This document shows, piece by piece, positions 1 to 64,000 of a DNA stretch of 64,000 bases (position 1 is the stretch's first letter; every line of letters starts with the position of its first letter). Made by a program: the position numbers and the translations under genes. The DNA is from Cryobacterium glucosi (lineage in GTDB: Bacteria > Actinomycetota > Actinomycetes > Actinomycetales > Microbacteriaceae). The notes beneath the pieces were generated by a model. That model was not told the origin of the DNA. It saw nothing but the letters and a program-made list of their open reading frames with translations, and did not search any database. Location: the NCBI RefSeq assembly GCF_004402235.1, contig NZ_SOFS01000017.1:1-64000 (forward strand), read 5' to 3'.

Positions 1-32
1 ACCGCGCGGACGGCGACCGAAAACTATCTAAC

Positions 33-104
33 TGTCACCGATGTCCTGATACAGGAAGTGTTACCGATGTCCTGATACAGAACTGTCACCCATGTCCAGA
101 TACA
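33..104. repeat. three tandem copies of a ~22-bp IS481-like end motif
   Basis: Three direct copies of a motif of the form TGTCACCGATGTCCTGATAC lie at 33-54, 59-80 and 84-104; the second has TGTTACC and the third CCCATGTCCAG. Motifs of this look are common at the ends of actinobacterial IS481-family elements. That assignment is from memory of the family and was not searched. No transposase is visible inside the window, so the element body, if any, lies upstream of position 1. Confidence 0.45.
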
Positions 105-246
105 TCACAGAACCTGCTCCCCGCGCCCGTGGCAACATTTTGGCAACATCTGATGGAAATCCGGGTGGACTCGGGCACGTCACTGTGATCGAAAAACGTT
201 GAAATTACGCGGAAGTTGACCTCGATCCGGGCGGCCATTGAGCGCG

Positions 247-279
247 AGTTTGAGTTCAAATCCCACCGGTACCGCCACA
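247..279 (+). other. tRNA 3'-end-like fragment (possible attachment-site remnant)
   Basis: The segment has a T-loop-like GTTCAAATCC followed about a dozen bases later by GGTACCGCCA, the order expected at the 3' end of a tRNA with an encoded CCA. The T-stem does not pair well and no matching acceptor strand or anticodon arm is visible upstream, so this is not a functional tRNA. Such fragments are often left where tyrosine-recombinase elements integrate. The bases CCGCCACAG that end it recur at 1273 and 12373. Confidence 0.3.
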
Positions 280-327
280 GGGTTGCTCCTGGAACTGCGT
301 GATTCTGTTCCAAGAAATGGTCCCAAA

Positions 328-361
328 ACGAATGGCCTCCGAGGTTTTGGAGGCCATTCGT
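328..361 (+). terminator. 13-bp perfect stem-loop
   Basis: The arms ACGAATGGCCTCC (328-340) and GGAGGCCATTCGT (349-361) pair perfectly around an 8-base loop. There is no long T-run, but intrinsic terminators in high-GC actinobacteria often lack one. It could end a transcript that belongs to whatever lies upstream of the window. Confidence 0.6.
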
Positions 362-668
362 CGTTTCCGAGGTGGGCTGGGCGCTGATTCGCTCTCGTGG
401 CGGCCGGTGAGTGCGGGTTTGATGAGAACGCGCGGCCACGGATGCCTGAGCGGCCGGTCTTTTGCGCTCGCTACTTGATTCCCCGAGTTCCGGAGATCCC
501 CACGGAGGGAACTCTGATGAGTTGCAGCTCGCGTTCACGCGGTTCTCCCGCCCGTGAACCGATACGCAATCATGGGTACGCTCGATGAGGTGCGTTTGCA
601 GAACTCAGTGACGTGCCGCTCGGCGGCCAATGTCCCGTCGCGCTGGGCTCGAACGTGAAGGAAACACC

Positions 669-1130
669 GTGTCCGATCAAGCAAGAATCAAGGGCCACAC
701 TGTGACCCGCACCGTTCGCATCGAGGCTTCGCGCGCGAGCGTCTGGAAGGCGCTGACCGACCCCGAGGTAATGGTCAAGTGGTTCGGAGACGGTGTGGCG
801 TTCGCAGCGCTCGAGCCCGGTGCTACCGGCAGCATCGACTGGGATGACTACGGCAGCTTCCCGATCGAAATCACCGAGGTGGTGCCCGACAGCGCGTTCA
901 GCTTCCGGTGGTCGGGAATCCCTGCCGAAAAGCTCGACGAGTACTCGACGCACGTGCGCTTCACCATCGCCGATGCGGGGACCGGGACGGATGTCACGGT
1001 GATCGAATCGGGCTTCGACACACTCCCCGGCGGAACCCTCTACCGTCGCGAACGTCTTGAGCAGAACCGAGAGGGCTGGGACGTCGAACTCGACGAGCTC
1101 GCAAACCTACTCGAGGGCGTCACCCAGTAG
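669..1130 (+). CDS. SRPBCC / AHSA1-family protein
   Basis: A 153-residue START/Bet v1-like protein of the activator-of-Hsp90-ATPase-1 group. The N-terminal strand (VTRTVRIEASRASVWKALTD), the following VMVKWFGDG and the C-terminal helix (EQNREGWDVELDELANLLE) are typical of these small cytoplasmic hydrophobic-pocket proteins, whose ligands are usually unknown. The GTG at 669 is chosen because GAAGGAAA precedes it at normal spacing; an ATG 13 codons upstream has no ribosome site. It stands alone with no operon partner. The family is clear, the function is not. Confidence 0.8.
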   Translation: MSDQARIKGHTVTRTVRIEASRASVWKALTDPEVMVKWFGDGVAFAALEPGATGSIDWDDYGSFPIEITEVVPDSAFSFRWSGIPAEKLDEYSTHVRFTIADAGTGTDVTVIESGFDTLPGGTLYRRERLEQNREGWDVELDELANLLEGVTQ

Positions 1131-1565
1131 TCCACGATTACGGGGGAGTCGCTTGACGAGTTGCCCACGTTGCTCGGTCGGTAGAGGATTATTTGGCAGA
1201 GCACAGAGGATGTGCCAGAAAACACCGCGAATCTGCCTAGTCATTCAGCAGTCTGTGGGTTGTAGGAACAACCCGCCACAGTCAAACCCTCTGAATCCCT
1301 TGGAAACGCTGGGAAGCAGGGTTTTCACTGCCCGGAAATGCTCCGAAATGGCCCCGTGCCCATATTTTGCTCGTTACTTTGTTTGGGTGCCATCAGGTGG
1401 GAGCCTGGTGGTGGTGGTGGCCTGCTGTGTCTGGCATGACTAATCTGCTCTGTCATCACTGATCGAATGTGTGTCGCCGCCAGGCACGGGTGGCAGTGTG
1501 TGATCGCTTGTAAGGACTAAATCCGGGCCTGTCGCGAGGTCGCCGTAACGTGGCCGTCGAGGCTT
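1131..1565. other. non-coding stretch with terminator-like repeat A
   Basis: No gene is supported here. The stretch contains a short hairpin (GGGTTGT/ACAACCC, about 1257-1274), repeat copy A just after it, and GTGG-rich low-complexity sequence near 1397-1425. It separates the SRPBCC gene from a transposase remnant. Confidence 0.5.
1273..1336 (+). repeat. terminator-like repeat, copy A
   Basis: This block starts CCGCCACAGTCAAACCC, then CTGAATCCCTT, a variable loop, and GGGAAGCAGGGTTTT. It aligns almost base for base with 12373-12438, differing mainly in the loop and by a 2-base gap. Its own hairpin is imperfect. It may be a terminator for the gene ending at 1130 or one copy of a repeat flanking the sugar locus. 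Confidence 0.6.
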
Positions 1566-1728
1566 ACCGCTATTGGTCAGGCCGCCCGCACACTCCCGCA
1601 CGCGTTGCGGTCCGTTCAACTCGCCGATGAGAAAATCGCCGAGCTGTCGCTTCTCTGTGGCTTCGATGATGATCTGGCCACGCAGGTGAACGCAACCGTG
1701 AACCGGGTCCGCGGCCTCCTGACCCAGT
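1566..1728 (+). pseudogene. IS110-family transposase fragment
   Basis: One frame reads TAIGQAARTLPHALRSVQ, then LADEKIAELSLLCGFDDDL and RVRGLLTQ. This matches the region of IS110 (DEDD) transposases that runs from the end of the RuvC-like half into the linker before the second half. Only about 54 codons are left; both the catalytic N-terminus and the C-terminal half are missing, and the frame turns into unrelated sequence after GLLTQ. The remnant ends about 20 bp from the 3' end of the aldo/keto reductase gene, so an insertion or deletion once broke this junction. Family assignment is by motif memory. Confidence 0.7.
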
Positions 1729-1748
1729 CGATGTTGGCTCGACCGGCG

Positions 1749-2576
1749 CTAGTGGCCCTCAAAGTCAGAGTCAACTCCAGCGCCCTGACTTCCGTCCAGC
1801 GCTGAAATTGCGGCTACTTCAGCGAACTCAAGAACGAATTCGAAGACGTCTAGATTTTGCTGCAGCCGTCCAACATTGGCGGATTTCGGGATTGCGATTA
1901 GGCCGAGTTCAACATGCCACCGGAGCACGATTTGTGCGGTGGTCTTGTGATACTTTTCCGCCAGAGCCACAATGACGGATTCGGCGAGGAGCGAATTTCC
2001 TTGCCCGAGTGGGCTCCACGACGTTGTTGCGATCCCGTGGGTCGCATCATATCTGCGCTCTTCTATTCGGGCGATGTAGGGGTTGAGCTGGATCTGGTTC
2101 ACCGCTGGGATGACATCAGTTTCCTGACGCAGACGCTCCAGGTGGCTCGCCTTGAAATTCGATACGCCGATGGAACGTGCTAATCCGGAAGCCATGATGT
2201 GCTCAAACGTCTTCCACGTCGAGACAAACAGGTCTTCTTCGGGACATGGCCAGTGGATGAGCAATAGGTCCACGTAGTCGGTACCGAGGCGACCAAGCGA
2301 ATCAGAAATCCCTCTGAGGGCTCGATCGTCGCCCTGATACGTTCCGTCGAGTTTGGTCGTGATGAATAGTTGGTCGCGAGGAAGACCGCAGCTGCGCACG
2401 CCATCTCCAACTCCGGTCTCATTGCCGTACTTGAACGCGGTGTCGATGTGCCGATAGCCCAGCTCAACCGCAGCAACGATAACGGGAACGACAGACTCGT
2501 CGGTGAGGGGCCAGGTTCCGAGACCCAACTGCGGAATCGTGTGACCGCTGCTGAGCGTCAACAACGGCGCTGTCAC
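1749..2576 (-). CDS. aldo/keto reductase (2,5-diketogluconate reductase-like)
   Basis: A 275-residue cytoplasmic NADPH-dependent AKR in the AKR5/2,5-diketo-D-gluconate reductase-like group. The full catalytic tetrad is present: D45, Y50 (DTAFKYGNE), K75 and H108 (LLIHWP). The family signatures GYRHIDTAFKYGNE and SIGVSNF and the C-terminal IPKSANVGRLQQNLDVF are intact. The GTG start at 2576 follows GGGGAGG. It diverges from the ABC sugar importer, with LacI-type operators between them, which suggests a role in reducing a sugar or sugar acid from the same pathway. Its 3' end abuts an IS110 remnant. The substrate cannot be told from sequence. Confidence 0.88.
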   Translation of the reverse strand: MTAPLLTLSSGHTIPQLGLGTWPLTDESVVPVIVAAVELGYRHIDTAFKYGNETGVGDGVRSCGLPRDQLFITTKLDGTYQGDDRALRGISDSLGRLGTDYVDLLLIHWPCPEEDLFVSTWKTFEHIMASGLARSIGVSNFKASHLERLRQETDVIPAVNQIQLNPYIARIEERRYDATHGIATTSWSPLGQGNSLLAESVIVALAEKYHKTTAQIVLRWHVELGLIAIPKSANVGRLQQNLDVFEFVLEFAEVAAISALDGSQGAGVDSDFEGH

Positions 2577-2854
2577 GATGCAACCTCCCCTATCTCAATA
2601 GTCCTGACGGTATGAGTTCGGTGAGCCAGACGGTGGTGCGCGGTCCTAGCCGAGCAATGGATTGGATTCTCGGGTAAGGCAAGACCTTCGTCGCGATGGT
2701 CGAACGATTGTGCCAGCGAACTCGTTTCAATGGCGTCCATGGTTGCTCCTGTCCTGTCCTGATCAGATCTCGCCGAAGCGGGGGTCGAGTTCCCACTCAT
2801 CATCGGCAGTGCACGCCCGCATTCACCACGAGGATTTGTTGGGGGAGAGTCAAT

Positions 2855-2870
2855 ATTGAATCGCTTCAAT
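2855..2870. promoter_or_regulatory. LacI-type operator-like inverted repeat
   Basis: ATTGAA and TTCAAT form perfect arms around TCGC. The core TGAATCGCTTCA differs by one base from TGAAGCGCTTCA at 2967-2978. Two related sites about 110 bp apart would allow a repressor to loop the DNA between the divergent genes; that is inference. Confidence 0.55.
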
Positions 2871-2932
2871 TTTCCTGTCGGGAGCAATGATGGACCAATC
2901 ACATGCGGACTGCAATTCGCTCGAACATTGAC

Positions 2933-2978
2933 TTGACGGGCGTTACGCCGGTGATCTAGAGTTCCGTGAAGCGCTTCA
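2933..2978 (+). promoter_or_regulatory. promoter with LacI-type operator for the ABC importer/rhamnosidase operon
   Basis: A -35 element TTGACG (2933-2938) and a -10 element TAGAGT (2957-2962) are 18 bp apart. Four bases after the -10 lies the perfect palindrome TGAAGCGCTTCA (2967-2978), placed where a bound LacI protein would block transcription. The same layout occurs before the GH43-like gene at 11141-11188. One of the two LacI proteins of this locus is the obvious candidate repressor. Confidence 0.6.
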
Positions 2979-3007
2979 AAAGAGGCGTCGCACTTCAAGG
3001 AGGAATT

Positions 3008-4330
3008 GTGATCACAGCATCGATGCGAGCCAAACGGCTTGTGACAACCATTGCGATTGTCGGAGCGGGGGCGCTCGCGTTGAGTGCTTGCTCATCAGGC
3101 GGCACTACGGCTGCTGCCGGCGGCCCGGGAAGTGCGACGTTCTCGTACCTGTCCCAGGACACCAACACAACGATCTCGAGCATTCTCACCACCCTGTCCA
3201 CGAGTGAATGCTCGGCCGCGAACAAGGCCGCCCCCTACTCATTTGAAACGACGCCCGGTGCGGCCATGGATCAGAAGCTTCAGCTCCTTGCCGGACAGGA
3301 TGCGCTCCCGAGTGCTTTCATGGCTCCCGGAACGCCAGCCCTTGTCCAGCAGTTCATCAAGGGCGGGCAGCTTCAGGAGCTCGGCGCCACACTCAAGACG
3401 GCCGGCCTCGACGGCGACATTCTCCCCGCCGCTCGGTCTACGCTCCAGGCGCTGTACAGCACGGACGGGTTGTATGCCCTGCCCACTGAGTTCAACATCG
3501 AGGGCATCTGGTACAACAAGAAACTCTTCGCAGACAACAACATCACGGTGCCCGCCACCTGGGATGAGCTGCTGTCGGCGACGGAGACCCTCAAGAGCGC
3601 CGGCGTCATCCCGATCTCCGCCGACGGAAAGGACGGCTGGAACGTCAGTCGCTACATCGGTGACTACATCTTCCGCGATCTCGGACCGGACGCGCTGCAG
3701 AAGGTGGCCGACGGTACAGCGAAGCTGACCGACCCGGAATACGTGAAGGCCGCCGATGCAGTTGCAGCCCTCGGAAAGAGTGGTGCCTTCGGCGACTCCG
3801 TTGGCTCCATCGACTACGACAACTCGTTGAACCAGTTTCTCTCGGGCAAAGCGGCGATGCTCTATATGGGTAGCTGGGCGCTCGCCAATTTCAATGATCC
3901 GAAACAGAACACGATTGGAGTCGACAACGTCGGCTTCATGCCTTTCCCCGCTGTGGCAGGCGGGAAAGGAAGCATCGACCAGATCCCCTCAAATGTCGGG
4001 GTTCCACTGACTTTCGCGACCAAGGGCTTCGGCACCAACATCGAGGCCTGGCTGAACTGCATCGCTCCGAACTATGGCAACCAGGTACTCAAGGACAAGG
4101 GTGTCATCTCGGGGTTCAAGACGACCGAGACTCCAGCAGACCTCCCGGCGCTGACCAAGGGCGTGCAGGACACAATCGCCAACAGCCCCAGCAGCGTCCT
4201 CTGGTTTGAGGCTCTGTTCTCGGCTAAGGGCACTTCGGTAGCTCAGACCAACGCCGCCCAACTCGCGACCGGTGGAATGAGCGGTGCGGACTACATGAAG
4301 ATCGTCCAGGCCGCAAACGAAACGAAGTAG
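3008..4330 (+). CDS. ABC sugar transporter substrate-binding lipoprotein
   Basis: A 440-residue extracellular solute-binding protein of the carbohydrate family 1 (MalE/UgpB-like) type. The N-terminus has basic residues, a hydrophobic segment and the lipobox LSAC followed by a Ser/Gly/Ala linker, so it should be exported and lipid-anchored. Typical family stretches are present: LPTEFNIEGIWYNKKLFADN, VPATWDELL, and the Gly-rich FLSGKAAMLYMGSW. The GTG at 3008 is chosen because AAGGAGG lies 4 bases upstream; an upstream in-frame GTG falls inside the operator. It is the first gene of an operon with two permeases and a rhamnosidase, so the ligand is probably a rhamnose-containing oligosaccharide. 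No ATPase gene is present, as is usual when a shared MsiK-like ATPase serves such importers. Confidence 0.9.
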   Translation: MITASMRAKRLVTTIAIVGAGALALSACSSGGTTAAAGGPGSATFSYLSQDTNTTISSILTTLSTSECSAANKAAPYSFETTPGAAMDQKLQLLAGQDALPSAFMAPGTPALVQQFIKGGQLQELGATLKTAGLDGDILPAARSTLQALYSTDGLYALPTEFNIEGIWYNKKLFADNNITVPATWDELLSATETLKSAGVIPISADGKDGWNVSRYIGDYIFRDLGPDALQKVADGTAKLTDPEYVKAADAVAALGKSGAFGDSVGSIDYDNSLNQFLSGKAAMLYMGSWALANFNDPKQNTIGVDNVGFMPFPAVAGGKGSIDQIPSNVGVPLTFATKGFGTNIEAWLNCIAPNYGNQVLKDKGVISGFKTTETPADLPALTKGVQDTIANSPSSVLWFEALFSAKGTSVAQTNAAQLATGGMSGADYMKIVQAANETK

Positions 4331-4360
4331 TTTCACACCGGCAGTCACGCATCGGATGTT

Positions 4361-4387
4361 GCAGGGCCCGGTCGATCCGAGCCCTGC
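4361..4387 (+). terminator. stem-loop between binding protein and permeases
   Basis: GCAGGGC (4361-4367) and GCCCTGC (4381-4387) pair perfectly around a GC-rich loop, about 30 bp after the binding-protein stop codon. There is no T-run. In ABC operons such hairpins often allow partial read-through or protect the 5' message, giving more binding protein than permease; that role is inferred. Confidence 0.45.
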
Positions 4388-4433
4388 ACATCTGCATTTC
4401 AACTTCGCCAGAAAGTAAGTTTAAGGACCTCCC

Positions 4434-5318
4434 ATGAACTCCGTCCTCGGAGACAAACGGGCGATCGCCATCCTCTTGGGGCCGGCCTTGCTCGTGTACA
4501 CCCTTGTCATGCTCGTGCCGATTATCTGGTCCACGGGGTACACCCTGTTCTCCGGCAATGCAGTCACAGGCTTCGAATTCGTCGGAATATCGAATTTCGT
4601 GACGTTCTTCACCGATCCCGCGGCTTTTGACGCCGTTGTTTTCACGCTCAAATACGCGATTGTCCTCACGATCGGCCAGATCGCGATCGGCTACCTCCTC
4701 TCGCTGCTCTACGTCTTCTGGCTGAAGCGCGCATCCGGCGTTATCCGAACCCTGGTGTTCTTTCCTGTTGTCTTGCCAACCGTGGCCGTCTCGCTGCTCT
4801 TCCAACGGCTCTTCGAATCGGCGCCGGCCATCGGACCTGTCAACACGTTTCTGGAAGCGGTGGGGTTGCATTCCGTGGACTGGTTCGGTTCCGCTGGAAC
4901 CGCATTCTGGGTCATCGTCATGATGGACATCTGGCGCTCCGCCGGCTTCTACGCGGTCTTGTTGTACGCCGGAATCATCGACATCCCGGACGAAATCCTC
5001 GAGTCGGCGCGAATTGACGGGGCGACTGGCTGGCAGCTCGTGCGTCAGATCGTGCTCCCCCTGTCTCTCCCGGTCTTGCTGTCTTCGATCATCTTCAGTA
5101 TCAACGGCACGCTCAAAGTCTTCGATTCCGTGCTCGCCCTGACCAATGGTGGACCCGGCAGTGGAACCACACCTCTCACTTTGTACATGTTTCGCACATC
5201 ATTCACCTACGCCGACTACGGCTATGGCAGCACGATCGCTTTCATGCTCACGCTCATCTGCCTTGTGGTCACGATATTCATCTTCCGGTCCACGCGCCGC
5301 GACGTCACGAAAGGCTGA
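4434..5318 (+). CDS. ABC sugar transporter permease (MalF-type)
   Basis: A 294-residue inner-membrane permease of the binding-protein-dependent transport superfamily, with about six hydrophobic segments. The EAA loop that docks the ATPase is clear (ESARIDGATGWQLVRQIVLP, about residues 184-203). The C-terminal region has the usual MalF-like FDSVLALTNGGPG segment. It sits between the binding protein and the MalG-type permease, five bases from the latter, and should form a heterodimer with it. The ribosome site (AAGGA) is modest. Confidence 0.92.
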   Translation: MNSVLGDKRAIAILLGPALLVYTLVMLVPIIWSTGYTLFSGNAVTGFEFVGISNFVTFFTDPAAFDAVVFTLKYAIVLTIGQIAIGYLLSLLYVFWLKRASGVIRTLVFFPVVLPTVAVSLLFQRLFESAPAIGPVNTFLEAVGLHSVDWFGSAGTAFWVIVMMDIWRSAGFYAVLLYAGIIDIPDEILESARIDGATGWQLVRQIVLPLSLPVLLSSIIFSINGTLKVFDSVLALTNGGPGSGTTPLTLYMFRTSFTYADYGYGSTIAFMLTLICLVVTIFIFRSTRRDVTKG

Positions 5319-5323
5319 TTGTA

Positions 5324-6232
5324 ATGACCACTACTACAGTCGCACCGGCTCCGATCCGGCAACACGAACCTTCGCGCGTCCGGCGTTCCCCGTCACGTGG
5401 TGTCTCCCGTGCGCTCAGGCGTCTTCCCATCCAGATACTGATCGGCCTCCTTCTCGTCGTCGAGATCTACCCGATTGTCTGGCTCGCCATCGGCTCATTC
5501 CGCACCCAGTCCGAATTCCTCAATGAACCCTTCTGGGCGTTGCCGGCGAACTTCAACCTCGACAACTACGTGGCGGTGTTCACCACCGGCAACTTCGGGC
5601 AGTTCATCCTCAACAGCATCACCGCAGTGTTTCCCGCACTTGCACTCATCATCGTGTTCGGCGTGGCCGCAGGCTTTGCCCTTGAGGTGATGGTGTGGAA
5701 AGGACGCGGCGGGGTGCTCCTGCTCTTCCTCGCGGGCATCATGGTGCCGGCGCAGATGATCCTGCTCCCACTGTTCACCGTGTACTACCGCACCAATCTC
5801 ATGGGCTCACTCTGGCCACTGATCATCACGTACACCGCTATCGGCTTGCCATTGACGGTGTTCATGATGGCAACGTATTTCCGGGCAATCCCACGGGAGA
5901 TGTTCGAGGCGGCGACCCTTGACGGTGCCAGTGTCCTGCGTTCCTTCTGGTCCGTTGGTTTCCCGATGGTTCGCAATGCGATCTTCACGGTCGGCCTCGT
6001 CCAGTTCTTTTTCATCTGGAACGACCTGCTCATCGCGATTACCTTCACGAACAGCAGCAAGCTGCAGACAATCCAGGCAGGACTACTCAACTTCACCGGT
6101 GAATACGGTGCTGTCCAATACGGTCCAACTTTTGCGGCGATCTGTGTCAGCGTATTCGGCACACTCGTCATCTATTTGGTACTCAACCAGAGAATTATGC
6201 GCGGCCTGTCTGCCGGCAGTGTGAAGGGTTAG
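5324..6232 (+). CDS. ABC sugar transporter permease (MalG-type)
   Basis: A 302-residue membrane permease, the partner of the preceding MalF-type protein. After a ~35-residue basic N-terminus the first membrane segment starts near residue 36 (IQILIGLLLVVEIYPIVWLAIGSF). The EAA loop reads MFEAATLDGASVLRSFWSVGFP, and the C-terminus ends in RIMRGLSAGSVKG, typical of MalG-type carbohydrate permeases. The start codon is 5 bp after the previous stop and the next gene begins 5 bp after this stop, so the genes are co-transcribed. Confidence 0.92.
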   Translation: MTTTTVAPAPIRQHEPSRVRRSPSRGVSRALRRLPIQILIGLLLVVEIYPIVWLAIGSFRTQSEFLNEPFWALPANFNLDNYVAVFTTGNFGQFILNSITAVFPALALIIVFGVAAGFALEVMVWKGRGGVLLLFLAGIMVPAQMILLPLFTVYYRTNLMGSLWPLIITYTAIGLPLTVFMMATYFRAIPREMFEAATLDGASVLRSFWSVGFPMVRNAIFTVGLVQFFFIWNDLLIAITFTNSSKLQTIQAGLLNFTGEYGAVQYGPTFAAICVSVFGTLVIYLVLNQRIMRGLSAGSVKG

Positions 6233-6237
6233 TCGAC

Positions 6238-8886
6238 GTGTCAGCAACAATCAGCCAGTTCCGTGCCGAACACCAGCATCGTGCACTCTCACTCGGCACA
6301 GCCTCGCCTCGACTTTCCTGGCAGTTGAAGGCTCAGGACGGCGACGCTCAAGAGAGCTACGAAATCCTGATCGTTCGTGCCCACGGCGAGCAGTTCACTA
6401 CAGGACGTGTCGAAAGCCCCGAGTCGGTCCTTATCGCGTGGCCGGGCGAACCGCTGGCGTCTCGCGAAACGGCTCAAGCCCGGGTGCGCGTATGGACCGA
6501 ATCGGGTCAAGCCTCCGAGTGGAGCGAGGCGCTTCCTCTCGAAGCGTCCCTGCTCGATCCTCTCGACTGGCGGGTCGATTTCATCAGCCCCTCCGTGACT
6601 GCCGACGCCGGTATTCCTCGGCCGGCTTACCTGTTGAGGGCAGAATTCGACGCCCCAGAGGGTGTCGCGCGCGCCAGGATATACGCGACAGCGCATGGTG
6701 TCTACGAACTGGAGCTCAATGGCGCTGCGGTCGGCACGGAGCTCTTTGCGCCTGGCTGGACGAGCTACAACCATCGCCTCCGTTTCCAGACGTACGACGT
6801 GAGCGCATCAGTGGTGCCCGGTCGAAATGCTCTCGGAGCGTGGCTCGCCGACGGCTGGTACCGCGGTCGGCTGGGCTTCAACGGTGGGTTATGGGACAAC
6901 TACGGGTCGGATGTTTCCCTCCTTGCGCAGGTAGAGCTCACACTCGAGGACGGCTCCGTGCAGATCGTCCCACTCCAAGAGGCATGGCGATTCACCGAGA
7001 GCCCCATCACGGCAGTTGGGCTGTATGAGGGGGAACACTACGATGCGCGCCGTGAGGCCAGCGGCTTCAGCGCGGCGGGATTTGTTGATGACGCCTGGGA
7101 ACACCCGATCGTCCTCCCCTTGGCGCTCTTTGCAGCAACGCTCGAATCGCCGACCGGCCCACCCGTTCGCGTAACGGAAGAACTTGTTCCCGTATCGACC
7201 GACCAACGGACTGATGGTCGCTTGCGGTTCGATTTCGGCCAGAATATTGCCGGCCGGCTCGCGATCCGCGCGTCGGCGGCCCGGGGCACAACCATTACCC
7301 TTCACCATGCTGAGGTACTCGCGGACGATGAGCTCGCCACCCGGCCGCTCCGAACGGCGACCGCGGTCGACCGGTATACCTTCAAGGGCGACGGCGTTGA
7401 GGAATGGACTCCTCGCTTCACCTACCACGGCTTCCGATTTGCGGAGATCGGCGGATGGGTGGGCGATGCTGAGGGCATTGATGTCCGCGCGCAGGTGACG
7501 CATTCGGATATGGAGCGTCGTGGATGGTTTGACTCATCCCACGCGATGCTCAACAAGCTGCACGAGAACACGGTGTGGGGCATGCGCGACAATTTCGTCG
7601 ACGTGCCAACCGATTGCCCGCAGCGCGATGAGCGGCTCGGGTGGACGGGAGACATTCAAGTCTTCGCTCCCGCGGCATCCTTCCTCTTTGAGACAACGGG
7701 TACCCTTTCTGGCTGGCTGAGAGACGTGTGGGCCGAACAAGGCGAAGGCGGTGCGGTCCCGAACTTCGTTCCCTGGATCGAATGTGGTTTCCCAGCGCCG
7801 CCCTCGGCGGCATGGGGCGACGCTGCAGTGATCGTCCCGTGGGTGCTCTATGAGCGCACCGGTGACACCAAAGTTCTCTGTGATCAATACCCGAGTATGA
7901 AGGCCTGGGTCGACATGATCGAGCGTCTCAGCGGCGGTACAGGACTCTGGAATACCGGATTCCAGCTCGGTGACTGGCTTGATCCTGCCGCGCCCCCGGA
8001 GAACCCCGGCGATTCCAAAACAGACAAGTACCTCGTCTCGACCGCGTATTTCGCGCGTTCGACCGATCTGCTCTCAAGGGTTGCCCTGGTGCTCGGTGAC
8101 ACGGACGGGCACCGGGTCTATTCGGCGCTGCACCGAAAGGTCAAGGCTGCTTTCCAAAGGGAATTTGTTTCGGCCTCAGGGCGTGTCGTCAGCGACACTC
8201 AAACCGCCATCTCGTTGGCCCTGGTGTTCGATCTGCTCGAGGACAGTGCCCAACGTGAACGGGCAGGAGATCGTCTGGCCGAGCTGGTCGTTGCGGGTGA
8301 CCATCGAATCCAAACGGGATTCGTCGGTACTCCGATTGTCTGCGATGCGCTGGTGCAGACGGGATCTCTCGATACCGCCTACCATCTGCTGCTTCAGGAC
8401 AAGTTCCCGTCGTGGCTGTATCCCGTGACAATGGGCGCAACGACTGTGTGGGAGCGCTGGGACAGCCTGCTGCCGTCCGGCGAGCTCAACCCGGGTGAGA
8501 TGACGTCGTTCAATCACTATGCGCTGGGGGCCGTGATTGATTTCATGCATCGAGTTGTCGCCGGGCTGGCGCCGGCGGCGCCCGGCTATCGGAAGATACT
8601 CGTAGCGCCTCAACCTGGCGGCGGTCTGATGAATGCGTCGGCCGTGCACGACACTCCGTACGGGCGAGCGTCCGTGAGCTGGCGGCGCGATGACGGTCGT
8701 CTTGTCGTTGTCGCCGAAATACCCAATGGCGTCACAGCGGTCATCCGGTTGCCTCAAGCCGGGTGGATTGATCGTGAAGTCGGTGGCGGGACCCACGTGT
8801 TCGACATTGCGTTTCCGGAGCCCCAATTCGATGCCGAACAGCCACGCGTAATCAACCCGCATGCAAACGAAGCAGAGGCGGCCTGA
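6238..8886 (+). CDS. alpha-L-rhamnosidase, GH78
   Basis: An 882-residue glycoside hydrolase of family 78 that should release terminal L-rhamnose. The N-terminal beta domains (about 1-320, with WRVDFISPS and TAHGVYELELNG) precede the (alpha/alpha)6 barrel carrying the signature PTDCPQRDERLGWTGD (457-472). E465 in this motif is the predicted general acid. The C-terminal part contains TTVWERWDSLLPSG and FNHYALGAVIDFMHRVVAG, also characteristic. No signal peptide is seen, so it is probably cytoplasmic and acts on imported rhamnosides. The GTG start lies 5 bp after the permease stop codon, the last gene of the ABC operon. Confidence 0.93.
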   Translation: MSATISQFRAEHQHRALSLGTASPRLSWQLKAQDGDAQESYEILIVRAHGEQFTTGRVESPESVLIAWPGEPLASRETAQARVRVWTESGQASEWSEALPLEASLLDPLDWRVDFISPSVTADAGIPRPAYLLRAEFDAPEGVARARIYATAHGVYELELNGAAVGTELFAPGWTSYNHRLRFQTYDVSASVVPGRNALGAWLADGWYRGRLGFNGGLWDNYGSDVSLLAQVELTLEDGSVQIVPLQEAWRFTESPITAVGLYEGEHYDARREASGFSAAGFVDDAWEHPIVLPLALFAATLESPTGPPVRVTEELVPVSTDQRTDGRLRFDFGQNIAGRLAIRASAARGTTITLHHAEVLADDELATRPLRTATAVDRYTFKGDGVEEWTPRFTYHGFRFAEIGGWVGDAEGIDVRAQVTHSDMERRGWFDSSHAMLNKLHENTVWGMRDNFVDVPTDCPQRDERLGWTGDIQVFAPAASFLFETTGTLSGWLRDVWAEQGEGGAVPNFVPWIECGFPAPPSAAWGDAAVIVPWVLYERTGDTKVLCDQYPSMKAWVDMIERLSGGTGLWNTGFQLGDWLDPAAPPENPGDSKTDKYLVSTAYFARSTDLLSRVALVLGDTDGHRVYSALHRKVKAAFQREFVSASGRVVSDTQTAISLALVFDLLEDSAQRERAGDRLAELVVAGDHRIQTGFVGTPIVCDALVQTGSLDTAYHLLLQDKFPSWLYPVTMGATTVWERWDSLLPSGELNPGEMTSFNHYALGAVIDFMHRVVAGLAPAAPGYRKILVAPQPGGGLMNASAVHDTPYGRASVSWRRDDGRLVVVAEIPNGVTAVIRLPQAGWIDREVGGGTHVFDIAFPEPQFDAEQPRVINPHANEAEAA

Positions 8887-8897
8887 CCGAAATTCAG

Positions 8898-8944
8898 GAC
8901 CGGTAGCAGGGCGGCGGCCGAGGGCCCGAGTCCCGCTACCGGTC
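8898..8944. terminator. bidirectional terminator-like stem-loop
   Basis: GACCGGTAGC (8898-8907) and GCTACCGGTC (8935-8944) pair perfectly and the sequence between is also GC-rich. It lies in the 67-bp gap between the convergent rhamnosidase and LacI genes. Confidence 0.65.
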
Positions 8945-8953
8945 GCTTGGGGG

Positions 8954-10006
8954 CTATCGACCGATTGTGCTCTCGCGGGCAATCAGCGACGGTTCGAGGA
9001 TGATCCGTCGATGAGTGTGCGTCTCCGGAGAACGGATTTCCTCAAGCAGGAGCTGCGTCGCCACTCGTCCCATCTCGAATCCCGGCTGACTGAGCGTCGA
9101 GATCGGAATATGGCTGTCCCAGGCGGAACGGTTGTTGTCATAGCCGATGAGGGCGATCTGTTCGGGTACTCGAATGTCCGTCTCTGACAAGATCGATTGC
9201 ATGATCCCGAGAGCGAGAAGGTCGGCCGCTGCAATGATCCCGTCAGGAATCCGAGCACGCGATCGGGAACTGATTGCGTGACCGATTCGACGTCCATCGA
9301 CGACGGTGACTTCACGTGTCGGAAGGTACTCGAGCCGGACAGCCCCATTGGTTTCAGCGACAGCTCGCTTCGCACCCATGTGCCTGTCATGCACGGGCGT
9401 AAGGGTGTCCGGACCGCCCGCGAATACCAGGTTCCGGCGGCCGAGGTCGATCAGATGCTTCGCCGCAAGATAACCACCGTGCTCGTTGTTGGCCATCACG
9501 CAACATGAGTCAGCTGCCTCGAGAGAGTCGTTGAGGAGCACCACCCGTCGGTTGTGCGCCTTGGCCGAATCGATCACGAGGAAGCTGTTCGGGATCGGGG
9601 CGAGCAAGATGCCGGCGACCCGATCTTCGCTGAATAGGTTCATGTATACGGTCTGCTTCGAATCCTTCAGATCGGAATTGGCCAACAGGACAGTCATTCC
9701 CGCTTTCTCCGCTTCGTCCTCAGCGCCGCGGGCCATGTCCAGGAAGAAGGAGTTGCTGAGGTCGATGATGACGAAGCCAATAGTGTTGCTCGTCCCCGCA
9801 GCGAGGGCTCGAGCGGCTCGATTCCTGACGAACCCCAACTCATCGATCGCGGCCTGAACCTTGACCCTGGTAGCTTCAGTGACCTTATGCGGCTGGTTGA
9901 GCACGTTCGAGACGGTGCCGATAGCGACGCCCGCTCTCTCGGCGACATCACTGATATTCGGCACCGTCGAACGGCCGCCTGGGCCACGGGCATTCTCCGT
10001 TGACAT
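8954..10006 (-). CDS. LacI-family transcriptional regulator
   Basis: A 350-residue LacI/GalR regulator. The helix-turn-helix and hinge are at about residues 16-70 (NISDVAERAGVAIGTVSNVLNQP, then AARALAAG), followed by a periplasmic-binding-like sugar domain with IIAAADLLALGIMQ and LIGYDNN. It is convergent with the rhamnosidase gene and upstream of nothing else, so it is probably a dedicated regulator of the rhamnoside locus. Likely targets are the TGAA-N4-TTCA sites at 2967 and 11177. Which of the two LacI proteins here binds which site is not decidable from sequence. Confidence 0.9.
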   Translation of the reverse strand: MSTENARGPGGRSTVPNISDVAERAGVAIGTVSNVLNQPHKVTEATRVKVQAAIDELGFVRNRAARALAAGTSNTIGFVIIDLSNSFFLDMARGAEDEAEKAGMTVLLANSDLKDSKQTVYMNLFSEDRVAGILLAPIPNSFLVIDSAKAHNRRVVLLNDSLEAADSCCVMANNEHGGYLAAKHLIDLGRRNLVFAGGPDTLTPVHDRHMGAKRAVAETNGAVRLEYLPTREVTVVDGRRIGHAISSRSRARIPDGIIAAADLLALGIMQSILSETDIRVPEQIALIGYDNNRSAWDSHIPISTLSQPGFEMGRVATQLLLEEIRSPETHTHRRIILEPSLIARESTIGR

Positions 10007-10109
10007 GGTGCCCTTTCCGACTTGAGCGACTCCTGACTACAAATTTAGGCCATTGACCAGTCGGCTATATCGCTCGTTGGCCCGTGTCCGGGTGCGCGGC
10101 CGGCGAGCA

Positions 10110-11084
10110 CTACGTGCTGGAGCGTCGGATGACCTGATGGGTGGTGGGGAGGCGCAGAACCATCGAAGGACCTCGACCGGCGATGATGCTCACTAGGTTG
10201 ACAACGGTCTCTCGGACGAAATCACCTAGGTCGGCGTCTACGGACGTCAGCGCGGGGACGCTGAATTGACCCGCTCCTGCATTGTCTGCACCAATCACCG
10301 CTACACGAGCGGGTACCGGGACGTTGCGATCGTGAAGAGCCCCGAGCATTGCCAATGCCACATCGTCGTTGAACGCGCAAACCCCCACGCGAGAACTGGA
10401 CAGAGCTAGGAGCTCATCGACAGCAGCGCGTCCCCCGCTTCGTTCGGCCGGCCATGTAATCGTTGTCGGGGTGCGCGCCCCGGCTGAGCGTGCCGCATGA
10501 AGTAAACGTTCCGATCGAAGATGCGAGATGCGCGAGAGCGCAAGCTCCGCGGGAGCTGCATAGACCAGCTCTGTGAAGCCCCGGGCCAGAAGGTGATTGA
10601 CCTGCGCTGTAGCGACGGCGCTCAGATATTCGTCTCGACCCGGCAGAAGCGGAAGGACCGGAACCGAGAAACCGGATGCGAGAACGTCGAATTCCAGATC
10701 ATCCACTGTCGGTGCCGTCAGGACGGCGGCGGGAGTGAGCTCACCGACGGGTCGGGCCGTTCCGGCGATCGCCAGCTGCCACACCAGGCTGAATCCTTGA
10801 AAAGCCAGTTCAACGGCCAAGTTCTCTACCAGGGTCGCCATTCGCGCATTGGAGCCGCTCGCAGCCGAGGAAAGCAACAGAATCGTCTTGCTCTTGCCGC
10901 CGCGGAGGCTACGCGCAGCGGCAGATGGTTGATACCCCAAGCGCTTCGACACCTGAATGACCAATTGCCGAGTGGCAGCAGCAACGGGCGCAGACGGATC
11001 CCCATTCAACGCCAGACTGACCGTAGCTCGTGACACGCCGGCCTCGCGTGCAACATCCACGGTGGTAACGCGCCCGCGAGACAT
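10110..11084 (-). CDS. LacI-family transcriptional regulator (second)
   Basis: A LacI/GalR regulator of about 324 residues when started at the ATG at 11084 (MSRGRVTTVDVAREAGVSRA). Longer starts at 11108 or 11147 are possible, but the last would run into the divergent promoter. The helix-turn-helix is TVDVAREAGVSRATVSLAL with hinge AARSLRG. The effector domain is more divergent than in its neighbour (few of the usual sugar-contact motifs, though CAFNDDVALAMLGAL and AVIGADNAG remain). It diverges from the GH43-like gene, with an operator-overlapped promoter between them, so it may control that gene and itself. Confidence 0.85.
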   Translation of the reverse strand: MSRGRVTTVDVAREAGVSRATVSLALNGDPSAPVAAATRQLVIQVSKRLGYQPSAAARSLRGGKSKTILLLSSAASGSNARMATLVENLAVELAFQGFSLVWQLAIAGTARPVGELTPAAVLTAPTVDDLEFDVLASGFSVPVLPLLPGRDEYLSAVATAQVNHLLARGFTELVYAAPAELALSRISHLRSERLLHAARSAGARTPTTITWPAERSGGRAAVDELLALSSSRVGVCAFNDDVALAMLGALHDRNVPVPARVAVIGADNAGAGQFSVPALTSVDADLGDFVRETVVNLVSIIAGRGPSMVLRLPTTHQVIRRSST

Positions 11085-11140
11085 GCGCCCGCCCCTGACC
11101 TCTTCCATAGCTCGAGGATACCGGCACAAGCCGAGACCGT

Positions 11141-11188
11141 TTGACACGTGTAGATCTTACCCTCTAGAGTACCAATTGAAACGCTTCA
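11141..11188 (+). promoter_or_regulatory. promoter with LacI-type operator for the GH43-like gene
   Basis: TTGACA (11141-11146) and TAGAGT (11165-11170) are 18 bp apart, and TGAAACGCTTCA (11177-11188) lies 6 bp beyond the -10. The operator differs from that at 2967-2978 by a single base, and the promoter has the same -10 hexamer and spacing, so both transcription units should answer to the same repressor. Confidence 0.6.
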
Positions 11189-11235
11189 CATATTGTGAAG
11201 CTGACTTGGCCGCGACAACGAAGGGCGCCCACGCA

Positions 11236-12288
11236 ATGAAGTTCTCTGAGGATGTAATCCGGCCGGGCCGACCGTGGCTCGACACGTCCGGCAACCGGAT
11301 CCAGGCTCACGGCGGCTCTGTCATTGCAGTCGACGGTGTGTTCTATTGGTACGGCGAGAACAAAGAGTTCACCGTCAATGGCGGCAGCATCTGGCACTGG
11401 GGCGTGCGCTGCTACTCGTCGACCGACTTGCATAACTGGGAAGATCGAGGGCTCATCATCCCTCCCGTCGAAGATGATGCAGACTCACCCCTGCATCCGT
11501 CGCAGTACCTGGACCGGCCCCACATCATTTACAACGAACAAACCAAGAAGTTCGTGTGCTGGGTCAAGGTAATGACCAAGGGATCAGTCCAGCGCTCCAC
11601 TGTTCTCGTCGCCGACTCGATCCTCGGCCCCTACGAGATCGTTCGCACGTGGCTGCGCCCGCTGAGCATGAATGCCGGCGACTTCGACCTTGTCGTAGAC
11701 CCTCACGACGGGAAGGCCTATTGCTACTTTGAGCGCGTGCACTCAGAAATGATTGTCGCCGATCTCACGGACGACTACACCGACGTCACCGGTTACTACT
11801 CCACGCATTTTCCTCAACCACAGCCCCCGTTCGTGCGTGAAGCCCCCTCCCACTTTCGGCGAGGGGGGAAGCACTACCTGATTACATCCGGGACGACCGG
11901 GTATTACCCGAATCCCTCGGAGGTGGCCGTTGCCCCGAGCTACCACGGGCCGTACTCGATTCTTGGCGATCCGCACCCGTCTGATGAGAGTCACACTTCG
12001 TTTCACGCCCAGATTTCGTCAGTCTTCAAGCATCCGGGGAAGAAGGATCTCTACATCGCGCTCGGAGACCGTTGGCTCCCGGGCTACCTGGACGACAGCT
12101 CGCGCGCGGTCACCGAATTCACGAAGCACTTCGCTCCTGGAAACGACGGCGACAAGCCAATGGACGAGTTTGCCATGGTCGATACCGCCATCGCCGATTA
12201 CGTCTGGCTTCCGCTTCGATTCGAAGGCGAGAAGGCCTTCATCGACTGGCGGGATGAATGGAGCGTCGACGAGTTTGAGGACATGTAG
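11236..12288 (+). CDS. GH43-like five-bladed beta-propeller glycosidase
   Basis: A 350-residue protein related to family 43 glycosidases of the exo-beta-1,3-galactanase/arabinanase-like type. Features include QAHGGSVIAVDGVFYWYGENK near residue 17, CYSSTDLHNWEDRG, LDRPHIIYNEQTKKFVCW, the MNAGDFDLVVDPHDGKAYCYFE region and a C-terminal YIALGDRW...YVWLPLRFEG, all typical blade motifs. No signal peptide is present, so it would be cytoplasmic. The ATG at 11236 is chosen because the protein begins there; upstream in-frame sequence overlaps the promoter and operator. It is transcribed alone and ends before a strong terminator. Substrate is uncertain; a galactan or arabinan side chain of rhamnogalacturonan would fit the context. 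Confidence 0.82.
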   Translation: MKFSEDVIRPGRPWLDTSGNRIQAHGGSVIAVDGVFYWYGENKEFTVNGGSIWHWGVRCYSSTDLHNWEDRGLIIPPVEDDADSPLHPSQYLDRPHIIYNEQTKKFVCWVKVMTKGSVQRSTVLVADSILGPYEIVRTWLRPLSMNAGDFDLVVDPHDGKAYCYFERVHSEMIVADLTDDYTDVTGYYSTHFPQPQPPFVREAPSHFRRGGKHYLITSGTTGYYPNPSEVAVAPSYHGPYSILGDPHPSDESHTSFHAQISSVFKHPGKKDLYIALGDRWLPGYLDDSSRAVTEFTKHFAPGNDGDKPMDEFAMVDTAIADYVWLPLRFEGEKAFIDWRDEWSVDEFEDM

Positions 12289-12372
12289 TCGGAACGCGGT
12301 CTTCTCGTGCGGTCACGCGTGAAGCGTGTGTCGCTCGAATCGCGCAACCGATCGCGTCCACATCTGTCGTGA

Positions 12373-12438
12373 CCGCCACAGTCAAACCCCCTGAATCCCT
12401 TGTAGCAACTGGGAATCAGGGGGTTTTTATTGCCTGGA
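12373..12438 (+). terminator. terminator; repeat copy B
   Basis: CCCCCTGAATCCC (12387-12399) pairs with GGGAATCAGGGGG (12411-12423) with one mismatch and is followed by TTTTTA, a good intrinsic terminator for the GH43-like gene. The block as a whole, including the unpaired leader CCGCCACAGTCAAAC, matches repeat copy A at 1273-1336. Confidence 0.75.
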
Positions 12439-12647
12439 TTCGGGGTTTGCCCACATCTGAAGCCTTCTTTGCCTGATTGAGCGCGATTCCCTCATTCACA
12501 TGAGGCGACGAGTTAAAGCCCACTCGGCCACCCTGATCACCCCCCCCTCGCGGTGTGCGAGTGCGGGGGCCGGGGAGCGTCTCGCGCCGGCTTCAGTGGG
12601 CGACGTCGGGGCGCTGGGGGTCCGGCGCGGAGTTGCGCCCGCGCATA

Positions 12648-12679
12648 AATGAGCGTAGTCATTAATGAGTCAACTCATT
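12648..12679. promoter_or_regulatory. two abutting 16-bp palindromes, TetR operators
   Basis: AATGAGCGTAGTCATT (12648-12663) and AATGAGTCAACTCATT (12664-12679) lie end to end, each with inverted arms; the second has 7-bp perfect arms. They directly precede the ribosome site of the TetR gene, so the regulator probably represses its own operon with oleate hydratase. Confidence 0.7.
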
Positions 12680-12688
12680 GGAGGCGTC

Positions 12689-13372
12689 ATGGTCGGTCTG
12701 CCGGAGTACACGGACGCGAAACGTACCCCTTTCCGAGGCCGCCGCGAACGAAGCATGCAGGACAAGCAGTTGCGGATCTTCGCGGCCGCAGCCGCTCTCT
12801 TCGCCGAGCGCGGGTTCGACGCGGTGGGGACGCAGGAGATCGCCGAACGCGCCGACGTGGCTGTCGGCACGGTGTTCCGGTACGCCTCGTCCAAGGCTGA
12901 GCTGCTGCTCATGGTCTACAACGGCGAACTGCGCGATGCGATCAACACCGGCGTGCGGGCCGCGGCCGTGGCCGCAGACCCGGTCGAATCGGTGAACGCG
13001 CTCGTCCAGGCCGTGCTGGAGAGCTCGGCGTGCAACCCTGCCACCGTCGTCGCCTACCAGCGTGAGCTGCTGTTCGGTTCGGCCACCGACGAGCACCGGA
13101 CCGCGGGCCTCGCGCTCGTCGGCGAGCTCGAGGACGCGATCGCGTCCCGCCTCGCTACGGCGGCCCGGTCAGCCGGGGTCGATGGCGAGCCGGTCCTGCG
13201 CGAGGGACAGCGCGCCGCCCGCACAGTCTTCGCGGCGCTGTCGCTCCTGCTCGCTGGGCCGTCCACGGGCGCGCATCCCGGAGCGGACCCCGTCGAAGAG
13301 CTTCGAGGGCAGGTCACGCAGATCGTGCGCGGCTTCCTCGCCACGTTGCCATCAACCATCGAAACATACTAA
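12689..13372 (+). CDS. TetR-family repressor of oleate hydratase operon
   Basis: A 227-residue TetR/AcrR regulator. The DNA-binding domain is near residues 22-66 (RIFAAAAALFAERGFDAVGTQEIAERADVAVGTVFRYASSKAEL), followed by an alpha-helical ligand domain. The ATG at 12689 is chosen because GGAGG lies 4 bases upstream; an ATG at 12665 falls inside the operator. The oleate hydratase gene starts 11 bp after the stop codon, so the two are one operon. A fatty acid is the natural guess for the inducer; that is inference. Confidence 0.9.
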   Translation: MVGLPEYTDAKRTPFRGRRERSMQDKQLRIFAAAAALFAERGFDAVGTQEIAERADVAVGTVFRYASSKAELLLMVYNGELRDAINTGVRAAAVAADPVESVNALVQAVLESSACNPATVVAYQRELLFGSATDEHRTAGLALVGELEDAIASRLATAARSAGVDGEPVLREGQRAARTVFAALSLLLAGPSTGAHPGADPVEELRGQVTQIVRGFLATLPSTIETY

Positions 13373-13383
13373 GGAGACTGACT

Positions 13384-15147
13384 ATGTATTACAGCAGCGG
13401 CACTATGGAGGCGTTCGCGCGTCCCCGCAAGCCTGAAGGGGTCGAGAACAAGACCGCGTGGTTCGTCGGCGCCGGCCTGGCGTCGATGGCCTCGGCGGCG
13501 TTCATGATCCGCGACGGACAGATGGACGGGTCGAAGATCACCATCCTCGAACGGCTGAAGCTGCCCGGCGGGGCTCTGGACGGGATCGATGAGCCCAAGA
13601 AGGGCTTCGTGATCCGCGGCGGCCGTGAGGTGGACGACCACTACGAGTGCCTGTGGGACCTGTACCGCTCGATCCCCTCGATCGAGGTCGACGGCGCTTC
13701 TGTGCTCGACGAGTTCTACTGGCTGAACAAGGACGACCCGAACTTCTCGCTGCAGCGGGCCACCGTCGAGCAGGGCAAGGACGCCGGCACCGGCACCCTC
13801 TTCACTCTCTCGAAGCAGGCGCAGAAGGAGCTCACCGGGCTCTTCCTGGCCACCCGTGAGTCGCTGGAGAACAAGCGGATCAACGAGGTCTTCGGCACGG
13901 AGTTCTTCGCCAGCAACTTCTGGATGTACTGGCGCACCATGTTCGCCTTCGAGGAGTGGCACTCTGCGCTGGAGATGAAGTTGTACGTGCACCGCTTCGT
14001 CCACCACATCAGCGGCATGCCGGACTTCGCCAACGTGCGGTTCTTCAAGTACAACCAGTACGAGTCGATGGTGCTGCCGCTGTACCGATGGCTGCTCGAC
14101 CAGGGAGTGACGTTCCAGTTCGACACCGAGGTCACCGACATCGACTTCGCGATCACGGCCGACCGAAAGCAGGCCACCGCGATCCACTGGATCCGCGAGG
14201 GTGTCGTCGGTGGCGTCGAGCTCGGCGAGAACGACCTGGTGCTCGCCACCATCGGCTCTCTCACCGAGAACTCCGACAACGGCGACCAGCACACCGCGGC
14301 GAAGCTCGACGAGGGACCGGCCCCGGCCTGGGACCTCTGGCGGCGGTTGGCCGCCAAGGACCCGTCATTCGGGCACCCGGACGTGTTCGGCGCACACATC
14401 CAGGAGAGCAAGTGGCAGTCGGCCACCGTCACCACGCTCGACACGCGCATCCCCGCCTACATCGAGAAGATCGCCAAGCGTTCGCCGTTCGGCGGCAAGA
14501 CCGTCACCGGAGGGATCGTCACGGCCCAGGACTCCGCCTGGCTGCTCAGCTGGACAGTCAACCGCCAGCCGCACTTCAAGAAGCAACCCGAGGACCAGAT
14601 TGTGGTCTGGGTGTACTCGCTATTGGTCGACGTCCCCGGCGACTACGTGAAGAAGTCGATGCAGGAATGCACCGGCGAGGAGATCACCCAGGAGTGGCTT
14701 TACCACATGGGTGTCCCCGTGGCCGACATCCCCGAGCTCGCGGCGAATGGTGCCACCTGCGTGCCGGTGATGATGCCCTACGTCACGGCGTTCTTCATGC
14801 CCCGGCAGGCGGGTGACCGGCCCGACGTGGTCCCGGCCGGCGCCGTCAACTTCGCGTTCCTCGGCCAGTTCGCCGAGACACCCTCCCGGGACACGATCTT
14901 CACCATCGAGTACTCGGTGCGCACCGCGATGGAGGCGACCTACCAACTGCTCGGCATCGACAGAGGCGTGCCGGAGGTCTTCAACTCCACCTACGACGTG
15001 CGTACGCTGCTCGCCGCCGCCAGCCTGCTGCGTGACGGCAAGGAGATCGAGGTGCCCGGCTCAGCCATGGTCCGTGATCTGCTGATGAAGCAGATCAAGA
15101 ACACCGAGATCGGCGAGCTGCTGAAGGAGTACGGCCTGCTGACCTGA
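13384..15147 (+). CDS. ohyA: oleate hydratase
   Basis: A 587-residue FAD-dependent oleate hydratase that adds water to the cis-9 double bond of oleic acid to give 10-hydroxystearic acid. The FAD-binding GAGLAS motif is at residues 29-34, followed by RGGREVDDHYECLWDL, DEFYWLNK and the C-terminal RDTIFTIEYSVRTAMEATYQLL, all characteristic of the OhyA/MCRA family. Length is normal. AAGGAG precedes the start. It is the second gene of an operon with a TetR repressor. Such enzymes detoxify unsaturated host or environmental fatty acids or feed them into metabolism. Confidence 0.95.
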   Translation: MYYSSGTMEAFARPRKPEGVENKTAWFVGAGLASMASAAFMIRDGQMDGSKITILERLKLPGGALDGIDEPKKGFVIRGGREVDDHYECLWDLYRSIPSIEVDGASVLDEFYWLNKDDPNFSLQRATVEQGKDAGTGTLFTLSKQAQKELTGLFLATRESLENKRINEVFGTEFFASNFWMYWRTMFAFEEWHSALEMKLYVHRFVHHISGMPDFANVRFFKYNQYESMVLPLYRWLLDQGVTFQFDTEVTDIDFAITADRKQATAIHWIREGVVGGVELGENDLVLATIGSLTENSDNGDQHTAAKLDEGPAPAWDLWRRLAAKDPSFGHPDVFGAHIQESKWQSATVTTLDTRIPAYIEKIAKRSPFGGKTVTGGIVTAQDSAWLLSWTVNRQPHFKKQPEDQIVVWVYSLLVDVPGDYVKKSMQECTGEEITQEWLYHMGVPVADIPELAANGATCVPVMMPYVTAFFMPRQAGDRPDVVPAGAVNFAFLGQFAETPSRDTIFTIEYSVRTAMEATYQLLGIDRGVPEVFNSTYDVRTLLAAASLLRDGKEIEVPGSAMVRDLLMKQIKNTEIGELLKEYGLLT

Positions 15148-15168
15148 CCGAGCCGGCGAACCATGCGC

Positions 15169-15197
15169 GGGGCCCGGGACACGACGTCCCGGGCCCC
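15169..15197 (+). terminator. terminator after ohyA
   Basis: GGGGCCCGGGAC (15169-15180) and GTCCCGGGCCCC (15186-15197) form a perfect 12-bp stem with a 5-base loop. No T-run follows. Confidence 0.7.
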
Positions 15198-15387
15198 GTC
15201 GCGTTGGCCGATCTGGGGCTCATTGACGAGCACGAGTTCGTTGTTCAGCCGGTCCGTGCGCACCCAAGATACACAACTGGGAATGTATTTGGCGGATGAG
15301 CGGTTACAGTCATCGTTACGCAGAACATACATAACCAGTCATGCAGTCAAACCGCTCGGCTCCCCGGGCAGAGGAAAGGAACCGACG

Positions 15388-16578
15388 ATGCAGTTCGGCA
15401 TCTTCGCGGTCAGCGATATCACCCAGGATCCCACCACCGGATACACGCCCAGCGAGGCCGAGCGCATCGAAGCGTCGGTGAAGATCGCCGTCAAGGCTGA
15501 GGAAGTCGGCCTCGACGTCTTCGCGATGGGCGAGCACCACAACGCCCCGTTCTTCTCCTCATCGCCCGTGACCCTGCTCGCTCACATCGCGGCGCTCACC
15601 CACCGGATCATCCTGTCGACGTCGACGACCCTGATCACGACCAACGACCCGGTGCGCATCGCCGAGGAATACGCGATGGCCCAGCATCTGGCCAAGGGCC
15701 GTCTGGACATCACCCTCGGCCGCGGCAACACCGTCCCCGTCTACCCGTGGTTCGGCAAGGACATTCGTCAGGGATTGCCGCTTGCCCTGGAAAACTACAA
15801 CCTGTTGCACCGCCTGTGGTCCGAGGACGTCGTCGACTGGGAGGGAACGTTCCGCACTCCGCTCCAGGGATTCACCTCGACCCCGCGGCCTCTGGATGAC
15901 GTGGCCCCGTTCGTCTGGCACGGCTCCATTCGCACCCCCGAGATCGCGGAGCAGGCGGCGTACTACGGCAATGGCTTCTTCGCGAACAACCTGTTCGCGC
16001 CCAACGGCCATTTCAAGCCGCTCGTCGACTTCTACCGCAAGCGCTTCGCCCACTACGGCCACGGCACGGAGGAACAGGCCATCGTCGGTCTCGGCGGTCA
16101 GGCCTTCATCGCCCACCGCTCCCAGGACGCCTTCGACGCCTACCGTCCCTACTTCAACAGCGCTCCCGTCTACGATCACAGCAACTCCCTCGAGCAGTGG
16201 GCCGAGGCTTCACCGCTCAGTGTCGGCAGCCCGCAGCAGATCATCGACAAGACGCTCGAGTTCCGTGACATGTTCGGCGACTACCAGCGCCAGTTGTGGC
16301 TGATGGACCACGCCGGGCTCCCGTTGGGGATGGTGCTCGACCAGCTCGAACTCCTCGGTTCCGAAGTCGTCCCCGTGCTCCGCAAGGAAATGGCCGCACG
16401 CCGGTCTCCCGGCGCCGCAGAGGCGCCCACCCACGAGAGCCGGGTCCGGGCGAAGTACGGCGATGCCGAACCGCGCCAGCCCCGCCCGAACGCCAACCGC
16501 GGCGACAACGTCACCGGCACGTCGCCCTACCAGGACAGCGACCCCGAGCGTCCCGCCAACTACCCTGTGCTGCTGTGA
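15388..16578 (+). CDS. LLM-class flavin-dependent oxidoreductase (CE1758 type)
   Basis: A 396-residue luciferase-like monooxygenase with a TIM-barrel fold. Typical stretches are MQFGIFAVSDI at the start, VFAMGEHHNAPFFSSSP, LSTSTTLITTNDPVRIAEEYAMAQHLAKGRLDITLGRGNT and the HGSIRTPEIAEQAAYYGNGFF segment. The extended C-terminus (about residue 340 onward: RRSPGAAEAPTHESRV and YPVLL) matches the CE1758 subgroup. The ATG at 15388 has GAGGAAAGG upstream. Its stop codon overlaps the GTG of a MarR gene, which in turn overlaps an FMN reductase that should supply reduced flavin. Substrate is unknown. Confidence 0.92.
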   Translation: MQFGIFAVSDITQDPTTGYTPSEAERIEASVKIAVKAEEVGLDVFAMGEHHNAPFFSSSPVTLLAHIAALTHRIILSTSTTLITTNDPVRIAEEYAMAQHLAKGRLDITLGRGNTVPVYPWFGKDIRQGLPLALENYNLLHRLWSEDVVDWEGTFRTPLQGFTSTPRPLDDVAPFVWHGSIRTPEIAEQAAYYGNGFFANNLFAPNGHFKPLVDFYRKRFAHYGHGTEEQAIVGLGGQAFIAHRSQDAFDAYRPYFNSAPVYDHSNSLEQWAEASPLSVGSPQQIIDKTLEFRDMFGDYQRQLWLMDHAGLPLGMVLDQLELLGSEVVPVLRKEMAARRSPGAAEAPTHESRVRAKYGDAEPRQPRPNANRGDNVTGTSPYQDSDPERPANYPVLL

Positions 16579-17051
16579 GCAGCGAGACCCGGTTGGCCAA
16601 CGAAGCCTGGGAAGCGATGTTTCGGGCCCAGGTGGCGCTCCTCCGCACATTCGGCGCAGACGACGTCTGGATCGAGGTCTCCCAGAACGAATACGACGTG
16701 CTCTATACCCTGTCCAAGTCGGCCAACGGGATGAGCATGGTCGAGATCAACCGCGGCATCCTGATGACCCAGGCCGGCATCTCCCGCCTCGTCGCCCGAC
16801 TCGAGACACGCGGACTTCTCGAACGCTGCGCGGACGATCACGATCGCCGGGCCGTCCGGATGATCCTCACACCCGAAGGCGCCCGCATTCAGAAAGTCGT
16901 CGGCCGTCGCCACGCGTCGGCCATCACATCAACCATGACCCGAGCCCTCAGCCGCGAGCAGCTGGAGCAGCTGCGCGACATCTCGCGCACGATCACGTCC
17001 GTGATCCACCCCACGCACACCGACCACGAAAGCCCGCGAATCCACGCATGA
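16575..17051 (+). CDS. MarR-family transcriptional regulator
   Basis: A 158-residue winged-helix regulator. The core reads EYDVLYTLSKSANGMSMVEINRGILMTQAGISRLVARLETRGLLER, then DRRAVRMILTPEGARI, the standard MarR recognition helix and wing. The GTG start overlaps the stop of the upstream monooxygenase by 4 bp and its own stop overlaps the ATG of the FMN reductase by 4 bp, so the three genes are translationally coupled. It probably represses this operon in response to an aromatic or oxidant ligand; the operator was not identified with confidence. Confidence 0.9.
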   Translation: MSSETRLANEAWEAMFRAQVALLRTFGADDVWIEVSQNEYDVLYTLSKSANGMSMVEINRGILMTQAGISRLVARLETRGLLERCADDHDRRAVRMILTPEGARIQKVVGRRHASAITSTMTRALSREQLEQLRDISRTITSVIHPTHTDHESPRIHA

Positions 17052-17770
17052 GCACCACAGCCCAGAACCTCTCCGATACCCCTGATGAGCCGCGGCGCAT
17101 CGTCATCGTCAACGCAGGCACCAGCGACCCTTCCTCGTCACGGATGCTCGCAGATCGGATTGCGCAGAAGACCATCGATCAACTTGGTGCCCAGGGCATC
17201 CCGGCATCGGTCAGGCTGATCGATCTCGGCCCACTCGCCGGGGAGGTCGCGCACGCCATCGTGTCCGGGTTTCCCGAGGGCAAGCTCCTCGACGCCGTGC
17301 ACCAGCTCGCCGCTGCCGACGGAGTGATCGTGGCCACGCCTGTCTACAAGGCCGGGATGAGTGGCCTGCTCAAGTCGTTCGTTGACATCCTCGACAACGA
17401 CCTCCTGATCGCCAAGCCCCTCGTGCTCTCCGCAACAGCGGGCACGGCGCGCCACGCCCTCGTCATCGACGACCAGCTGCGCTCCCTGTTCGCGTTCATG
17501 CGATCGCTCACGACGCCGACCTCGGTCTTCGCAGCACCGGAGGACTGGGCAGACCCCTCTCTGCTCGGCAGGATCGAACGGGCGGCGAACGAACTGTCCG
17601 CCATGATCGCGACCGGCATCAGCGCCGCCATCACCGGCAAGATCTGGGACAAGTATCAGCATTCCTTCGGCAGCAATGCCCGCCCCGATGGAGCTGCTGC
17701 CGAGTTCAATTTCGACACCGACCTGATGCGCCTCGCGACCGGCGGCAGCTCAATCGCGGCACGCAGCTGA
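17048..17770 (+). CDS. NADPH-dependent FMN reductase (CE1759 type)
   Basis: A 240-residue flavodoxin-fold reductase. The flavin phosphate-binding loop is in IVIVNAGTSDPSSSRMLADRIA, and the second conserved segment reads ADGVIVATPVYKAGMSGLLKSFVDIL, as in SsuE/CE1759 proteins. The C-terminal ~50 residues extend beyond SsuE. It is the last gene of the coupled monooxygenase-MarR-reductase operon and should provide FMNH2 to the monooxygenase. Confidence 0.9.
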   Translation: MSTTAQNLSDTPDEPRRIVIVNAGTSDPSSSRMLADRIAQKTIDQLGAQGIPASVRLIDLGPLAGEVAHAIVSGFPEGKLLDAVHQLAAADGVIVATPVYKAGMSGLLKSFVDILDNDLLIAKPLVLSATAGTARHALVIDDQLRSLFAFMRSLTTPTSVFAAPEDWADPSLLGRIERAANELSAMIATGISAAITGKIWDKYQHSFGSNARPDGAAAEFNFDTDLMRLATGGSSIAARS

Positions 17771-17854
17771 CGGCGTGGGCCCGTGACGCGCGCCGAGAGC
17801 ACTACGCGGCACCGGCGCACGGATAGGGTCAGGGCGAGGAATCACTCTCGTTGG

Positions 17855-19459
17855 TCAACGAGCGTCTTTGTGACCATTCTTGAGGTCGGATGCGGCGGGC
17901 CCCTGGTACGCGTTGTTCGGGCCCGCCGAGGGCTCTGCCTGCAGTTGCGCCGTTGCCGGGCGGACGCCTTGACGCAGCCACTCGTTGAAGAAGGTGGTGA
18001 GCGATTGGCCTGACGTCTTCTCCATCACGGCTTCGAAGTCTGCCGTGGTCGCCGTGGAGCCCTTGTACCGGTTCAACCACAAGCGGGCGCCCGCGAAGAA
18101 CGCCTTGTCGCCGACCTTCGCGCGCAACGCCTGCAGTGCGGCCGCTCCCCGCAGGTACACCGGTGCCGCGAAGAGTTCGTCGCGACCGGGGTCTGCGATG
18201 TTGAGCGTCCAGCCGTTGTTCGCGTCCAGGTATGACACCGCGTCGGCAAACTGCGCAGGAATCGTTGCGGTGCCTTGATGTTCAGCCCACAGCCATTCGA
18301 TGTAGGTGGCCCAGCCTTCGTTGAGCCAGATGTCCTTCCAATCGGAGGGCGTCACCGAATCGCCGAACCATTGGTGTCCGAGTTCATGGACCACTGTGGA
18401 TTCGTCCGCGACCTGTGAGTAGACGGGCCGGGTTTGAGTCTCCAGGGCGTAGTCGACTGAATCGTCGTCGACAATCGCGCCGAACGACTCGAACGGGTAC
18501 CGCCCGAACGTGCCATCGAGGAAGGCGATCATCTGGGGCTGAAGCGCGAGTGACGCCTTCGTCTCCGCGAGGCCCGGGCCCGTTACGCCGGTGTCGATGG
18601 CATTGACGATCGGGAGTCCGTGTGGGCCCTTATCGGTGGCCAGGGTGAAGTCGCCGACCGTTGCCGTCGACAGGTAGCTGGACATCGGGTCCGTAGCTTC
18701 CCACGACCAGGTGGTCCACCCGGCTTTGGTCCGTGGCCGGCCGTCGGTCAGACCATTCGCAATGGCCGTCTTTCCGGCCGGCACCGTGATGTGGAACGAA
18801 TACGTGGCCTTGTCTTGAGGGTCGTCGTTCACGGGATACCAGGTCGAGGCTCCATCGGGCTCGTTGACCACCATCGCGCCATCCGCAGTCGTGACCCACC
18901 CATAGAGGGCCCCGGTCGTGTCGAGCGGACGCCCCGTGCTTCCCCCGTACTCGACGATGATCGTTGTGGACTGTCCCTCCCTGAGCTTCGGCAGCAGACC
19001 GACGGTGAGCTCCCAGTACCGATTCGCGTCGTCCTGCTTCTGTGACCACTCGGCGCTGCCGGTGCCCGGCGATTTCCCGTGCGCCGCCGCCTTGCCGTCC
19101 ACGCGGACCGACGTGACGTCGAGACCGCGCAAATCGAAGTTGAGCGACTGCAGGTTCTGCTTCGCGCGGAGTGTGATGGTCGCGACGCCACTGAGCTTTC
19201 CCACGAGTGCAGCGGGGTCCGTCGGCGGCGCATAGCGCAGGGCGAGGTCGTAGTGCAGCACGTCGTAGCCGCCGTTGCCGTCGTAAGGAAAGTACGGGTC
19301 GCCGCTCCCGGGAGCCCCGGCCGTGTAGGCGACGCCGTCTGTGCTTGCTGTGCCCGGGTGCGTACTGAGGGCCGCAGCGCTTCCCGCCCCGATGGAAGTG
19401 AGTGCCAGCACGGACAGCCCCGCGACGGCGGCGGTGTGGAGCCTTCTGAATGACTGCAC
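17855..19459 (-). CDS. secreted M1-family zinc aminopeptidase
   Basis: A 534-residue gluzincin peptidase. With the GTG start at 19459 (AAAGGAGAT 5 bases upstream) the protein opens with a classic signal peptide (RRLHTAAVAGLSVLALTSIG, then AGSAAA). The beta-sheet N-terminal domain (GGYDVLHYDLALRY) precedes the zinc site HELGHQWFGD at about 358-367 with the third ligand in NEGWA at 380-384. The exopeptidase GxMEN loop is replaced (GAIVDDDSVDYALETQTRP), so substrate specificity may be unusual; many secreted actinobacterial M1 homologues share this. The gene stands alone, convergent with the FMN reductase operon. Confidence 0.9.
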   Translation of the reverse strand: MQSFRRLHTAAVAGLSVLALTSIGAGSAAALSTHPGTASTDGVAYTAGAPGSGDPYFPYDGNGGYDVLHYDLALRYAPPTDPAALVGKLSGVATITLRAKQNLQSLNFDLRGLDVTSVRVDGKAAAHGKSPGTGSAEWSQKQDDANRYWELTVGLLPKLREGQSTTIIVEYGGSTGRPLDTTGALYGWVTTADGAMVVNEPDGASTWYPVNDDPQDKATYSFHITVPAGKTAIANGLTDGRPRTKAGWTTWSWEATDPMSSYLSTATVGDFTLATDKGPHGLPIVNAIDTGVTGPGLAETKASLALQPQMIAFLDGTFGRYPFESFGAIVDDDSVDYALETQTRPVYSQVADESTVVHELGHQWFGDSVTPSDWKDIWLNEGWATYIEWLWAEHQGTATIPAQFADAVSYLDANNGWTLNIADPGRDELFAAPVYLRGAAALQALRAKVGDKAFFAGARLWLNRYKGSTATTADFEAVMEKTSGQSLTTFFNEWLRQGVRPATAQLQAEPSAGPNNAYQGPAASDLKNGHKDAR

Positions 19460-19592
19460 GGAACATCTCCTTTGATGGACGGACCAGCGGCGCTCACGTG
19501 TCAACCTACTTCGGTCGCGCACAAGCGGCTAGCGTGATTCACCGGAATGGCCGGTCGCTCCGGCTGTGCATCGTCAGGCGCGCTGTGGAATA

Positions 19593-20879
19593 TCAGGCGA
19601 GAGCCCTCCTGCGGCGTCGGACGAAGCCGAGGATGATGGCGGGCAGCATTCCGACGCCGAGCGCAAGCAGGAGGCCGAGAACCAGTAGCAGGGAAGTGCG
19701 TGCTTGCGCGATCAGCGGTGCCCTCTCCTGTCTGACCCGATCGAGGGGGTACTCGATCATCTTGGACACGGACTGGACGACCGACGAACTGCTGCTCCTC
19801 GACAGTTGTTCGAAGGCGGCGTCGAAGCCCTGCGGGCTTCCTGGTGCACCGAGTTCGCCGGCAACCACCGTGCTCGTCGCGCCATCGAGAACCGAGGTCT
19901 TCACGACGAGGCCGTGCTTGGTCGTGACGAACCCTTTCGCCGACAGGGCGGAGGTGGTGGCACCTTGCGAGTAGCCATAGACCTCGAAGAGTGCAGCAGC
20001 ATCGATCTCCTCGACGCCGTCTTTCAGCTCGACGGCAACCCTCGGTCGCCCCCACGGGAAGGCCGTGTTCATGAGGAAGGCAGCGTCTTCGAACCCAAAA
20101 TTCTTGACGGGCATCTCCGTCGGGCCACCCAATTTCCAGCCTGGGTAGCCGATGGATTCGCCGACCCGGTTGGCTTCCGTGTCACCTGCCATGTCGGCGA
20201 TGACTTTGAGAGAGCCGGGGATGCCGGAGGTCACGCCACCGGTAGTGGTCACGCGGCCGTCCTGGACGTAGCGCTGTCCGGTGACCCAGGAAACTTCGGG
20301 GTTCGAAGTCCTGAGCGCGGCGATTCGGGACCAATGGGACGTCGCGCGAAGCCCATCGAGGACTCCGGAGGCGGCGAGCAGCCGGGAGCCCGCACAAATT
20401 CCGAGGATGCGGGCGCCCGCGTTGTACTGGTTGACGATGAACTCGCGCGCCGCGGCCTCCTCGGGCCCGGCAGGACTATTCACGGCCGGCACCACGACCA
20501 GGTCAGGCGTGGGTGCGGCACCCGCCGCCACCTCGCCAAAAGTGTGGGTCGGCACGACCCATATACCGCCGTCGACGACCGCCGGGGCGGCGGAGGCGGC
20601 AATCGTGTAGACGAAGAAGTCGGGTGAACTGGCCAGAACGTCATAGGGCGCGAGAACGTCGGCAGTGTCGGATCCGGACCGGCCGAGAACGACCGCAACG
20701 ACGAACTGACCAGGGAGCGGCACGGCGCCAGGCCCAGGGGGTGGCGCCCCGATGCTTGCCGCGGAGGCCGTCTCAGCGCCCGATTGGGACAACCCGGTGA
20801 CCGCGATGGCCGCGAAGGCGGTGATAGTGAGGGTGGTGGCGAGTGTGATGCTGCCGATTCGGCGGGCGATTCGTGACAC
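19593..20879 (-). CDS. membrane-anchored DJ-1/PfpI-family protein
   Basis: A 428-residue protein. The GTG at 20879 has GGAG upstream and starts a signal/anchor segment (VSRIARRIGSITLATTLTI, then TAFAAIAV). A type-1 glutamine-amidotransferase-like domain follows, with the nucleophile elbow ILGICAGSRLLAASGVL (Cys about residue 162), THWSRIAAL-like and TTGGVTSGI motifs as in the sensor domains of GlxA-type regulators. A C-terminal hydrophobic helix (LLLVLGLLLALGVGMLPAII) ends in RRRRR, so the domain lies outside the membrane with a cytoplasmic basic tail. It is 23 bp from the alpha/beta hydrolase gene and near a GlxA-type regulator with a related domain. Biochemical role unknown. Confidence 0.78.
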   Translation of the reverse strand: MSRIARRIGSITLATTLTITAFAAIAVTGLSQSGAETASAASIGAPPPGPGAVPLPGQFVVAVVLGRSGSDTADVLAPYDVLASSPDFFVYTIAASAAPAVVDGGIWVVPTHTFGEVAAGAAPTPDLVVVPAVNSPAGPEEAAAREFIVNQYNAGARILGICAGSRLLAASGVLDGLRATSHWSRIAALRTSNPEVSWVTGQRYVQDGRVTTTGGVTSGIPGSLKVIADMAGDTEANRVGESIGYPGWKLGGPTEMPVKNFGFEDAAFLMNTAFPWGRPRVAVELKDGVEEIDAAALFEVYGYSQGATTSALSAKGFVTTKHGLVVKTSVLDGATSTVVAGELGAPGSPQGFDAAFEQLSRSSSSSVVQSVSKMIEYPLDRVRQERAPLIAQARTSLLLVLGLLLALGVGMLPAIILGFVRRRRRALA

Positions 20880-20902
20880 GACGATCTCCTGGTGAGCGGG
20901 GG

Positions 20903-21847
20903 TTAGCGGCTGAGGTGGGAAAGGAACTCGGAGATGATCCGGGCAAGCGCCGGGGACTGTGTCCAATGCAAGTAGTGGCTTCCTTCGAGCACGGTGATTT
21001 CGTGTGTGGTGACGTTCTCGAGTTCGGCCTCGTGGTTCGGCAACCACTGGGGCATCGTCCGAACGCTGTCGCTCGAGAGGATCTCGAGCACCGGCAGGTC
21101 CGTGGCGAACGGCTGCATCGCGGCTTTGGTCGAGTTGGCGCCGATGCGGCTCCATTCGTCGGAGACCGACGCGTTGCCGTAGTTCCAGTTGGTCATCACG
21201 GCGATGCGGTGCCGCTCCTCCGCCGTATAGGCAGACCCTGGAGGCTGAACCAGGTCGGGGGCGATCGTCGTGACGAGGCGGAAGAGCCCGGTCGCGGCCT
21301 GCATGCTCTCGACGGTCGAGGGTGCACCCTCATCAAGAGACGACGACAGGGCGGGGGTGGGGTCGACGCCAACGATCGCCATCACCTCGTCCGGGTAGGC
21401 GTTCGCGTAGAAGCGGGCGTAGATGCCGCCGACTGAATGGCCGACCAGGATCACCGGCTCATCTACCCGAAGCTTGGCCAGGACCTCGTGCAGCTCGCGG
21501 GTGATGTTCTCGACGGTGCGATCGCTGACGTTGAGGTCGCTGTAGCCGTAGCCGAAGCCCTCGACCACGATGACGTTGAACGCGTTCAGCTGGCGGATGA
21601 GCGGGGCGAAGTCGATTGCCGGTGCCGGCGTCCCATACCCGCTGAGGAGCACCATCGTCGGCCCGGTCCCGCCGTTGCGGTAGACATTGATGTCGCCGGC
21701 GTCGATGGCGACCTTTTCCCCATACGGCACGAGGTCGGCGTGTTCCGAGGTATTGAGTGCCCCATTGACGGTCGTCGAGACGGCCGTGAGAGCCAGGACG
21801 ACAGCGAGGCCGATGCCGGCGGCGCGTGCGATTCTGGGGAAGTTCAT
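20903..21847 (-). CDS. alpha/beta hydrolase, secreted or membrane-anchored
   Basis: A 314-residue hydrolase. The N-terminus has a hydrophobic segment (ARAAGIGLAVVLALTAVSTT) acting as signal peptide or anchor. The fold motifs are VLLSGYGTPAPAIDFAPL (oxyanion region), the nucleophile elbow VGHSVGGIY and the C-terminal VLEGSHYLHW with the catalytic His. The ATG at 21847 has GGAG upstream. It is the first gene of a two-gene operon with the DJ-1/PfpI protein and diverges from a GlxA-type regulator. Substrate cannot be inferred. Confidence 0.87.
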   Translation of the reverse strand: MNFPRIARAAGIGLAVVLALTAVSTTVNGALNTSEHADLVPYGEKVAIDAGDINVYRNGGTGPTMVLLSGYGTPAPAIDFAPLIRQLNAFNVIVVEGFGYGYSDLNVSDRTVENITRELHEVLAKLRVDEPVILVGHSVGGIYARFYANAYPDEVMAIVGVDPTPALSSSLDEGAPSTVESMQAATGLFRLVTTIAPDLVQPPGSAYTAEERHRIAVMTNWNYGNASVSDEWSRIGANSTKAAMQPFATDLPVLEILSSDSVRTMPQWLPNHEAELENVTTHEITVLEGSHYLHWTQSPALARIISEFLSHLSR

Positions 21848-21992
21848 GTCAGGCTCCATTCGGATTCGGGAGGTAGGGGAGTCGCGGATTCGCCGCGCCC
21901 ACGTCGTGTTTGTGGATATGACTTCACGGTAGGGTTCGGTTGTCGGCCCACCTAGGACACGCTGTTGACGATCTCGGCCACGGAGGAAGACA

Positions 21993-22952
21993 GTGAGCGA
22001 ACCACGCATCGTGATCGTCGGGTTCCCGTCCGTACAGATCCTCGACGTGACCGGGCCTCTTGAGGTGTTTTCCACCGCCTCACGATTCCTGCCGATCGTT
22101 CGGTACGCCACGGAACTCGTGAGTACCGATGGCGGGCCGGTGCTATCGACGAGCGGCCTCGAATTCGCGACGGGACCGATCGATGCAGTGGCCGGAAACA
22201 TCGACACTCTCGTGGTCGCCGGAGGCCGGGACATGGAGGAAGCCGCAGGCGATCCGAGGCTGGTCGACAGCATCCGGCGGCTGGCGTTGGTCTCGCGGCG
22301 GGTCGCATCCGTGTGCTCAGGCGCGTTTCTGCTCGGTGCCGCGGGCCTTCTGGACGGTCGCCGCGCGACCACCCACTGGGCCGAGTGCGAGGTGCTTGGG
22401 CGGGCCTACCCGGAGGTCACGGTCGACCCCGATGCCATCTATGTGCAGGACGGCAACGTCTGGACCTCGGCCGGCGTCACGGCCGGAATCGACCTGGCCT
22501 TGGCGTTGGTTGCCGACGACCATGGCCGCAAGGCCGCTGCGACCGTAGCGCGGCGCCTTGTCGTGTACCTCCGCCGCTCGGGCGGCCAGGCGCAGTTCTC
22601 AGCGCTGCTGGCCGCACAGTCCGCGAACGACGAGCCCATCCGTGACGTGTTGGCATGGCTCCCTGACAACCTCACCGCCGATCTCTCCATCTCCGGTATG
22701 GCCACTCGCGCCCACCTCTCGGAGCGCCAGTTCAGTCGTGTGTTCAAGTCCGAGGTAGGCGTCACGCCGGCCGAGCATGTCGAGGCGATACGGATGGAGG
22801 CAGCGTGCAGCCTCCTCGAGACGACGATGCTGACAGTGGAGGAGATCGCGCGAGCATGCGGATTCGGCACCCCTGAAACCATGAATCGAGCGTTCCGGCG
22901 CCGCCTCAACACCACCCCTACCAACCATCGAGATCACTTCGGGTCAGACTGA
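21993..22952 (+). CDS. GlxA-family AraC-type regulator with DJ-1/PfpI domain
   Basis: A 319-residue regulator. The N-terminal half is a DJ-1/PfpI-like sensor (IVIVGFPSVQILDVTGPLEVF; RVASVCSGAFLLGAAGLLDGRRATTHW; YVQDGNVWTSAGVTAGIDLAL) and the C-terminal 100 residues are a double AraC helix-turn-helix (MATRAHLSERQFSRVFKSEVG and VEEIARACGFGTPETMNRAFRR). The GTG start has GGAGG 6 bases upstream. It diverges from the hydrolase/DJ-1 operon and probably activates it. Confidence 0.93.
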   Translation: MSEPRIVIVGFPSVQILDVTGPLEVFSTASRFLPIVRYATELVSTDGGPVLSTSGLEFATGPIDAVAGNIDTLVVAGGRDMEEAAGDPRLVDSIRRLALVSRRVASVCSGAFLLGAAGLLDGRRATTHWAECEVLGRAYPEVTVDPDAIYVQDGNVWTSAGVTAGIDLALALVADDHGRKAAATVARRLVVYLRRSGGQAQFSALLAAQSANDEPIRDVLAWLPDNLTADLSISGMATRAHLSERQFSRVFKSEVGVTPAEHVEAIRMEAACSLLETTMLTVEEIARACGFGTPETMNRAFRRRLNTTPTNHRDHFGSD

Positions 22953-22972
22953 CCGTGCCAGGTCGCTTACAT

Positions 22973-23003
22973 TGACCGAGTGGTCATTGACCGCGCGATC
23001 AAT
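22973..23003. promoter_or_regulatory. two adjoining inverted repeats, likely TetR operator
   Basis: TGACCGAGTGGTCA (22973-22986) has 5-bp perfect arms around GAGT, and directly next to it ATTGACCGCGCGATCAAT (22986-23003) has perfect ATTGA/TCAAT arms. They lie before the DoxX-TetR pair. No clean -35/-10 pair could be fixed around them. Confidence 0.5.
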
Positions 23004-23054
23004 GTAGAGTCGGAGCATCGCTTCTCCCTCGCACGTCCCCACGAAAGCCGCAGC

Positions 23055-23513
23055 ATGAACCTCCTCGCACCTCAGAAGAAGCGCACGACCGTGCTTCGCA
23101 CCGTCTTCAGGATGGCGCTGGGAGCCTTCCTCCTGCTCGCGGGCATCAGCCATCTCACCGTGAACCGGGAGGCCTTCCTCGCCCAGGTGCCCACCTGGCT
23201 GCCGATCGCAGGGGACTTCGTTGTCCTGGCTTCTGGCGTCGTCGAGATCGTCCTCGGCGCTTCCCTGCTGGCCCTCGGCCGGTACCGGGTGCAGGTCGGT
23301 TGGATCGTAGCGGCGTTCTTCGTCGTCATCTTCCCGGGAAACATCTCGCAGCTGGCGACGCACACCGATTCCTTCGGGCTGAACACCGATCTCGAGCGCA
23401 GCGTCCGGCTGCTGTTCCAGCCCGTGCTGGTGTTGTGGGCGCTCTGGTCCTCTGGATCCTGGCTGGCGTTGCGTCGGTATCGCGCCTCCCGGCGCACCGG
23501 GGAAGACGCCTGA
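23055..23513 (+). CDS. DoxX-like integral membrane protein
   Basis: A 152-residue protein with four predicted membrane helices (VFRMALGAFLLLAGISHLTV; FVVLASGVVEIVLGASLLAL; VGWIVAAFFVVIFPGNISQL; LLFQPVLVLWALW). The LLLAGISHLT and FPGNI motifs place it in the DoxX/DoxD-like group, often linked to redox or thiol stress. The ATG at 23055 is chosen as the natural start; earlier in-frame codons overlap the operator-like palindromes. It is followed 3 bp later by a TetR gene. Confidence 0.85.
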   Translation: MNLLAPQKKRTTVLRTVFRMALGAFLLLAGISHLTVNREAFLAQVPTWLPIAGDFVVLASGVVEIVLGASLLALGRYRVQVGWIVAAFFVVIFPGNISQLATHTDSFGLNTDLERSVRLLFQPVLVLWALWSSGSWLALRRYRASRRTGEDA

Positions 23514-23516
23514 TCG

Positions 23517-24089
23517 ATGGGCGGCCCCAAGAAGCCCGAACAGGAGCGCTGCGACGCGATCCTTGCCGCGGCGTATGAGATCGCCCTCGCCGAGGGTCTC
23601 GATGCCGTCACCGCACGTCGGGTGGCCACCGCGGCCGGCATCTCGACGGGCCTCGTGTTCTTCCACTTCCAGTCGAAAGACGGTCTGCTGGAGGCGTTGC
23701 TCGGCGTGCTGCTCGACGGCACGCTCGACGCCCTGTCCGACTCCGGCCTGGCCCGGCTGGAGCCGTGGGACCGCCTGGAGCGGATGATCCGGGTCGAGCT
23801 GGAGCGACTGGTGGAGTACCACGATGCGGTCGAACTGATCTTCGCTTTCTACTTCTCCCGACGTGACGACTTGTTCCGCGCCCGCATCGAATCAAGCTTC
23901 GGACGCTACCTCGCGGCGTTCTCGCCGGTCTGTCGTGAGGTCGCCGCCGGGACCCGTATCCAGGGTGACGAGCTCGCGGCGACGGTGGTCGCCCTGGTCC
24001 AGGGTGCCTTGATCCAGGCGATTCGCAACCCGGAGACCTTCAACCCGGAGTCGATCCTCGCGACGCTCCGCGCGGTGCGCCCGGCCTGA
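23517..24089 (+). CDS. TetR-family transcriptional regulator
   Basis: A 190-residue TetR regulator, the second gene of an operon with the DoxX-like protein. The DNA-binding domain is DAILAAAYEIALAEGLDAVTARRVATAAGISTGLVFFHFQSKDGL (about 13-57). The ligand domain has VELIFAFYFSRRDDLFRARIE, seen in the BetI-like C-terminal group. It most likely acts on the palindromes at 22973-23003. Confidence 0.88.
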   Translation: MGGPKKPEQERCDAILAAAYEIALAEGLDAVTARRVATAAGISTGLVFFHFQSKDGLLEALLGVLLDGTLDALSDSGLARLEPWDRLERMIRVELERLVEYHDAVELIFAFYFSRRDDLFRARIESSFGRYLAAFSPVCREVAAGTRIQGDELAATVVALVQGALIQAIRNPETFNPESILATLRAVRPA

Positions 24090-24141
24090 TCGGACCGGCC
24101 AGAGCGCGTGGTCCGGGCTGGTGGGCTGCGCCGCCCTTAAC

Positions 24142-24181
24142 GAACGGATCGCCTGACCGCAAGCGGCCAGGCGATCCGTTC
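24142..24181. terminator. bidirectional terminator
   Basis: GAACGGATCGCCTG (24142-24155) and CAGGCGATCCGTTC (24168-24181) form a perfect 14-bp stem with a 12-base loop, between the convergent TetR and araA genes. Confidence 0.8.
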
Positions 24182-24195
24182 TCAGGTTCCTAGGT

Positions 24196-25716
24196 TCAGA
24201 GGCCCTGGGCCAGACGGTAGTACGCCGCGTTCCAGCGGATCCCCTGTTCGAAGCTCCGCAGGTCGGTCGTCTCGTCGATGACGAGAAGCTCCGTCTTCGC
24301 GATGTCAGCGAAGTCAGTGAAGGCCTCGAGGCCGACCGCGGTCGACATCACGGTGTGGTGCGCCGCACCGGCGGTGAGCCAGGCGGCCGCCGAGACAGCG
24401 AAGGACGGTGCGGGCTTCCAGACGGCGCGGCCGACCGGCAGCTTCGGCAGCGGCTCTGTGGGCTCGACAACTTCGATGACGTTGGCGACGAGGCGGAACC
24501 GGTCGCGCATGTCGCTCATCGCGACCACGACGGCGGGTCCAGGATCGGCCGTGAACACGAGGCGCACGGGGTCTTCCCGGCCGCCGATGCCGAGCGGGTG
24601 GATCTCGAGCGTCGGCTTCGCGGTCGTCAGGGCGGGGTTGACCTCGAGCATGTGGGCACCCAGGATGACTTCCGCTCCGGGGGTCAGATCGTAGGTGTAG
24701 TCCTCCATCAGGGAGGCGCCTCCGGGGAGCCCTGAGCCCATGACGTTGGCGGCGTGCACGAGGATGGCCGTCTTCCAGTCGCCTTCGGCGCCGAAGCCGT
24801 AGCCGTCGGCCATCAGGCGCTGCACGGCGAGGCCGGGGAGCTGGCGGAGGGCTCCGAGGTCTTCGAAGCTCGTGGTGAACGCACCGAATCCGCCGGCTTC
24901 GAGGAAGGACCGGAGTCCGATCTCGATCGCTGCGCCGTAGCGCAGCGACTCGTGACGCTCGGCGCCCGCCCGCAGCTCCGGAGCGACGTCGTAGAGTTCC
25001 TCGTACTCGGCGACGAGGGCGTCGATCTGGTCCTCCGTGGCCGCGGCGACGGCCTCCGCGAGTTCGTTGACGCCCCACGTGTTGACCTGAACGCCGAACC
25101 GCAACTCTGCCTCGGTCTTGTCACCCTCGGTGACCGCGACGTAACGCATGTTGTCGCCGAACCGGGCGAGTTTGAGGCTCTTGGTCGCAGCCCAGCCGGC
25201 GGCGGCACGGGTCCAGGTGCCGATCTGCGCGGTGACGGCGGGGCTCGTGGCGTGGCCGACGACGGTCTTCCTGGCGACGCCCAGGCGGGTCTGGATGTAA
25301 CCGAACTCCCGGTCGCCGTGTGCGGCCTGGTTGAGATTCATGAAGTCCATGTCGATGTCCGCCCACGGCAGTTCGACGTTCGCCTGGGTGTGGAAGTGCA
25401 GCAGGGGCTTCTGGAGGGCGTCGAGCCCGGAGATCCACATCTTCGCGGGAGAGAACGTGTGCATCCACGCGATCAGGCCGATCACGTTGTCGGCGGCGTT
25501 CGCGTCGAGGATCGCGCGCTTGATCGACTCCGAATCCTTCAGCACCGGCTTCCACACGATCGTGACCGGAATGTCGGATGCTGCTGCTAGCGTGTCCGAG
25601 ATGGCGCGCGACTGCTCCGCCACCTGACGGAGGGTCTCCTCGCCGTACAGGTTCTGGCTTCCGGTGAGGAACCAGACCTCGTAGGAGCGAAGGTCGGGAG
25701 TGATGCGGTTGCTCAT
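24196..25716 (-). CDS. araA: L-arabinose isomerase
   Basis: A 506-residue cytoplasmic isomerase converting L-arabinose to L-ribulose. It shows the family hallmarks: [24 protein letters not shown] at the start, [42 protein letters not shown] (metal-binding Glu) and GAHMLEVNP. Length is normal. The start codon overlaps the stop of araB by 4 bp, so the two are co-translated. No araD follows, because the next gene is convergent. Confidence 0.96.
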
Positions 25717-27353
25717 AGGGTGCTTTCCTTCAGTGAGAGTGCTTCAATGGCGATGCGTTCGACGGCGAGGCCGTCGGAATAGCGCGCAAGGTAGGTCGTG
25801 AATCCGGCGACGTCTGTCGGATCGGGCTGGGCAGTGTCGAACGCGGTGTTCGCGAAGACCCGTTCGGCGAGGTAGTCGTCGAGGTGCTGGCCGTGCTCGG
25901 CGGCCCGCAGGTAGGACGCCAGTACTGCGATGCCCCAGGCGCCGCCTTCCGATGCCGTTTCGGTCACGGTGACGGGGGTGCCGAGCGCCCCGGCGAGGAA
26001 TCGCTGGGCGACCCCTGCGGTGCGGAACATGCCGCCGTGGGCGAACATCTCCTCCATCACGACGCCCTCGTCGGCAAGGACGCGCATCCCGAGGCTGAGC
26101 GTGCCGAAGACCCCGTAAAGCTGGGCCCGCATGAAGTTCGCGAGCGTCAGTCGGCTGTCCGGCGTGCGCACGACGAGGGGTCTGCCCTCGCTGAGGCCGG
26201 CGATCGGCTCGCCCGCGAGGTGGTTGTAGGCCAACAGCCCACCGGCGTCCGCCTCGCCCTCGAGTGCTTCGCGGAACAGCGCGCCGAAGACCGCGTCGCT
26301 GGCGAGCGGCTGGCCGGCGACCGTGGCGAACCGGGCGAAGAGGCCGACCCAGGTCGCGAGTTCGCTCGCACCGTTGTTGCAGTGGACCATCGCGACGGGG
26401 TCCCCGGCGGGAGTCGTGACAACGTCGAGCTCGTGGTGCACATTCTCGAGCGGCCGTTCGAGCACGACCATGGCGAAGATGCTCGTGCCCGCACTGACAT
26501 TGCCCGAGCGGGGGGCGACGGACCGGGTCGCGACCATTCCCGTTCCGGCATCACCCTCGGGCGGGCAGAGGGCCGCGCCGGGCTTGAGCGTGCCGGTCGG
26601 GTCGAGAAGCCGGGCACCCTGTTCTGTCAGGGCCCCTGCGGGCTGCCCCGCCACGAGCACCTCCGGCAGCAGGTCGACGAGGCGGGAACCGGGGGTGCCG
26701 GCCGCGGAGAGCCCGTCGTATCGCGCCAGGAGCTCAGTGTCGTAGGTCTTCGTGAGCGCATCGATCGGGAACATGCCCGAAGCGTCGCCGACTCCCAGGA
26801 CTTTCCGACCCGTGAGCCGCCAGTGCACATAACCGGCAAGGGTGGTGAGAAAAGCGATCTCGGGGACGTGCGGTTCGTCGTCGAGGACCGCCTGACGGAG
26901 ATGTGCAATGGACCAGCGCAGCGGGATGTTCACGCCGAACAGGTCGGTGAGTTCCGCGGCAGCAGGGCCGGTCGTCGTGTTCCGCCAGGTTCTGAAGGGT
27001 GCGAGGAGGTCGCCGGCCGCATCGAACGCGAGGTATCCGTGCATCATGGCCGAGACGCCGATCGCCGCGAAGCTGTCCGGGCGTACGCCGTAGCGTGATT
27101 CGGCATTGTCGATGAGGTCGGCGTAGGCCGCCTGCAAGCCAGACCACACGTTCTCGAGCGAATAGGTCCAGACCTGTCCGACGAACTCGTTGTCCCACTC
27201 GTGACTGCCGACCGCGATCACCTCGGACGGGTCGTCGCCGATCAGGCACGCCTTGATCCGGGTCGACCCCAGTTCGATCCCGAGCGAGAGGCGCCCAGCA
27301 CGGAGGTCGTCTCGTGCGGAATCACCGGGGGAAACGGTACTCGATGTCGACAC
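25713..27353 (-). CDS. araB: ribulokinase-like FGGY carbohydrate kinase
   Basis: A 546-residue FGGY-family kinase predicted to phosphorylate L-ribulose. The first ATP-phosphate loop is [18 protein letters not shown] (about residues 22-39), and the C-terminal domain has [21 protein letters not shown] and [17 protein letters not shown]. The GTG start at 27353 has AAAGGAG upstream. The order LacI-araB-araA on one strand supports the ribulokinase call, although the sequence belongs to the actinobacterial group that is often labelled only as an FGGY kinase. An operator lies just upstream. Confidence 0.88.
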
Positions 27354-27373
27354 AAGACTCCTTTGACTTACGC

Positions 27374-27389
27374 ATGTGATCGATCACAT
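27374..27389. promoter_or_regulatory. operator of araBA
   Basis: ATGTGATCGATCACAT is a perfect 16-bp palindrome 21 bp upstream of the araB start, with the LacI gene just beyond. It is the natural binding site of that repressor. Its arms differ from the TGAA-N4-TTCA sites of the rhamnoside locus. Confidence 0.7.
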
Positions 27390-27436
27390 TGACGATCGTA
27401 TGAAGTCTACGACATCGGCATCCCGTATGTCGACCG

Positions 27437-28468
27437 TCAGTATTCGGGTCGCGGCCGCTCCGGCGGGGCTCCGGTGGACGCCCGCTCGATGAGCTCAGGG
27501 CCGACGGCAGGACGCACGTCCGCTTCTCCGAGGAGAAGGGCCACGGCGCGCCGCCCGGCTTCGGCCAGGTCCTGCCGAACGGTCGTCAGCGCGGGCTGGT
27601 AGTACGCGGCCTCGGGAACGTCATCGAAGCCGACGATGCTGAGATCCCCCGGCACGGTCAACCCCAGGGAGACCGCGGCGCTCAGGGCGCCGAGCGCCAT
27701 CTGGTCGTTACCGGAGAAAATGGCCGTCACGCCGTGTTCGATCAGCGCACGGGCGGCACGATGACCTGACGCGGCGCTCCAGTCGCCGATCTCCACGAAT
27801 CGCGGATCCAGCTGGCGCGATCGAAGCTCCTCCTGGAAGCCGGTCAGGCGCTGTTGCGCGTCGAGCCACTCTGGCGGGCCGGCGATGTGGCCCACGCGCT
27901 GATGGCCGAGATCCAGGAGATGTGAGGTCGCCAGCCGGGCCCCCCGGATCTGGTCCAGCATCCCGCCGTGCAGCCCGCTCGCCGCTGCCGTCTGCAGCGT
28001 CACATACGGCACCGGGATCGTCAGGCCTTCGAGAGCGACGAGCACCTGGGTCTGCGGGGCCACCACGATCAGCCCCTCTGCCGAGAGGTCGGCCAGATGG
28101 CTGAGAGCGTCATCCACTGATCTCCGGTCGAGTCCGTCCGCGTTCGCGATCGTCACGCTGTAGCCGCGACTTCGCGCTGCCGCCCCGATGGCGGCGACGA
28201 TGGTCGCAGGGCCGTACTCTCCACTCGAGGTCGACAGAATTCCGATCAGTCGTGATCGGCTCGAGGACAACGCGCGGGCGGCGGCGTTCGGCCGGTAGTT
28301 CAACTCCCGCATGGCATCGAGCACCTTCTGGCGCGTGGCCGCGCGGAGGCTCGGGTGATCATTCAGGACGCGGGAAACCGTCTGGTGCGACACTCCAGCG
28401 ACCCGGGCCACATCGAACACGCTGGCGGCACGCGGTCTGGCCTCCTCGTTGTCTCGATCTGCGTCCAT
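27437..28468 (-). CDS. LacI-family repressor of arabinose genes
   Basis: A 343-residue LacI/GalR regulator. The ATG at 28468 gives a short leader before SVFDVARVAGVSHQTVSRVLNDHPSL; earlier in-frame codons would add an improbable 55-residue basic extension. The hinge is AARALSSSRS and the effector domain contains VTAIFSGNDQMALGALSA and LSIVGFDDVPEAAYYQPALTTVRQ. It lies upstream of araB on the same strand with an operator in the gap, so autoregulation of a LacI-araBA unit is likely. Confidence 0.9.
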   Translation of the reverse strand: MDADRDNEEARPRAASVFDVARVAGVSHQTVSRVLNDHPSLRAATRQKVLDAMRELNYRPNAAARALSSSRSRLIGILSTSSGEYGPATIVAAIGAAARSRGYSVTIANADGLDRRSVDDALSHLADLSAEGLIVVAPQTQVLVALEGLTIPVPYVTLQTAAASGLHGGMLDQIRGARLATSHLLDLGHQRVGHIAGPPEWLDAQQRLTGFQEELRSRQLDPRFVEIGDWSAASGHRAARALIEHGVTAIFSGNDQMALGALSAAVSLGLTVPGDLSIVGFDDVPEAAYYQPALTTVRQDLAEAGRRAVALLLGEADVRPAVGPELIERASTGAPPERPRPEY

Positions 28469-28603
28469 GGTCTGATTATCGCCGTGCGTGGGGGTCGCGC
28501 TGGTCACGGGGCCGCTATCCTCCGCCCGGATGACTAGGTCGGGGCCCGCCCGGGCAGAGGTGTACAGTTCGGCGAGTCGGCCACCGCGGTGAAAGGTTGG
28601 GAC

Positions 28604-29449
28604 ATGACGATCAATTTCGGCGCTCGCGGACACGACGTGACGTGGGCGTCAACGCCCGAGGAGCTGGCGCGTGGCCTGGCGGGATACGGGGTGCACAACG
28701 TGCAACTGGCCCTGGGCCGGTCCTTCCCCGAACTGAGCGGCGCCCGCGCCATCAACCCCGGCCTGGGCGCATACTTCCGCCGCGTGATGGCCGCCCAGGG
28801 CGTGGATATCGCCGTGCTCGGCTGCTACGACAACATCATTCATCCGGATGCCGATCGCCGGGAGGCGATCCTGCGGAAGTTCGAGGCCTACCTGCGCAAC
28901 GCCCGGCATTTCGGTGCCCCGATGGTGGCGACCGAGACGGGGAGTGTCAATGCGGACGGTTTTGCCTATACCCGGGCGAACTTCACGGATGAGGCGTACC
29001 GGGAGGCCGCAACGGTGATTCGGCGGCTCGCGGAATTCGGCGAACGCGTGGGGACCATCGTCGCCATTGAGCCGGGCATCAACCACCCGATCTACAACCT
29101 CGATCGGGTCGAGCAGCTCCTCGACGACGTCGACTCACCCTTCCTCGGCATCGTGTTCGACGCCACGGCGCTGCTCGACCCGAACGAACCCGTCGACCTT
29201 GCGGCATTGACGAACGACGCCTTCGAACGGTTCGGGGGACGCATCGTCGCGGCCCACCTCGACGACTACCGCCTCTCGGACGGTCGCGTCGTCCGCTGCG
29301 ACATCGACGACGGGGTCCTCCCGGTCGCCCGGATTCTGGCCACGATCGGCGCGCACGCTCCCGGTCTCGCCGTCATCATGGAGGAAACCGTCAACGACGC
29401 GATTGCCAGGACCGTGGATCGCTACACGGAATCGGGATTCTCGAAGTGA
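28604..29449 (+). CDS. sugar phosphate isomerase/epimerase (xylose isomerase-like TIM barrel)
   Basis: A 281-residue AP-endonuclease-2-fold protein. Typical metal-site segments are VLGCYDNIIHPD, VATETGSVN, AIEPGINHPIYN, IVFDATALLD and VAAHLDDYRLSDGR. The ATG at 28604 has AAAGG 8 bases upstream. It diverges from the LacI gene and its 3' end overlaps the convergent AraC gene by 28 bp. It may isomerise or epimerise a sugar acid from the neighbouring pathways; the exact substrate is open. Confidence 0.85.
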   Translation: MTINFGARGHDVTWASTPEELARGLAGYGVHNVQLALGRSFPELSGARAINPGLGAYFRRVMAAQGVDIAVLGCYDNIIHPDADRREAILRKFEAYLRNARHFGAPMVATETGSVNADGFAYTRANFTDEAYREAATVIRRLAEFGERVGTIVAIEPGINHPIYNLDRVEQLLDDVDSPFLGIVFDATALLDPNEPVDLAALTNDAFERFGGRIVAAHLDDYRLSDGRVVRCDIDDGVLPVARILATIGAHAPGLAVIMEETVNDAIARTVDRYTESGFSK

Positions 29450-30306
29450 ATGCCTTCGGGGTTGCGACTCCGGCGGATGAATTCCTTGGTCGTCATGCCG
29501 AACTCATCCTTGAAGCAGCGGAGGAAGTGCGTGTACGACGAGAACCCGGCGATCCGATAGACGTCCAGGGCGTTCCCGTGCGTGCTCAGGAGGTCCTTGC
29601 TGTGCAGTAGCCGCTTCTTCAGCGTGTACTGGTGGAAATTGAGTCCGGTGTTCGTCTTGAACTGGCGCGACAGATAGTACTTACTGATGAAGAACCTGCC
29701 CGCGACGGCATCGAGTGACAGATCCTCGTCCAGGTTGTCGGCGACGTAGCCCATGACCGCCGAGATGAGGGCTGACACGGGAAGGTCGTGGGGAACGACG
29801 GCGTTCTCGGAGCCGAAGACCGCCTTGTTGAGTTCGATCAGGAACTCGATCAGCCGGTTCTCCCGCACGAGGTCCGCGCCGAAGCCCTCCTGATCGGGCT
29901 CGTCCAGGCGAGAGATCTGTGCGCGCAACCAGTCGGCATCCACCCGGATGACCTGGCTGGTCGGGGTGCCGTCCTTGGCGAACAGGAGGTTGAGGTTGGT
30001 GCTCTCAGAGGAACGGCTCGTGAGGAATTCCTCGCGAATGTGGATGTACGCACGTTCGTAGTACTCGCTGGACTGCCTGACGATGTTGTGCAGGTCGTTC
30101 CTCCGCACGAAGGTCACGGTTCCCGGTTCCGTGGAGTACTCGGTTCCGCCGAGCCGGAAGACACCCGTGCCGCTCAGTACGCAATTGATTTCGTGGAAGT
30201 CGTGATAGTGCAGGTTTGCGTGCTCACGGACGGCATTGTCGACGTGGTAGAGCTCGAAATGCCCGGACACCATCGTGTTCACGATCACTGCGCGGCGAGG
30301 CTCCAT
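29422..30306 (-). CDS. AraC-family regulator with cupin sensor domain
   Basis: A 294-residue activator. The N-terminal half is a cupin-like sugar sensor (HYHDFHEINCVLSGTGVFRLGG; PGTVTFVRRNDLHNI). The C-terminal half holds two helix-turn-helix motifs (LDAVAGRFFISKYYLSRQFKTNTG; ALDVYRIAGFSSYTHFLRCFKDEFG). It diverges from the GH105 operon and should activate it in response to an unsaturated uronate or related sugar. Confidence 0.92.
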   Translation of the reverse strand: MEPRRAVIVNTMVSGHFELYHVDNAVREHANLHYHDFHEINCVLSGTGVFRLGGTEYSTEPGTVTFVRRNDLHNIVRQSSEYYERAYIHIREEFLTSRSSESTNLNLLFAKDGTPTSQVIRVDADWLRAQISRLDEPDQEGFGADLVRENRLIEFLIELNKAVFGSENAVVPHDLPVSALISAVMGYVADNLDEDLSLDAVAGRFFISKYYLSRQFKTNTGLNFHQYTLKKRLLHSKDLLSTHGNALDVYRIAGFSSYTHFLRCFKDEFGMTTKEFIRRSRNPEGIHFENPDSV

Positions 30307-30422
30307 AGGCGCCTCCTCTCCGTGAGCTCAGGCGACAGTCTGGCACGCAGCCTCCCCTGCAAGAAACGGCAGTTTTTGAGCAACGGTCGACAACGCGGGG
30401 CCTATATGGACGGATTCCTGGG

Positions 30423-30442
30423 TTGTAACGTTTCAAATACAA
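30423..30442. promoter_or_regulatory. inverted repeat before the GH105 operon
   Basis: TTGTA and TACAA are separated by 10 bp that contain ACGTTTCA. It lies 30 bp before the GH105 start in the intergenic region shared with the AraC gene and may be an activator or catabolite-control site. Evidence is position and symmetry only. Confidence 0.35.
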
Positions 30443-30471
30443 GGAATCAAAGAAGATTGTGAAGAGAAACC

Positions 30472-31572
30472 ATGCATCTAGACACTGCCGTCAGCAGAGA
30501 GCAGATCGTTCAAAAGATCGATGCCATGATCTCCAACCTGACCACAATCAGGGACGAGTCAGGTAAGTTTTTACTCCATTTCAGTGATGTCGTCGTCGAC
30601 GACAAGAGCTGGAATGTCTGGAATTGGCCCCAGGGTGTCGGTCTCTACGGGATCTACAAGAACTACCGGATCACCGGAAACCCCCTGGCAGCGGATGTCG
30701 TCCGCGAGTGGTTCGACACCGCGCTCGCCGCGGGCGCTCCGCCGAAAAACGTCAACACGATGGCACCGCTGCTCGCCATGGCCTGCCTGTATGAGGACAC
30801 CAAGGACAGCAGGTACATCCCGTACCTCAACCAGTGGGCGCAATGGGCCATGCACGACATGCCGCGCACGCACGGTGGTGGCATGCAGCACATGACCTAT
30901 GCCGGGCCGAACTCCCAGCAGCTCTGGGACGACACCTTGATGATGACGGTGCTGCCCCTCGCGAAGATCGGTCGCCTCCTGGACCGGCCGGAATACATCG
31001 AGGAAGCCAAGTACCAGTTCCTCATCCACGCCCAGTACCTCATGGACAAGAAGACGGGCCTCTGGTTCCACGGCTGGTCGTTCGAGCGCCGTGACAACTA
31101 CGCAGACGCGCTCTGGGCTCGTGGCAACTGCTGGATCACCATCGCCATTCCGGAACTCATCGGCACCCTGGGACTCAAGCCCGGAGACCCGATCCGGGAG
31201 TGGTTGCTCGAAATTCTGAACAGCCAGGTCTCCGCACTCGCGGAGCTGCAGGACGAGTCCGGCATGTGGCACACGCTGCTCGATGACCCGACCTCCTACC
31301 TCGAGTCGTCCGCGACCGCCGGTATCGCCTACGGGCTGCTCAAAGCGGTGCATGAGCGTTACATCGACAAGAGTTATGCGGCCGTGGCAGAGAAGGCCGT
31401 CGCCGCACTGTACGACCGGATCACCGACGAGGGCGAAGTCCAGAACGTCTCGGTCGGAACCGGGATGGGTGACGACCTGGACTTCTACAAGAACATCGAC
31501 CAGACGGCGATGCCGTACGGCCAATCGCTCACGGTGCTGTGCTTCGCCGAATATCTCGTCTCCTTCTGCTGA
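30472..31572 (+). CDS. GH105 unsaturated rhamnogalacturonyl hydrolase
   Basis: A 366-residue (alpha/alpha)6-barrel hydrolase of the GH88/GH105 clan that removes the unsaturated galacturonate left at the non-reducing end of lyase-cut rhamnogalacturonan. The signature LWDDTLMMTVLPLAKIG (about 151-167, catalytic Asp candidates 153/154) is present, as are GLWFHGWSFE, ALWARGNCW and the closing YDRITDEGEVQNVSVGTG. No signal peptide, so it acts on imported disaccharides. It starts an operon with a dehydrogenase, an isomerase and a transporter. Confidence 0.92.
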   Translation: MHLDTAVSREQIVQKIDAMISNLTTIRDESGKFLLHFSDVVVDDKSWNVWNWPQGVGLYGIYKNYRITGNPLAADVVREWFDTALAAGAPPKNVNTMAPLLAMACLYEDTKDSRYIPYLNQWAQWAMHDMPRTHGGGMQHMTYAGPNSQQLWDDTLMMTVLPLAKIGRLLDRPEYIEEAKYQFLIHAQYLMDKKTGLWFHGWSFERRDNYADALWARGNCWITIAIPELIGTLGLKPGDPIREWLLEILNSQVSALAELQDESGMWHTLLDDPTSYLESSATAGIAYGLLKAVHERYIDKSYAAVAEKAVAALYDRITDEGEVQNVSVGTGMGDDLDFYKNIDQTAMPYGQSLTVLCFAEYLVSFC

Positions 31573-31605
31573 GACGACCATGCCTTCCACGAAAAGAGTA
31601 AGAAA

Positions 31606-32418
31606 ATGACCGAAAAGTTTGACACGGAGAGCTTCTCCCTGAGCGGAAAAGTCGCCCTGATCACCGGCGCGAGCTACGGCATCGGGCTCGCAATCGCCTC
31701 GGCGTATGCCGCAGCCGGCGCCCGGATCGCCTTCAACGATCGCGACCAGGCTGCCGTGGACCGGGGGCTCGCCGCCTACAAGGAAGCCGGGATCGAGGCT
31801 CACGGATATGTCGCGGACGTCACAGACGAAGACGCGATCGTCGCGATGGTCAAGCAGATCGAGGACGAGGTCGGCACCATCGACATCCTCGTCAACAACG
31901 CCGGCATCATCAAGCGCGTCCCGATGCTCGAGATGAGCGTCGCCGACTTCCGCCAGGTGATCGACGTCGACCTGAACGGGCCGTTCATCGTCGCCAAGGC
32001 CGTGCTGCCGGGAATGATCAAGAGCGGCCACGGAAAGATCATCAACATGTGCTCGATGATGTCCGAGCTCGGCCGCGAAACCGTGTCGGCCTATGCCGCA
32101 GCCAAGGGTGGCCTGAAGATGCTCACCCGCAACATCTGCTCCGAATTCGCCGAGGCCAACATCCAGTGCAACGCCATCGGCCCTGGCTACATCGCGACGC
32201 CGCAGACGGCCCCGCTCCGTGAGCTCCAGGACGATGGCTCCCGGCATCCCTTCGACCAGTTCATCATCGCAAGGACCCCGGCCGCGCGCTGGGGAACCCC
32301 CAAGGACCTGATGGGGCCGGCCGTGTTCCTGGCCTCCGGCGCGAGCGACTTCGTCAACGGGCTGGTCCTCTATGTCGACGGCGGCATCCTCGCCTACATC
32401 GGCAAAACCCCTCAGTAA
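31606..32418 (+). CDS. SDR dehydrogenase, DhuD/gluconate 5-dehydrogenase-like
   Basis: A 270-residue short-chain dehydrogenase. NAD(P) binding is at VALITGASYGIGLAIASAYAAAG (about 16-38), followed by NNAG, the catalytic Tyr-Lys in SAYAAAKGG and the C-terminal GLVLYVDGGILAYIG. It resembles gluconate 5-dehydrogenases; in streptococci such a protein (DhuD) reduces the isomer of 4-deoxy-5-ketouronate to 2-keto-3-deoxygluconate. Here it lies between GH105 and an RpiB-type isomerase, the same combination, which makes that role likely. KduD-like activity is the alternative. Confidence 0.88.
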   Translation: MTEKFDTESFSLSGKVALITGASYGIGLAIASAYAAAGARIAFNDRDQAAVDRGLAAYKEAGIEAHGYVADVTDEDAIVAMVKQIEDEVGTIDILVNNAGIIKRVPMLEMSVADFRQVIDVDLNGPFIVAKAVLPGMIKSGHGKIINMCSMMSELGRETVSAYAAAKGGLKMLTRNICSEFAEANIQCNAIGPGYIATPQTAPLRELQDDGSRHPFDQFIIARTPAARWGTPKDLMGPAVFLASGASDFVNGLVLYVDGGILAYIGKTPQ

Positions 32419-32475
32419 CGCGGGACTGCCCGCACCATTTCGTGAGCACCATCAATGAAAAAGGTCGAAGAACCA

Positions 32476-33114
32476 ATGAAGATTGCTTTGATAAACGAGA
32501 ACTCCCAGGCTTCCAAGAACGCCGTCATCTACACGGCGCTCAAGGATGTGGCCGACGAGAAAGGCTACGAGTCCTTTAACTACGGGATGACCGGGAAAGA
32601 GGGCGAGAGCCAGCTGACCTACGTTCAGAACGGTCTCCTCGCCTCGATCCTGTTGGGCACAAAGGCCGTGGACTTCGTCGTCACCGGCTGCGGCACCGGC
32701 GTGGGGGCCATGCTCGCCTGTAACAGCTTCCCCGGCGTGGTCTGCGGCATCGCCATCGAACCGACGGATGCCTACCTCTTCTCCCAGATCAACGGAGGCA
32801 ACGCGCTCTCCATCCCTTATGCGAAGGGCTTCGGCTGGGGAGCCGAGCTCAACCTCACGCTCATCTTCGAGCGCCTGTTCGCCGAGCCGATGGGTGGCGG
32901 GTACCCCAAGGAGCGGGTGGTCCCTGAGCAGCGCAATGCACGCATCCTCAACGAGGTGAAGGCGGTCGTGTACAAGCCCCTCATCCAGGTGCTCAAGGAA
33001 ATCGATCAGGACTTCCTGAAGGAGACCATCGCCACCGAGAACTTCACGGAGTATTTCACCGCAAACGCCGAGCCGGGGGAGGTGCGGGACTACATCCTCG
33101 CGTCACTCGCCTGA
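32476..33114 (+). CDS. RpiB/LacAB-family sugar isomerase (DhuI-like)
   Basis: A 212-residue isomerase of the RpiB/LacA/LacB superfamily. It begins MKIALINENSQASKN and has the active-site Cys region DFVVTGCGTGVGAMLACNSFPGVVCGIAIEP and GGNALSIPYAKGFG. The ATG at 32476 is chosen over one 7 codons earlier because AAAGG lies at workable spacing and homologues begin MKIALINE. It is about 60 residues longer than RpiB, as in the DhuI group that isomerises 4-deoxy-L-threo-5-hexosulose-uronate. The context of GH105 and a DhuD-like SDR supports that role; no KduI-type isomerase is present. Confidence 0.85.
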   Translation: MKIALINENSQASKNAVIYTALKDVADEKGYESFNYGMTGKEGESQLTYVQNGLLASILLGTKAVDFVVTGCGTGVGAMLACNSFPGVVCGIAIEPTDAYLFSQINGGNALSIPYAKGFGWGAELNLTLIFERLFAEPMGGGYPKERVVPEQRNARILNEVKAVVYKPLIQVLKEIDQDFLKETIATENFTEYFTANAEPGEVRDYILASLA

Positions 33115-33186
33115 CCGGCGAACTGCACTCTGCACCACGAACGATCACACTAGAACCACTTATCAAGGAAGATCAAGGGTTTCGTC

Positions 33187-34521
33187 ATGAGCGAAAACAC
33201 GGCAACGTCACAGAGGACGCCGTCGAACGACAAACAGGTTTCATCCCGCAATCTCAAGCGCGCCGCCTTCAGTGGGTGGATCGGAAGCGCACTGGAGTAC
33301 TACGACTTCACGTTGTACTCCCAGGCAGCAGCACTCGTTTTCCCGACGGTGTTCTTCCCCACCTCGAGCCCGGCCGTCGCCATCGTCGCCTCGCTGGCCA
33401 CGTACGGCGTCGGCTATGTCGCGCGGCCCATCGGCGCCATCGTCCTGGGCAACCTGGCCGACCGCCACGGGCGGAAGCACGTCCTCGTCATCGCGATGAT
33501 GATGATGGGCCTGGCCACGCTCCTCGTGGGCGTTCTGCCGACGTACTCCCAGGTCGGCATTCTCGCGCCGATCCTGCTGGTGGTGCTCCGGCTCGTCCAG
33601 GGCTTCGCCGTCGCCGGCGAGCTGGGCGCCTCGAACGCCCTCATCGTCGAGCACTCGCCCGACTCGAAGCGCGGCTTCTTCGCGAGCTTCAGCCTGCAGG
33701 GATCCCAGATCGGCAGCATCCTCGCCCTCGCGTTCATGCTTCCGCTGGCATCCGCGCTTCCCGCCGAGGCCTTCCAGACCTGGGGCTGGAGAATTCCGTT
33801 CCTGCTCAGCGCGGTCGTCATCCTCGCCGGCTACCTGATCCGCCGCAACATCGAAGAGCCGCCCGCCTACCTGAAGCAGTCCCAGGTCAAGGAGTTCAAG
33901 ACCCCGGCGATCGAACTGTTCCGTCGCTACCCGCGCATGCTCCTCATCTGCGTGATCAGCACCCTCGCCAACGTGATCGGCACGGCGACCCTGGTCTTCG
34001 GTGTCACCTACGGAAAGCAGGAGAGTTACGGTGTCGGCTTCACGACGAGTGAGTTCCTCTGGATCATCCTCATCATCAACACGGTCTCGGCCCTGACGAT
34101 CCCGCTGTTCGGGAAACTGTCCGACGTCTTCGGCAGGAAGGCGCTCATGATCACGGGAGCCCTCGGCGGTGGCCTCACCTCGATCCCGTTCCTCTTCGCG
34201 GTGCAGGAGAAGAATTTCGCCCTGGTGCTCATCCTCGGAGTGCTCGCCATGTCGATCTTCTTCCAGATGTGGAACGCCACCTTCGCTACGGCCTACCAGG
34301 AACAGTTCCCCACCCGGCTGCGCGTCACCGGCTTCGCCGTCTCGCAGAACGTCGGCCTGATGCTTGCCGCGTTCGCGCCGGCGATCTTCACCCTGATGGC
34401 TCCTCCCGGAACGAGCAACATCCCGATCGTGATCGGCATCACCACCCTGGTGGTCACCGTGATCGCAGCGGGCGCCACCCTGCTCCTCCGCAACGGAGCC
34501 GGCGAGAGCCTGGCTGAGTAA
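33187..34521 (+). CDS. MHS-family MFS transporter
   Basis: A 444-residue, twelve-helix proton symporter of the metabolite:H+ symporter group. Signatures: AAFSGWIGSALEYYDFTLYSQAAAL, RPIGAIVLGNLADRHGRKHVL, RLVQGFAVAGELGASNALIVE and FPTRLRVTGFAVSQNVG. It is the last gene of the GH105 operon, 72 bp after the isomerase, followed by a strong terminator. It may import a uronate or unsaturated oligogalacturonide; MHS proteins mostly carry organic acids. Confidence 0.92.
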   Translation: MSENTATSQRTPSNDKQVSSRNLKRAAFSGWIGSALEYYDFTLYSQAAALVFPTVFFPTSSPAVAIVASLATYGVGYVARPIGAIVLGNLADRHGRKHVLVIAMMMMGLATLLVGVLPTYSQVGILAPILLVVLRLVQGFAVAGELGASNALIVEHSPDSKRGFFASFSLQGSQIGSILALAFMLPLASALPAEAFQTWGWRIPFLLSAVVILAGYLIRRNIEEPPAYLKQSQVKEFKTPAIELFRRYPRMLLICVISTLANVIGTATLVFGVTYGKQESYGVGFTTSEFLWIILIINTVSALTIPLFGKLSDVFGRKALMITGALGGGLTSIPFLFAVQEKNFALVLILGVLAMSIFFQMWNATFATAYQEQFPTRLRVTGFAVSQNVGLMLAAFAPAIFTLMAPPGTSNIPIVIGITTLVVTVIAAGATLLLRNGAGESLAE

Positions 34522-34527
34522 CGGGCA

Positions 34528-34579
34528 CGACAAAGCCCCCTGCCTCCCGTATTTGACCGGGAGGCAGGGGGTTTTGTCG
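34528..34579 (+). terminator. strong intrinsic terminator
   Basis: CCCCCTGCCTCCCG (34536-34549) and CGGGAGGCAGGGGG (34558-34571) form a perfect 14-bp stem, extended by CGACAAAG/TTTTGTCG, with TTTT on the 3' side. It ends the GH105 operon. Confidence 0.9.
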
Positions 34580-34738
34580 TGAGCCGCCCCGGCACCCGCC
34601 CGGCCGGCCGAGAGCCGAGCGGACGGATGATGGCGGTTGCGAGAGCAGGGCGCAAGCGGGATGAACGCGTGTTGCGCACATGACCGTTCGTGTCGACATC
34701 CGCTCGTCCACGAGCACATCGAAACTAGCCTCAGGGAC

Positions 34739-35575
34739 ATGACGACAGACACGATTTCCCCGGCCATCGATCCCACAGGCTTCGTTTCGGACTGGGAGGA
34801 CTGGCATGCGGCGCACGAGACCCAGCGCGCGGCCGCGGACGGTTTCCTGGCCATCACGGGCCTGCACTTCCTGACGACCGAACCGGAGCGCTTCGGAGAC
34901 GCACCCGGCGCCTGGTCGGTCGACGAGGTCGGCCCGGTCGTTGAACTCGCCGCCGACGAACAGCTGAGCCTCGACGGCGTCGAGCTGACGGGTCGGCACT
35001 CCTTCGGCGCGATCGCTGAACGCGACGGCGTGAACGCGCGGGCCGGTGACGCGGTCATTGAGATCGCCCGGCGCGGCGGCGAGCTGATCGTGCGCCCGCG
35101 GCACCCGGACACCCAGTTCCGTGCTGCCTACTCCGGCACGCCGACGTACCTGCCGAACCCGGGCTGGCGCGTCGAGGCGCGCTTCCTGCCCTTCGATCCG
35201 CCGCGCGACGTCACGGTCGGTGCCGCAGTCGAAGGATTGCAGCATGTCTACTCCGCGCCCGGCGAACTGGAATTCGCCCACGATGGCGCGCCCTACCACC
35301 TGACTGCGTTCAGCGGCCACGCGCCGGGCTCCCTCCTGGTGGTCTTCACGGATGCGACGAGCGGCCTCACGACCTACGCCGCGAACCGGGCGCTGACGGT
35401 CGCCGCCCCTGACGCTGAGGGACGCACAACCCTCGACTTCACCCGCGCCGTCAACCTGCCCTGCGCGTACACCGACTACGCGACCTGCCCGCTTCCGCCC
35501 GCGGAAAACCGGATTCCATTCGCCGTCGAAGCCGGCGAGAAGATTCCCGTGGCCCGCGTGGCCGTCACCCTCTAG
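34739..35575 (+). CDS. DUF1684 family protein
   Basis: A 278-residue protein of the DUF1684 family. Diagnostic segments are DWHAAHETQRAAADGFLAITGLHFLT near the N-terminus, FDPPRDVTVGAAVEG, and the C-terminal DFTRAVNLPCAYTDYATCPLPPAENRIPFAVEAGEK. The ATG at 34739 fits because homologues start close to this motif and AGGG precedes it. No catalytic function is established for the family as far as I know. It stands alone. Confidence 0.85.
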   Translation: MTTDTISPAIDPTGFVSDWEDWHAAHETQRAAADGFLAITGLHFLTTEPERFGDAPGAWSVDEVGPVVELAADEQLSLDGVELTGRHSFGAIAERDGVNARAGDAVIEIARRGGELIVRPRHPDTQFRAAYSGTPTYLPNPGWRVEARFLPFDPPRDVTVGAAVEGLQHVYSAPGELEFAHDGAPYHLTAFSGHAPGSLLVVFTDATSGLTTYAANRALTVAAPDAEGRTTLDFTRAVNLPCAYTDYATCPLPPAENRIPFAVEAGEKIPVARVAVTL

Positions 35576-35635
35576 CCTCGCCGTCCCTGGCCGCCGCCGA
35601 ATCGGTTCGGGGCATGCGGCAGGCTGCCGCACGTG

Positions 35636-35660
35636 TTGTGCACAAAGAGTTTGTGTGCAA
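35636..35660. promoter_or_regulatory. OhrR-type operator
   Basis: TTGTGCACAAA (35636-35646) and TTTGTGTGCAA (35650-35660) are inverted arms with one mismatch, separated by GAG. They end 10 bp before the start of the MarR/OhrR-like gene and would let the protein repress itself. Confidence 0.65.
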
Positions 35661-35670
35661 AGGTTATGAG

Positions 35671-36141
35671 ATGACCAGTCCTCTGAGTGAGATGCCGTGC
35701 TTCGCCCTGTACGCGGCCTCCCGCGCCGTGACCCAGGCGTACCGTGCCGTGCTGGCCGACGAGGACCTCACCTACCCCCAGTTCCTGGTGCTCGTCGTGC
35801 TGGCGTCCGAGGGCGAGTCCTCGGTGAGTGCGCTCGCGAGCGCCATGTTCCTCGACTCGGGCACCCTGTCCCCGCTCCTGCAGCGGCTCGAGGCGCGCCA
35901 GATCCTGACCCGGGAACGTCGGAAGGGTGACGAGCGCACGGTGATCGTGGCGCTGACCCCCGAGGGTCGGCTACTGCACGACCGGGTCACCTCAGTCGTA
36001 CGCTGCCTGGATCCTGCCTACGGGATCACGACCGTCGAGGAACTGCGCGACCTGCTCGGGAGCCTGCACGGCATCACCTCGGGTATGTCCGCCCTCACCG
36101 ACACCCTGCGCTCGTCGTCGCGAAGCGAGCTCACGCGCTAG
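35671..36141 (+). CDS. MarR-family regulator, OhrR-like
   Basis: A 156-residue winged-helix regulator. The N-terminus SEMPCFALYAASRAVTQAYRAVL carries the single conserved Cys in the position of the peroxide-sensing Cys of OhrR, and the core reads YPQFLVLVVLASEGESSVSALASAMFLDSGTLSPLLQRLEARQILTRERRKGDER. This matches the one-Cys or two-Cys OhrR family; a second Cys occurs in VVRCLDPAYG. The ATG at 35671 has AAAGG upstream. A thiol-peroxidase-like gene follows, but no ohr gene is visible here. Confidence 0.85.
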   Translation: MTSPLSEMPCFALYAASRAVTQAYRAVLADEDLTYPQFLVLVVLASEGESSVSALASAMFLDSGTLSPLLQRLEARQILTRERRKGDERTVIVALTPEGRLLHDRVTSVVRCLDPAYGITTVEELRDLLGSLHGITSGMSALTDTLRSSSRSELTR

Positions 36142-36223
36142 CTGCGCTCGTCACCGAGCGGTCGTGCTACTTCTGGCCGGGCAGCCGCCATCCGCGACCC
36201 ACCGTTCCGCCACCAACGTTCCG

Positions 36224-36262
36224 TCACCCACTGTCCCTTCACCCACTGTCCCGTCACCCAGC
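36224..36262 (+). repeat. 15-bp tandem repeat, about 2.6 copies
   Basis: The unit TCACCCACTGTCCCG occurs at 36224-36238 (last base T), 36239-36253 and in part at 36254-36262; related ACGTTCCG units lie just before. It fills the gap between the OhrR-like and peroxiredoxin-like genes. Confidence 0.7.
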
Positions 36263-36292
36263 ATCCGCGTACGACCCAACCGGAGGAATCAC

Positions 36293-36766
36293 ATGCCAAT
36301 CGAAATCGGCTCCACCCTGAACTTGCAGCTTCGGGAGGCTGGCGGGGGAGACCTGAACCTCGCCGACTACCGAGGAACCTCGAATGTCTTCGTCTACTTC
36401 ATGCGCGCACTGTCCTGCGCCCAGTGCAACGCAGCAGTTCGCACCCTCACCACGCAGCAGGATGAGCTGGCGGCAACGGGCGTTCAGGTCATCGTGGCTG
36501 TGCCGGAAGACGAGGCCTCGGCGACAGCGTGGAAGGCGAAGCGCGGTGTGCCGTTCCCAGTCGTGATCGGCAGGGACGGAACGGCACACGCCGAGGCGGG
36601 ATTGCTCCGCAAGGTCTTCGGCGCCATCCAGCAGTCCGGCGGCGTTCTGCTCGACAAGGAGGGCACGGTCCGCTACTCCCACATATCGACCAATCCCGGC
36701 GCCAGCTACAACAAGGCCGACCTGGCTGCGGCGATCGCTGCGCTGACGGCGAGTACGTCCGCCTAG
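36293..36766 (+). CDS. peroxiredoxin-like (AhpC/TSA redoxin) protein
   Basis: A 157-residue thioredoxin-fold protein. The active-site region reads FVYFMRALSCAQCNAAVRTL, with a CxxC pair near residues 42-45 in place of the usual peroxiredoxin TxxC, and VQVIVAVPEDEASATAW and GVLLDKEGTVRYSH follow as in redoxin-domain proteins. GGAGG lies 6 bases before the ATG. It lies after an OhrR-like regulator and may be part of the peroxide response. Confidence 0.82.
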   Translation: MPIEIGSTLNLQLREAGGGDLNLADYRGTSNVFVYFMRALSCAQCNAAVRTLTTQQDELAATGVQVIVAVPEDEASATAWKAKRGVPFPVVIGRDGTAHAEAGLLRKVFGAIQQSGGVLLDKEGTVRYSHISTNPGASYNKADLAAAIAALTASTSA

Positions 36767-36780
36767 TACTTCTTGTTTGC

Positions 36781-36816
36781 GGGGGTCGTGGCCACGTGGT
36801 CACGGCCCCTTTTTTT
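36781..36816 (+). terminator. intrinsic terminator
   Basis: GGGGTCGTG (36782-36790) pairs with CACGGCCCC (36801-36809) with one G-T pair, followed by seven T residues. Confidence 0.9.
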
Positions 36817-36847
36817 CATGTCTCTGCGGACTCAATTTCAGAATGGT

Positions 36848-36864
36848 ATTCCGTGGAACGGAAT
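36848..36864. promoter_or_regulatory. 17-bp perfect inverted repeat upstream of GPH symporter
   Basis: ATTCCGT and ACGGAAT flank GGA. It lies about 40 bp upstream of the candidate -35 element, so an activator or looping site is possible. The binding protein is not identified. Confidence 0.5.
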
Positions 36865-36903
36865 CAAACGGTCACAGTGAGCCTCGGCAGACCTGAAGAA
36901 TGC

Positions 36904-36933
36904 TTGCGATTGGCTGAGAATTCCCACTAGTAT
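36904..36933 (+). promoter_or_regulatory. candidate promoter of the GPH symporter gene
   Basis: TTGCGA (36904-36909) and TAGTAT (36928-36933) are 18 bp apart, 87 bp before the start codon. Called from sequence similarity to the sigma-70-like consensus only. Confidence 0.4.
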
Positions 36934-37020
36934 GGCAGTGACTGATGGAAGTCTGTTCCGCCACGCGGACACTCCCCACAAATCAGCAATGACGCTCAGA
37001 GTGGAAAGAGGAAAGCGACC

Positions 37021-38481
37021 ATGACCATCCAAGAGAACGCGGAGGTTGTCTCCGCCGAGGAGCCCACCCCGGCCATCTTCGGTTCCGAAGCCCGGCTCAA
37101 TTCCAAGGAGAAGGTCGCCTACGGATTCGGCGACCTGGGCAACGGGTTCATGTTCGACCTCGGCCAGGCCTACCTGACCAAGTTCTGGATCGACACCGCG
37201 GGCATCGGCCCGGCAGTCGTCGCCCTGATCTTCGTGCTCGTCAAACTTTTCGACGCCGTGATGGACCCGCTCGCCGCGATCTTCATCGACAGCCGCAAGA
37301 TCGGCAAGCGCGGCAAGTTCCGCCCGGTGATGATGGTTAGTGCGTTCCTCCTCGCGATCATGACCGTCGTCACCTTCACCATGCCCGACGTGGAAATGGG
37401 CTGGAAAATCGCTTTCGCCGCCGGGTCCTACGCGATCTGGGGCGGGGTCTACTCCTTCGTCAACGGCCCGTACGGTTCGCTCGCCTCCGTGATGACACGC
37501 AACATCAAGGAACGCGCCCAGCTGGCCACCTCTCGCCAGGCGGGTTCGCTCGGCGCCCAGTGGATCTGCGGATTCGCCTTCATCCCGATCATGATGATGC
37601 TCGGCGGAATGACCGCAGAGAACTACATGTGGGCCTCCCTCGCGATGGCACTCCTCGGCATGGTCTCATTCGTGCTCTGCTACCGGGGCACGAAAGAGAA
37701 CGTCGTCATCAACCGGGCAGCCAGCTCGAGCAAGAACGGCATCAAGGACTACGCCAGGGCAGTTCTCACCAACCGCCCGCTGCTCGGACTCGTGTTGATG
37801 TCCCTCTTCACGATCTCGTCGATGAACGTCAACAACATGATGATGATCTTCTTCGCCCAGTACAACCTCGGCAACATCGCCCTCCAGGCCGTACTGAACC
37901 TCGTCATGATCGGTGCGTCCATCGTCGGCATCATGTTCATCCCGAAGCTCGTCATGCGCTTCGGTAAGAAGCGCACCGTGATGGGCAGCTTCATTATCGC
38001 GATCGTCGCCAACGGGCTGAACTTCATCATCCCGACCAACCTGTGGACGTTCATGATCCTCGTCACCATCGGCTACGCCGCACTGGCCATCCCGAACGGC
38101 ATCACCTGGGCGTTCGTCTCCGACACGATCGACTACGGCGAATGGCACACCGGGGTGCGCAAGGAAGGCATGACCTATGCCGCCTTCAGCTTCTCCCGCA
38201 AGCTCGCCCAGTCCCTCGCCGCGGTCGTCGGTGCCGGCATGCTCGCCGTCACCGGATACGTGGCCAAGGCCACCAGCCAGTCTGGTGAGACCCTCGAAGG
38301 AATCAAGGCGGTCATGACGCTGTACCCGGCCCTCGCGCTGGCCATCGCCGCCATCATCATCTACTTCATCTACAACGTGTCCGACGACAAGTACCGCAGG
38401 ATCGCCAACGACCTCGACGAGGGGCGTTGGGAGCACGGCATTATCGGCGAGAGCACGAACGCAACCCTCCGCAAGCAGTAA
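37021..38481 (+). CDS. GPH-family sugar:cation symporter
   Basis: A 486-residue, twelve-helix glycoside-pentoside-hexuronide symporter (MelB/UidB-like). Signatures: EKVAYGFGDLGNGFMFDLGQAYLTKFWIDTAGI, KLFDAVMDPLAAIFIDS, KRGKFRPVMM and the interdomain ITWAFVSDTIDYGEWHTGVRKEGMTYAAFSFSRKLAQS. The ribosome site GAGGAAAG precedes the ATG. It stands alone with its own operator and terminator; by neighbourhood a pentoside, uronide or rhamnoside is a likely cargo. Confidence 0.93.
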   Translation: MTIQENAEVVSAEEPTPAIFGSEARLNSKEKVAYGFGDLGNGFMFDLGQAYLTKFWIDTAGIGPAVVALIFVLVKLFDAVMDPLAAIFIDSRKIGKRGKFRPVMMVSAFLLAIMTVVTFTMPDVEMGWKIAFAAGSYAIWGGVYSFVNGPYGSLASVMTRNIKERAQLATSRQAGSLGAQWICGFAFIPIMMMLGGMTAENYMWASLAMALLGMVSFVLCYRGTKENVVINRAASSSKNGIKDYARAVLTNRPLLGLVLMSLFTISSMNVNNMMMIFFAQYNLGNIALQAVLNLVMIGASIVGIMFIPKLVMRFGKKRTVMGSFIIAIVANGLNFIIPTNLWTFMILVTIGYAALAIPNGITWAFVSDTIDYGEWHTGVRKEGMTYAAFSFSRKLAQSLAAVVGAGMLAVTGYVAKATSQSGETLEGIKAVMTLYPALALAIAAIIIYFIYNVSDDKYRRIANDLDEGRWEHGIIGESTNATLRKQ

Positions 38482-38492
38482 CGGGGCCCTCG

Positions 38493-38524
38493 GGGCGTCC
38501 GCAGGCATCCGCCGGCGGGCGCCC
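38493..38524. terminator. stem-loop between GPH gene and nrdG
   Basis: GGGCGTCCGC (38493-38502) pairs with GCGGGCGCCC (38515-38524) with one G-T pair. It lies between convergent genes. Confidence 0.6.
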
Positions 38525-38569
38525 TTCGGAGTTTCGGCAGTCGCGAAGAGGGTGCGGGACGACGGGTGA

Positions 38570-39196
38570 CTAGATCAGCTGGCGCTTCTCGATCTGTTCG
38601 AAGGTGCTCGTCGCATCCCGGAGTCCACCCCACAGGACCACCTCTCCGGCGGTCAGGGACGCGGGGACGTCGATGATCCGCTGGTTGCTGCTGCCCCGGA
38701 ACTGCAGTTTCAGGTCACGTTTCGCGAGCTCGAACCGACCGTCGACCAGAACGTCGATTCCGCGGAGCATGGCGAGCTTGTCCGGGCTCTCGAGCAACAG
38801 CTCCTCGAAGGTGTATCCGGTCCAGGACCACACGTCCTTCGACGAGCCGAACTCCCGGCGCACCCGGTCGATCAGCCCGAGGCAGACCCCGGTGTTGAGG
38901 AACGGTTCGCCGCCGAGCAGGGTCAGGCCCTGGACGTACTCCTGGCCGAGGTCGGCCAGGATCTGGTCTTCGAGCTCCTGGCTGTATTCCTGGCCGTAGC
39001 GGAAGCTCCAGGTGGCTTCGTTGAAACAGCCCTCGCAGGCGAACAGGCATCCGGACAGGTACAGGCTGCACCGCACGCCTTCGCCGTCAACGAAGACGAA
39101 GGGCTTGTAGTCCCCGACGTAGTGCTGGCTCAGCTTCTCAGACAGCCACTCGCCGGGCCGGGGGTTACGCATCCTCGGAGACCGGTGCTGGGGCAT
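38570..39196 (-). CDS. nrdG: anaerobic ribonucleotide reductase activating protein
   Basis: A radical-SAM enzyme of up to 208 residues that uses a 4Fe-4S cluster and SAM to make the glycyl radical on NrdD. The cluster motif is CLFACEGC (C50, C54, C57), followed by LTLLGGEPFLNTGVCLGL and WSWTGYTFEELL, typical of NrdG. The start is uncertain: ATG at 39196 and at 39172 both have GAGG directly against the start codon; the longer form overlaps nrdD by 32 bp, the shorter by 8. It is co-transcribed with nrdD. Confidence 0.93.
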   Translation of the reverse strand: MPQHRSPRMRNPRPGEWLSEKLSQHYVGDYKPFVFVDGEGVRCSLYLSGCLFACEGCFNEATWSFRYGQEYSQELEDQILADLGQEYVQGLTLLGGEPFLNTGVCLGLIDRVRREFGSSKDVWSWTGYTFEELLLESPDKLAMLRGIDVLVDGRFELAKRDLKLQFRGSSNQRIIDVPASLTAGEVVLWGGLRDATSTFEQIEKRQLI

Positions 39197-41411
39197 CCTC
39201 CCCGCTGATGCCGGTGGCGCCCGCCATGTGCTTGACCCGGGAGGTGATCTCCATATGCCGGCCGTGCACCATCGGACGGGCCTGCGGGTTGCCGAGGTAG
39301 CCGCACGTGCGCTTGACGACGTCGCAGGTCATCGGGTCGGCGTTGCCGCACTCGGGGCACTCGAAGCCGCGCTCCGTCGCGTCGAAGTCGCCCGAGAAGC
39401 CGCAGGCGTAACAACGATCGATCGGGGTGTTGGTTCCGAGGTAGCCGATCCGGTCGTAGGAGTAGTCCCAGACCGCCTCGAGTGCCTTGGGGTTCTGCTG
39501 CAGGATCGGGTATTCGCAGTAGTGGATGAACCCACCGGAGGCGAACTGGGGATAGACCGTCTCGAAGTCGAGCTTCTCGAACGGCGTCGGGCTCTTGCGA
39601 ACGTCGTAGTGGAAGCTGTTGGTGCAATAGTCCTTGTCGGTGATGTTGGCGACCGAACCGAACTTCGCGGTGTCGAGCCGGCAGAACCGGTCGGTCAGGC
39701 TCTCGCTCGGGGTCGAATACACGCTGAACTGGTAGCCGTACTCATTGCTCCACTCCTGGGTGCGGTCGTGGAGCGTGCGGAGGATGTCGACGGTGAAGTC
39801 TTTCGCCTCGGGGTTCGATTCCCAGGCTCCGCCGTAGAAAGCCGCGGCCACCTCGTAGAGGCCGATGAAGCCGAGCGACACGGTGGCGCGCTTGTTCTTG
39901 AACAGGGTGTCGACGGACTGGCCGGCCTCCAGGTGCTGGCCGAAGGCGCCGTAGACATAGAGGATCGGTGCGTTCTCCGGGGTCGCTTCCTTGCAGCGCT
40001 CGATCCGGAAGAGCAGGGCGTCGCGGGCGATGCTCACACGTTCGGCGAGGATGCTCCAGAACTTGTCCTTATCGCCGGCGGCCTCGAGGGCGATCCGCGG
40101 CAGGTTGAGCGTCACGACTCCGAGGTTCATCCTGCCCTCTGAGACATCGTTGCCGTCTTCGTCCCTCCAGCCCTGGAGGAAGGACCTGCAGCCCATCGGC
40201 ACCTTGAAACTGCCGGTGAGTTCCACGATCTTGTCGTAGTTCAGGATGTCGGGGTACATGCGCTTGGTGGAACACTCGAGCGCGAGCTGCTTGATGTCGT
40301 AGTTCGGGTCGGTCGGGTCGAGGTTGAGACCGCGCTTGACCGTGAAGATCAGCTTCGGGAAGATCGCGGTGCGCTTCTCGCGGCCCAGACCCTCGATGCG
40401 GATCTGCAGGATCGCCTTCTGGATCTCGCGTTCGAACCAGCTGGTGCCGAGGCCGAAGCCGAGCGAGGTGAACGGGGTCTGCCCGTTCGAGGTGAACAGG
40501 GTGTTGATCTCGTATTCGAGGCTCTGCATCGCGTCGTAGATGTCCTTGAGGGTCTTCTCCTCCGCGAACTGCTGGTGCTGGGACTCGTCCGCTATCCACG
40601 TCCGGGCGTCGGCGAGGTGCTTCTGGAGGTTCTTCTCCGCGTAGGGGGCGAGCACCTCGTCGATCCGGTTGCCCGAGCATCCGCCGTACTGGCTCGACGA
40701 CACGTTCGCGATGATCTGCGAGATCTGCGCGGTGGCCGTCTGGATCGAGCGGGGCGGGTCGACGTCGGCGTTGCCGATCCGGAAACCGGTGCTGAGCATC
40801 GTCTTGAAGTCGATGAGGCAGCAGTTCGTCATCGGGGCATAGGGGTGATAGTCGAGGTCGTGGTAGTGCAGGTCGCCCTTCTGGTGGGCGTTGGCGACGT
40901 GCGGCGGCAGCATCTTCAGGCCGATCGCCTTGCCCACCGCGCCGGCGGTCAGGTCGCGCTGGGTGTTGAAGACATCGCTGTCCTTGTTGGCGTTCTCGTT
41001 GACGACCGTTTCGTCTTTGCTGATCAGTTTGATGATCGAGTGGTTGATATCGGTGGACTTGCTGCGCGCGAAGTCGCGCTGGATCCGGTAATTGATGTAC
41101 GCCTCTGCGGCGTCGTATTCCTTGCTGTCCAGCAGGGCGTGTTCCACGATGTTCTGGACCTCGTAGATCTTGATGTCGACCGCGAAGCGCGAGGCTATCT
41201 CGCGATCGACACGAGCGACCAGGTCGCGGATGATCCGGTGCGTGAGCGGGGTCAGTTCGCCGTTCACTTCCGTGAAGCTCTTGGCCAGCGCGGCATAGAT
41301 CCGGGCATCGTCGAAGGCGAGTCGTCGACCGTCGCGTTTTGCGACCATAAGCGTGCTGAGACTGCTGCCAGCCGTAAGCGTTCCTGTGCCGGGGGTTTCC
41401 ATCTTCAACAC
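39165..41411 (-). CDS. nrdD: anaerobic ribonucleoside-triphosphate reductase
   Basis: A 748-residue class III glycyl-radical reductase that makes dNTPs without oxygen. An ATP-cone domain occupies about residues 20-115 (VAKRDGRRLAFDDARI). Core motifs GGCSGNRIDEVLAPY and MYPDILNYDKIVELTG follow. Near the C-terminus a zinc site CxxC...CxxC (C667, C670, C685, C688) precedes the glycyl-radical loop RTCGYLGNPQARP with G704. The operon nrdD-nrdG is preceded by two NrdR-like boxes. It lets the organism replicate under low oxygen. Confidence 0.95.
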   Translation of the reverse strand: MLKMETPGTGTLTAGSSLSTLMVAKRDGRRLAFDDARIYAALAKSFTEVNGELTPLTHRIIRDLVARVDREIASRFAVDIKIYEVQNIVEHALLDSKEYDAAEAYINYRIQRDFARSKSTDINHSIIKLISKDETVVNENANKDSDVFNTQRDLTAGAVGKAIGLKMLPPHVANAHQKGDLHYHDLDYHPYAPMTNCCLIDFKTMLSTGFRIGNADVDPPRSIQTATAQISQIIANVSSSQYGGCSGNRIDEVLAPYAEKNLQKHLADARTWIADESQHQQFAEEKTLKDIYDAMQSLEYEINTLFTSNGQTPFTSLGFGLGTSWFEREIQKAILQIRIEGLGREKRTAIFPKLIFTVKRGLNLDPTDPNYDIKQLALECSTKRMYPDILNYDKIVELTGSFKVPMGCRSFLQGWRDEDGNDVSEGRMNLGVVTLNLPRIALEAAGDKDKFWSILAERVSIARDALLFRIERCKEATPENAPILYVYGAFGQHLEAGQSVDTLFKNKRATVSLGFIGLYEVAAAFYGGAWESNPEAKDFTVDILRTLHDRTQEWSNEYGYQFSVYSTPSESLTDRFCRLDTAKFGSVANITDKDYCTNSFHYDVRKSPTPFEKLDFETVYPQFASGGFIHYCEYPILQQNPKALEAVWDYSYDRIGYLGTNTPIDRCYACGFSGDFDATERGFECPECGNADPMTCDVVKRTCGYLGNPQARPMVHGRHMEITSRVKHMAGATGISGEDAPAPVSEDA

Positions 41412-41474
41412 GCGCTGCCGTCTCCTTGATTAATACTCCCCACGACAATCGAGCGGGACAGTAAGTCGGGCGAA

Positions 41475-41522
41475 AGACCATATCTAGTGGTTGGGGCGTG
41501 AGATTGATACTACCTGTTGTGG
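41475..41522. promoter_or_regulatory. pair of NrdR boxes before nrdD
   Basis: AGACCATATCTAGTGG (41475-41490) and ATACTACCTGTTGTGG (41507-41522) resemble the 16-bp NrdR palindrome, the second more closely. Their starts are 32 bp apart, the three-turn spacing known for tandem NrdR boxes. They lie 64-111 bp upstream of the nrdD start, and NrdR with dATP/ATP would repress the operon. Confidence 0.6.
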
Positions 41523-41673
41523 TCAGACCACAGGGGCATATTTTGCTCCGCGCCACGCGAATGGTGTCGGAATTGGCCAGATTCTGGATCGAAATCTGGA
41601 TCGGAATCTGGATGAGCGGGCAGTGCGGTGCTTGACTGTCCGCCATGACGACACCTCACAATCGTAGCCACAC

Positions 41674-42177
41674 GTGATTGCCGACATCGTGGCCGGGGTG
41701 GCGCTTCTCGGGGCCACGATCACGACCGGGTTGACGGCCGGCGTCTTCGCGCTGTACGCGCACACGATCATGCCCGGCCTGAAGACCGCGGACGACCGCA
41801 CCTTTGTGGTCGCGTTCCAGTCGCTGGACCGTGGGATCATCAATCCCTGGTTCATGCTCGGCGCATTCTTCGGGTCCCTGGTGCTGGCCGGCGCCGCCGT
41901 GTTGAAGAATCTGGGACGTCCGGGCGCGCCCTGGATCATTGCCGCCTTTCTCCTTATCCTGAGTGACGTTGTGGTCACGATCGCGATTCACCTGCCCCTC
42001 AATAACGCGATCAAAGCGGCCGGGGTGCCCGATGGCATTCAGGATCTGGCTCAAGTGCGGAGGCAATTCAACGAGGCCAGATGGGCGACCTGGAATCGGG
42101 TGCGGACGGCGACGGCGACGGCAGCATTCGTCTCCCTGGCCTGGTCGCTGATCCTCTACGGCCAGGCAACGGCCTGA
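41674..42177 (+). CDS. DUF1772 (anthrone oxygenase-like) membrane protein
   Basis: A 167-residue protein with four hydrophobic helices (VAGVALLGATITTGLTAGVFALYA; WFMLGAFFGSLVLAGAA; APWIIAAFLLILSDVVVTIAI; ATAAFVSLAWSLILYG). The segments FALYAHTIMPGL, HLPLNNAIK and ARWATWNRVRT are diagnostic for DUF1772. It begins at GTG 41674; a small ATG at 41645 is out of frame. No ribosome site is obvious. Function unknown. Confidence 0.8.
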   Translation: MIADIVAGVALLGATITTGLTAGVFALYAHTIMPGLKTADDRTFVVAFQSLDRGIINPWFMLGAFFGSLVLAGAAVLKNLGRPGAPWIIAAFLLILSDVVVTIAIHLPLNNAIKAAGVPDGIQDLAQVRRQFNEARWATWNRVRTATATAAFVSLAWSLILYGQATA

Positions 42178-42361
42178 TTCGGGTCAGCGCGCGGGTCAGC
42201 ACGGTTCGGCAGGACGGGCCTGCGACGAGGCGGCTGCGCGGTGCGGAGGCCTGTGGGCAGCTCCGCACCACGCGCACGGCGACGCCCCACTGTCGCCCAT
42301 GAATCCGCGTCGTGCCTGGTTCGAACATGCCGGTTACGGCGTTCCCCCCGGAACTGTAACC

Positions 42362-42410
42362 TAGACATGTCCAACCGAAGGCAAGCGTAGCAGACGTTAG
42401 ACATGTCCAA
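42362..42410 (+). promoter_or_regulatory. two direct repeats with GACATGTC core before the ImmA-XRE operon
   Basis: TAGACATGTCCAA occurs exactly twice (42362-42374 and 42398-42410), 36 bp apart start to start. The inner 8 bases GACATGTC are a perfect palindrome, so each repeat could bind a dimer. The second copy is 50 bp before the chosen start codon of the first gene. The XRE protein of the operon is the natural candidate to bind them. Confidence 0.6.
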
Positions 42411-42459
42411 AGTTACGTTCCAGAATCGGTCGAACGTGGCATCGACCGGGGGAAAGACT

Positions 42460-42954
42460 ATGGATCACCAAGAACGCCAGAAGCGCGCGCACGAGCTTGT
42501 CGCGGCACTCGATCTGCCGCGGCCGCTCACGCCCGAGCGGCTCCACGCGCATATGGAGAGCGTCCGGAAAAAGCAGATTGTGATCCGTGAGGGCAGCGAA
42601 ACGATGCTGCACGCTGGTGTCTGCGGACTCTGGATCGAGGTCGCCGGCGAAGCCTTCGAGCGCATCCACCATGCCCCGACGATCTCGGCGGTGCATCGGC
42701 AGCAGCTCATCAACCATGAATACGGCCATATGATCCTCAGCGACGACAAGGAATTGCTCTCGGCCGATCAAGTTGCGCGATTCGCGCCCCTGATCCCCTA
42801 CGACGCCATCGTGCACGCACTTTTGCGAAGCAGTTTGACCGACGAGCTGGAAGCACTCGCCGAAGCGATCGGCGACCGGCTCGCCTTGACTATGCTGAGT
42901 GACCGCGCGGAGGCCCGGGACGGTGCCCGGACCGGATTCGGGCGGGTGCTGTAA
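42460..42954 (+). CDS. ImmA/IrrE-like putative metallopeptidase
   Basis: A 164-residue protein with a zinc-peptidase motif HEYGHMIL around residue 86-93, followed after about 40 residues by DELEALAEAIGDRL, where the third ligand Glu is expected. This is the arrangement in ImmA/IrrE peptidases that cleave XRE-type repressors. The ATG at 42460 has GGGGGAAAG upstream; a start at 42403 would lie inside a regulatory repeat. Its stop shares a base with the ATG of the next gene. The XRE gene two genes down is the likely partner; target cleavage is inferred, not shown. Confidence 0.75.
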   Translation: MDHQERQKRAHELVAALDLPRPLTPERLHAHMESVRKKQIVIREGSETMLHAGVCGLWIEVAGEAFERIHHAPTISAVHRQQLINHEYGHMILSDDKELLSADQVARFAPLIPYDAIVHALLRSSLTDELEALAEAIGDRLALTMLSDRAEARDGARTGFGRVL

Positions 42955-43967
42955 TGGCCTCCCTCATCGCTGGTGGCGTGAGCGCGCTCCTCTGGCTGGC
43001 CACCCTGTTCTGCCTCCCATCCGTCGTGCGGGGCCGTCGGCGCCTGCTGTTCTCGTTTCTTGCGGTGTTCGCGCTGACGATGTCGCTGCAGACCGATCTT
43101 GTCTTCGACGTGCTCGATGCCGCTCTCGGCGGCGTGAACGTGACGTATTACCTTTTCCACGTCACTGCGGTCATCGCTGTAGCGCTTCTCAACGAACTCG
43201 TGCGGGCCGCATCGTCGGTGCAACCCGGTGGGTGGCGGATCAAACCGATCTCTGCGATCTTCCCGGGGGTGGTCATTCTCATTCAGTCAGTGTTGTTCTT
43301 CGGGGCCGATTGGCGACTGATGCCGGACATCCGCTTTCTTGATCGGTGGGACTACACGGCGTATGCGGCGACCACTTGGGTAGCCCTGGCGTATTTCTCG
43401 GTCACGGTGGCGGCAGCATGTCTCTCGGACCGGCGAAGGCAGCGACGACGACTGACCCGGGTCTCACTCGGCTTCGTCGTTGTCGGCTGCGCCGGTGTGA
43501 TCGTGTACGCCGTCGTCAGCCTCCTCAATGCGGTCATGGCGAACGTCAGCCACAATGCTGACTTCGCGACCGGGACTGGCGGCGTCTACTATGCGGCGCT
43601 ATTGATCGCGCCCTCGTGCCTGGCCGTTGGATTCGGCCTCACGGCGGCGGTTGACGGCGTCATGCGAGTCCAACGGGAAGTCCAGGTTCGCGTACTCCTG
43701 GTGCGGCTCGCACCTCTCTGGGAGCGGCTGTTATCCGAGTCGCCTGAACTCAGCCTCGACGTTCCTGAAACGAAGATCCACTTGGTTCTGACCCGCGGCG
43801 CCGCTGCGCGACTCTACCGTCGCTATGTCGAGGTCCGTGATTGCCTCCTGCTGTATCCTCAGGAAATATCGCAGTCGGACCAGGCGCTGTTGGCTACGGC
43901 GGAGCACCTCGCTTCCCCGGCTGGTCCTCGAGTGTTGCCCATTGTGACTGTGGAGGGTCAGCCGTGA
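42954..43967 (+). CDS. multi-pass membrane protein, MAB_1171c-like
   Basis: A 337-residue protein with about seven hydrophobic segments in the first 240 residues (for example LIAGGVSALLWLATLFCLP, FLAVFALTMSLQTDLVF and VSLGFVVVGCAGVIVYAVVSLLNAVM) and a ~100-residue soluble C-terminus (LWERLLSESPEL...RLYRRYVEVRDCLLLY...QALLATAEHLASP). This pattern matches actinobacterial proteins named MAB_1171c-type putative transporters, which tend to occur beside XRE and ImmA-like genes. Start overlaps the peptidase stop. A membrane sensor role is inferred. Confidence 0.72.
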   Translation: MASLIAGGVSALLWLATLFCLPSVVRGRRRLLFSFLAVFALTMSLQTDLVFDVLDAALGGVNVTYYLFHVTAVIAVALLNELVRAASSVQPGGWRIKPISAIFPGVVILIQSVLFFGADWRLMPDIRFLDRWDYTAYAATTWVALAYFSVTVAAACLSDRRRQRRRLTRVSLGFVVVGCAGVIVYAVVSLLNAVMANVSHNADFATGTGGVYYAALLIAPSCLAVGFGLTAAVDGVMRVQREVQVRVLLVRLAPLWERLLSESPELSLDVPETKIHLVLTRGAAARLYRRYVEVRDCLLLYPQEISQSDQALLATAEHLASPAGPRVLPIVTVEGQP

Positions 43968-43998
43968 TGCGACGAGACGTAGCAGGGGCGGCGCGCCG

Positions 43999-44454
43999 AT
44001 GAAGAGGGGAACGCCTGACGTGAACGGCAAGACTCCCCCGACCGCCCAGCGTCTCAGTGCGCAAATGGAACTGGCGAGGAAGCTCAACCTCTTGCTCGAC
44101 GTCGTCGTCGCCGAGGGGAATACCCCGTATACCTACCGCGAGATAGCCGAGGGCCTGCGGGACAGGTCGCTTTCCCTCTCCCGAGCCCGGTGGGCATATA
44201 TGATCGCGGGGACCGGCCCGCTCGTGACCGACGAGAAACTCCTGACCGGAATTGCCGAATTCTTCCGGATCCCACCGGCCTACCTCCTGGGTTCCGACGA
44301 CGATATCCCCGTCCGCGTGGACGCCCAACTCGCCTTTGTCAAGAGGCTCCGCGCACAACGCGTCGTGAATTTCGCCGCGAGGACTCTGGGCGATGTCTCC
44401 CCGGAAACTCTGCGCACCATCACCCAACTTCTGGAAGAGGACACACTCGAATGA
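43999..44454 (+). CDS. XRE-family transcriptional regulator
   Basis: A 151-residue (or 144 from GTG 44020) helix-turn-helix protein. The DNA-binding region is NTPYTYREIAEGLRDRSLSLSRARWAYMIAGTGPLVTDEKLLTGIAEFFRIPPAYLLG, an XRE fold with a longer turn than lambda-type repressors. The remaining C-terminal 45 residues are helical (VDAQLAFVKRLRAQRVVNF, then ARTLG). GTG 44020 has the better ribosome site (AGAGGGGA); ATG 43999 has GCAGGGGC. The stop overlaps the ATG of the nucleotidase gene. Probable regulator of this operon and substrate of the ImmA-like peptidase. Confidence 0.78.
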   Translation: MKRGTPDVNGKTPPTAQRLSAQMELARKLNLLLDVVVAEGNTPYTYREIAEGLRDRSLSLSRARWAYMIAGTGPLVTDEKLLTGIAEFFRIPPAYLLGSDDDIPVRVDAQLAFVKRLRAQRVVNFAARTLGDVSPETLRTITQLLEEDTLE

Positions 44455-45128
44455 TTCCGAACGCACTTGTGGCTCCCGCCGATCTGACTGCAGCGCTTGA
44501 TCGGTTCCGGGCCGCGCACGGCCGCGCCCCGCGTCTCGGGGTTGACCTTGATGCGACGACCGCTGACACGGTCGGTGGTCTCCGAACCTGGATGGGGGAG
44601 AAGCTCTCGATCCCCCTGGCTGAACGGTCCACGCGATTCCCCGACCTCGACCAGTACGCCATGTGGATCGGCGACGACGCGTGGTTCGTCGATATGCCGG
44701 ACTTCCTCAGTCATTTTGGTCATGCCGAACGCCACGGCTTCTACCTGGGCCTCGCCGTGTTCGACGAGGCTCTCGTGACGCTTCTCGCCCTTGAGGCTGC
44801 CGGATGCGAGCTTGTCGCCGTCACGGCCAGGAGCGACGAGTTCAACTCCGATACGCGGGAGTGGATCGCGTCGAACGGACTGCCCCTGGCCACGGTCGTG
44901 CATTCGGGCTTCGACAAGCACGCGCTCGAGGGGATCGACCTGTTCGTCGACGACGCCCCGCCCGTCGTGACCGGTCTGCTGAAGGCCGGACGTAGCGTTG
45001 TCGTTTTCGACCAGAGTTATAACCGTGCGATTCCGGAGCACGACCGCGGAACCCGGGCGACCGGCTGGGGCGCACCCATGCTCGCGGCCGTGACCCGCCT
45101 GCTGACCGCGCAGGCCGCGGTCGACTAG
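44451..45128 (+). CDS. HAD-superfamily 5'-nucleotidase (NT5C-like)
   Basis: A 225-residue HAD phosphatase. Motif I is LGVDLDATTAD (DxDxT, about residues 26-36), motif II is VAVTARSD and the late acidic motif is IDLFVDDAPPVV, the pattern of 5'(3')-deoxyribonucleotidases (NT5C). It overlaps the XRE gene by 4 bp, so it belongs to the same translationally coupled operon. It could remove nucleoside monophosphates or another phosphorylated metabolite; why it is coupled to a peptidase-repressor pair is unknown. Confidence 0.78.
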   Translation: MIPNALVAPADLTAALDRFRAAHGRAPRLGVDLDATTADTVGGLRTWMGEKLSIPLAERSTRFPDLDQYAMWIGDDAWFVDMPDFLSHFGHAERHGFYLGLAVFDEALVTLLALEAAGCELVAVTARSDEFNSDTREWIASNGLPLATVVHSGFDKHALEGIDLFVDDAPPVVTGLLKAGRSVVVFDQSYNRAIPEHDRGTRATGWGAPMLAAVTRLLTAQAAVD

Positions 45129-45218
45129 CATCCATCCGGCCCGGCCGATCGGTACCGGCGCCGGAGGTCGGCGTGCGCGCCGAGCGTGGTCGCCACGCGG
45201 GAGGCGGTGTTCGTGGGC

Positions 45219-45605
45219 TCAGCTGAGGCTGGCCAGGACGAGGGCGAGGGCGGCGGGGAAGAACTGGAGTGCGGCCGCGCGTCGGTAGGAGGGTCCCGTT
45301 GAAGCGAGGACGACGCCGGCAACCGACATGCAGGCGGTTCCGAAGATGACGGCCGTCTTGCCCGCGGTGAACGCGGAACCGGACTGCGCGAGCAGCACGA
45401 CGCCGACGAGCACCCCGACCGCGAGGGCGAGGTTGTAGAAGCCCTGGTTGTACGCCATCGTGCGGATCGTCGCCGCTTCGTCCCTGGATGCGATCCCGAA
45501 CCGCCCGTAGACAGAGGGGCGCATCCAGAGCACGCTCTCGAAGAGGAAGAAGACCACGTGCAGGAGTGCGGCGATGGTGGCGACGATTTGGGCGGCGATG
45601 AGCAT
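45219..45605 (-). CDS. DUF1304 family membrane protein
   Basis: A 128-residue, four-helix membrane protein. IAALLHVVFFLFESVLWMRPSVYGRFGI and MAYNQGFYNLALAVGVLVGVVLL are diagnostic for DUF1304. The ATG at 45605 has GGAGG 5 bases upstream. Single-gene unit between the nucleotidase and GGDEF genes. Function unknown. Confidence 0.87.
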   Translation of the reverse strand: MLIAAQIVATIAALLHVVFFLFESVLWMRPSVYGRFGIASRDEAATIRTMAYNQGFYNLALAVGVLVGVVLLAQSGSAFTAGKTAVIFGTACMSVAGVVLASTGPSYRRAAALQFFPAALALVLASLS

Positions 45606-45767
45606 GGGTTCCTCCGGAATATTGTGAACCAATCGGTACGGAATCCATCTTGCCGTATCCGGGGCTCGGGCGCGACCACAGCAAACGACGGCCACCGGGG
45701 CGCTGAACAGACGGCAAACAGCGCCAGTTTTGACGTCCACGAGCCGTCGACGCCGTCATGATCAATC

Positions 45768-46751
45768 ATGCGATCACTTTTCGACTCCTGGACCGGCCCC
45801 CATGCGGGTGATCGTGTGGTCTGCCTCACCGACCTCGCCACGGATGCGCAGCTCGTCTCCGCGAGCACCCCGGTGTCCGAGATCGACAGGATCTTCCGGT
45901 CCGAACGGCAGCTTCGATCCGTCGTCGTCCAGGAGGGTGAGCTCTTCTCTCTGCTCTCCCGCGATCAGGTCGAGTACACCCTGACCGGTCGGCTGGGTTA
46001 CGGCCGCGGGCTGCACAGCAGGTCGACAGCGGCCCAGCTCGTTCCGGAGCGGTCGCTTGCACTCGACGGGGGCATGAACCTCGCCCAGGCGGCTCAACGC
46101 ATCCTGGCCCTGCCCGAAGACGTCCGCTACCGCGACGTGCTCGTGCTCACCGACAACGGCCCGAGGGTCGTGTCGGTGTCCCAGATCTTTCAGCAGCTCT
46201 CCGCCGACTTCCGTTACGCCGCCCTGCACGATTCCCTGACCGGGCTGCCCAATCGCCGCCAGCTCGAGGAACGCGCGGGTGCGATCCTCGAGGGCAACGG
46301 GGACGTCGCCGGCGTGGCCGCGCTGTACATCGACCTTGACGGTTTCAAGGCCGTCAATGACAGTTATGGCCACCGGGTGGGCGACCAGGTGCTCGTCGGC
46401 TTCGCCGCTCGCCTGCGGGAGCATTCTCGTCCCGAAGACATCCTCGGTCGCCTGGGCGGGGATGAATTCGTCGTGCTCCTCGACAGCGTCACGAAGGCCC
46501 AGGCCGCTTCGTTCGCTGAACGCATCCAATTGAGTGCAGCCAGTCCCTTCGTGTGCGAGGGGCGGCGCCTGCGCGTCTCCGCGACGATCGGGATCGCGAT
46601 GGCGGAGGACACGGGGGAGTCCAGCGATCTGACCCGCCTCGAGGTGCTCCTCAGGAATGCCGACGACGCCATGCGGGCACAGAAACAGGCGGGCACCCGG
46701 CCGGCGAGGTCAGCCATTCGCGGTGGTCCGGCCTCGCCGAAGAGGTCCTGA
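45768..46751 (+). CDS. GGDEF diguanylate cyclase with N-terminal CBS-like region
   Basis: A 327-residue protein. Residues 1-145 look like a CBS-type pair (VSEIDRIFRSERQLRSVVVQEGELFSLLSRDQVE; YRDVLVLTDNGPRVVSVSQIF). The GGDEF domain starts at HDSLTGLPNRR (about 154) and has the exact GGDEF active site at 230-234 with a product-inhibition RxxD motif (RPED, 221-224) five residues before. It should be a cytoplasmic, feedback-inhibited c-di-GMP synthase whose input is a small ligand, perhaps a nucleotide. It has no EAL domain. Confidence 0.9.
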   Translation: MRSLFDSWTGPHAGDRVVCLTDLATDAQLVSASTPVSEIDRIFRSERQLRSVVVQEGELFSLLSRDQVEYTLTGRLGYGRGLHSRSTAAQLVPERSLALDGGMNLAQAAQRILALPEDVRYRDVLVLTDNGPRVVSVSQIFQQLSADFRYAALHDSLTGLPNRRQLEERAGAILEGNGDVAGVAALYIDLDGFKAVNDSYGHRVGDQVLVGFAARLREHSRPEDILGRLGGDEFVVLLDSVTKAQAASFAERIQLSAASPFVCEGRRLRVSATIGIAMAEDTGESSDLTRLEVLLRNADDAMRAQKQAGTRPARSAIRGGPASPKRS

Positions 46752-46798
46752 CCGCGCAAACAACCCTGACCACGCAAACAACGGGGGATCGCCGGCAG

Positions 46799-47128
46799 TC
46801 AGCCGATGCGGGCGACCGTGACCGCGATCTCGGAGATGACCGGGTCTCCGGCGTGACGGAAGTGCTCGGCGATGGCATCGTGAACGCGGCGGCAGACATC
46901 CGGTGCCGCATGATCGGGGGCGACGCCGATGTTCGCGGCGATCGAGAGTCCGCCGGACCGCTCGACGACGACGATCGGATTCGGCGCAGCCACGCTCGGG
47001 ATCAGCGCGGCGACGACTGAGGCCACGACCGTGGTCAGGAGCGGGCCGGCCGGGTAGAGGGCGTCGACGCCCGGGACCGCGAGAATGTAGTCGTCGAGTT
47101 CTCCGGCAGCGACAGCGGACTCACTCAT
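46799..47128 (-). CDS. small Asp23/Gls24-related protein
   Basis: A 109-residue acidic protein in the operon of an ECF sigma factor and an Asp23 protein. Its middle (NPIVVVERSGGLSIAANIGVAP) and C-terminus (RRVHDAIAEHFRHAGDPVISEIAVTVARI) follow the strand-helix-strand pattern of Asp23/Gls24 domains, but it is short and divergent. It overlaps the preceding Asp23 gene by 8 bp. Role presumably in envelope stress. Confidence 0.7.
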   Translation of the reverse strand: MSESAVAAGELDDYILAVPGVDALYPAGPLLTTVVASVVAALIPSVAAPNPIVVVERSGGLSIAANIGVAPDHAAPDVCRRVHDAIAEHFRHAGDPVISEIAVTVARIG

Positions 47129-47780
47129 CGGCTTCTCCTTCGGAGCTCGGCGGGGGTGTCGTGAGGTACAGGTCGGTGACCGTGATGTCGACGGCGGCGA
47201 TCGACAGTTCCGTCTGCTGCACGAGCACGGCGTGGACCGCCGCGCGCAGGCGTGAGGTGAGGGCCGTGATGCTCTCGCCGGTATTCATCCCGTCGGCCCC
47301 GACCGACACCTCGAGGCGCACCGTGATCTGCGCTCCCGGCTCGGTGACGTCGCCGTCGAGACGGCAGCGACTGATCAGGATGCCGTCTATCCCGTCCCCC
47401 GCCGTGCGCAGGACACCGATGACCGCGCCTTCGGTCAGCGCCAGCCGGGCGACCGGCGAGTCGGACGTGAGCGGGATCCGCCGACCCGCCCGGGTCTCGA
47501 GCCGGATGCTGTCGATGATGGTCGCGACCCAGCCGTCAGTCCCAGCCGACTCCCGGTCCACGGCGGCCGAGTCGACCCGGCGCAACGCCGCACGGAGCCG
47601 CTCGAGGCGGGTGAGTGCCGTTGTGCACGCCGGGGAGTCGTCGATGCTCGAGTCGCTCGGGGTGCGGCCGCGGTCGAGGTAGTCGTTGAGGTCCTCGATC
47701 GTGTGCCCGGACAGGCGGGCCTGCTCCTCGGCCAGCTCTTCGGGGTCGAAAGCCACAAAGGGGATGTCTGGGGCGTTCAT
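47121..47780 (-). CDS. Asp23/Gls24-family envelope stress protein with N-terminal zinc-finger-like segment absent
   Basis: A 219-residue protein. The N-terminal ~90 residues (EELAEEQARLSGHTIEDLNDYLDRGRTP, then ...CTTALTRLERLRAALRRVD) form a helical region as in anti-sigma or regulatory partners encoded next to sigma genes, but no HxxxCxxC motif is seen. The C-terminal half has Asp23-like strands (AQITVRLEVSVGADGMNTGESITALTSRLRAAVHAVLVQQTELSIAAVDITVTDL). It overlaps the sigma gene by 4 bp and may modulate it. The call rests on fold pattern and position. Confidence 0.7.
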   Translation of the reverse strand: MNAPDIPFVAFDPEELAEEQARLSGHTIEDLNDYLDRGRTPSDSSIDDSPACTTALTRLERLRAALRRVDSAAVDRESAGTDGWVATIIDSIRLETRAGRRIPLTSDSPVARLALTEGAVIGVLRTAGDGIDGILISRCRLDGDVTEPGAQITVRLEVSVGADGMNTGESITALTSRLRAAVHAVLVQQTELSIAAVDITVTDLYLTTPPPSSEGEADE

Positions 47781-48352
47781 CGCCAGTCCTCCAATTCCCG
47801 CAGCAGGGTTTTTCGGGCGCGTGCCAACAAGCCTCGCACGGTCGACACGGGCAGGTCGAGTTCTTCGGCGATATCGGTGTAGCTGTATTCGCCGAGTTCC
47901 CGCAGGGTCCAGCAGCGCCGCTGGTCGTCCGGCAGCTCCGCGAGGCACCGCGCGAGCGCCTCGGCTTGTTCCTGCGTCTCGGCGACGTGGTGCGGTGTGA
48001 GCGCCGCCGGAGCTGCGGCATCCGTTTCGGTGATGTCGGCGTGGTCGCGGCGGGCGCGAACCCGGTCGATGCTCTTGCGACCGCAGATCCGCATCAGCCA
48101 GCTCTTCACCGCGGCGCCGTTTTCGAGGGTCGGCAGTTGCCGCCAGGCCGTGATGAACGACTCCTGCACCACATCGTCGGTCTCGTCGTTCGAACCCAGG
48201 ATCCGGGTCGCGTGCACGCGCATCAGCGGGCCGTGGCGACGGACGAGAACCTCGAAGGCGCGAACATCTCCGTCGGCCGCGCGGTCGGCGAGCAGGGCGT
48301 CGGATGCCGCGTCGAGAGCGGACGGGACGGCGAGCCTCGTAACGGTGGTCAT
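47777..48352 (-). CDS. ECF-type RNA polymerase sigma factor
   Basis: A 191-residue sigma-70 family protein with only regions 2 and 4. Region 2 is FEVLVRRHGPLMRVHATRILGSNDETDDVVQESFITAWRQLP and region 4 is LPDDQRRCWTLRELGEYSYTDIAEELDLPVSTVRGLLARARKTL. The ATG at 48352 has GGAAGGA upstream, with an in-frame GTG just before it. It heads a three-gene operon with two Asp23-like genes and diverges from the Asp23-CsbD gene, which it probably transcribes. No classic zinc anti-sigma factor is present. Confidence 0.9.
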   Translation of the reverse strand: MTTVTRLAVPSALDAASDALLADRAADGDVRAFEVLVRRHGPLMRVHATRILGSNDETDDVVQESFITAWRQLPTLENGAAVKSWLMRICGRKSIDRVRARRDHADITETDAAAPAALTPHHVAETQEQAEALARCLAELPDDQRRCWTLRELGEYSYTDIAEELDLPVSTVRGLLARARKTLLRELEDWR

Positions 48353-48486
48353 CACGTCCTTCCCGAATCGCCCGGTGGTGCGCCAAATAAATTTTCGATC
48401 TCCGCGTGACGAACCTGTGGCGGCCTACGTCATATCAGTGACGATCATCACGATCATCGCCCATCGACAACGAAAGAATACCCATC

Positions 48487-49143
48487 ATGCCGCTTTCCCG
48501 TGCTCTCCGCGGTATTTCCGATCGCGACTCGTCCGGCGGTGTCTCCGGCGGCGATTCGCCCGGCGGACAGACCGTCATCAGCGACAGCGTTGTCGCCAAG
48601 GTCGCGGGCGTCGCCGCCCGTGGCGTGACCGGGGTGCACTCCCTCGGCAGCGCTCCCGTCCGGGCCTTCGGCGCCATTCGCGAGGCCCTGAGCGGAACGG
48701 ACCTGAGCCAAGGCGTGAGCGTCACGGTGGGTGACACGGACGTGGTCGTCGACATCGTGATAGTGGCCGAGTACCCGGTTCCGGTGCACCAGATCGCCGC
48801 CGAGGTGCGGGCGAGCATCACGCGGGCGATCGAGGACTTCGTCGGCCTCGGCGTGTCGGCGGTGAACGTCACGATCAATGACGTGTATCACCCCTCAGAA
48901 GACGACCAGACTTCCCGCGCAACCGCGTCGGGCATCCCCAGAGAAACACCGACAGAAAGTGAAAACACGATGAGCGCATCGGACAAGATCAAGAACGCGG
49001 CCGAAGACCTCAAGGGCAAGGCCAACGAGGCCGTCGGCAAGGCTACCAACGACGACTCCAAGGTCGCGGAGGGGCGTGCGGAGCAGGCATCCGCGAGCGC
49101 CAAGAAGGCCGGCGAGAACATCAAGGACGTCTTCAAGGACTAG
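48487..49143 (+). CDS. Asp23/Gls24 domain fused to a CsbD-like domain
   Basis: A single 218-residue frame. Residues 25-140 are an Asp23/Gls24 domain (GGQTVISDSVVAKVAGVAARGVTGVHSLG; GVSVTVGDTDVVVDIVIVAEYPVPVHQIAAEVRASITRAIEDFVGLGVSAVNVTINDV). Residues 162-218 are a complete CsbD-like general-stress domain (MSASDKIKNAAEDLKGKANE, then AVGKATNDDSKVAEGRAEQ). No stop codon separates them; a GAAAGTGA upstream of Met162 could serve a second start, so either a fusion or a nested separate CsbD protein is made. It faces the ECF sigma operon. Confidence 0.8.
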   Translation: MPLSRALRGISDRDSSGGVSGGDSPGGQTVISDSVVAKVAGVAARGVTGVHSLGSAPVRAFGAIREALSGTDLSQGVSVTVGDTDVVVDIVIVAEYPVPVHQIAAEVRASITRAIEDFVGLGVSAVNVTINDVYHPSEDDQTSRATASGIPRETPTESENTMSASDKIKNAAEDLKGKANEAVGKATNDDSKVAEGRAEQASASAKKAGENIKDVFKD

Positions 49144-49250
49144 ACCTCTCCCGGCGCGGCGGGCCCCGGCCTGCCGCGCCGACGTCGTTTCACCGCCAGA
49201 CCGTTTCAAAATCCGCAACCACGCGTGACCAATACAGAAAAGAGCACCCC

Positions 49251-49517
49251 ATGGGCTTCTTCGGCTTCCTTCTCCTCGGCCTGATCGCCGGGGCCATCGC
49301 CAAACTCATCCTCCCCGGCCAGCAGGGCGGCGGATGGTTCGTGACACTGCTCCTCGGCGTCGTCGGCGCACTCCTCGGTGGGTTCCTCGGCGGCATCCTG
49401 TTCAACGCTCCGCTGCAGGACTTCTTCTCACTGCAGACCTGGCTTCTCGCCATCGGCGGCTCCATCGTCGTCCTCCTGATCTACGGACTCGCAACGGGTC
49501 GCCGCCGCGCAGCCTAG
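49251..49517 (+). CDS. GlsB/YeaQ/YmgE stress response membrane protein
   Basis: An 88-residue protein of the transglycosylase-associated/GlsB family with three hydrophobic helices (GFLLLGLIAGAIAKLILPG; FVTLLLGVVGALLGGFLGGILF; TWLLAIGGSIVVLLIYGLATG). Gly-rich helices and the ILPGQQGGG turn are diagnostic. It follows the Asp23-CsbD gene on the same strand and is probably the membrane partner of the Asp23 proteins, as AmaP/GlsB in Firmicutes. Confidence 0.9.
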   Translation: MGFFGFLLLGLIAGAIAKLILPGQQGGGWFVTLLLGVVGALLGGFLGGILFNAPLQDFFSLQTWLLAIGGSIVVLLIYGLATGRRRAA

Positions 49518-49556
49518 GCATCCGGTCTACCCCCCATTCTGGTGGGGCGCCGCGCA

Positions 49557-49639
49557 TTGACAGGGCCGAGAGGTCACCCCTTAATGGGATTCCGGCGCCC
49601 TAACCCGACTGTCTTCCGCGCCATCCCGGCGCGGAAGAC
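49557..49639 (+). promoter_or_regulatory. promoter and leader stem-loop of the deacetylase gene
   Basis: TTGACA (49557-49562) is followed 18 bp later by TTAATG (49581-49586). Downstream GTCTTCCGCGCC (49611-49622) and GGCGCGGAAGAC (49628-49639) form a perfect 12-bp stem with a 5-base loop that ends 11 bp before the start codon. The hairpin could be a terminator for GlsB or a leader structure limiting translation of the deacetylase. Confidence 0.5.
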
Positions 49640-49650
49640 AGGGGCCCAGA

Positions 49651-51564
49651 ATGGAGCTCAGCGACATGGACGTTCAGCCAGGCAATCCTGAGGCCGCCAA
49701 ACACCGGCTGACCGGTGCTTACCGTCGGAACCGCCCGCGCTGGCTCGCCTGGGTCTCGACCTTTGTGCTCGCACTCGTCTCCGTCGGAGTCGCCGACGGA
49801 TTCGCTGCCTTTCCTGCAAGCGCTGCCGTTTCCGCCGTCATCACGCTCACCTTCGACGACGCGAACGCGGACCAGCTGACCGCAGCCTCGATCCTCAAGG
49901 CGAACGGGCTGCACGGCACCTTCTACACGCCGTCCGGGTATATCAACCAGCCGGGCTACATGACGCTTGCCCAGGTGCAGAGCCTTGCCGCGGATGGCAA
50001 CGAGATCGGCGGCCACACCGTGACGCACCCCGACCTCGCCACCCTCCCGACGGACGAGGCGACGCGCCAGGTCTGCAACGACCGAGTCAACCTCACCAAC
50101 TGGGGATTCCGGGTGACGAGTTTCGCCTATCCCTTCGCCTCGCTGCTGACCCCTGCGACCGAAACCATCGTCAAGAACTGCGGGTTCAACAGCGCCCGTG
50201 GCCTCGGAGACATCCAAACCCGGTTCGGCTGCACGGGATGCGCGCTCACCGAGAGCATCCCGCCGGCCGACCCGTACCTGACCCAGGCTGCCGACGAGGT
50301 CGACAACACCTGGAGCCTGACCGACCTCCAGAACACCGTCACCCAGGCCGAGACTGCGGGCGGCTGGCAGCAGCTGACCTTCCACCACATCGCGACGGGG
50401 CTCACCGACCCGCTCACGATCAGCCCGACCCTGTTCACCCAGTTCGTGCAGTGGCTGAAGACCCGCCCCGCGACGACGACGGTCAAGACGGTCGACCAGG
50501 TCATCGGCGGCACCGTCAAAGCCGTCGTCTCCGGCCCGGCCGTCACACCGAAGCCCGCCGGCAGCAACCTGGTTTCCAACCCCGGCTTCGAAACCCTCAC
50601 CGCAGGGGTGCCGCAGTGCTGGCAGGGCGCCTCATACGGCACGAACACCCCCGCCTTCACCACGGTCACTCCGGGCCACAGCGGCAACCGGGCGGCCCGC
50701 CTGACGATGACGGGCTACTCCAACGGCGACGCGAAATGGCTGCCGACCCCCGACCTGGGCGGATGCGCCCCCGCGGCCACCCCGGGCACGGCGTACGCGC
50801 TCTCGGCCTGGTACAAGTCCACGGCAGCGACCCAGATCGAGGTCTACTACCGGACCGGACTCGGCTCCTGGGCCTACTGGACCGCGAGCCCGCTCTTCGC
50901 CGCGTCCGCGACCTACCAGAAGGCGAGCTGGACGACCCCGGCACTGCCCGCCGGGGCGAGCTCGATCACCTTCGGCCTCAACCTCCTGAGCAACGGCACC
51001 CTGACCACGGACGACTACACGGCCTTCGACGCCGCAACCCTGCCCGTACCCCCGCCGCCTGCCCCCGGCACCAACTTGGTCCAGAACTCGGGCCTGGAAG
51101 CCGCCGGAGTCGCCGCCCTTCCGCAGTGCTACCAGATCGGCGGTTACGGCACCAACACCGCCGCGTTCACGACCGTCGCGACGGCGCACACCGGCACCAA
51201 GGCGGAGAAGCTCGTCGTGACGAACTACGCCAACGGCGACGCGAAGCTGCTGCCGAGCCTGGACAGCGGGGCCTGCGCGCCGCCCGCGATCGCCGGGCAC
51301 ACCTATTCGCTCCGGACCTGGTACACGTCGACGACGTCCACCCAGTTCGCGATCTACTACCGGGATGCGAGCGGGACCTGGCAGTACTGGACGTCGAGCC
51401 CGTGGCTCGCGACGGCATCCGCATACACCCAGGCGAGCTTCACGACCCCGGCGCTCCCGGCCGGTGCCACCGCGATCAGTTTCGGGCTGAACCTGTTCAG
51501 TAACGGAACCCTCGTGACCGACGACTACGCGATGTTCGACACGGTCGGGGCACCGGCCTTGTAG
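49651..51564 (+). CDS. secreted polysaccharide deacetylase with two C-terminal repeat domains
   Basis: A 637-residue exported protein. After a long basic N-terminus the signal segment is about residues 31-59 (WLAWVSTFVLALVSVGVADG, then ...ASA). The NodB deacetylase domain has TFDD (67-70, catalytic base and metal Asp) and the metal pair HTVTHPD (H122, H126). Residues ~305-460 and ~470-637 are two copies of a beta-sandwich carbohydrate-binding-like module (NLVSNPGFE / NLVQNSGLE ... YGTNT ... LNLLSNGTLTTDDY / LNLFSNGTLVTDDY). It should deacetylate peptidoglycan, chitin or xylan while held on a polymer. ATG 49651 or 49666 could be the start. Confidence 0.9.
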   Translation: MELSDMDVQPGNPEAAKHRLTGAYRRNRPRWLAWVSTFVLALVSVGVADGFAAFPASAAVSAVITLTFDDANADQLTAASILKANGLHGTFYTPSGYINQPGYMTLAQVQSLAADGNEIGGHTVTHPDLATLPTDEATRQVCNDRVNLTNWGFRVTSFAYPFASLLTPATETIVKNCGFNSARGLGDIQTRFGCTGCALTESIPPADPYLTQAADEVDNTWSLTDLQNTVTQAETAGGWQQLTFHHIATGLTDPLTISPTLFTQFVQWLKTRPATTTVKTVDQVIGGTVKAVVSGPAVTPKPAGSNLVSNPGFETLTAGVPQCWQGASYGTNTPAFTTVTPGHSGNRAARLTMTGYSNGDAKWLPTPDLGGCAPAATPGTAYALSAWYKSTAATQIEVYYRTGLGSWAYWTASPLFAASATYQKASWTTPALPAGASSITFGLNLLSNGTLTTDDYTAFDAATLPVPPPPAPGTNLVQNSGLEAAGVAALPQCYQIGGYGTNTAAFTTVATAHTGTKAEKLVVTNYANGDAKLLPSLDSGACAPPAIAGHTYSLRTWYTSTTSTQFAIYYRDASGTWQYWTSSPWLATASAYTQASFTTPALPAGATAISFGLNLFSNGTLVTDDYAMFDTVGAPAL

Positions 51565-51567
51565 TGG

Positions 51568-51614
51568 CAGGGGATGCCGGGCGCGCCTCCCTGGGCCGCG
51601 CCAGGCATCCCCTG
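51568..51614. terminator. bidirectional terminator
   Basis: CAGGGGATGCC (51568-51578) and GGCATCCCCTG (51604-51614) pair perfectly, with GGGCGCG/CGCG pairing inside. It lies between the convergent deacetylase and corA genes. Confidence 0.75.
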
Positions 51615-51642
51615 TCGCGCCTGTCGTGCGTGTCTGCCGGTC

Positions 51643-52620
51643 TCAGATCCAGTCGTTGCGCTTGAAGAGCAGGTAGAGCAGGGCGGACAGGCCGACGATG
51701 AGCGCGATGGAGCTGTAGAAGCCGCCCAGTTCGCTGAAGCCCGGGTACGGAACATTCTGGCCGTAGAAACCGGTGATCGCCGTGGGCACCGCGATGATCG
51801 CCGCGTAGCCGGTGACCTTCTTCGTGATCACGTTGAGCCGGTTGCCCTGGATCGCGAGGTTCGCCTCGAGCACGCTCGTGGCGAGGTCCCTGAGGCTCTC
51901 CGTCCACTCCATCGCGCGCAGCACGTGGTCGTAGACGTCCTGGAAGTACGGCGCCATGTCGTTCTGCAGAAGGTGCACGTCGCGGCGTAACAGGGTGTTG
52001 ACGACCTCACGCATCGGCAGGATCACCCGGCGCATCAGCACGAGGCTCTTCCGGAGATCGAAGGAGCGGCGCTGCACAGCCTCCTGGTCGCTCCTCGGTT
52101 CGAAGAGCTGGCTCTCGAGCTCCTCGACTTGTTCATCAAGGGCCTCGACGGCCTCGAAGTAGCCGTCGACGAGGAAGTCGAGGAGGCCGTGCAGGAGGAA
52201 CGCGACACCGTTCGAGGCGAGGTCGGGGGAGGAATCCCAGCGGGCGACGACGGCATCGACGTCGAAGTCAGGGTCCTTGTGCACGGTGACGAAGGCCCGC
52301 TCGGTGATGAATGCTGCGATCTCCGAGGTCTCCACCGAGGCGGACTCGGGCGAAAACGTGATCGAATACGCCGACAGGAACAGATGGTCGGAGTATCGGT
52401 CGAGTTTGGGACGCTGGTGCAGCTTCATGGCGTCCTCGACGGCGAGGGCATGCAGGCCGAGTTCCTCGGCGAGCAGGTCGAGGTCGGCTTCCTCGGGCGA
52501 ACACAGGTCGACCCAGACAACACAACCCGCGTCGGCGAGGTGTTCGGAGACGTCGGCGAGCGGGAAGCCCTCGTCGACGAGGTCCCCGTTCCGGTAGCAG
52601 CGGGTTTTCGGTGTGCGCAC
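51643..52620 (-). CDS. corA: CorA-family divalent metal transporter
   Basis: A 325-residue CorA protein with a long cytoplasmic domain (WVDLCSPEEADLDLLAEELGLHALAVEDA; FVTVHKDPDF) and two C-terminal membrane helices. The pore signature usually YGMN reads YGQN (286-289), followed by VPYPGFSELGG. The C-terminus KRNDWI matches the family. The Met to Gln change in the selectivity motif is unusual and could alter ion choice. The gene stands alone. Confidence 0.93.
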   Translation of the reverse strand: MRTPKTRCYRNGDLVDEGFPLADVSEHLADAGCVVWVDLCSPEEADLDLLAEELGLHALAVEDAMKLHQRPKLDRYSDHLFLSAYSITFSPESASVETSEIAAFITERAFVTVHKDPDFDVDAVVARWDSSPDLASNGVAFLLHGLLDFLVDGYFEAVEALDEQVEELESQLFEPRSDQEAVQRRSFDLRKSLVLMRRVILPMREVVNTLLRRDVHLLQNDMAPYFQDVYDHVLRAMEWTESLRDLATSVLEANLAIQGNRLNVITKKVTGYAAIIAVPTAITGFYGQNVPYPGFSELGGFYSSIALIVGLSALLYLLFKRNDWI

Positions 52621-52857
52621 ACCTCAGTCAAGCAGCATCCGCGGAGCAGCGGGGTCAATGCCCTTGCCGAGTCTCATCGACGCCGTGCCGGGCTCGTCGA
52701 TGCTGTGTGACGTTGCGCTACGTTTCGTGACCGGGCGTGACCGGCCGGAATGTCGCTCAGGTCGTTCGGTGAATAACGTCGTCTCGAGACCATCCCAGGT
52801 CTCGTGACCAGCCCGGGTGCCGCAGCGTACGCCGTCCACCGAATGGAAGTGAAGCCC

Positions 52858-53958
52858 ATGTCCGCCAAGACCCACACCACTGCTCGTCGCACGGGGATGC
52901 GCCTCGCCCTCGGCGCGGCATCCGTCGCCTTGCTCGCCACCACCCTGAGCGGATGCGCCGCCTCGGCCGATGCCGCCTCCGGCGCCACCGCGGCCGGACC
53001 GGCCGCAGAGCTCCGGCTCGGCTACTTCGACAACGTCACGCACGCCCCCGCCCTCGTCGGACTCGAGAACGGCCTGCTGCAGGATTCCCTCGGCAGCACC
53101 AAGCTCAGCACCCAGATCTTCAACGCAGGCCCCGCGACGATCGAGGCGCTCAGCGCCGGCGCGATCGACGCGGCATACATCGGCCCGAGCCCGGCCGTGA
53201 ACAGCTACATCAAGAGCAAGGGCGAGTCGGTCAAGATCGTCGCAGGCGCGACGAGCGGCGGAGCAGCCCTCGTCGTGCGCGACGGGATCAACTCCGCCGC
53301 CGACCTGAAGGGCAAGACCCTCGCCTCCCCGCAGCTCGGCAACACCCAGGACGTCGCCCTGCGCGCCTGGCTCAGCAGCAAAGGCTTCACGACGGATACC
53401 TCCGGCGGTGGCGAGGTGAAGATCACGCCGACCGAGAACGCGCAGACCCTCACCCTGTTCCAGAGCGGCGCCATCGACGGCGCCTGGCTGCCGGAGCCCT
53501 GGGTCTCCCGCCTCGTCGTCGACGCCGGCGCCAAGGTGCTCGTCGACGAGTCCTCGCTGTGGCCGGACGGCGCCTTCCCGACGACCGTACTCCTGGTGCG
53601 GAAGGGATTCCTGGCCGAGCACCCTGAGACGGTCGAGGCCCTCGTGGCCGGCAACGCGGCATCCGTCGACTGGCTCACGAAGAACCCGACGGACGCGGCA
53701 ACCGTGATCAACAAGAAGCTCACGGCCGACAGCGGGAAGGCGCTCTCCGATGCCGTGATCACGCGAGCATTGACCAAGGTGACGTTCTCGACCGACCCGC
53801 TCGCCTCGACGTTCGCGGTGAGCCTCGAGAACGGCGTGACGGCCGGCACCACCAAGACCGGCGACCTGAACGGCCTGTTCGACCTGACCGCGCTCAACAA
53901 GGTGCGCACGGCGGCCGGCGAGAAGCCGGTTTCGGCCTCCGGTCTCGGCACCGAATAG
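52858..53958 (+). CDS. ABC-type sulfonate/nitrate-like substrate-binding lipoprotein
   Basis: A 366-residue SsuA/NMT1-like binding protein. It has a signal peptide with lipobox LSGC near residue 30, then ELRLGYFDNVTHAPALVGLENGLL, AGPATIEALSAGAIDAAYIGPSPAVNSY and SGAIDGAWLPEPWVSRLV, typical for binding of sulfonates or related small anions. The ATG at 52858 has GGAAG upstream. No permease or ATPase gene is adjacent, because a long inverted repeat and a convergent gene follow; it may serve a transporter encoded elsewhere. Confidence 0.88.
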   Translation: MSAKTHTTARRTGMRLALGAASVALLATTLSGCAASADAASGATAAGPAAELRLGYFDNVTHAPALVGLENGLLQDSLGSTKLSTQIFNAGPATIEALSAGAIDAAYIGPSPAVNSYIKSKGESVKIVAGATSGGAALVVRDGINSAADLKGKTLASPQLGNTQDVALRAWLSSKGFTTDTSGGGEVKITPTENAQTLTLFQSGAIDGAWLPEPWVSRLVVDAGAKVLVDESSLWPDGAFPTTVLLVRKGFLAEHPETVEALVAGNAASVDWLTKNPTDAATVINKKLTADSGKALSDAVITRALTKVTFSTDPLASTFAVSLENGVTAGTTKTGDLNGLFDLTALNKVRTAAGEKPVSASGLGTE

Positions 53959-53991
53959 CCCCGCCGCAGCCGCCGCGCGAGTCCCCGATCC

Positions 53992-54054
53992 CCGTGAGGT
54001 GTCGCAGATCGACGTTCCGGACTTCCGTGAACAGCGATCTGCGACACCTCACGG
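53992..54054. repeat. long inverted repeat with 19-bp perfect arms
   Basis: The left arm 53992-54010 (CCGTGAGGTGTCGCAGATC) and right arm 54036-54054 are exact complements around a 25-base loop. It sits between the convergent SBP and COG4705 genes; its right arm covers the last codons of the latter. It works at least as a bidirectional terminator, but the arm length and loop suggest a dispersed palindromic element. Confidence 0.75.
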
Positions 54055-54975
54055 CCGTGATGCGGCTGCGGGACCCTGCGGGCGCGGGGCGAGCGATTCG
54101 ACGTCGCGGCGAGTGATCGCGAGGTAGGCGACGAACGCGAGAATCGCCACGCCGAGCACGAGGCTCACCGGCCCCGTGCCGAGGTCGAGGCCGCCGCGTT
54201 CGGTCGAGACGGCGGCCCAGTCGGCGAAGGATGCCCCGAGCGGCCGGGTCAGGATGTACGCGAACCAGAATGCGAGCGTCGCATTCATGCCGAAGCGGCG
54301 ATACGCCAGCGCGGGGATCGCGATGAGCACAGCGAAGACGATTCCGGACGCGAGGTAGCCGAGGCCGAAGGTCATGGCGGTGAGGTCGCCGGCGGCCGTG
54401 CCGAGCGCGAAGGTCGTGAGCACCGTCGCCCAGTAGAAGAACTCGCGGCGCGGGGTCACGATGCTGTGGATGGAGAGCGACTTCTCGGTCGTCCGCCACG
54501 CCAGGAAGATCGCAGCGAGTGCGAGGACGAAAGCGACCGTGGACACGAGGTAGGGGATTCCGAGTCCGACGTGCAGGGCATCCGCGGCCATCGTGCCGAA
54601 GATGCTCACCATGACGACGGCGAGCCAGTAGACCCACGCGACGTAACGGCGGACGCCGAACTGCAGGAGCAGGGCGGCGACCAGGCCGAGTCCCGCGAGG
54701 CCGACGGCGACAGGCGGATCGATCTGGTGCACGAGGTAGTCGGCGGTCGTCTCGCCCATCCCGGTCGTGAGCACCTTGGTGACCCAGAACGCTGCCGTGA
54801 CCTTGGGGACCTTGCTGAGCATCGGCCGGGCGCGGAACCACGGGGCACGCAACCGGGGGCTGCGCGGAGTCGTCTCCGCGGCCGTGCCCCGAACCGACGC
54901 CGGCCCAGCAGCCGGTGCCCGGTCAGTCATCGGGAGGGGATTCTGATCGATCTCTGCCACGTGTGCTCCGCTCAT
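54049..54975 (-). CDS. COG4705 membrane-anchored protein
   Basis: A 308-residue protein with eight hydrophobic helices after a ~50-residue cytoplasmic leader. The diagnostic repeat appears as KVTAAFWVTKVLTTGMGETTADYLVHQ and again in FFYWATVLTTFALGTAAGDLTAMTFGLGY, with FWFAYILTRPLGASFADW. Function of the family is unknown. The start at 54975 has GAGGAG upstream; ATG 54930 is a possible shorter start. Its 3' end lies in the long inverted repeat. Confidence 0.88.
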   Translation of the reverse strand: MSGAHVAEIDQNPLPMTDRAPAAGPASVRGTAAETTPRSPRLRAPWFRARPMLSKVPKVTAAFWVTKVLTTGMGETTADYLVHQIDPPVAVGLAGLGLVAALLLQFGVRRYVAWVYWLAVVMVSIFGTMAADALHVGLGIPYLVSTVAFVLALAAIFLAWRTTEKSLSIHSIVTPRREFFYWATVLTTFALGTAAGDLTAMTFGLGYLASGIVFAVLIAIPALAYRRFGMNATLAFWFAYILTRPLGASFADWAAVSTERGGLDLGTGPVSLVLGVAILAFVAYLAITRRDVESLAPRPQGPAAASRP

Positions 54976-55293
54976 CCGCTCCTCAACCTACGGAGAGGAG
55001 GTCCAGGAACGATGACGGATCGGGTGCGCGGTCAGGTTGCGGTCAGGCGCGCTCGACCTGATCCTCGCCGCGGGCCGCGAACAGGTCAGGGAGGCCCAGG
55101 GCCTCCAGCGTCTCCTGTTCGGCGATGCCATCGGCCGCCCGCTTCCGGTCACTGTGCTCCGGGGCGCTGCGATGGTCGACGTGATCGCCGAGCCGGAGGA
55201 GCTCGCCGCGCTGCGCTGAGCCGCTGAACCCGCCATGCGCCAGGCGTTCGGGTGCGCAGGAGACCGCGCGATTCCGTGCTATTTTCACGACTG
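54976..55293. other. intergenic region with no supported gene
   Basis: This 318-bp stretch separates divergent genes. An open frame of about 60 codons on the + strand (55040-55219) ends FGDAIGRPLPVTVLRGAAMV and looks protein-like, but has no ribosome site and matches no family I know; it may be a fragment of a lost gene. Confidence 0.4.
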
Positions 55294-56163
55294 ATGTCCG
55301 TTTCCGCAGCAGAGGCCTCCGGCCAGCCCCGTCCGGCCCGCACCCGCTCCCGCTCCCGCGTCGAGGTGGCCGACATCGCCGTGCGCCTGTTCCGCACCGA
55401 CGGCTACGAGGCCACGACCGCGACCGACATCGCCAGGGCCGCCGGCGTCTCGCGCAGCACCTTCTTCCGTCAGTTCCGATCCAAGGAAGACGTGATCTTC
55501 GCCGACCACGACGAACTCGCCGTGCAGATCGCCGCGTACTTCGCCGTGCAGCACGACGACCCCTGGCGCGCGATCCGTGATGCCGCGACGATGGTCTTCG
55601 AACGATTCCGCGAACGGCTCGACAGCGTCCGGGTGCGCGATCTCATCGTGCGCGACACCCCGACCCTCCGGGACCGCGAGACCATCATGGCCATCCGTTA
55701 CGAGCAGATGTTCGCCGCCTACCTCCGCTCCGTCCGTCCCGACGTGCCGCCGCTCACGGCCATCCGCTACGCCGCCGCGATCACCGCAACGCACAACTAC
55801 GAACTCCGCCGCCTGATCCGCGGACCGGTCCCGTCCCCGTCCGAAACGGATGCCGCGTCGAACGCCGAGCCGGTCTCAGCGACCGGCGCCGACCTGGATG
55901 CCGCGCGGGACGCCGAGCATGCCGCGCAGCTCTCAGAGGAACTCGCCGCGGAGCTCCGCAAAGTGGGGCGCCTCTTTCACCCCGACGCGGCACCTGACCA
56001 CGCGGGGCAGCCTGCGGACGGGCACCAGCCGGCGGGGGAGGCCTCAGCCGAGCTCGTCGTAGCGGTGTTCCCCGGAACGATTTCCCCGGACGAGCTCTCC
56101 CGAGAGGTCGCACGCGCCCTCGGCGGACGCCGCGCCGTGAGCACGTCGGGGCCCGCAACTTGA
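55294..56163 (+). CDS. TetR-family regulator with C-terminal extension
   Basis: A 289-residue TetR regulator. The DNA-binding region is ADIAVRLFRTDGYEATTATDIARAAGVSRSTFFRQFRSKEDVIF (about 27-70). After a standard ligand domain ending near residue 180 the protein continues for about 100 residues of Ala/Glu/Pro-rich sequence (ATGADLDAARDAEHAAQLSE, ...AELVVAVFPGTISPDELSREV). It ends on the first of two palindromes that precede the acyl-CoA dehydrogenase gene, which it likely represses. Confidence 0.87.
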   Translation: MSVSAAEASGQPRPARTRSRSRVEVADIAVRLFRTDGYEATTATDIARAAGVSRSTFFRQFRSKEDVIFADHDELAVQIAAYFAVQHDDPWRAIRDAATMVFERFRERLDSVRVRDLIVRDTPTLRDRETIMAIRYEQMFAAYLRSVRPDVPPLTAIRYAAAITATHNYELRRLIRGPVPSPSETDAASNAEPVSATGADLDAARDAEHAAQLSEELAAELRKVGRLFHPDAAPDHAGQPADGHQPAGEASAELVVAVFPGTISPDELSREVARALGGRRAVSTSGPAT

Positions 56164-56196
56164 CACTCAGTGTCATTTGACCCGACACTGAGTGTC
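56161..56196. promoter_or_regulatory. two palindromic TetR operators
   Basis: TGACACTCAGTGTCA (56161-56175) is a perfect 15-bp palindrome and GACACTGAGTGTC (56184-56196) repeats it, 22 bp centre to centre. The first overlaps the TetR stop codon. They lie 30 bp before the acyl-CoA dehydrogenase start. Confidence 0.75.
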
Positions 56197-56225
56197 ACAC
56201 CAGCCGAACCCAATGAAGGGGAACC

Positions 56226-57407
56226 GTGCCCGACTACGACGTATCCGTGCCGCTCGACACCGACTACTACGAACTCTTCCGGGATGTGCCCGCCGCCGAC
56301 CGCGCCTTCTGGGACCGGGCCCGCGCCTTTGCGATCGAGACGCTCGACGAGGTCACCGAGGCCTGGGACAAGGCCGAGTATCCGCTGCACCTCGTCCGCA
56401 GGCTCGGCGAACTCGACCTGCTCACCGATGGCGTCGTCGGCCCCGGCCTCACCCCGATGTCCCCGCTCGCCGCCGGCCTCGTCAACATGGAGATCTCCCG
56501 CGGCGACGGCTCGATGGGCACCGTGGTGGCTGTGCAGGGCGGGCTCGCGCTCCGCAGCATCGCCCTCTACGGGAGCGACGCCCAGAAGGCCGAGTGGCTC
56601 ATCCCCCTTGCCCGCGCCGAGAAGCTCGGCGCCTTCGCCCTCACCGAACCCGACCACGGCTCCGACTCCGTCGCGCTCGAGACGACCGCGACCCGCGAGG
56701 GCGACGAGTGGGTGATCACCGGCGAGAAGAAGTGGATCGGCAACGGCTCCGTCGGCGACGTGACCGTGGTCTGGGCCCGCGACGACGATGGCAACGTGCG
56801 CGGGTTCCTCGTGCCGCAGGACACCCCCGGCTACCAGGCCCAGACGATCACCGGCAAGGGCTCCCTTCGCGGCATCCACCAGGCCCGCATCGTGCTCGAC
56901 AACGTGCGCGTGCCCCTCGATGCCCTCCTGCCGGGCACCCGCACCTTCAAGGACACCGCGACCGTGCTCTTCGCCACCCGCCTCGGTGTGGCCTGGTCGG
57001 CGCTCGGCCACGCGACCGCGGTCTTCGAGGCCGCCCTCAGCTACTCGAACCAGCGCATCCAGTTCGGCAAGCCGCTCGCCGGCTTCCAGCTCGTGCAGGA
57101 ACGACTCACGCGGATGCTGTCCCAGCTCACCGCGATGCAGCTCTACTGCCTGCGCCTCGCCGAACTCGACGCCGCCGGAACCATGCGTCCGATCCAGGCG
57201 TCCCTCGCGAAGTACCACAACACCCGCGCCGCCCGCGAGATCGCGGCGACGGCGCGCGACGTGCTCGGGGGCAACGGCATCCTGCTCGAGAACCACGTGA
57301 TCCGGCACCTCGCCGACCTCGAGTCTCTGCACACCTACGAGGGCACCGAGAGCGTGCAGTCCCTCCTGATCGGCCGCGATCTGACCGGCGTGAGCGCCTT
57401 CCGCTGA
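56226..57407 (+). CDS. acyl-CoA dehydrogenase (glutaryl-CoA dehydrogenase-like)
   Basis: A 393-residue FAD enzyme. Family segments are GDGSMGTVVAVQGGLALRSIALYGSDAQKAEWLIPLARAEKLGAFALTEPDHGSD, the substrate/FAD region WVITGEKKWIGNG, RIQFGKPLAGFQLVQERLTRM and the catalytic Glu in HTYEGTESVQ (E372). This set is closest to glutaryl-CoA dehydrogenases. The GTG at 56226 has GAAGGGG upstream. Regulated by the adjacent TetR protein. Exact acyl substrate is unproven. Confidence 0.92.
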   Translation: MPDYDVSVPLDTDYYELFRDVPAADRAFWDRARAFAIETLDEVTEAWDKAEYPLHLVRRLGELDLLTDGVVGPGLTPMSPLAAGLVNMEISRGDGSMGTVVAVQGGLALRSIALYGSDAQKAEWLIPLARAEKLGAFALTEPDHGSDSVALETTATREGDEWVITGEKKWIGNGSVGDVTVVWARDDDGNVRGFLVPQDTPGYQAQTITGKGSLRGIHQARIVLDNVRVPLDALLPGTRTFKDTATVLFATRLGVAWSALGHATAVFEAALSYSNQRIQFGKPLAGFQLVQERLTRMLSQLTAMQLYCLRLAELDAAGTMRPIQASLAKYHNTRAAREIAATARDVLGGNGILLENHVIRHLADLESLHTYEGTESVQSLLIGRDLTGVSAFR

Positions 57408-57493
57408 CCCGCCCGCCCCCGCCTCCCTCCCGCCACCCCAGGCATCCGCTCACCCTGCGAGGCGTGGGGCTCCTGGCCGATACACTCCGATTC

Positions 57494-58684
57494 ATGGTTC
57501 TGTCCCTCATCGGCGCCGGTCTGCTCCTGCTCGGCACCGTCGCCGCGGTCACCGGCCTGCTTCCGCTCCCCGAACTGCTGGTTCTCGTGGACCGGGTGGC
57601 GCCGATCCTCGTGTTCGTCGTGGCCATGACCGTCGTAACCGAGCTCTGCAGTGAGGCGGGGGTGTTCCGCTGGATCGCCCGCCGGCTTCGGCACTGGGGT
57701 GGCGGCCGGGCCTGGTTGCTCTGGTTGTGGGTGGCCGGCATCGCGATCGTCACGACGGTGTTCCTCTCCCTCGACACCACGGCCGTGCTCCTGACGCCGG
57801 TCGTTGTCGTGGTCGCGCGGCAGGCGGGTCTGCCGCCGCTGCCGTTCGCCCTGACGACGGTGTGGCTCGCGAACACCGGCAGCCTGCTGCTCCCGATCAG
57901 CAACCTGACCAACCTGCTCGCCCAGAACCGCCTCGGCGGCATCTCCCCGATCGCCTTCGCCGGGCTGACCGCGGCCCCGGCGCTCGTCGCCGTGATCGTG
58001 CCGATGGCCATGGTTGCGATCGTCTTCCGGAAAGACCTCTGCAAACGGTATTCGAGCGTCCCCGTGCAGCGGATGCGCGTCGCGGGAACGTCGGGAGCGG
58101 TGGCATCCGTCGACCGGGTGCTGCTCGGGACGAGCGCGCTCGTGCTCGCTGCCCTCTTGCCCGCCCTCGTCGTCGGCCTGCCGGTATGGCTGCCGTCGAG
58201 CATCGCCGCCCTCGTGCTGGCCGTCGTGTTCTTCGTCAGGCGCCGGAGCGTTCTCCGGATCACCATCATTCCGTGGTCGCTCCTGCTGTTCAGTGCCGGG
58301 CTGTTCCTCGCGATGGAGGCCGTGCAAAACCTCGGGCTGCCCGTGCTGCTCACCGCGCTCGCCGGGGCGGGGAACGCGCCGGGGGACCTGTTCCGCCTGG
58401 CCGGCACAAGCCTGGTCGGCTCGAACCTGATCAACAACCTGCCCGCCTACCTCGCGCTCGAACCGGTCGCCGACTCGACCCCGCGGCTGCTCGCCGTCCT
58501 GATCGGTGCGAACGTCGGCCCGTTGATCACCCCGTGGGCGTCCCTCGCGACGTTGCTCTGGCACAGCAGGCTCGAAAAGATGAACGTGCTGATCCCCTGG
58601 CGCGGGTACGCGCTCTTCGGCCTCGTGCTCGCCCCGGTGACGGTCGGGTTGAGCGTGCTCACGATGATCCTGGTCACCGCGTGA
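57494..58684 (+). CDS. ArsB/NhaD-like membrane permease
   Basis: A 396-residue transporter of the ion transporter (SLC13/ArsB) superfamily with about ten hydrophobic segments. Signatures: LSLDTTAVLLTPVVVVVARQAGLPPLPFALTTVWLANTGSLLLPISNLTNLLA in the first half, and GTSLVGSNLINNLPAYLALEP and ANVGPLITPWASLATLLW in the second. It may export arsenite or exchange Na+/H+; no arsR or arsC is nearby, so arsenic is not supported by context. Confidence 0.87.
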   Translation: MVLSLIGAGLLLLGTVAAVTGLLPLPELLVLVDRVAPILVFVVAMTVVTELCSEAGVFRWIARRLRHWGGGRAWLLWLWVAGIAIVTTVFLSLDTTAVLLTPVVVVVARQAGLPPLPFALTTVWLANTGSLLLPISNLTNLLAQNRLGGISPIAFAGLTAAPALVAVIVPMAMVAIVFRKDLCKRYSSVPVQRMRVAGTSGAVASVDRVLLGTSALVLAALLPALVVGLPVWLPSSIAALVLAVVFFVRRRSVLRITIIPWSLLLFSAGLFLAMEAVQNLGLPVLLTALAGAGNAPGDLFRLAGTSLVGSNLINNLPAYLALEPVADSTPRLLAVLIGANVGPLITPWASLATLLWHSRLEKMNVLIPWRGYALFGLVLAPVTVGLSVLTMILVTA

Positions 58685-58769
58685 CGCCCGGGCGGCCGCA
58701 CCGGGCGGTGCGAGAATACAGGAACCTGTCCGTGCCTCCAGCGCGTTTTTCCGGGGAAGGAATGACCGA

Positions 58770-59411
58770 ATGATCACCCTCGAAGGTATCGACGACATCG
58801 TCGTCAACGGCGGCTTCGTCGTGACGAGCGACGGTGCGAAGCTCGGCTCGGTCGAACAGGTCTTCCTGAGCAAGGACTCCGGTGAGCCGGCCTTCGTCAC
58901 GGTGCGCACGGGCCTGTTCGGCATGCTCGAATCGTTCGTTCCGCTCGCCGGCGCGACCATCGACGGCCCGCGTGTGGTCGTGGCCTTCGACCGCGACCGC
59001 ATCCGCAACGGCCCCCGCATCGAGAGCGACCGTGGATCGATCACCGCGGACGAGGAGAACGAACTCTACGGCTACTACGGCACCTCGGCGCCCGAGTCGC
59101 CCGTTTCGCCCGAGTCGAGCGTTTCCGTTGAACCGACCGAAATGGCAGCGGATGCCACGGGCGCCCCGGCGCGGCAGGTGCAGTCTCCGGGTGCGCCGCC
59201 CACCCCGGACCATCCGCATCCCCACCCGCTTGACGGTCCGCATCCGCCCCCTCCGCATGCTCCGAACGGGCCGCATGACGGCCCGCCACCGCCCCCGCCG
59301 CACTTGCTCAAGCACGAGGCCGCCGGTCGCCCGCATCCGCACGACGGCCCGCCACCGCCCCCGCATTCGCACCCGCACCCGCGCGATGCCGGCCCGGTGA
59401 CACGCCCGTAA
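58770..59411 (+). CDS. PRC-barrel domain protein with His/Pro-rich tail
   Basis: A 213-residue protein. The first ~80 residues form a PRC-barrel-like domain (GGFVVTSDGAKLGSVEQVFLSKDSGEPAFVTVRTGLFG; ESFVPLAGATIDGPRVVVAFDRDRI), followed by EENELYGYYG. After residue ~110 the tail is composed almost only of Pro, His, Gly, Asp and Ala (HPHPLDGPHPPPPHAPNGPH-type runs). The tail could bind divalent metal ions. No membrane segment. Function unknown. Confidence 0.8.
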   Translation: MITLEGIDDIVVNGGFVVTSDGAKLGSVEQVFLSKDSGEPAFVTVRTGLFGMLESFVPLAGATIDGPRVVVAFDRDRIRNGPRIESDRGSITADEENELYGYYGTSAPESPVSPESSVSVEPTEMAADATGAPARQVQSPGAPPTPDHPHPHPLDGPHPPPPHAPNGPHDGPPPPPPHLLKHEAAGRPHPHDGPPPPPHSHPHPRDAGPVTRP

Positions 59412-59676
59412 CACAGTGACGTTTATGTGACGATTCATCAGTTTTACAGGGCTTCCTTCGACCCCAGCCCTACTCTGGTCAGCAGCAGAACACCGTGCTT
59501 GGGGTGTTGATCCGTCGGCACCCCACGCCAGAGTGACGACCGGCTCGATGCCCGCAGTGGGTGTCGCTCACCACCATCCGAAGCAGGTGAACCACCAGGC
59601 ACCGTTGCCGGCGCACGACGCAGGCCGGCGGTGTCGTGAACCACGAAACAGTGCTGTGAACCAGAAATACACCACC

Positions 59677-59874
59677 ATGACCGATAATGAACTCCTGCTC
59701 GAGACGGATTACACGAGTTACGCCAACTCCTGCCGCGACCCGCACATCACATCGACCCAGGACCTCGTCGAGTGCCGCCGCCAGAACGGCCACGACGACA
59801 CCCACGCTACCCGCGCGGGCATCCGCGCCATCCGCTGGCACCGCGGGACCGAAGACCTGCCGCTCGCGGGCTGA
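59677..59874 (+). CDS. small hypothetical protein
   Basis: A 65-residue frame starting MTDNELLLETDYTSYANSCR and ending IRWHRGTEDLPLAG, acidic at first and basic later with two Cys. No ribosome site is evident and no family is recognised. Composition looks protein-like, but it may not be expressed. Confidence 0.4.
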   Translation: MTDNELLLETDYTSYANSCRDPHITSTQDLVECRRQNGHDDTHATRAGIRAIRWHRGTEDLPLAG

Positions 59875-60261
59875 GCCTGCGGGCTGAACAGGCGAACGGA
59901 GTTCGCCGATAGCGGATGCCCGGCTCGGCATCTCCGCACACGGCTCCGGCCATCCGCGCACGCGCCTCGCGTCTGCGACCTTCCGCGCGCGCGATCATCG
60001 CCGAGAGTCGCCGTTGCCGTCGAGTGGCCCCGGTGTGGCAGGGACAGTGGGCGCGAACGGCGACTCTCACGAGCTTGAGTGCGCTCAGTCAGGGGTGCGT
60101 TCGGCCCGTCGCAGGGTGGTCAACGAGGGCGCAGCTGAGGAAGATCACGCCTAAACGAGGGGTAATCACTCCCGCCCGTTAGGCTGGTCTGTGGCGCGGT
60201 CCAGTTATTCCGGAGCGCACCAAAGAACGAAGAGCTGAGCTCGACGGAAAAAAGGCTGACC
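59875..60261. other. 387-bp intergenic region
   Basis: No gene is supported. The stretch contains the second long inverted repeat at 60003-60068 and the promoter of the MinD-like gene, which could not be placed exactly. Confidence 0.5.
60003..60068. repeat. long inverted repeat with 13-bp arms
   Basis: GAGAGTCGCCGTT (60003-60015) and AACGGCGACTCTC (60056-60068) pair perfectly around a 40-base GC-rich loop. Resembles the element at 53992-54054 in layout (long arms, loop of tens of bases, GAG near the tip and a GTCGC core). Confidence 0.6.
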
Positions 60262-62031
60262 ATGAAACACGAAGTATCCGTACCTCCTCGCATCCAGGCA
60301 ACGATTCGTAGCAACGGAACCGGCGAACTGATCATCGACGGGGTGGGCCAGCAGGTGACGGCCGGCGACGAGGCCGGTGTTCGTGAAGAGATCATCAACC
60401 GCGTGACGGATGCCGCCCGTGCACTCGGTCGCCCGGTGCGGCTGACCGCCGACGACGAGCAGGGCCAATGGCCCCTCGTCGTGCACCCGGACGGCGAAGT
60501 GGAGGCCGCCGGCGACTTCATCCCGGCAGCCGCGCGCGCCGAAGCCGAAGCCGAGGCCGAGGCTCCCGCAGCGTCTCAGGGCACGGCCGCCAAGCGCGCC
60601 ATGGCGCACACCGGAGACCGCAGCGCAGCGGCATTCATGGCCGAACCGATGGAACCGATCGGCGCCCTCGAGGAATTGGCCGAGCTCGCGGCCCTGGGTG
60701 ACCCCCTCGATGCCGCGGCGCAGACTTCCGTCGACAAGGCGGACGCCGAGTCCGCGTTGGAGCGTGAGGCCGAAGCCGAAGCCGAAGCGGAAGTCGAAGC
60801 TGAAGCGGATGCCGCTGCGCTCGCAGGCGCGGACGGCGCGGACCGCGCGGACGAGCCCGCATCCGGGCCCGACGCCTCGCAGGCCGCCGAGTCCCTGCCC
60901 GCCGGACCCCGCCGCACGCCAGCACCGCCGCCCGGACTCTTCGAGGACATCATCTTCGAACACCGCGCTCTCGACGCCGACGATGACGATGAGGAGATCG
61001 CGGCCGGCCCGTTGGCAGCCCTCCGGTCCACGCCGATCTCCGCGTCCTCCGCCCTGCTCGTCCCTTCACCGCACCCGACCCTCGTCGCAGCGGAAGACGG
61101 CCCGAATCTCGCCGACTTCATGAGCTCCCGCCCCGCGATCGTGGCCGGCCCGGCCCTCCTCGGCTGGCAGGGCACCGTGCGTAGGGTCACCGGCGGACTC
61201 GTGAACCCCTCGCCCGGCCGGAGCGAACTCGCCCGCCGCGCCGCGATCGCGGCCGTGCAGCGCAGCCTGAGCGGTCCTCGCACGATCGTGGTGCTCAACC
61301 CCAAGGGTGGCGCGCACAAAACCACTGCGACCCTGTTGATCGCCGCGACCTTCGGCATCCACCGTGGCGGGTACACCCTCGCCTGGGACAACAACGAGAC
61401 GATGGGTACCCTCGGCGTGCGGGCTCAGGGCGCCCAGCACACGAACACGGCCGTCGACCTGCTGCGCGACCTCGAGGACTTCGCCTATTCGACGTCGGCC
61501 AGGGTCGGCGACCTCGACAAGTACGTGCGCAACCAGGGCGACGCCCGCTTCGACGCGCTCGCCTCCGACCTGGACCCCGCCGGAGCCGCGAGCATCGACG
61601 ACGTCGCGTTCGGCAAGCTGCACGCCGCGCTCAGCCGCTTCTACCGGATCCTGATCATCGACACCGGCAACAACATGCGCGCCTCCAACTGGGAGGCGGC
61701 CGTCGAGACCGCCGACCAGCTCGTGGTCGTGTCGACGATCCGCGAGGACACCGCGTACGGCGCGGCGTCCCTCCTCGACGGGCTGCGACTCAAGGGTCAC
61801 GGCGACAAGGTCGCCCAGGCCGTGACCGTTCTCGCGTCCCCGGCGAAGACCGCCGACCGCGCCCTGTCCGCCCGGCTGCACGACCACTTCAGCCAGCTCA
61901 CCCGAACCGTCGTCGACGTGCCGTACGATCCGGCGCTCGTCGCCGGCGGACCACTCAACATCGACGCCCTCGCCCCGCGCACCCGCGAGGCCTGGCTCTA
62001 CGCGACCGCGGCGATCGCCGAAGGGCTGTAG
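60262..62031 (+). CDS. MinD/ParA-like ATPase with long N-terminal region
   Basis: A 589-residue protein. The C-terminal 260 residues are a SIMIBI-class ATPase with deviant Walker A KGGAHKTT (348-355), LAWDNNETMGTLG and RILIIDTGNNMRASNWEAAVETADQLVVVS. The first 340 residues hold a small N-terminal domain (about 1-90) and an Ala/Glu/Pro-rich linker including an EAEAEAEVEAEADA run. Such proteins resemble T7SS-linked EspI/MinD-like ATPases of actinobacteria. No ParB or secretion gene is adjacent. The ATG has a weak ribosome site (GGAAAAAAGG). Confidence 0.85.
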   Translation: MKHEVSVPPRIQATIRSNGTGELIIDGVGQQVTAGDEAGVREEIINRVTDAARALGRPVRLTADDEQGQWPLVVHPDGEVEAAGDFIPAAARAEAEAEAEAPAASQGTAAKRAMAHTGDRSAAAFMAEPMEPIGALEELAELAALGDPLDAAAQTSVDKADAESALEREAEAEAEAEVEAEADAAALAGADGADRADEPASGPDASQAAESLPAGPRRTPAPPPGLFEDIIFEHRALDADDDDEEIAAGPLAALRSTPISASSALLVPSPHPTLVAAEDGPNLADFMSSRPAIVAGPALLGWQGTVRRVTGGLVNPSPGRSELARRAAIAAVQRSLSGPRTIVVLNPKGGAHKTTATLLIAATFGIHRGGYTLAWDNNETMGTLGVRAQGAQHTNTAVDLLRDLEDFAYSTSARVGDLDKYVRNQGDARFDALASDLDPAGAASIDDVAFGKLHAALSRFYRILIIDTGNNMRASNWEAAVETADQLVVVSTIREDTAYGAASLLDGLRLKGHGDKVAQAVTVLASPAKTADRALSARLHDHFSQLTRTVVDVPYDPALVAGGPLNIDALAPRTREAWLYATAAIAEGL

Positions 62032-62135
62032 ACCGCGTCCGGCGCGGGGGACGTGAAACTTCCCGTTCGCCTCGATACGCCATAATGCACGGCGGGCGCG
62101 CCAATCGGGGCCGCCCGCCGACAAGAAGGCCACCC

Positions 62136-62768
62136 GTGCGCAGCTACCCCGCCCTTATCTCCCTCGGAGCCTCCGCCGGTCTCGTCGCGGTATGCGTTGT
62201 GCTCGCGCTCGCCGGATGCAGCCCGGCAGCGACCCGGTCGCCCGCCGCCCCGGCCGGCTGCGCCCAGCCGGGGGCCGCCTCCGACGCCGTGGTCGCGCCG
62301 GGGGCCATCGGCAGTGCGCCGGAGGTCACGTTCACCACGCCGCTGACCGCCGCGGACACCGAGCGCACCGTCATGACCGTCGGCACCGGCGTCCCGGTTC
62401 AGACCGGCGATTATGTGGAACTCGGCGTCGCGTTCTACAACGGCAGGACCGGGGCGAAGATCGATGCCCGCGGATTCGGGCCCGGCACCTCTGGCCTCGA
62501 CACCGGGGCCCCTGTCGGCGTGAACCTCGCCGCGCCGAACGGCACCCTGCCCGCGATCGTCAAGGGCGTCACCTGCGCGACGGTGGGTTCCCGGGTTGCC
62601 GTCGTCGCGAGCCCGGCGGATGCCTGGGGAGCGAAGGAGAACATCGACCTCGACCTCCACGCGAACGACAACGTCGTCATCGTTGTCGACGTGCTGGCGG
62701 CGGCGGCGACCGCGCCCGTCACGACCGATGTGCCCGCGACCGGGGCTCCCGACACAAACGTCGGTTAG
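62136..62768 (+). CDS. lipoprotein with degenerate FKBP-like domain
   Basis: A 210-residue exported lipoprotein. GTG 62136 (AAGAAGG upstream) opens a signal peptide with lipobox LAGC. The mature part has TFTTPLTAADTERTVMTVGTGVPVQTGDYVELGVAFYNGRTGAKIDARGFG and ends NIDLDLHANDNVVIVVDVLAAA, parallel to the first half of the next gene product. The FKBP active-site aromatics are mostly missing, so it may not be an active prolyl isomerase. Probable paralogue of its neighbour. Confidence 0.8.
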   Translation: MRSYPALISLGASAGLVAVCVVLALAGCSPAATRSPAAPAGCAQPGAASDAVVAPGAIGSAPEVTFTTPLTAADTERTVMTVGTGVPVQTGDYVELGVAFYNGRTGAKIDARGFGPGTSGLDTGAPVGVNLAAPNGTLPAIVKGVTCATVGSRVAVVASPADAWGAKENIDLDLHANDNVVIVVDVLAAAATAPVTTDVPATGAPDTNVG

Positions 62769-62884
62769 CGACTTCCATCGGGCGTCCGCTTCCGGGTGCC
62801 CGACTCAGGTTCCTCATAGATGCATGGTCCATACTGGCGGAGGCCCATCATCGAAGACACCACTCTCGAAAAAGAAAGATCAGC

Positions 62885-63856
62885 GTGCGCAAACTTCCTG
62901 CCCTCCTCGCCGTCGCAACCGTCGCGGTGCTCGCCCTCACCGGGTGCAGCGGATCCCCGTCGTCGACGCCGACGGCATCCGCCGCCGCAGCACTGACCTG
63001 CACCGACCCCGGCACGAGCTCCGACGCCGTCACCGTCGCCGGTGACGCCGGTGTCGAGCCCACCGTCACCTTCACGGCGCCGCTCACGACCACCGCGACC
63101 GAGCGCACCGTGATCACCAAGGGCGACGGCGAAGCCGTCAACACCGGTGACGCCGTCGAGATCGCGTACACCGCGTACAACGCCACTTCGGGCGCCAAGC
63201 TCAACGCCGGCGGTTACGGCACCGCGGCCGGCCTCACCGTCACCGTCGCCGAGACCGGCTCCGTCATCCCCGGCATCCTCAAGGGCATCGCGTGCTCCAA
63301 CATCGGCTCGCGCGTCGCCGTCGTCGTGCCGCCGGTCGACGCGTTCGGCACCACGGGCAACACGAACCTTAAGGTGTCCGCGACCGACAACATCATCTTC
63401 GTGATCGACGTCAAGGGCAAGGTTCCCACCCGCTCGAGCGGCACGGACCAGGCCCCGCAGGACGGTTTCCCCACCGTCGTGCTCGCCGACGACGGCGCCC
63501 CGACGATCACCGTCCCGAAGGCCGACGCGCCGACCGAGCTCAAGACCGAGGTCCTCAAGAAGGGCGACGGTGCGACCGTCGCTGACGGTGCGACCGTGAC
63601 CGTGCAGTACGCGGGCGTCGTCTGGGCCACCGGAACCGTCTTCGACCAGAGCTGGGGCAAGGGCGGCCCGGCCACCTTCGCGACGGCCAACGTCGTCCCC
63701 GGCTTCGCCCAGGGCCTGATCGGCCAGACTGTCGGCTCGCAGGTCGTCATCGTCATCCCGCCGGCGCTCGGCTACGGCAGCACCGGCAACACGACTGCAG
63801 GCATCTCGGCAACGGACACCCTCGTGTTCGTCGTCGATATCCTCGCGACCGCGTGA
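62885..63856 (+). CDS. FKBP-type peptidyl-prolyl isomerase lipoprotein
   Basis: A 323-residue lipoprotein (lipobox LTGC). It carries two FKBP-like units: a degenerate one (residues ~50-175, TFTAPLTTTATERTVITKGDG) and a better conserved one (residues ~215-323) with VTVQYAGVVWATGTVFDQSWGKGGPATF, VPGFAQGLIGQTVGSQVVIVIPPALGYG and TDTLVFVVDILA, typical of the catalytic domain. It should assist folding of exported proteins at the outer face of the membrane. The first unit aligns with the gene upstream. Confidence 0.88.
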   Translation: MRKLPALLAVATVAVLALTGCSGSPSSTPTASAAAALTCTDPGTSSDAVTVAGDAGVEPTVTFTAPLTTTATERTVITKGDGEAVNTGDAVEIAYTAYNATSGAKLNAGGYGTAAGLTVTVAETGSVIPGILKGIACSNIGSRVAVVVPPVDAFGTTGNTNLKVSATDNIIFVIDVKGKVPTRSSGTDQAPQDGFPTVVLADDGAPTITVPKADAPTELKTEVLKKGDGATVADGATVTVQYAGVVWATGTVFDQSWGKGGPATFATANVVPGFAQGLIGQTVGSQVVIVIPPALGYGSTGNTTAGISATDTLVFVVDILATA

Positions 63857-63938
63857 TCGCCTAGCAACGTAACCGCGTAACCAGACACCCGCACCAGGCG
63901 ACGGCCTGCGGGCCGCCGCCGGAAGGCCCATTTCCACC

Positions 63939-64000
63939 ATGCAGCGCACGATGTTCAAATCCAAGATCCACCGCGCCACCGTGACGCAGTCCGACCTGCA
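63939..64000 (+). CDS. panD: aspartate 1-decarboxylase, 5' part
   Basis: The frame starting at ATG 63939 reads MQRTMFKSKIHRATVTQSDL up to the window edge. This is the conserved N-terminus of PanD, which makes beta-alanine for pantothenate synthesis; the self-cleavage Gly-Ser site would lie just beyond the window. Only about 20 codons are present. Confidence 0.85.
   Translation, partial: MQRTMFKSKIHRATVTQSDL

What the first reader, a model, noticed from the sequence alone, without database searches (positions are those of the whole stretch)
42362..45128. Coupled ImmA-like peptidase / membrane protein / XRE regulator / 5'-nucleotidase operon with twin operator repeats
Four genes are joined by overlapping or near-overlapping ends: an HEYGH zinc peptidase, a seven-helix membrane protein with a soluble C-terminus, an XRE regulator and a HAD nucleotidase. 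ImmA/IrrE peptidases are known to cleave XRE-type repressors (ImmA-ImmR, IrrE-DdrO). Here a membrane protein sits between the two, which suggests a signal from outside controls repressor cleavage, and a nucleotidase is coupled at the end. Two exact TAGACATGTCCAA copies 36 bp apart precede the operon. The peptidase-membrane-XRE trio recurs in actinobacteria as far as I recall, but I know of no described function, and the nucleotidase link is new to me. It could be a phage or mobile-element sensor, or a nucleotide-stress switch.
Basis: partly seen in the sequence, partly recalled or inferred. Interest (0 to 1): 0.75.

Follow-up and report, generated by a model that had tools for sequence, protein, structure and literature searches.

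The report
Membrane-linked peptidase/EspR-type repressor switch
A cold-loving soil and ice bacterium carries a small gene switch (a DNA-binding regulator, a protein-cutting enzyme likely to destroy it, and a membrane protein likely to say when); relatives of it sit on mobile DNA near gene-transfer and anti-virus genes, so it may be a common way to turn such genes on after a signal at the cell surface.

Summary
Window 42361-45128 carries two exact TAGACATGTCCAA copies (the only two in the genome) and four closely packed genes: an M78 (ImmA/IrrE)-type peptidase, a MAB_1171c/DUF6545 membrane protein, an EspR-type regulator and an NT5C nucleotidase. The trio is a conserved module: peptidase-membrane-regulator in 40 of 42 type A loci, regulator-peptidase-membrane in 18 of 18 type B loci. 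The zinc ligands are invariant in 23 of 23 aligned peptidases. A 14-bp CATG-core palindrome lies at the module in 40 of 40 complete type A loci and at 0 of 579,419 other positions there; type B and four of five plasmid modules viewed carry palindromes with the same core and other arms. Type B copies examined lie in conjugative elements, often near defence genes. The nucleotidase is in 2 of 57 genomes only. Best explanation: an autoregulated repressor inactivated by its peptidase under control of the membrane protein: ImmR/ImmA or CapH/CapP logic with a membrane partner. Cleavage, binding and signal are inferred; no structure could be predicted.

The parts
42357..42362 (+). TAACCT, -10-like hexamer that overlaps operator 1
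   Evidence: TAnnnT at the same register before operator 1 in 11 of 11 twin-group relatives; promoter role inferred, no chance control
42361..42374 (+). operator 1 (predicted), CTAGACATGTCCAA, 14-bp CATG-core palindrome
42397..42410 (+). operator 2 (predicted), TTAGACATGTCCAA; contains TAGACA usable as -35
42421..42426 (+). CAGAAT, -10-like hexamer 17 nt after TAGACA of operator 2
   Evidence: the one promoter-like site in 42180-45300 (shuffles mean 0.3); function inferred
42460..42954 (+). M78 (ImmA/IrrE)-type zinc peptidase, 164 aa, HEYGH plus downstream Glu
   Evidence: start by homology and ribosome site
42954..43967 (+). MAB_1171c-family / DUF6545 membrane protein, 337 aa
   Evidence: NF042915 102 bits (cut-off 100), PF20182 36.7 bits (cut-off 24.4)
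44020..44454 (+). EspR-type regulator, 144 aa (an ATG at 43999 would add 7 residues)
   Evidence: EspR chains E 2.7e-6 to 4.3e-6, profile 1.3e-8
44451..45128 (+). NT5C-type HAD 5'-nucleotidase, 225 aa; accessory
   Evidence: PF06941 29.2 bits (cut-off 24.8); 2 of 57 genomes; phrog_420 7.6e-14

Best explanation
The trio is an autoregulated proteolytic switch. The EspR-type protein binds the 14-bp CATG-core palindromes that overlap the promoter and holds the operon low. Two sites 36 bp apart would suit EspR-like dimers that use one HTH per site and bridge sites. The M78 peptidase, made from the same transcript, cleaves the regulator in its conserved C-terminal part and so breaks the dimer. The membrane protein, translated in step with the peptidase, takes up a signal at the membrane and releases or activates the peptidase through its cytosolic DUF6545 tail. 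In mobile elements the same switch would release transfer genes and perhaps cargo; in this chromosome it controls its own operon, to which a nucleotidase gene was added. Shown: gene order, conservation, family relations, conserved zinc ligands, conserved palindromes, mobile context of paralogues. Inferred: DNA binding, repression, cleavage, gating, signal.
For: Trio linkage: 40 of 42 type A and 18 of 18 type B loci; 14 of 20 loci across the phylum with an HExxH frame just upstream on the same strand, 0 of 20 on the other. Zn ligands invariant in 23 of 23; M78 hit in 21 of 23. Regulator matches EspR in the PDB; EspR bridging and C-terminal dimerisation: PMC3315491 (passages). Palindromes: 40 of 40 complete type A loci, 0 of 579,419 positions outside; the arms change with the regulator clade. 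The only promoter-like site in 42180-45300 uses operator 2 as its -35. M78 peptidases that cleave a linked repressor are known: ImmA/ImmR and CapP/CapH (passages), IrrE/DdrO (abstracts in the listing). Type B peptidase L088 hits PADLOC capP at 4.1e-5.
Against: No cleavage, binding or expression data. No structure model: the predictor was busy at all 18 tries. The membrane protein might be target or output instead of sensor. In the single-site group the promoter-like hexamer at the operator points away from the peptidase gene (17 of 17) and in A2 the strong operator lies after the regulator gene (9 of 9), so autoregulation is not uniform. Of 19 loci viewed around isolated operator matches in relatives, 7 have the site outside called genes, so other targets there are not excluded. 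Defence genes near type B trios are on the opposite strand in 5 of 10 loci, against simple co-transcription. One relative keeps the membrane gene without the other two (L051), one has a broken peptidase frame (L050).
Confidence: 0.6

Rival explanations
1. Stranded control unit of mobile DNA: the trio is the switch of conjugative elements (as ImmR/ImmA in ICEBs1) that was left in the chromosome and now only regulates itself, perhaps acting on incoming elements.
For: In G023 the type B trio lies in a region with coupling protein, integrase and HTH_17 protein; ArdC, ParB-like and M23 genes beside others; 12 plasmid records carry a type-B-like membrane gene, 9 typed conjugative; peptidase-membrane-regulator about 2.6 kb from a T4SS gene on Curtobacterium pC1a.
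Against: Type A occupies several chromosomal sites without element genes among the neighbours called and is present with all three genes in 40 foreign genomes and the own one out of 57 of the genus, one of them with a broken peptidase frame. Type A and B palindromes differ, so cross-control is unlikely.
Confidence: 0.2
2. Toxin-antitoxin-like set: the peptidase is a toxin and the regulator its antitoxin, the membrane protein an effector.
For: M78-Xre pairs were listed as predicted toxin-antitoxin pairs (PMC2701414, passages).
Against: That paper set aside membrane-Xre pairs; ImmRA of TnSmu1 was tested and its authors found evidence against a toxin-antitoxin role (PMC10233336, passages); no toxin hit of the trio in PADLOC or PHROGs, libraries that are not made for toxins in general.
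Confidence: 0.07
3. Transporter operon: the MAB_1171c protein is a transporter, the regulator senses its substrate, the peptidase is a maturation factor.
For: NCBI names the family 'putative transporter'; M. abscessus MAB_1171c mutants lost about half of their biofilm (PMC8707978, passages).
Against: No transporter Pfam hit; the densest invariant block is in the soluble C-terminal part (YRRxVEIRD-like); constant linkage to an M78-type peptidase.
Confidence: 0.1

Closest known systems
ImmR/ImmA of ICEBs1 and TnSmu1
   Same: Small HTH repressor plus M78 HExxH peptidase; control of a conjugative element (type B and plasmid copies have that context).
   Different: A membrane protein is a fixed third member; the regulator is EspR-type; this copy is chromosomal. 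ImmA activation is reported through RapI or RecA (PMC10233336, passages).
CapH/CapP controllers of CBASS and other immune operons
   Same: HTH plus M78-type peptidase near defence genes; type B peptidase hits capP (4.1e-5), own regulator weakly capH (0.0041).
   Different: CapP is activated by ssDNA (PMC13373217, passages); here a membrane protein is present, and this copy has no defence gene beside it.
IrrE/DdrO of Deinococcus
   Same: M78 peptidase that inactivates a repressor of genes with a shared promoter motif (abstracts in the listing).
   Different: No membrane partner and a DNA-repair regulon, as far as I recall.
EspR of mycobacteria
   Same: Sequence relative over the HTH and C-terminal parts.
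   Different: Known as a nucleoid-type regulator; the passages seen of PMC3315491 name no peptidase.
MAB_1171c family (NF042915, DUF6545)
   Same: The membrane protein is a member (102 bits, cut-off 100).
   Different: Named a putative transporter; no function shown for the trio in what was found.

Membership tests
Peptidase M78 (ImmA/IrrE) | HExxH plus a downstream acidic ligand | tested here: met
   H86, E87, H90, E131 invariant in 23 of 23 aligned; which residue is the third ligand is inferred
Peptidase M78 (ImmA/IrrE) | profile match | tested here: inconclusive
   own protein no hit at E<=1; 21 of 23 aligned members hit PF06114 at E<=1, best 1.1e-4 (bit scores not listed); four of six phylum peptidases hit below the cut-off
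Peptidase M78 (ImmA/IrrE) | fold | not tested
   structure predictor busy at all tries; no PDB sequence match
EspR-type regulator | sequence similarity over HTH and C-terminal part | tested here: met
   E 2.7e-6 single, 1.3e-8 profile, about residues 24-135
EspR-type regulator | DNA binding as dimer of dimers | not testable with these tools
   paired sites 36 bp apart are consistent only
MAB_1171c family NF042915 | score over the curated cut-off | tested here: met
   102 bits, cut-off 100; barely over
ImmR/ImmA-type or CapH/CapP-type switch | adjacent HTH regulator and M78-type peptidase | tested here: met
   same operon, with the membrane gene between them in type A
ImmR/ImmA-type or CapH/CapP-type switch | peptidase cleaves the regulator | not testable with these tools
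   needs a bench test
ImmR/ImmA-type switch of a conjugative element | location in such an element (this copy) | tested here: not met
   neighbours: nrdD-like (by eye), PF08592, DUF1304, GGDEF genes; no tRNA in the window
ImmR/ImmA-type switch of a conjugative element | location in such an element (type B paralogues) | tested here: met
   G023: coupling protein PF02534/PF12696, integrase PF00589 and HTH_17 next to tRNA-Gln; fewer markers checked in L078, L080, L088, L091, L163; element ends not mapped
Anti-phage defence system | match to a known defence component (this operon) | tested here: not met
   PADLOC: only a weak capH hit of the regulator, 0.0041

The most novel reading that the evidence does not exclude
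A new family of membrane-gated proteolytic switches of actinobacteria: EspR-type repressor, M78 peptidase and DUF6545 sensor reading 14-bp CATG-core palindromes whose arms differ by clade. It controls conjugation and defence cargo on mobile DNA, has been captured repeatedly by chromosomes, and in some clades drives a structured RNA with GGGGGG loops that could titrate the C-loop 6C RNA of the same genomes. The orphan nucleoid regulator EspR would descend from such a switch.
Probability: 0.3. Interest if true: 0.85.

Novelty: new variant of a known kind. Interest (0 to 1): 0.68.

Why it matters
The M78-repressor switches described in what I read answer to signals inside the cell (ssDNA, RecA, RapI). 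A constant membrane partner would let such a switch respond to the envelope or the outside, giving conjugative elements of actinobacteria a surface input. It gives a testable function to the MAB_1171c/DUF6545 family and a possible origin for the EspR family, and it offers a simple operator code for finding such modules.

Tried and rejected
Nucleotidase as a core part: rejected, 2 of 57 genomes; 5 proteins among 1874 candidates in the large search. Regulon elsewhere: TDGACATGTCYA was sought in 57 genomes. In the own genome only the two sites matched. Of 19 loci viewed around isolated sites in relatives, 11 have the site inside a called gene (for example an ABC-F-like or a dehydrogenase-like gene, named by eye), one (L133) is itself a trio upstream region, and 7 (L127, L128, L131, L137, L138, L139, L141) have it outside called genes and were not followed; so a wider regulon in relatives is not excluded. 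Phage origin: no relative through A3 in viral contigs. The genome-contig scan found nothing. PDB search with the peptidase profile found nothing. Empty-site test at the own locus failed: close relatives (86% or more) of the flanking DUF1304 protein occur only in four genomes that have the trio there; the pyk-tRNA site worked in part. Rfam gave no hit over the cut-off for the G-loop stretches, only weak ones. Structure prediction was tried 18 times and never accepted (A1; A3), so no fold search was run.
Full report
CHECK. The four genes and the two repeats are there. The 13-mer occurs twice in the 3.93-Mb genome, both times here, and its reversed control not at all. With homologues aligned, the peptidase starts at 42460 and not at 42403, so both repeats lie in front of the gene. 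In 42180-45300 the promoter scan finds one sigma-70-like site, TAGACA-17-CAGAAT at 42398-42426, whose first hexamer is part of the second repeat (shuffles mean 0.3). No terminator-like site was found there.

IDENTITIES. The membrane protein is a member of NF042915 (MAB_1171c family, 102 bits, cut-off 100) and PF20182. The peptidase has no Pfam hit by itself, but 21 of 23 aligned members hit Peptidase_M78 at E<=1 (best 1.1e-4), and H86, E87, H90 and E131 are invariant in 23 of 23. The regulator is a relative of EspR: single sequence 2.7e-6 to 4.3e-6 (a zinc-finger chain ranked first in that list with no stretch passing on its own, and weak phycobiliprotein hits followed), profile 1.3e-8. The last gene is NT5C (PF06941, 29.2 bits against 24.8; phrog_420 at 7.6e-14); the HAD motif DLDAT is visible in the sequence. 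The genome is a Cryobacterium by the names of the nearest proteins.

CONSERVATION. The membrane protein has a match in 47 of 100 genomes searched, the own one included; 45 of these are among the 57 genomes of the genus. Of 65 foreign match places I fetched 60. Type A (42 loci, L034-L075): the three genes in the order peptidase-membrane-regulator in 40; L051 has the membrane gene alone and L075 is cut by a contig end. In L050, counted among the 40, the peptidase frame is broken. Type B (18 loci, L076-L093, some of them near-copies such as L090 and L092): regulator-peptidase-membrane in 18, 17 of them seen; for L082 the regulator and peptidase come and the membrane gene. Across the phylum 10 of 296 genomes match at 1e-10, the own one included; of the 20 foreign loci, 14 have an HExxH frame just upstream on the same strand, 0 on the opposite strand. 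Of the six misses, L155, L157 and L162 are second copies of tandem membrane genes, L148 and L161 match only part of the profile, L159 is unexplained. A regulator was not counted systematically there: HTH-like genes were noted in 5 of the 20 loci within 1.5 kb (L145, L146, L149, L152, L153), of which four were sent to Pfam and two (L146, L149) pass the HTH_3 cut-off.

OPERATOR. In type A, sites with at least 12 of 14 matches to TTAGACATGTCTAA lie within 200 bp before the peptidase or after the regulator in 40 of 40 complete loci (51 sites) and at 0 of 579,419 other positions. The consensus and the two target zones were chosen after seeing the sites, and the loci are related, so the independent part is the absence elsewhere. 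In 13 of 13 type B loci counted, TTGAGCATGCTCAA-like sites lie before the regulator (42 sites; 2 of 191,766 positions outside; L082 was left out of that count, and L090-L093 were not part of it), often at 22-bp spacing. Plasmids: Arthrobacter and Paenarthrobacter carry TGAAACATGTTTCA before the peptidase and TGGAACATGTTTCA just after the regulator; Citricoccus has CGGAACATGTTCCG and A. agilis TGGAACATGTTCCG before the peptidase; on Curtobacterium pC1a no such site was recognised. The core CATG is constant and the arms change with the regulator clade; A2, B and B2 each come out as one group in the regulator tree (100/100, 100/99, 100/96, which warns of long branches, above all L091). This is the best indirect evidence that the regulator reads these sites.

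WIRING DIFFERS BY CLADE. A TAnnnT hexamer abuts the exact GACATGTC sites at a register fixed within each group: towards the peptidase at operator 1 of the twin group, which includes this window (11 of 11); on the opposite strand, away from it, in the single-site group (17 of 17); and after the regulator gene in A2 (9 of 9). No chance control was run for this. In A2 about 200 nt of conserved non-coding sequence follow in 8 of the 9 loci (L072 has lost part of it), with hairpins whose loops are GGGGGG (69 consensus pairs in 8 sequences, 4 with changes on both sides; z -6.3 for L067). The single-site group has a different but also strongly folding stretch (z -5.7 for L061; alignment of 17). One 6C-like RNA per genome was found in 19 of 21 genomes of the genus at E<=0.001, 2 over the family cut-off. 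In M. abscessus a six-G tract is proposed to pair with either of the two C-rich loops of the sRNA B11 (PMC10470900, passages; that B11 is the 6C RNA is recalled). Whether the G-loop RNA is made is not known.

MOBILITY. Type A sits at several chromosomal sites (gene names there by eye). Between a pyk-like gene and a response-regulator gene with tRNA-Leu the interval could be measured without the trio in 16 of 30 loci (281-864 bp); it is 2.5-3.1 kb in L042, L046-L048, L053 and L054, which carry the trio. In the remaining loci, the own genome's among them, the pyk end was out of range. In the five of about 2.5 kb the insert holds the trio alone; in L042 one more gene lies in it. Type B: in G023 a coupling protein, an integrase and an HTH_17 protein next to tRNA-Gln lie on one side of the trio; elsewhere ArdC, ParB-like and M23 proteins lie beside it. 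Element ends were not mapped. Large genes on the membrane-gene side, chosen for size, were sent to PADLOC: 10 of 11 match at 1e-10 or better, from 10 of the 14 loci L076-L089 (BrxC in L079 and L080, HmaC in L083 and L088, type I parts in L085, L086 and, about 10 kb away, in L165 next to L078, type IIG in L089, HKD+Snf2 in L077, a UvrD/GajB-like helicase in L081); L082 did not match, and from L076, L084 and L087 nothing was sent. The matched gene is on the strand of the trio in 5 of these 10 (L077, L079, L080, L086, L088) and on the other in 5, and no control for cargo elsewhere in such elements was run. Twelve plasmid records carry a type-B-like membrane protein, 9 typed conjugative. Four were viewed: in each a peptidase gene with HExxH precedes it and an EspR-type regulator gene (36-41% identical to this one) follows after another gene or a gap; the depositors of AP024663 call it 'secretion protein EspR'. 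Curtobacterium pC1a, a separate hit, has peptidase-membrane-regulator about 2.6 kb from a T4SS gene.

MECHANISM. M78 peptidases that inactivate a linked HTH repressor are described for ImmA/ImmR and CapP/CapH (passages) and IrrE/DdrO (abstracts in the listing). EspR dimers use one HTH per site, bridge sites, and lose dimerisation when ten C-terminal residues are removed (PMC3315491, passages). The same reading here: regulator on paired sites, peptidase cuts the C-terminal part, membrane protein gates the cut. A stretch around FAARTLGDVSPxxL keeps invariant residues in all 21 aligned regulators, a candidate for cleavage or dimerisation. The membrane protein's densest invariant block is its C-terminal RxxVExRD, as expected for a contact with a partner. 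All this is inference.

LITERATURE. 'DUF6545' is in 0 held papers, 'MAB_1171c' in 1: mutants with about half the biofilm (passages). No held paper has EspR together with the phrase ImmA IrrE (a slash between the words may escape that search), and among the 25 listed of 43 papers with two of IrrE, XRE and EspR none has both IrrE and EspR (18 not seen). PMC2701414 lists M78-Xre pairs and says that three conserved membrane-Xre pairs were set aside (passages). In PMC13118837, a synteny study of Streptomyces, the words ImmA, XRE, DUF6545 and MAB_1171c do not occur. Within these searches I found no description of the trio; most subscription papers are not held.

VERDICT. A real, conserved and probably self-regulated switch; a new variant of the repressor-M78 peptidase kind; nucleotidase incidental.

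Noticed in passing
L066:8519-8768 and the same place in L067-L071, L073, L074 (relatives): Operator-preceded conserved non-coding stretch with GGGGGG-loop hairpins after the regulator gene in the A2 clade; the opposite strand of L067 scores weakly as 6C RNA (27.4 bits, cut-off 47).
   Followed up: partly
L061:6197-6399 (minus strand) and single-site relatives: A promoter-like hexamer abuts the operator on the strand away from the peptidase; the stretch it would transcribe folds strongly (z -5.7) and starts with a G-rich hairpin.
   Followed up: partly
L077, L079-L081, L083, L085, L086, L088, L089, L165: Variable defence-like genes (BREX, Hma, type I and IIG restriction, helicases) on the membrane-gene side of type B trios.
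   Followed up: partly
L078, L081, L085, L086, L089, L091, L242, L244: A gene following the membrane gene in many type B and plasmid modules encodes an alpha/beta hydrolase (Pfam checked for L091), a possible fourth member there.
   Followed up: no
L147/L162, L150/L157, L155/L160 (unnamed large genomes, probably Streptomyces): Tandem copies of the membrane gene after one peptidase; an FAD-dependent monooxygenase-like gene (by eye) stands beside several of these loci.
   Followed up: no
L127, L128, L131, L137, L138, L139, L141: Single operator-like sites outside called genes in relatives; their neighbours might be further targets.
   Followed up: no
window 43967-44002: An 11-codon frame overlaps the membrane gene stop (TGATG) and the ATG at 43999; in many relatives the regulator gene itself overlaps the membrane gene.
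   Followed up: no
window 42332-42361: Inverted repeat GGTTACGGCGTTCCCCCCGGAACTGTAACC just before operator 1; C-rich inverted repeats stand at a similar place in several relatives.
   Followed up: no
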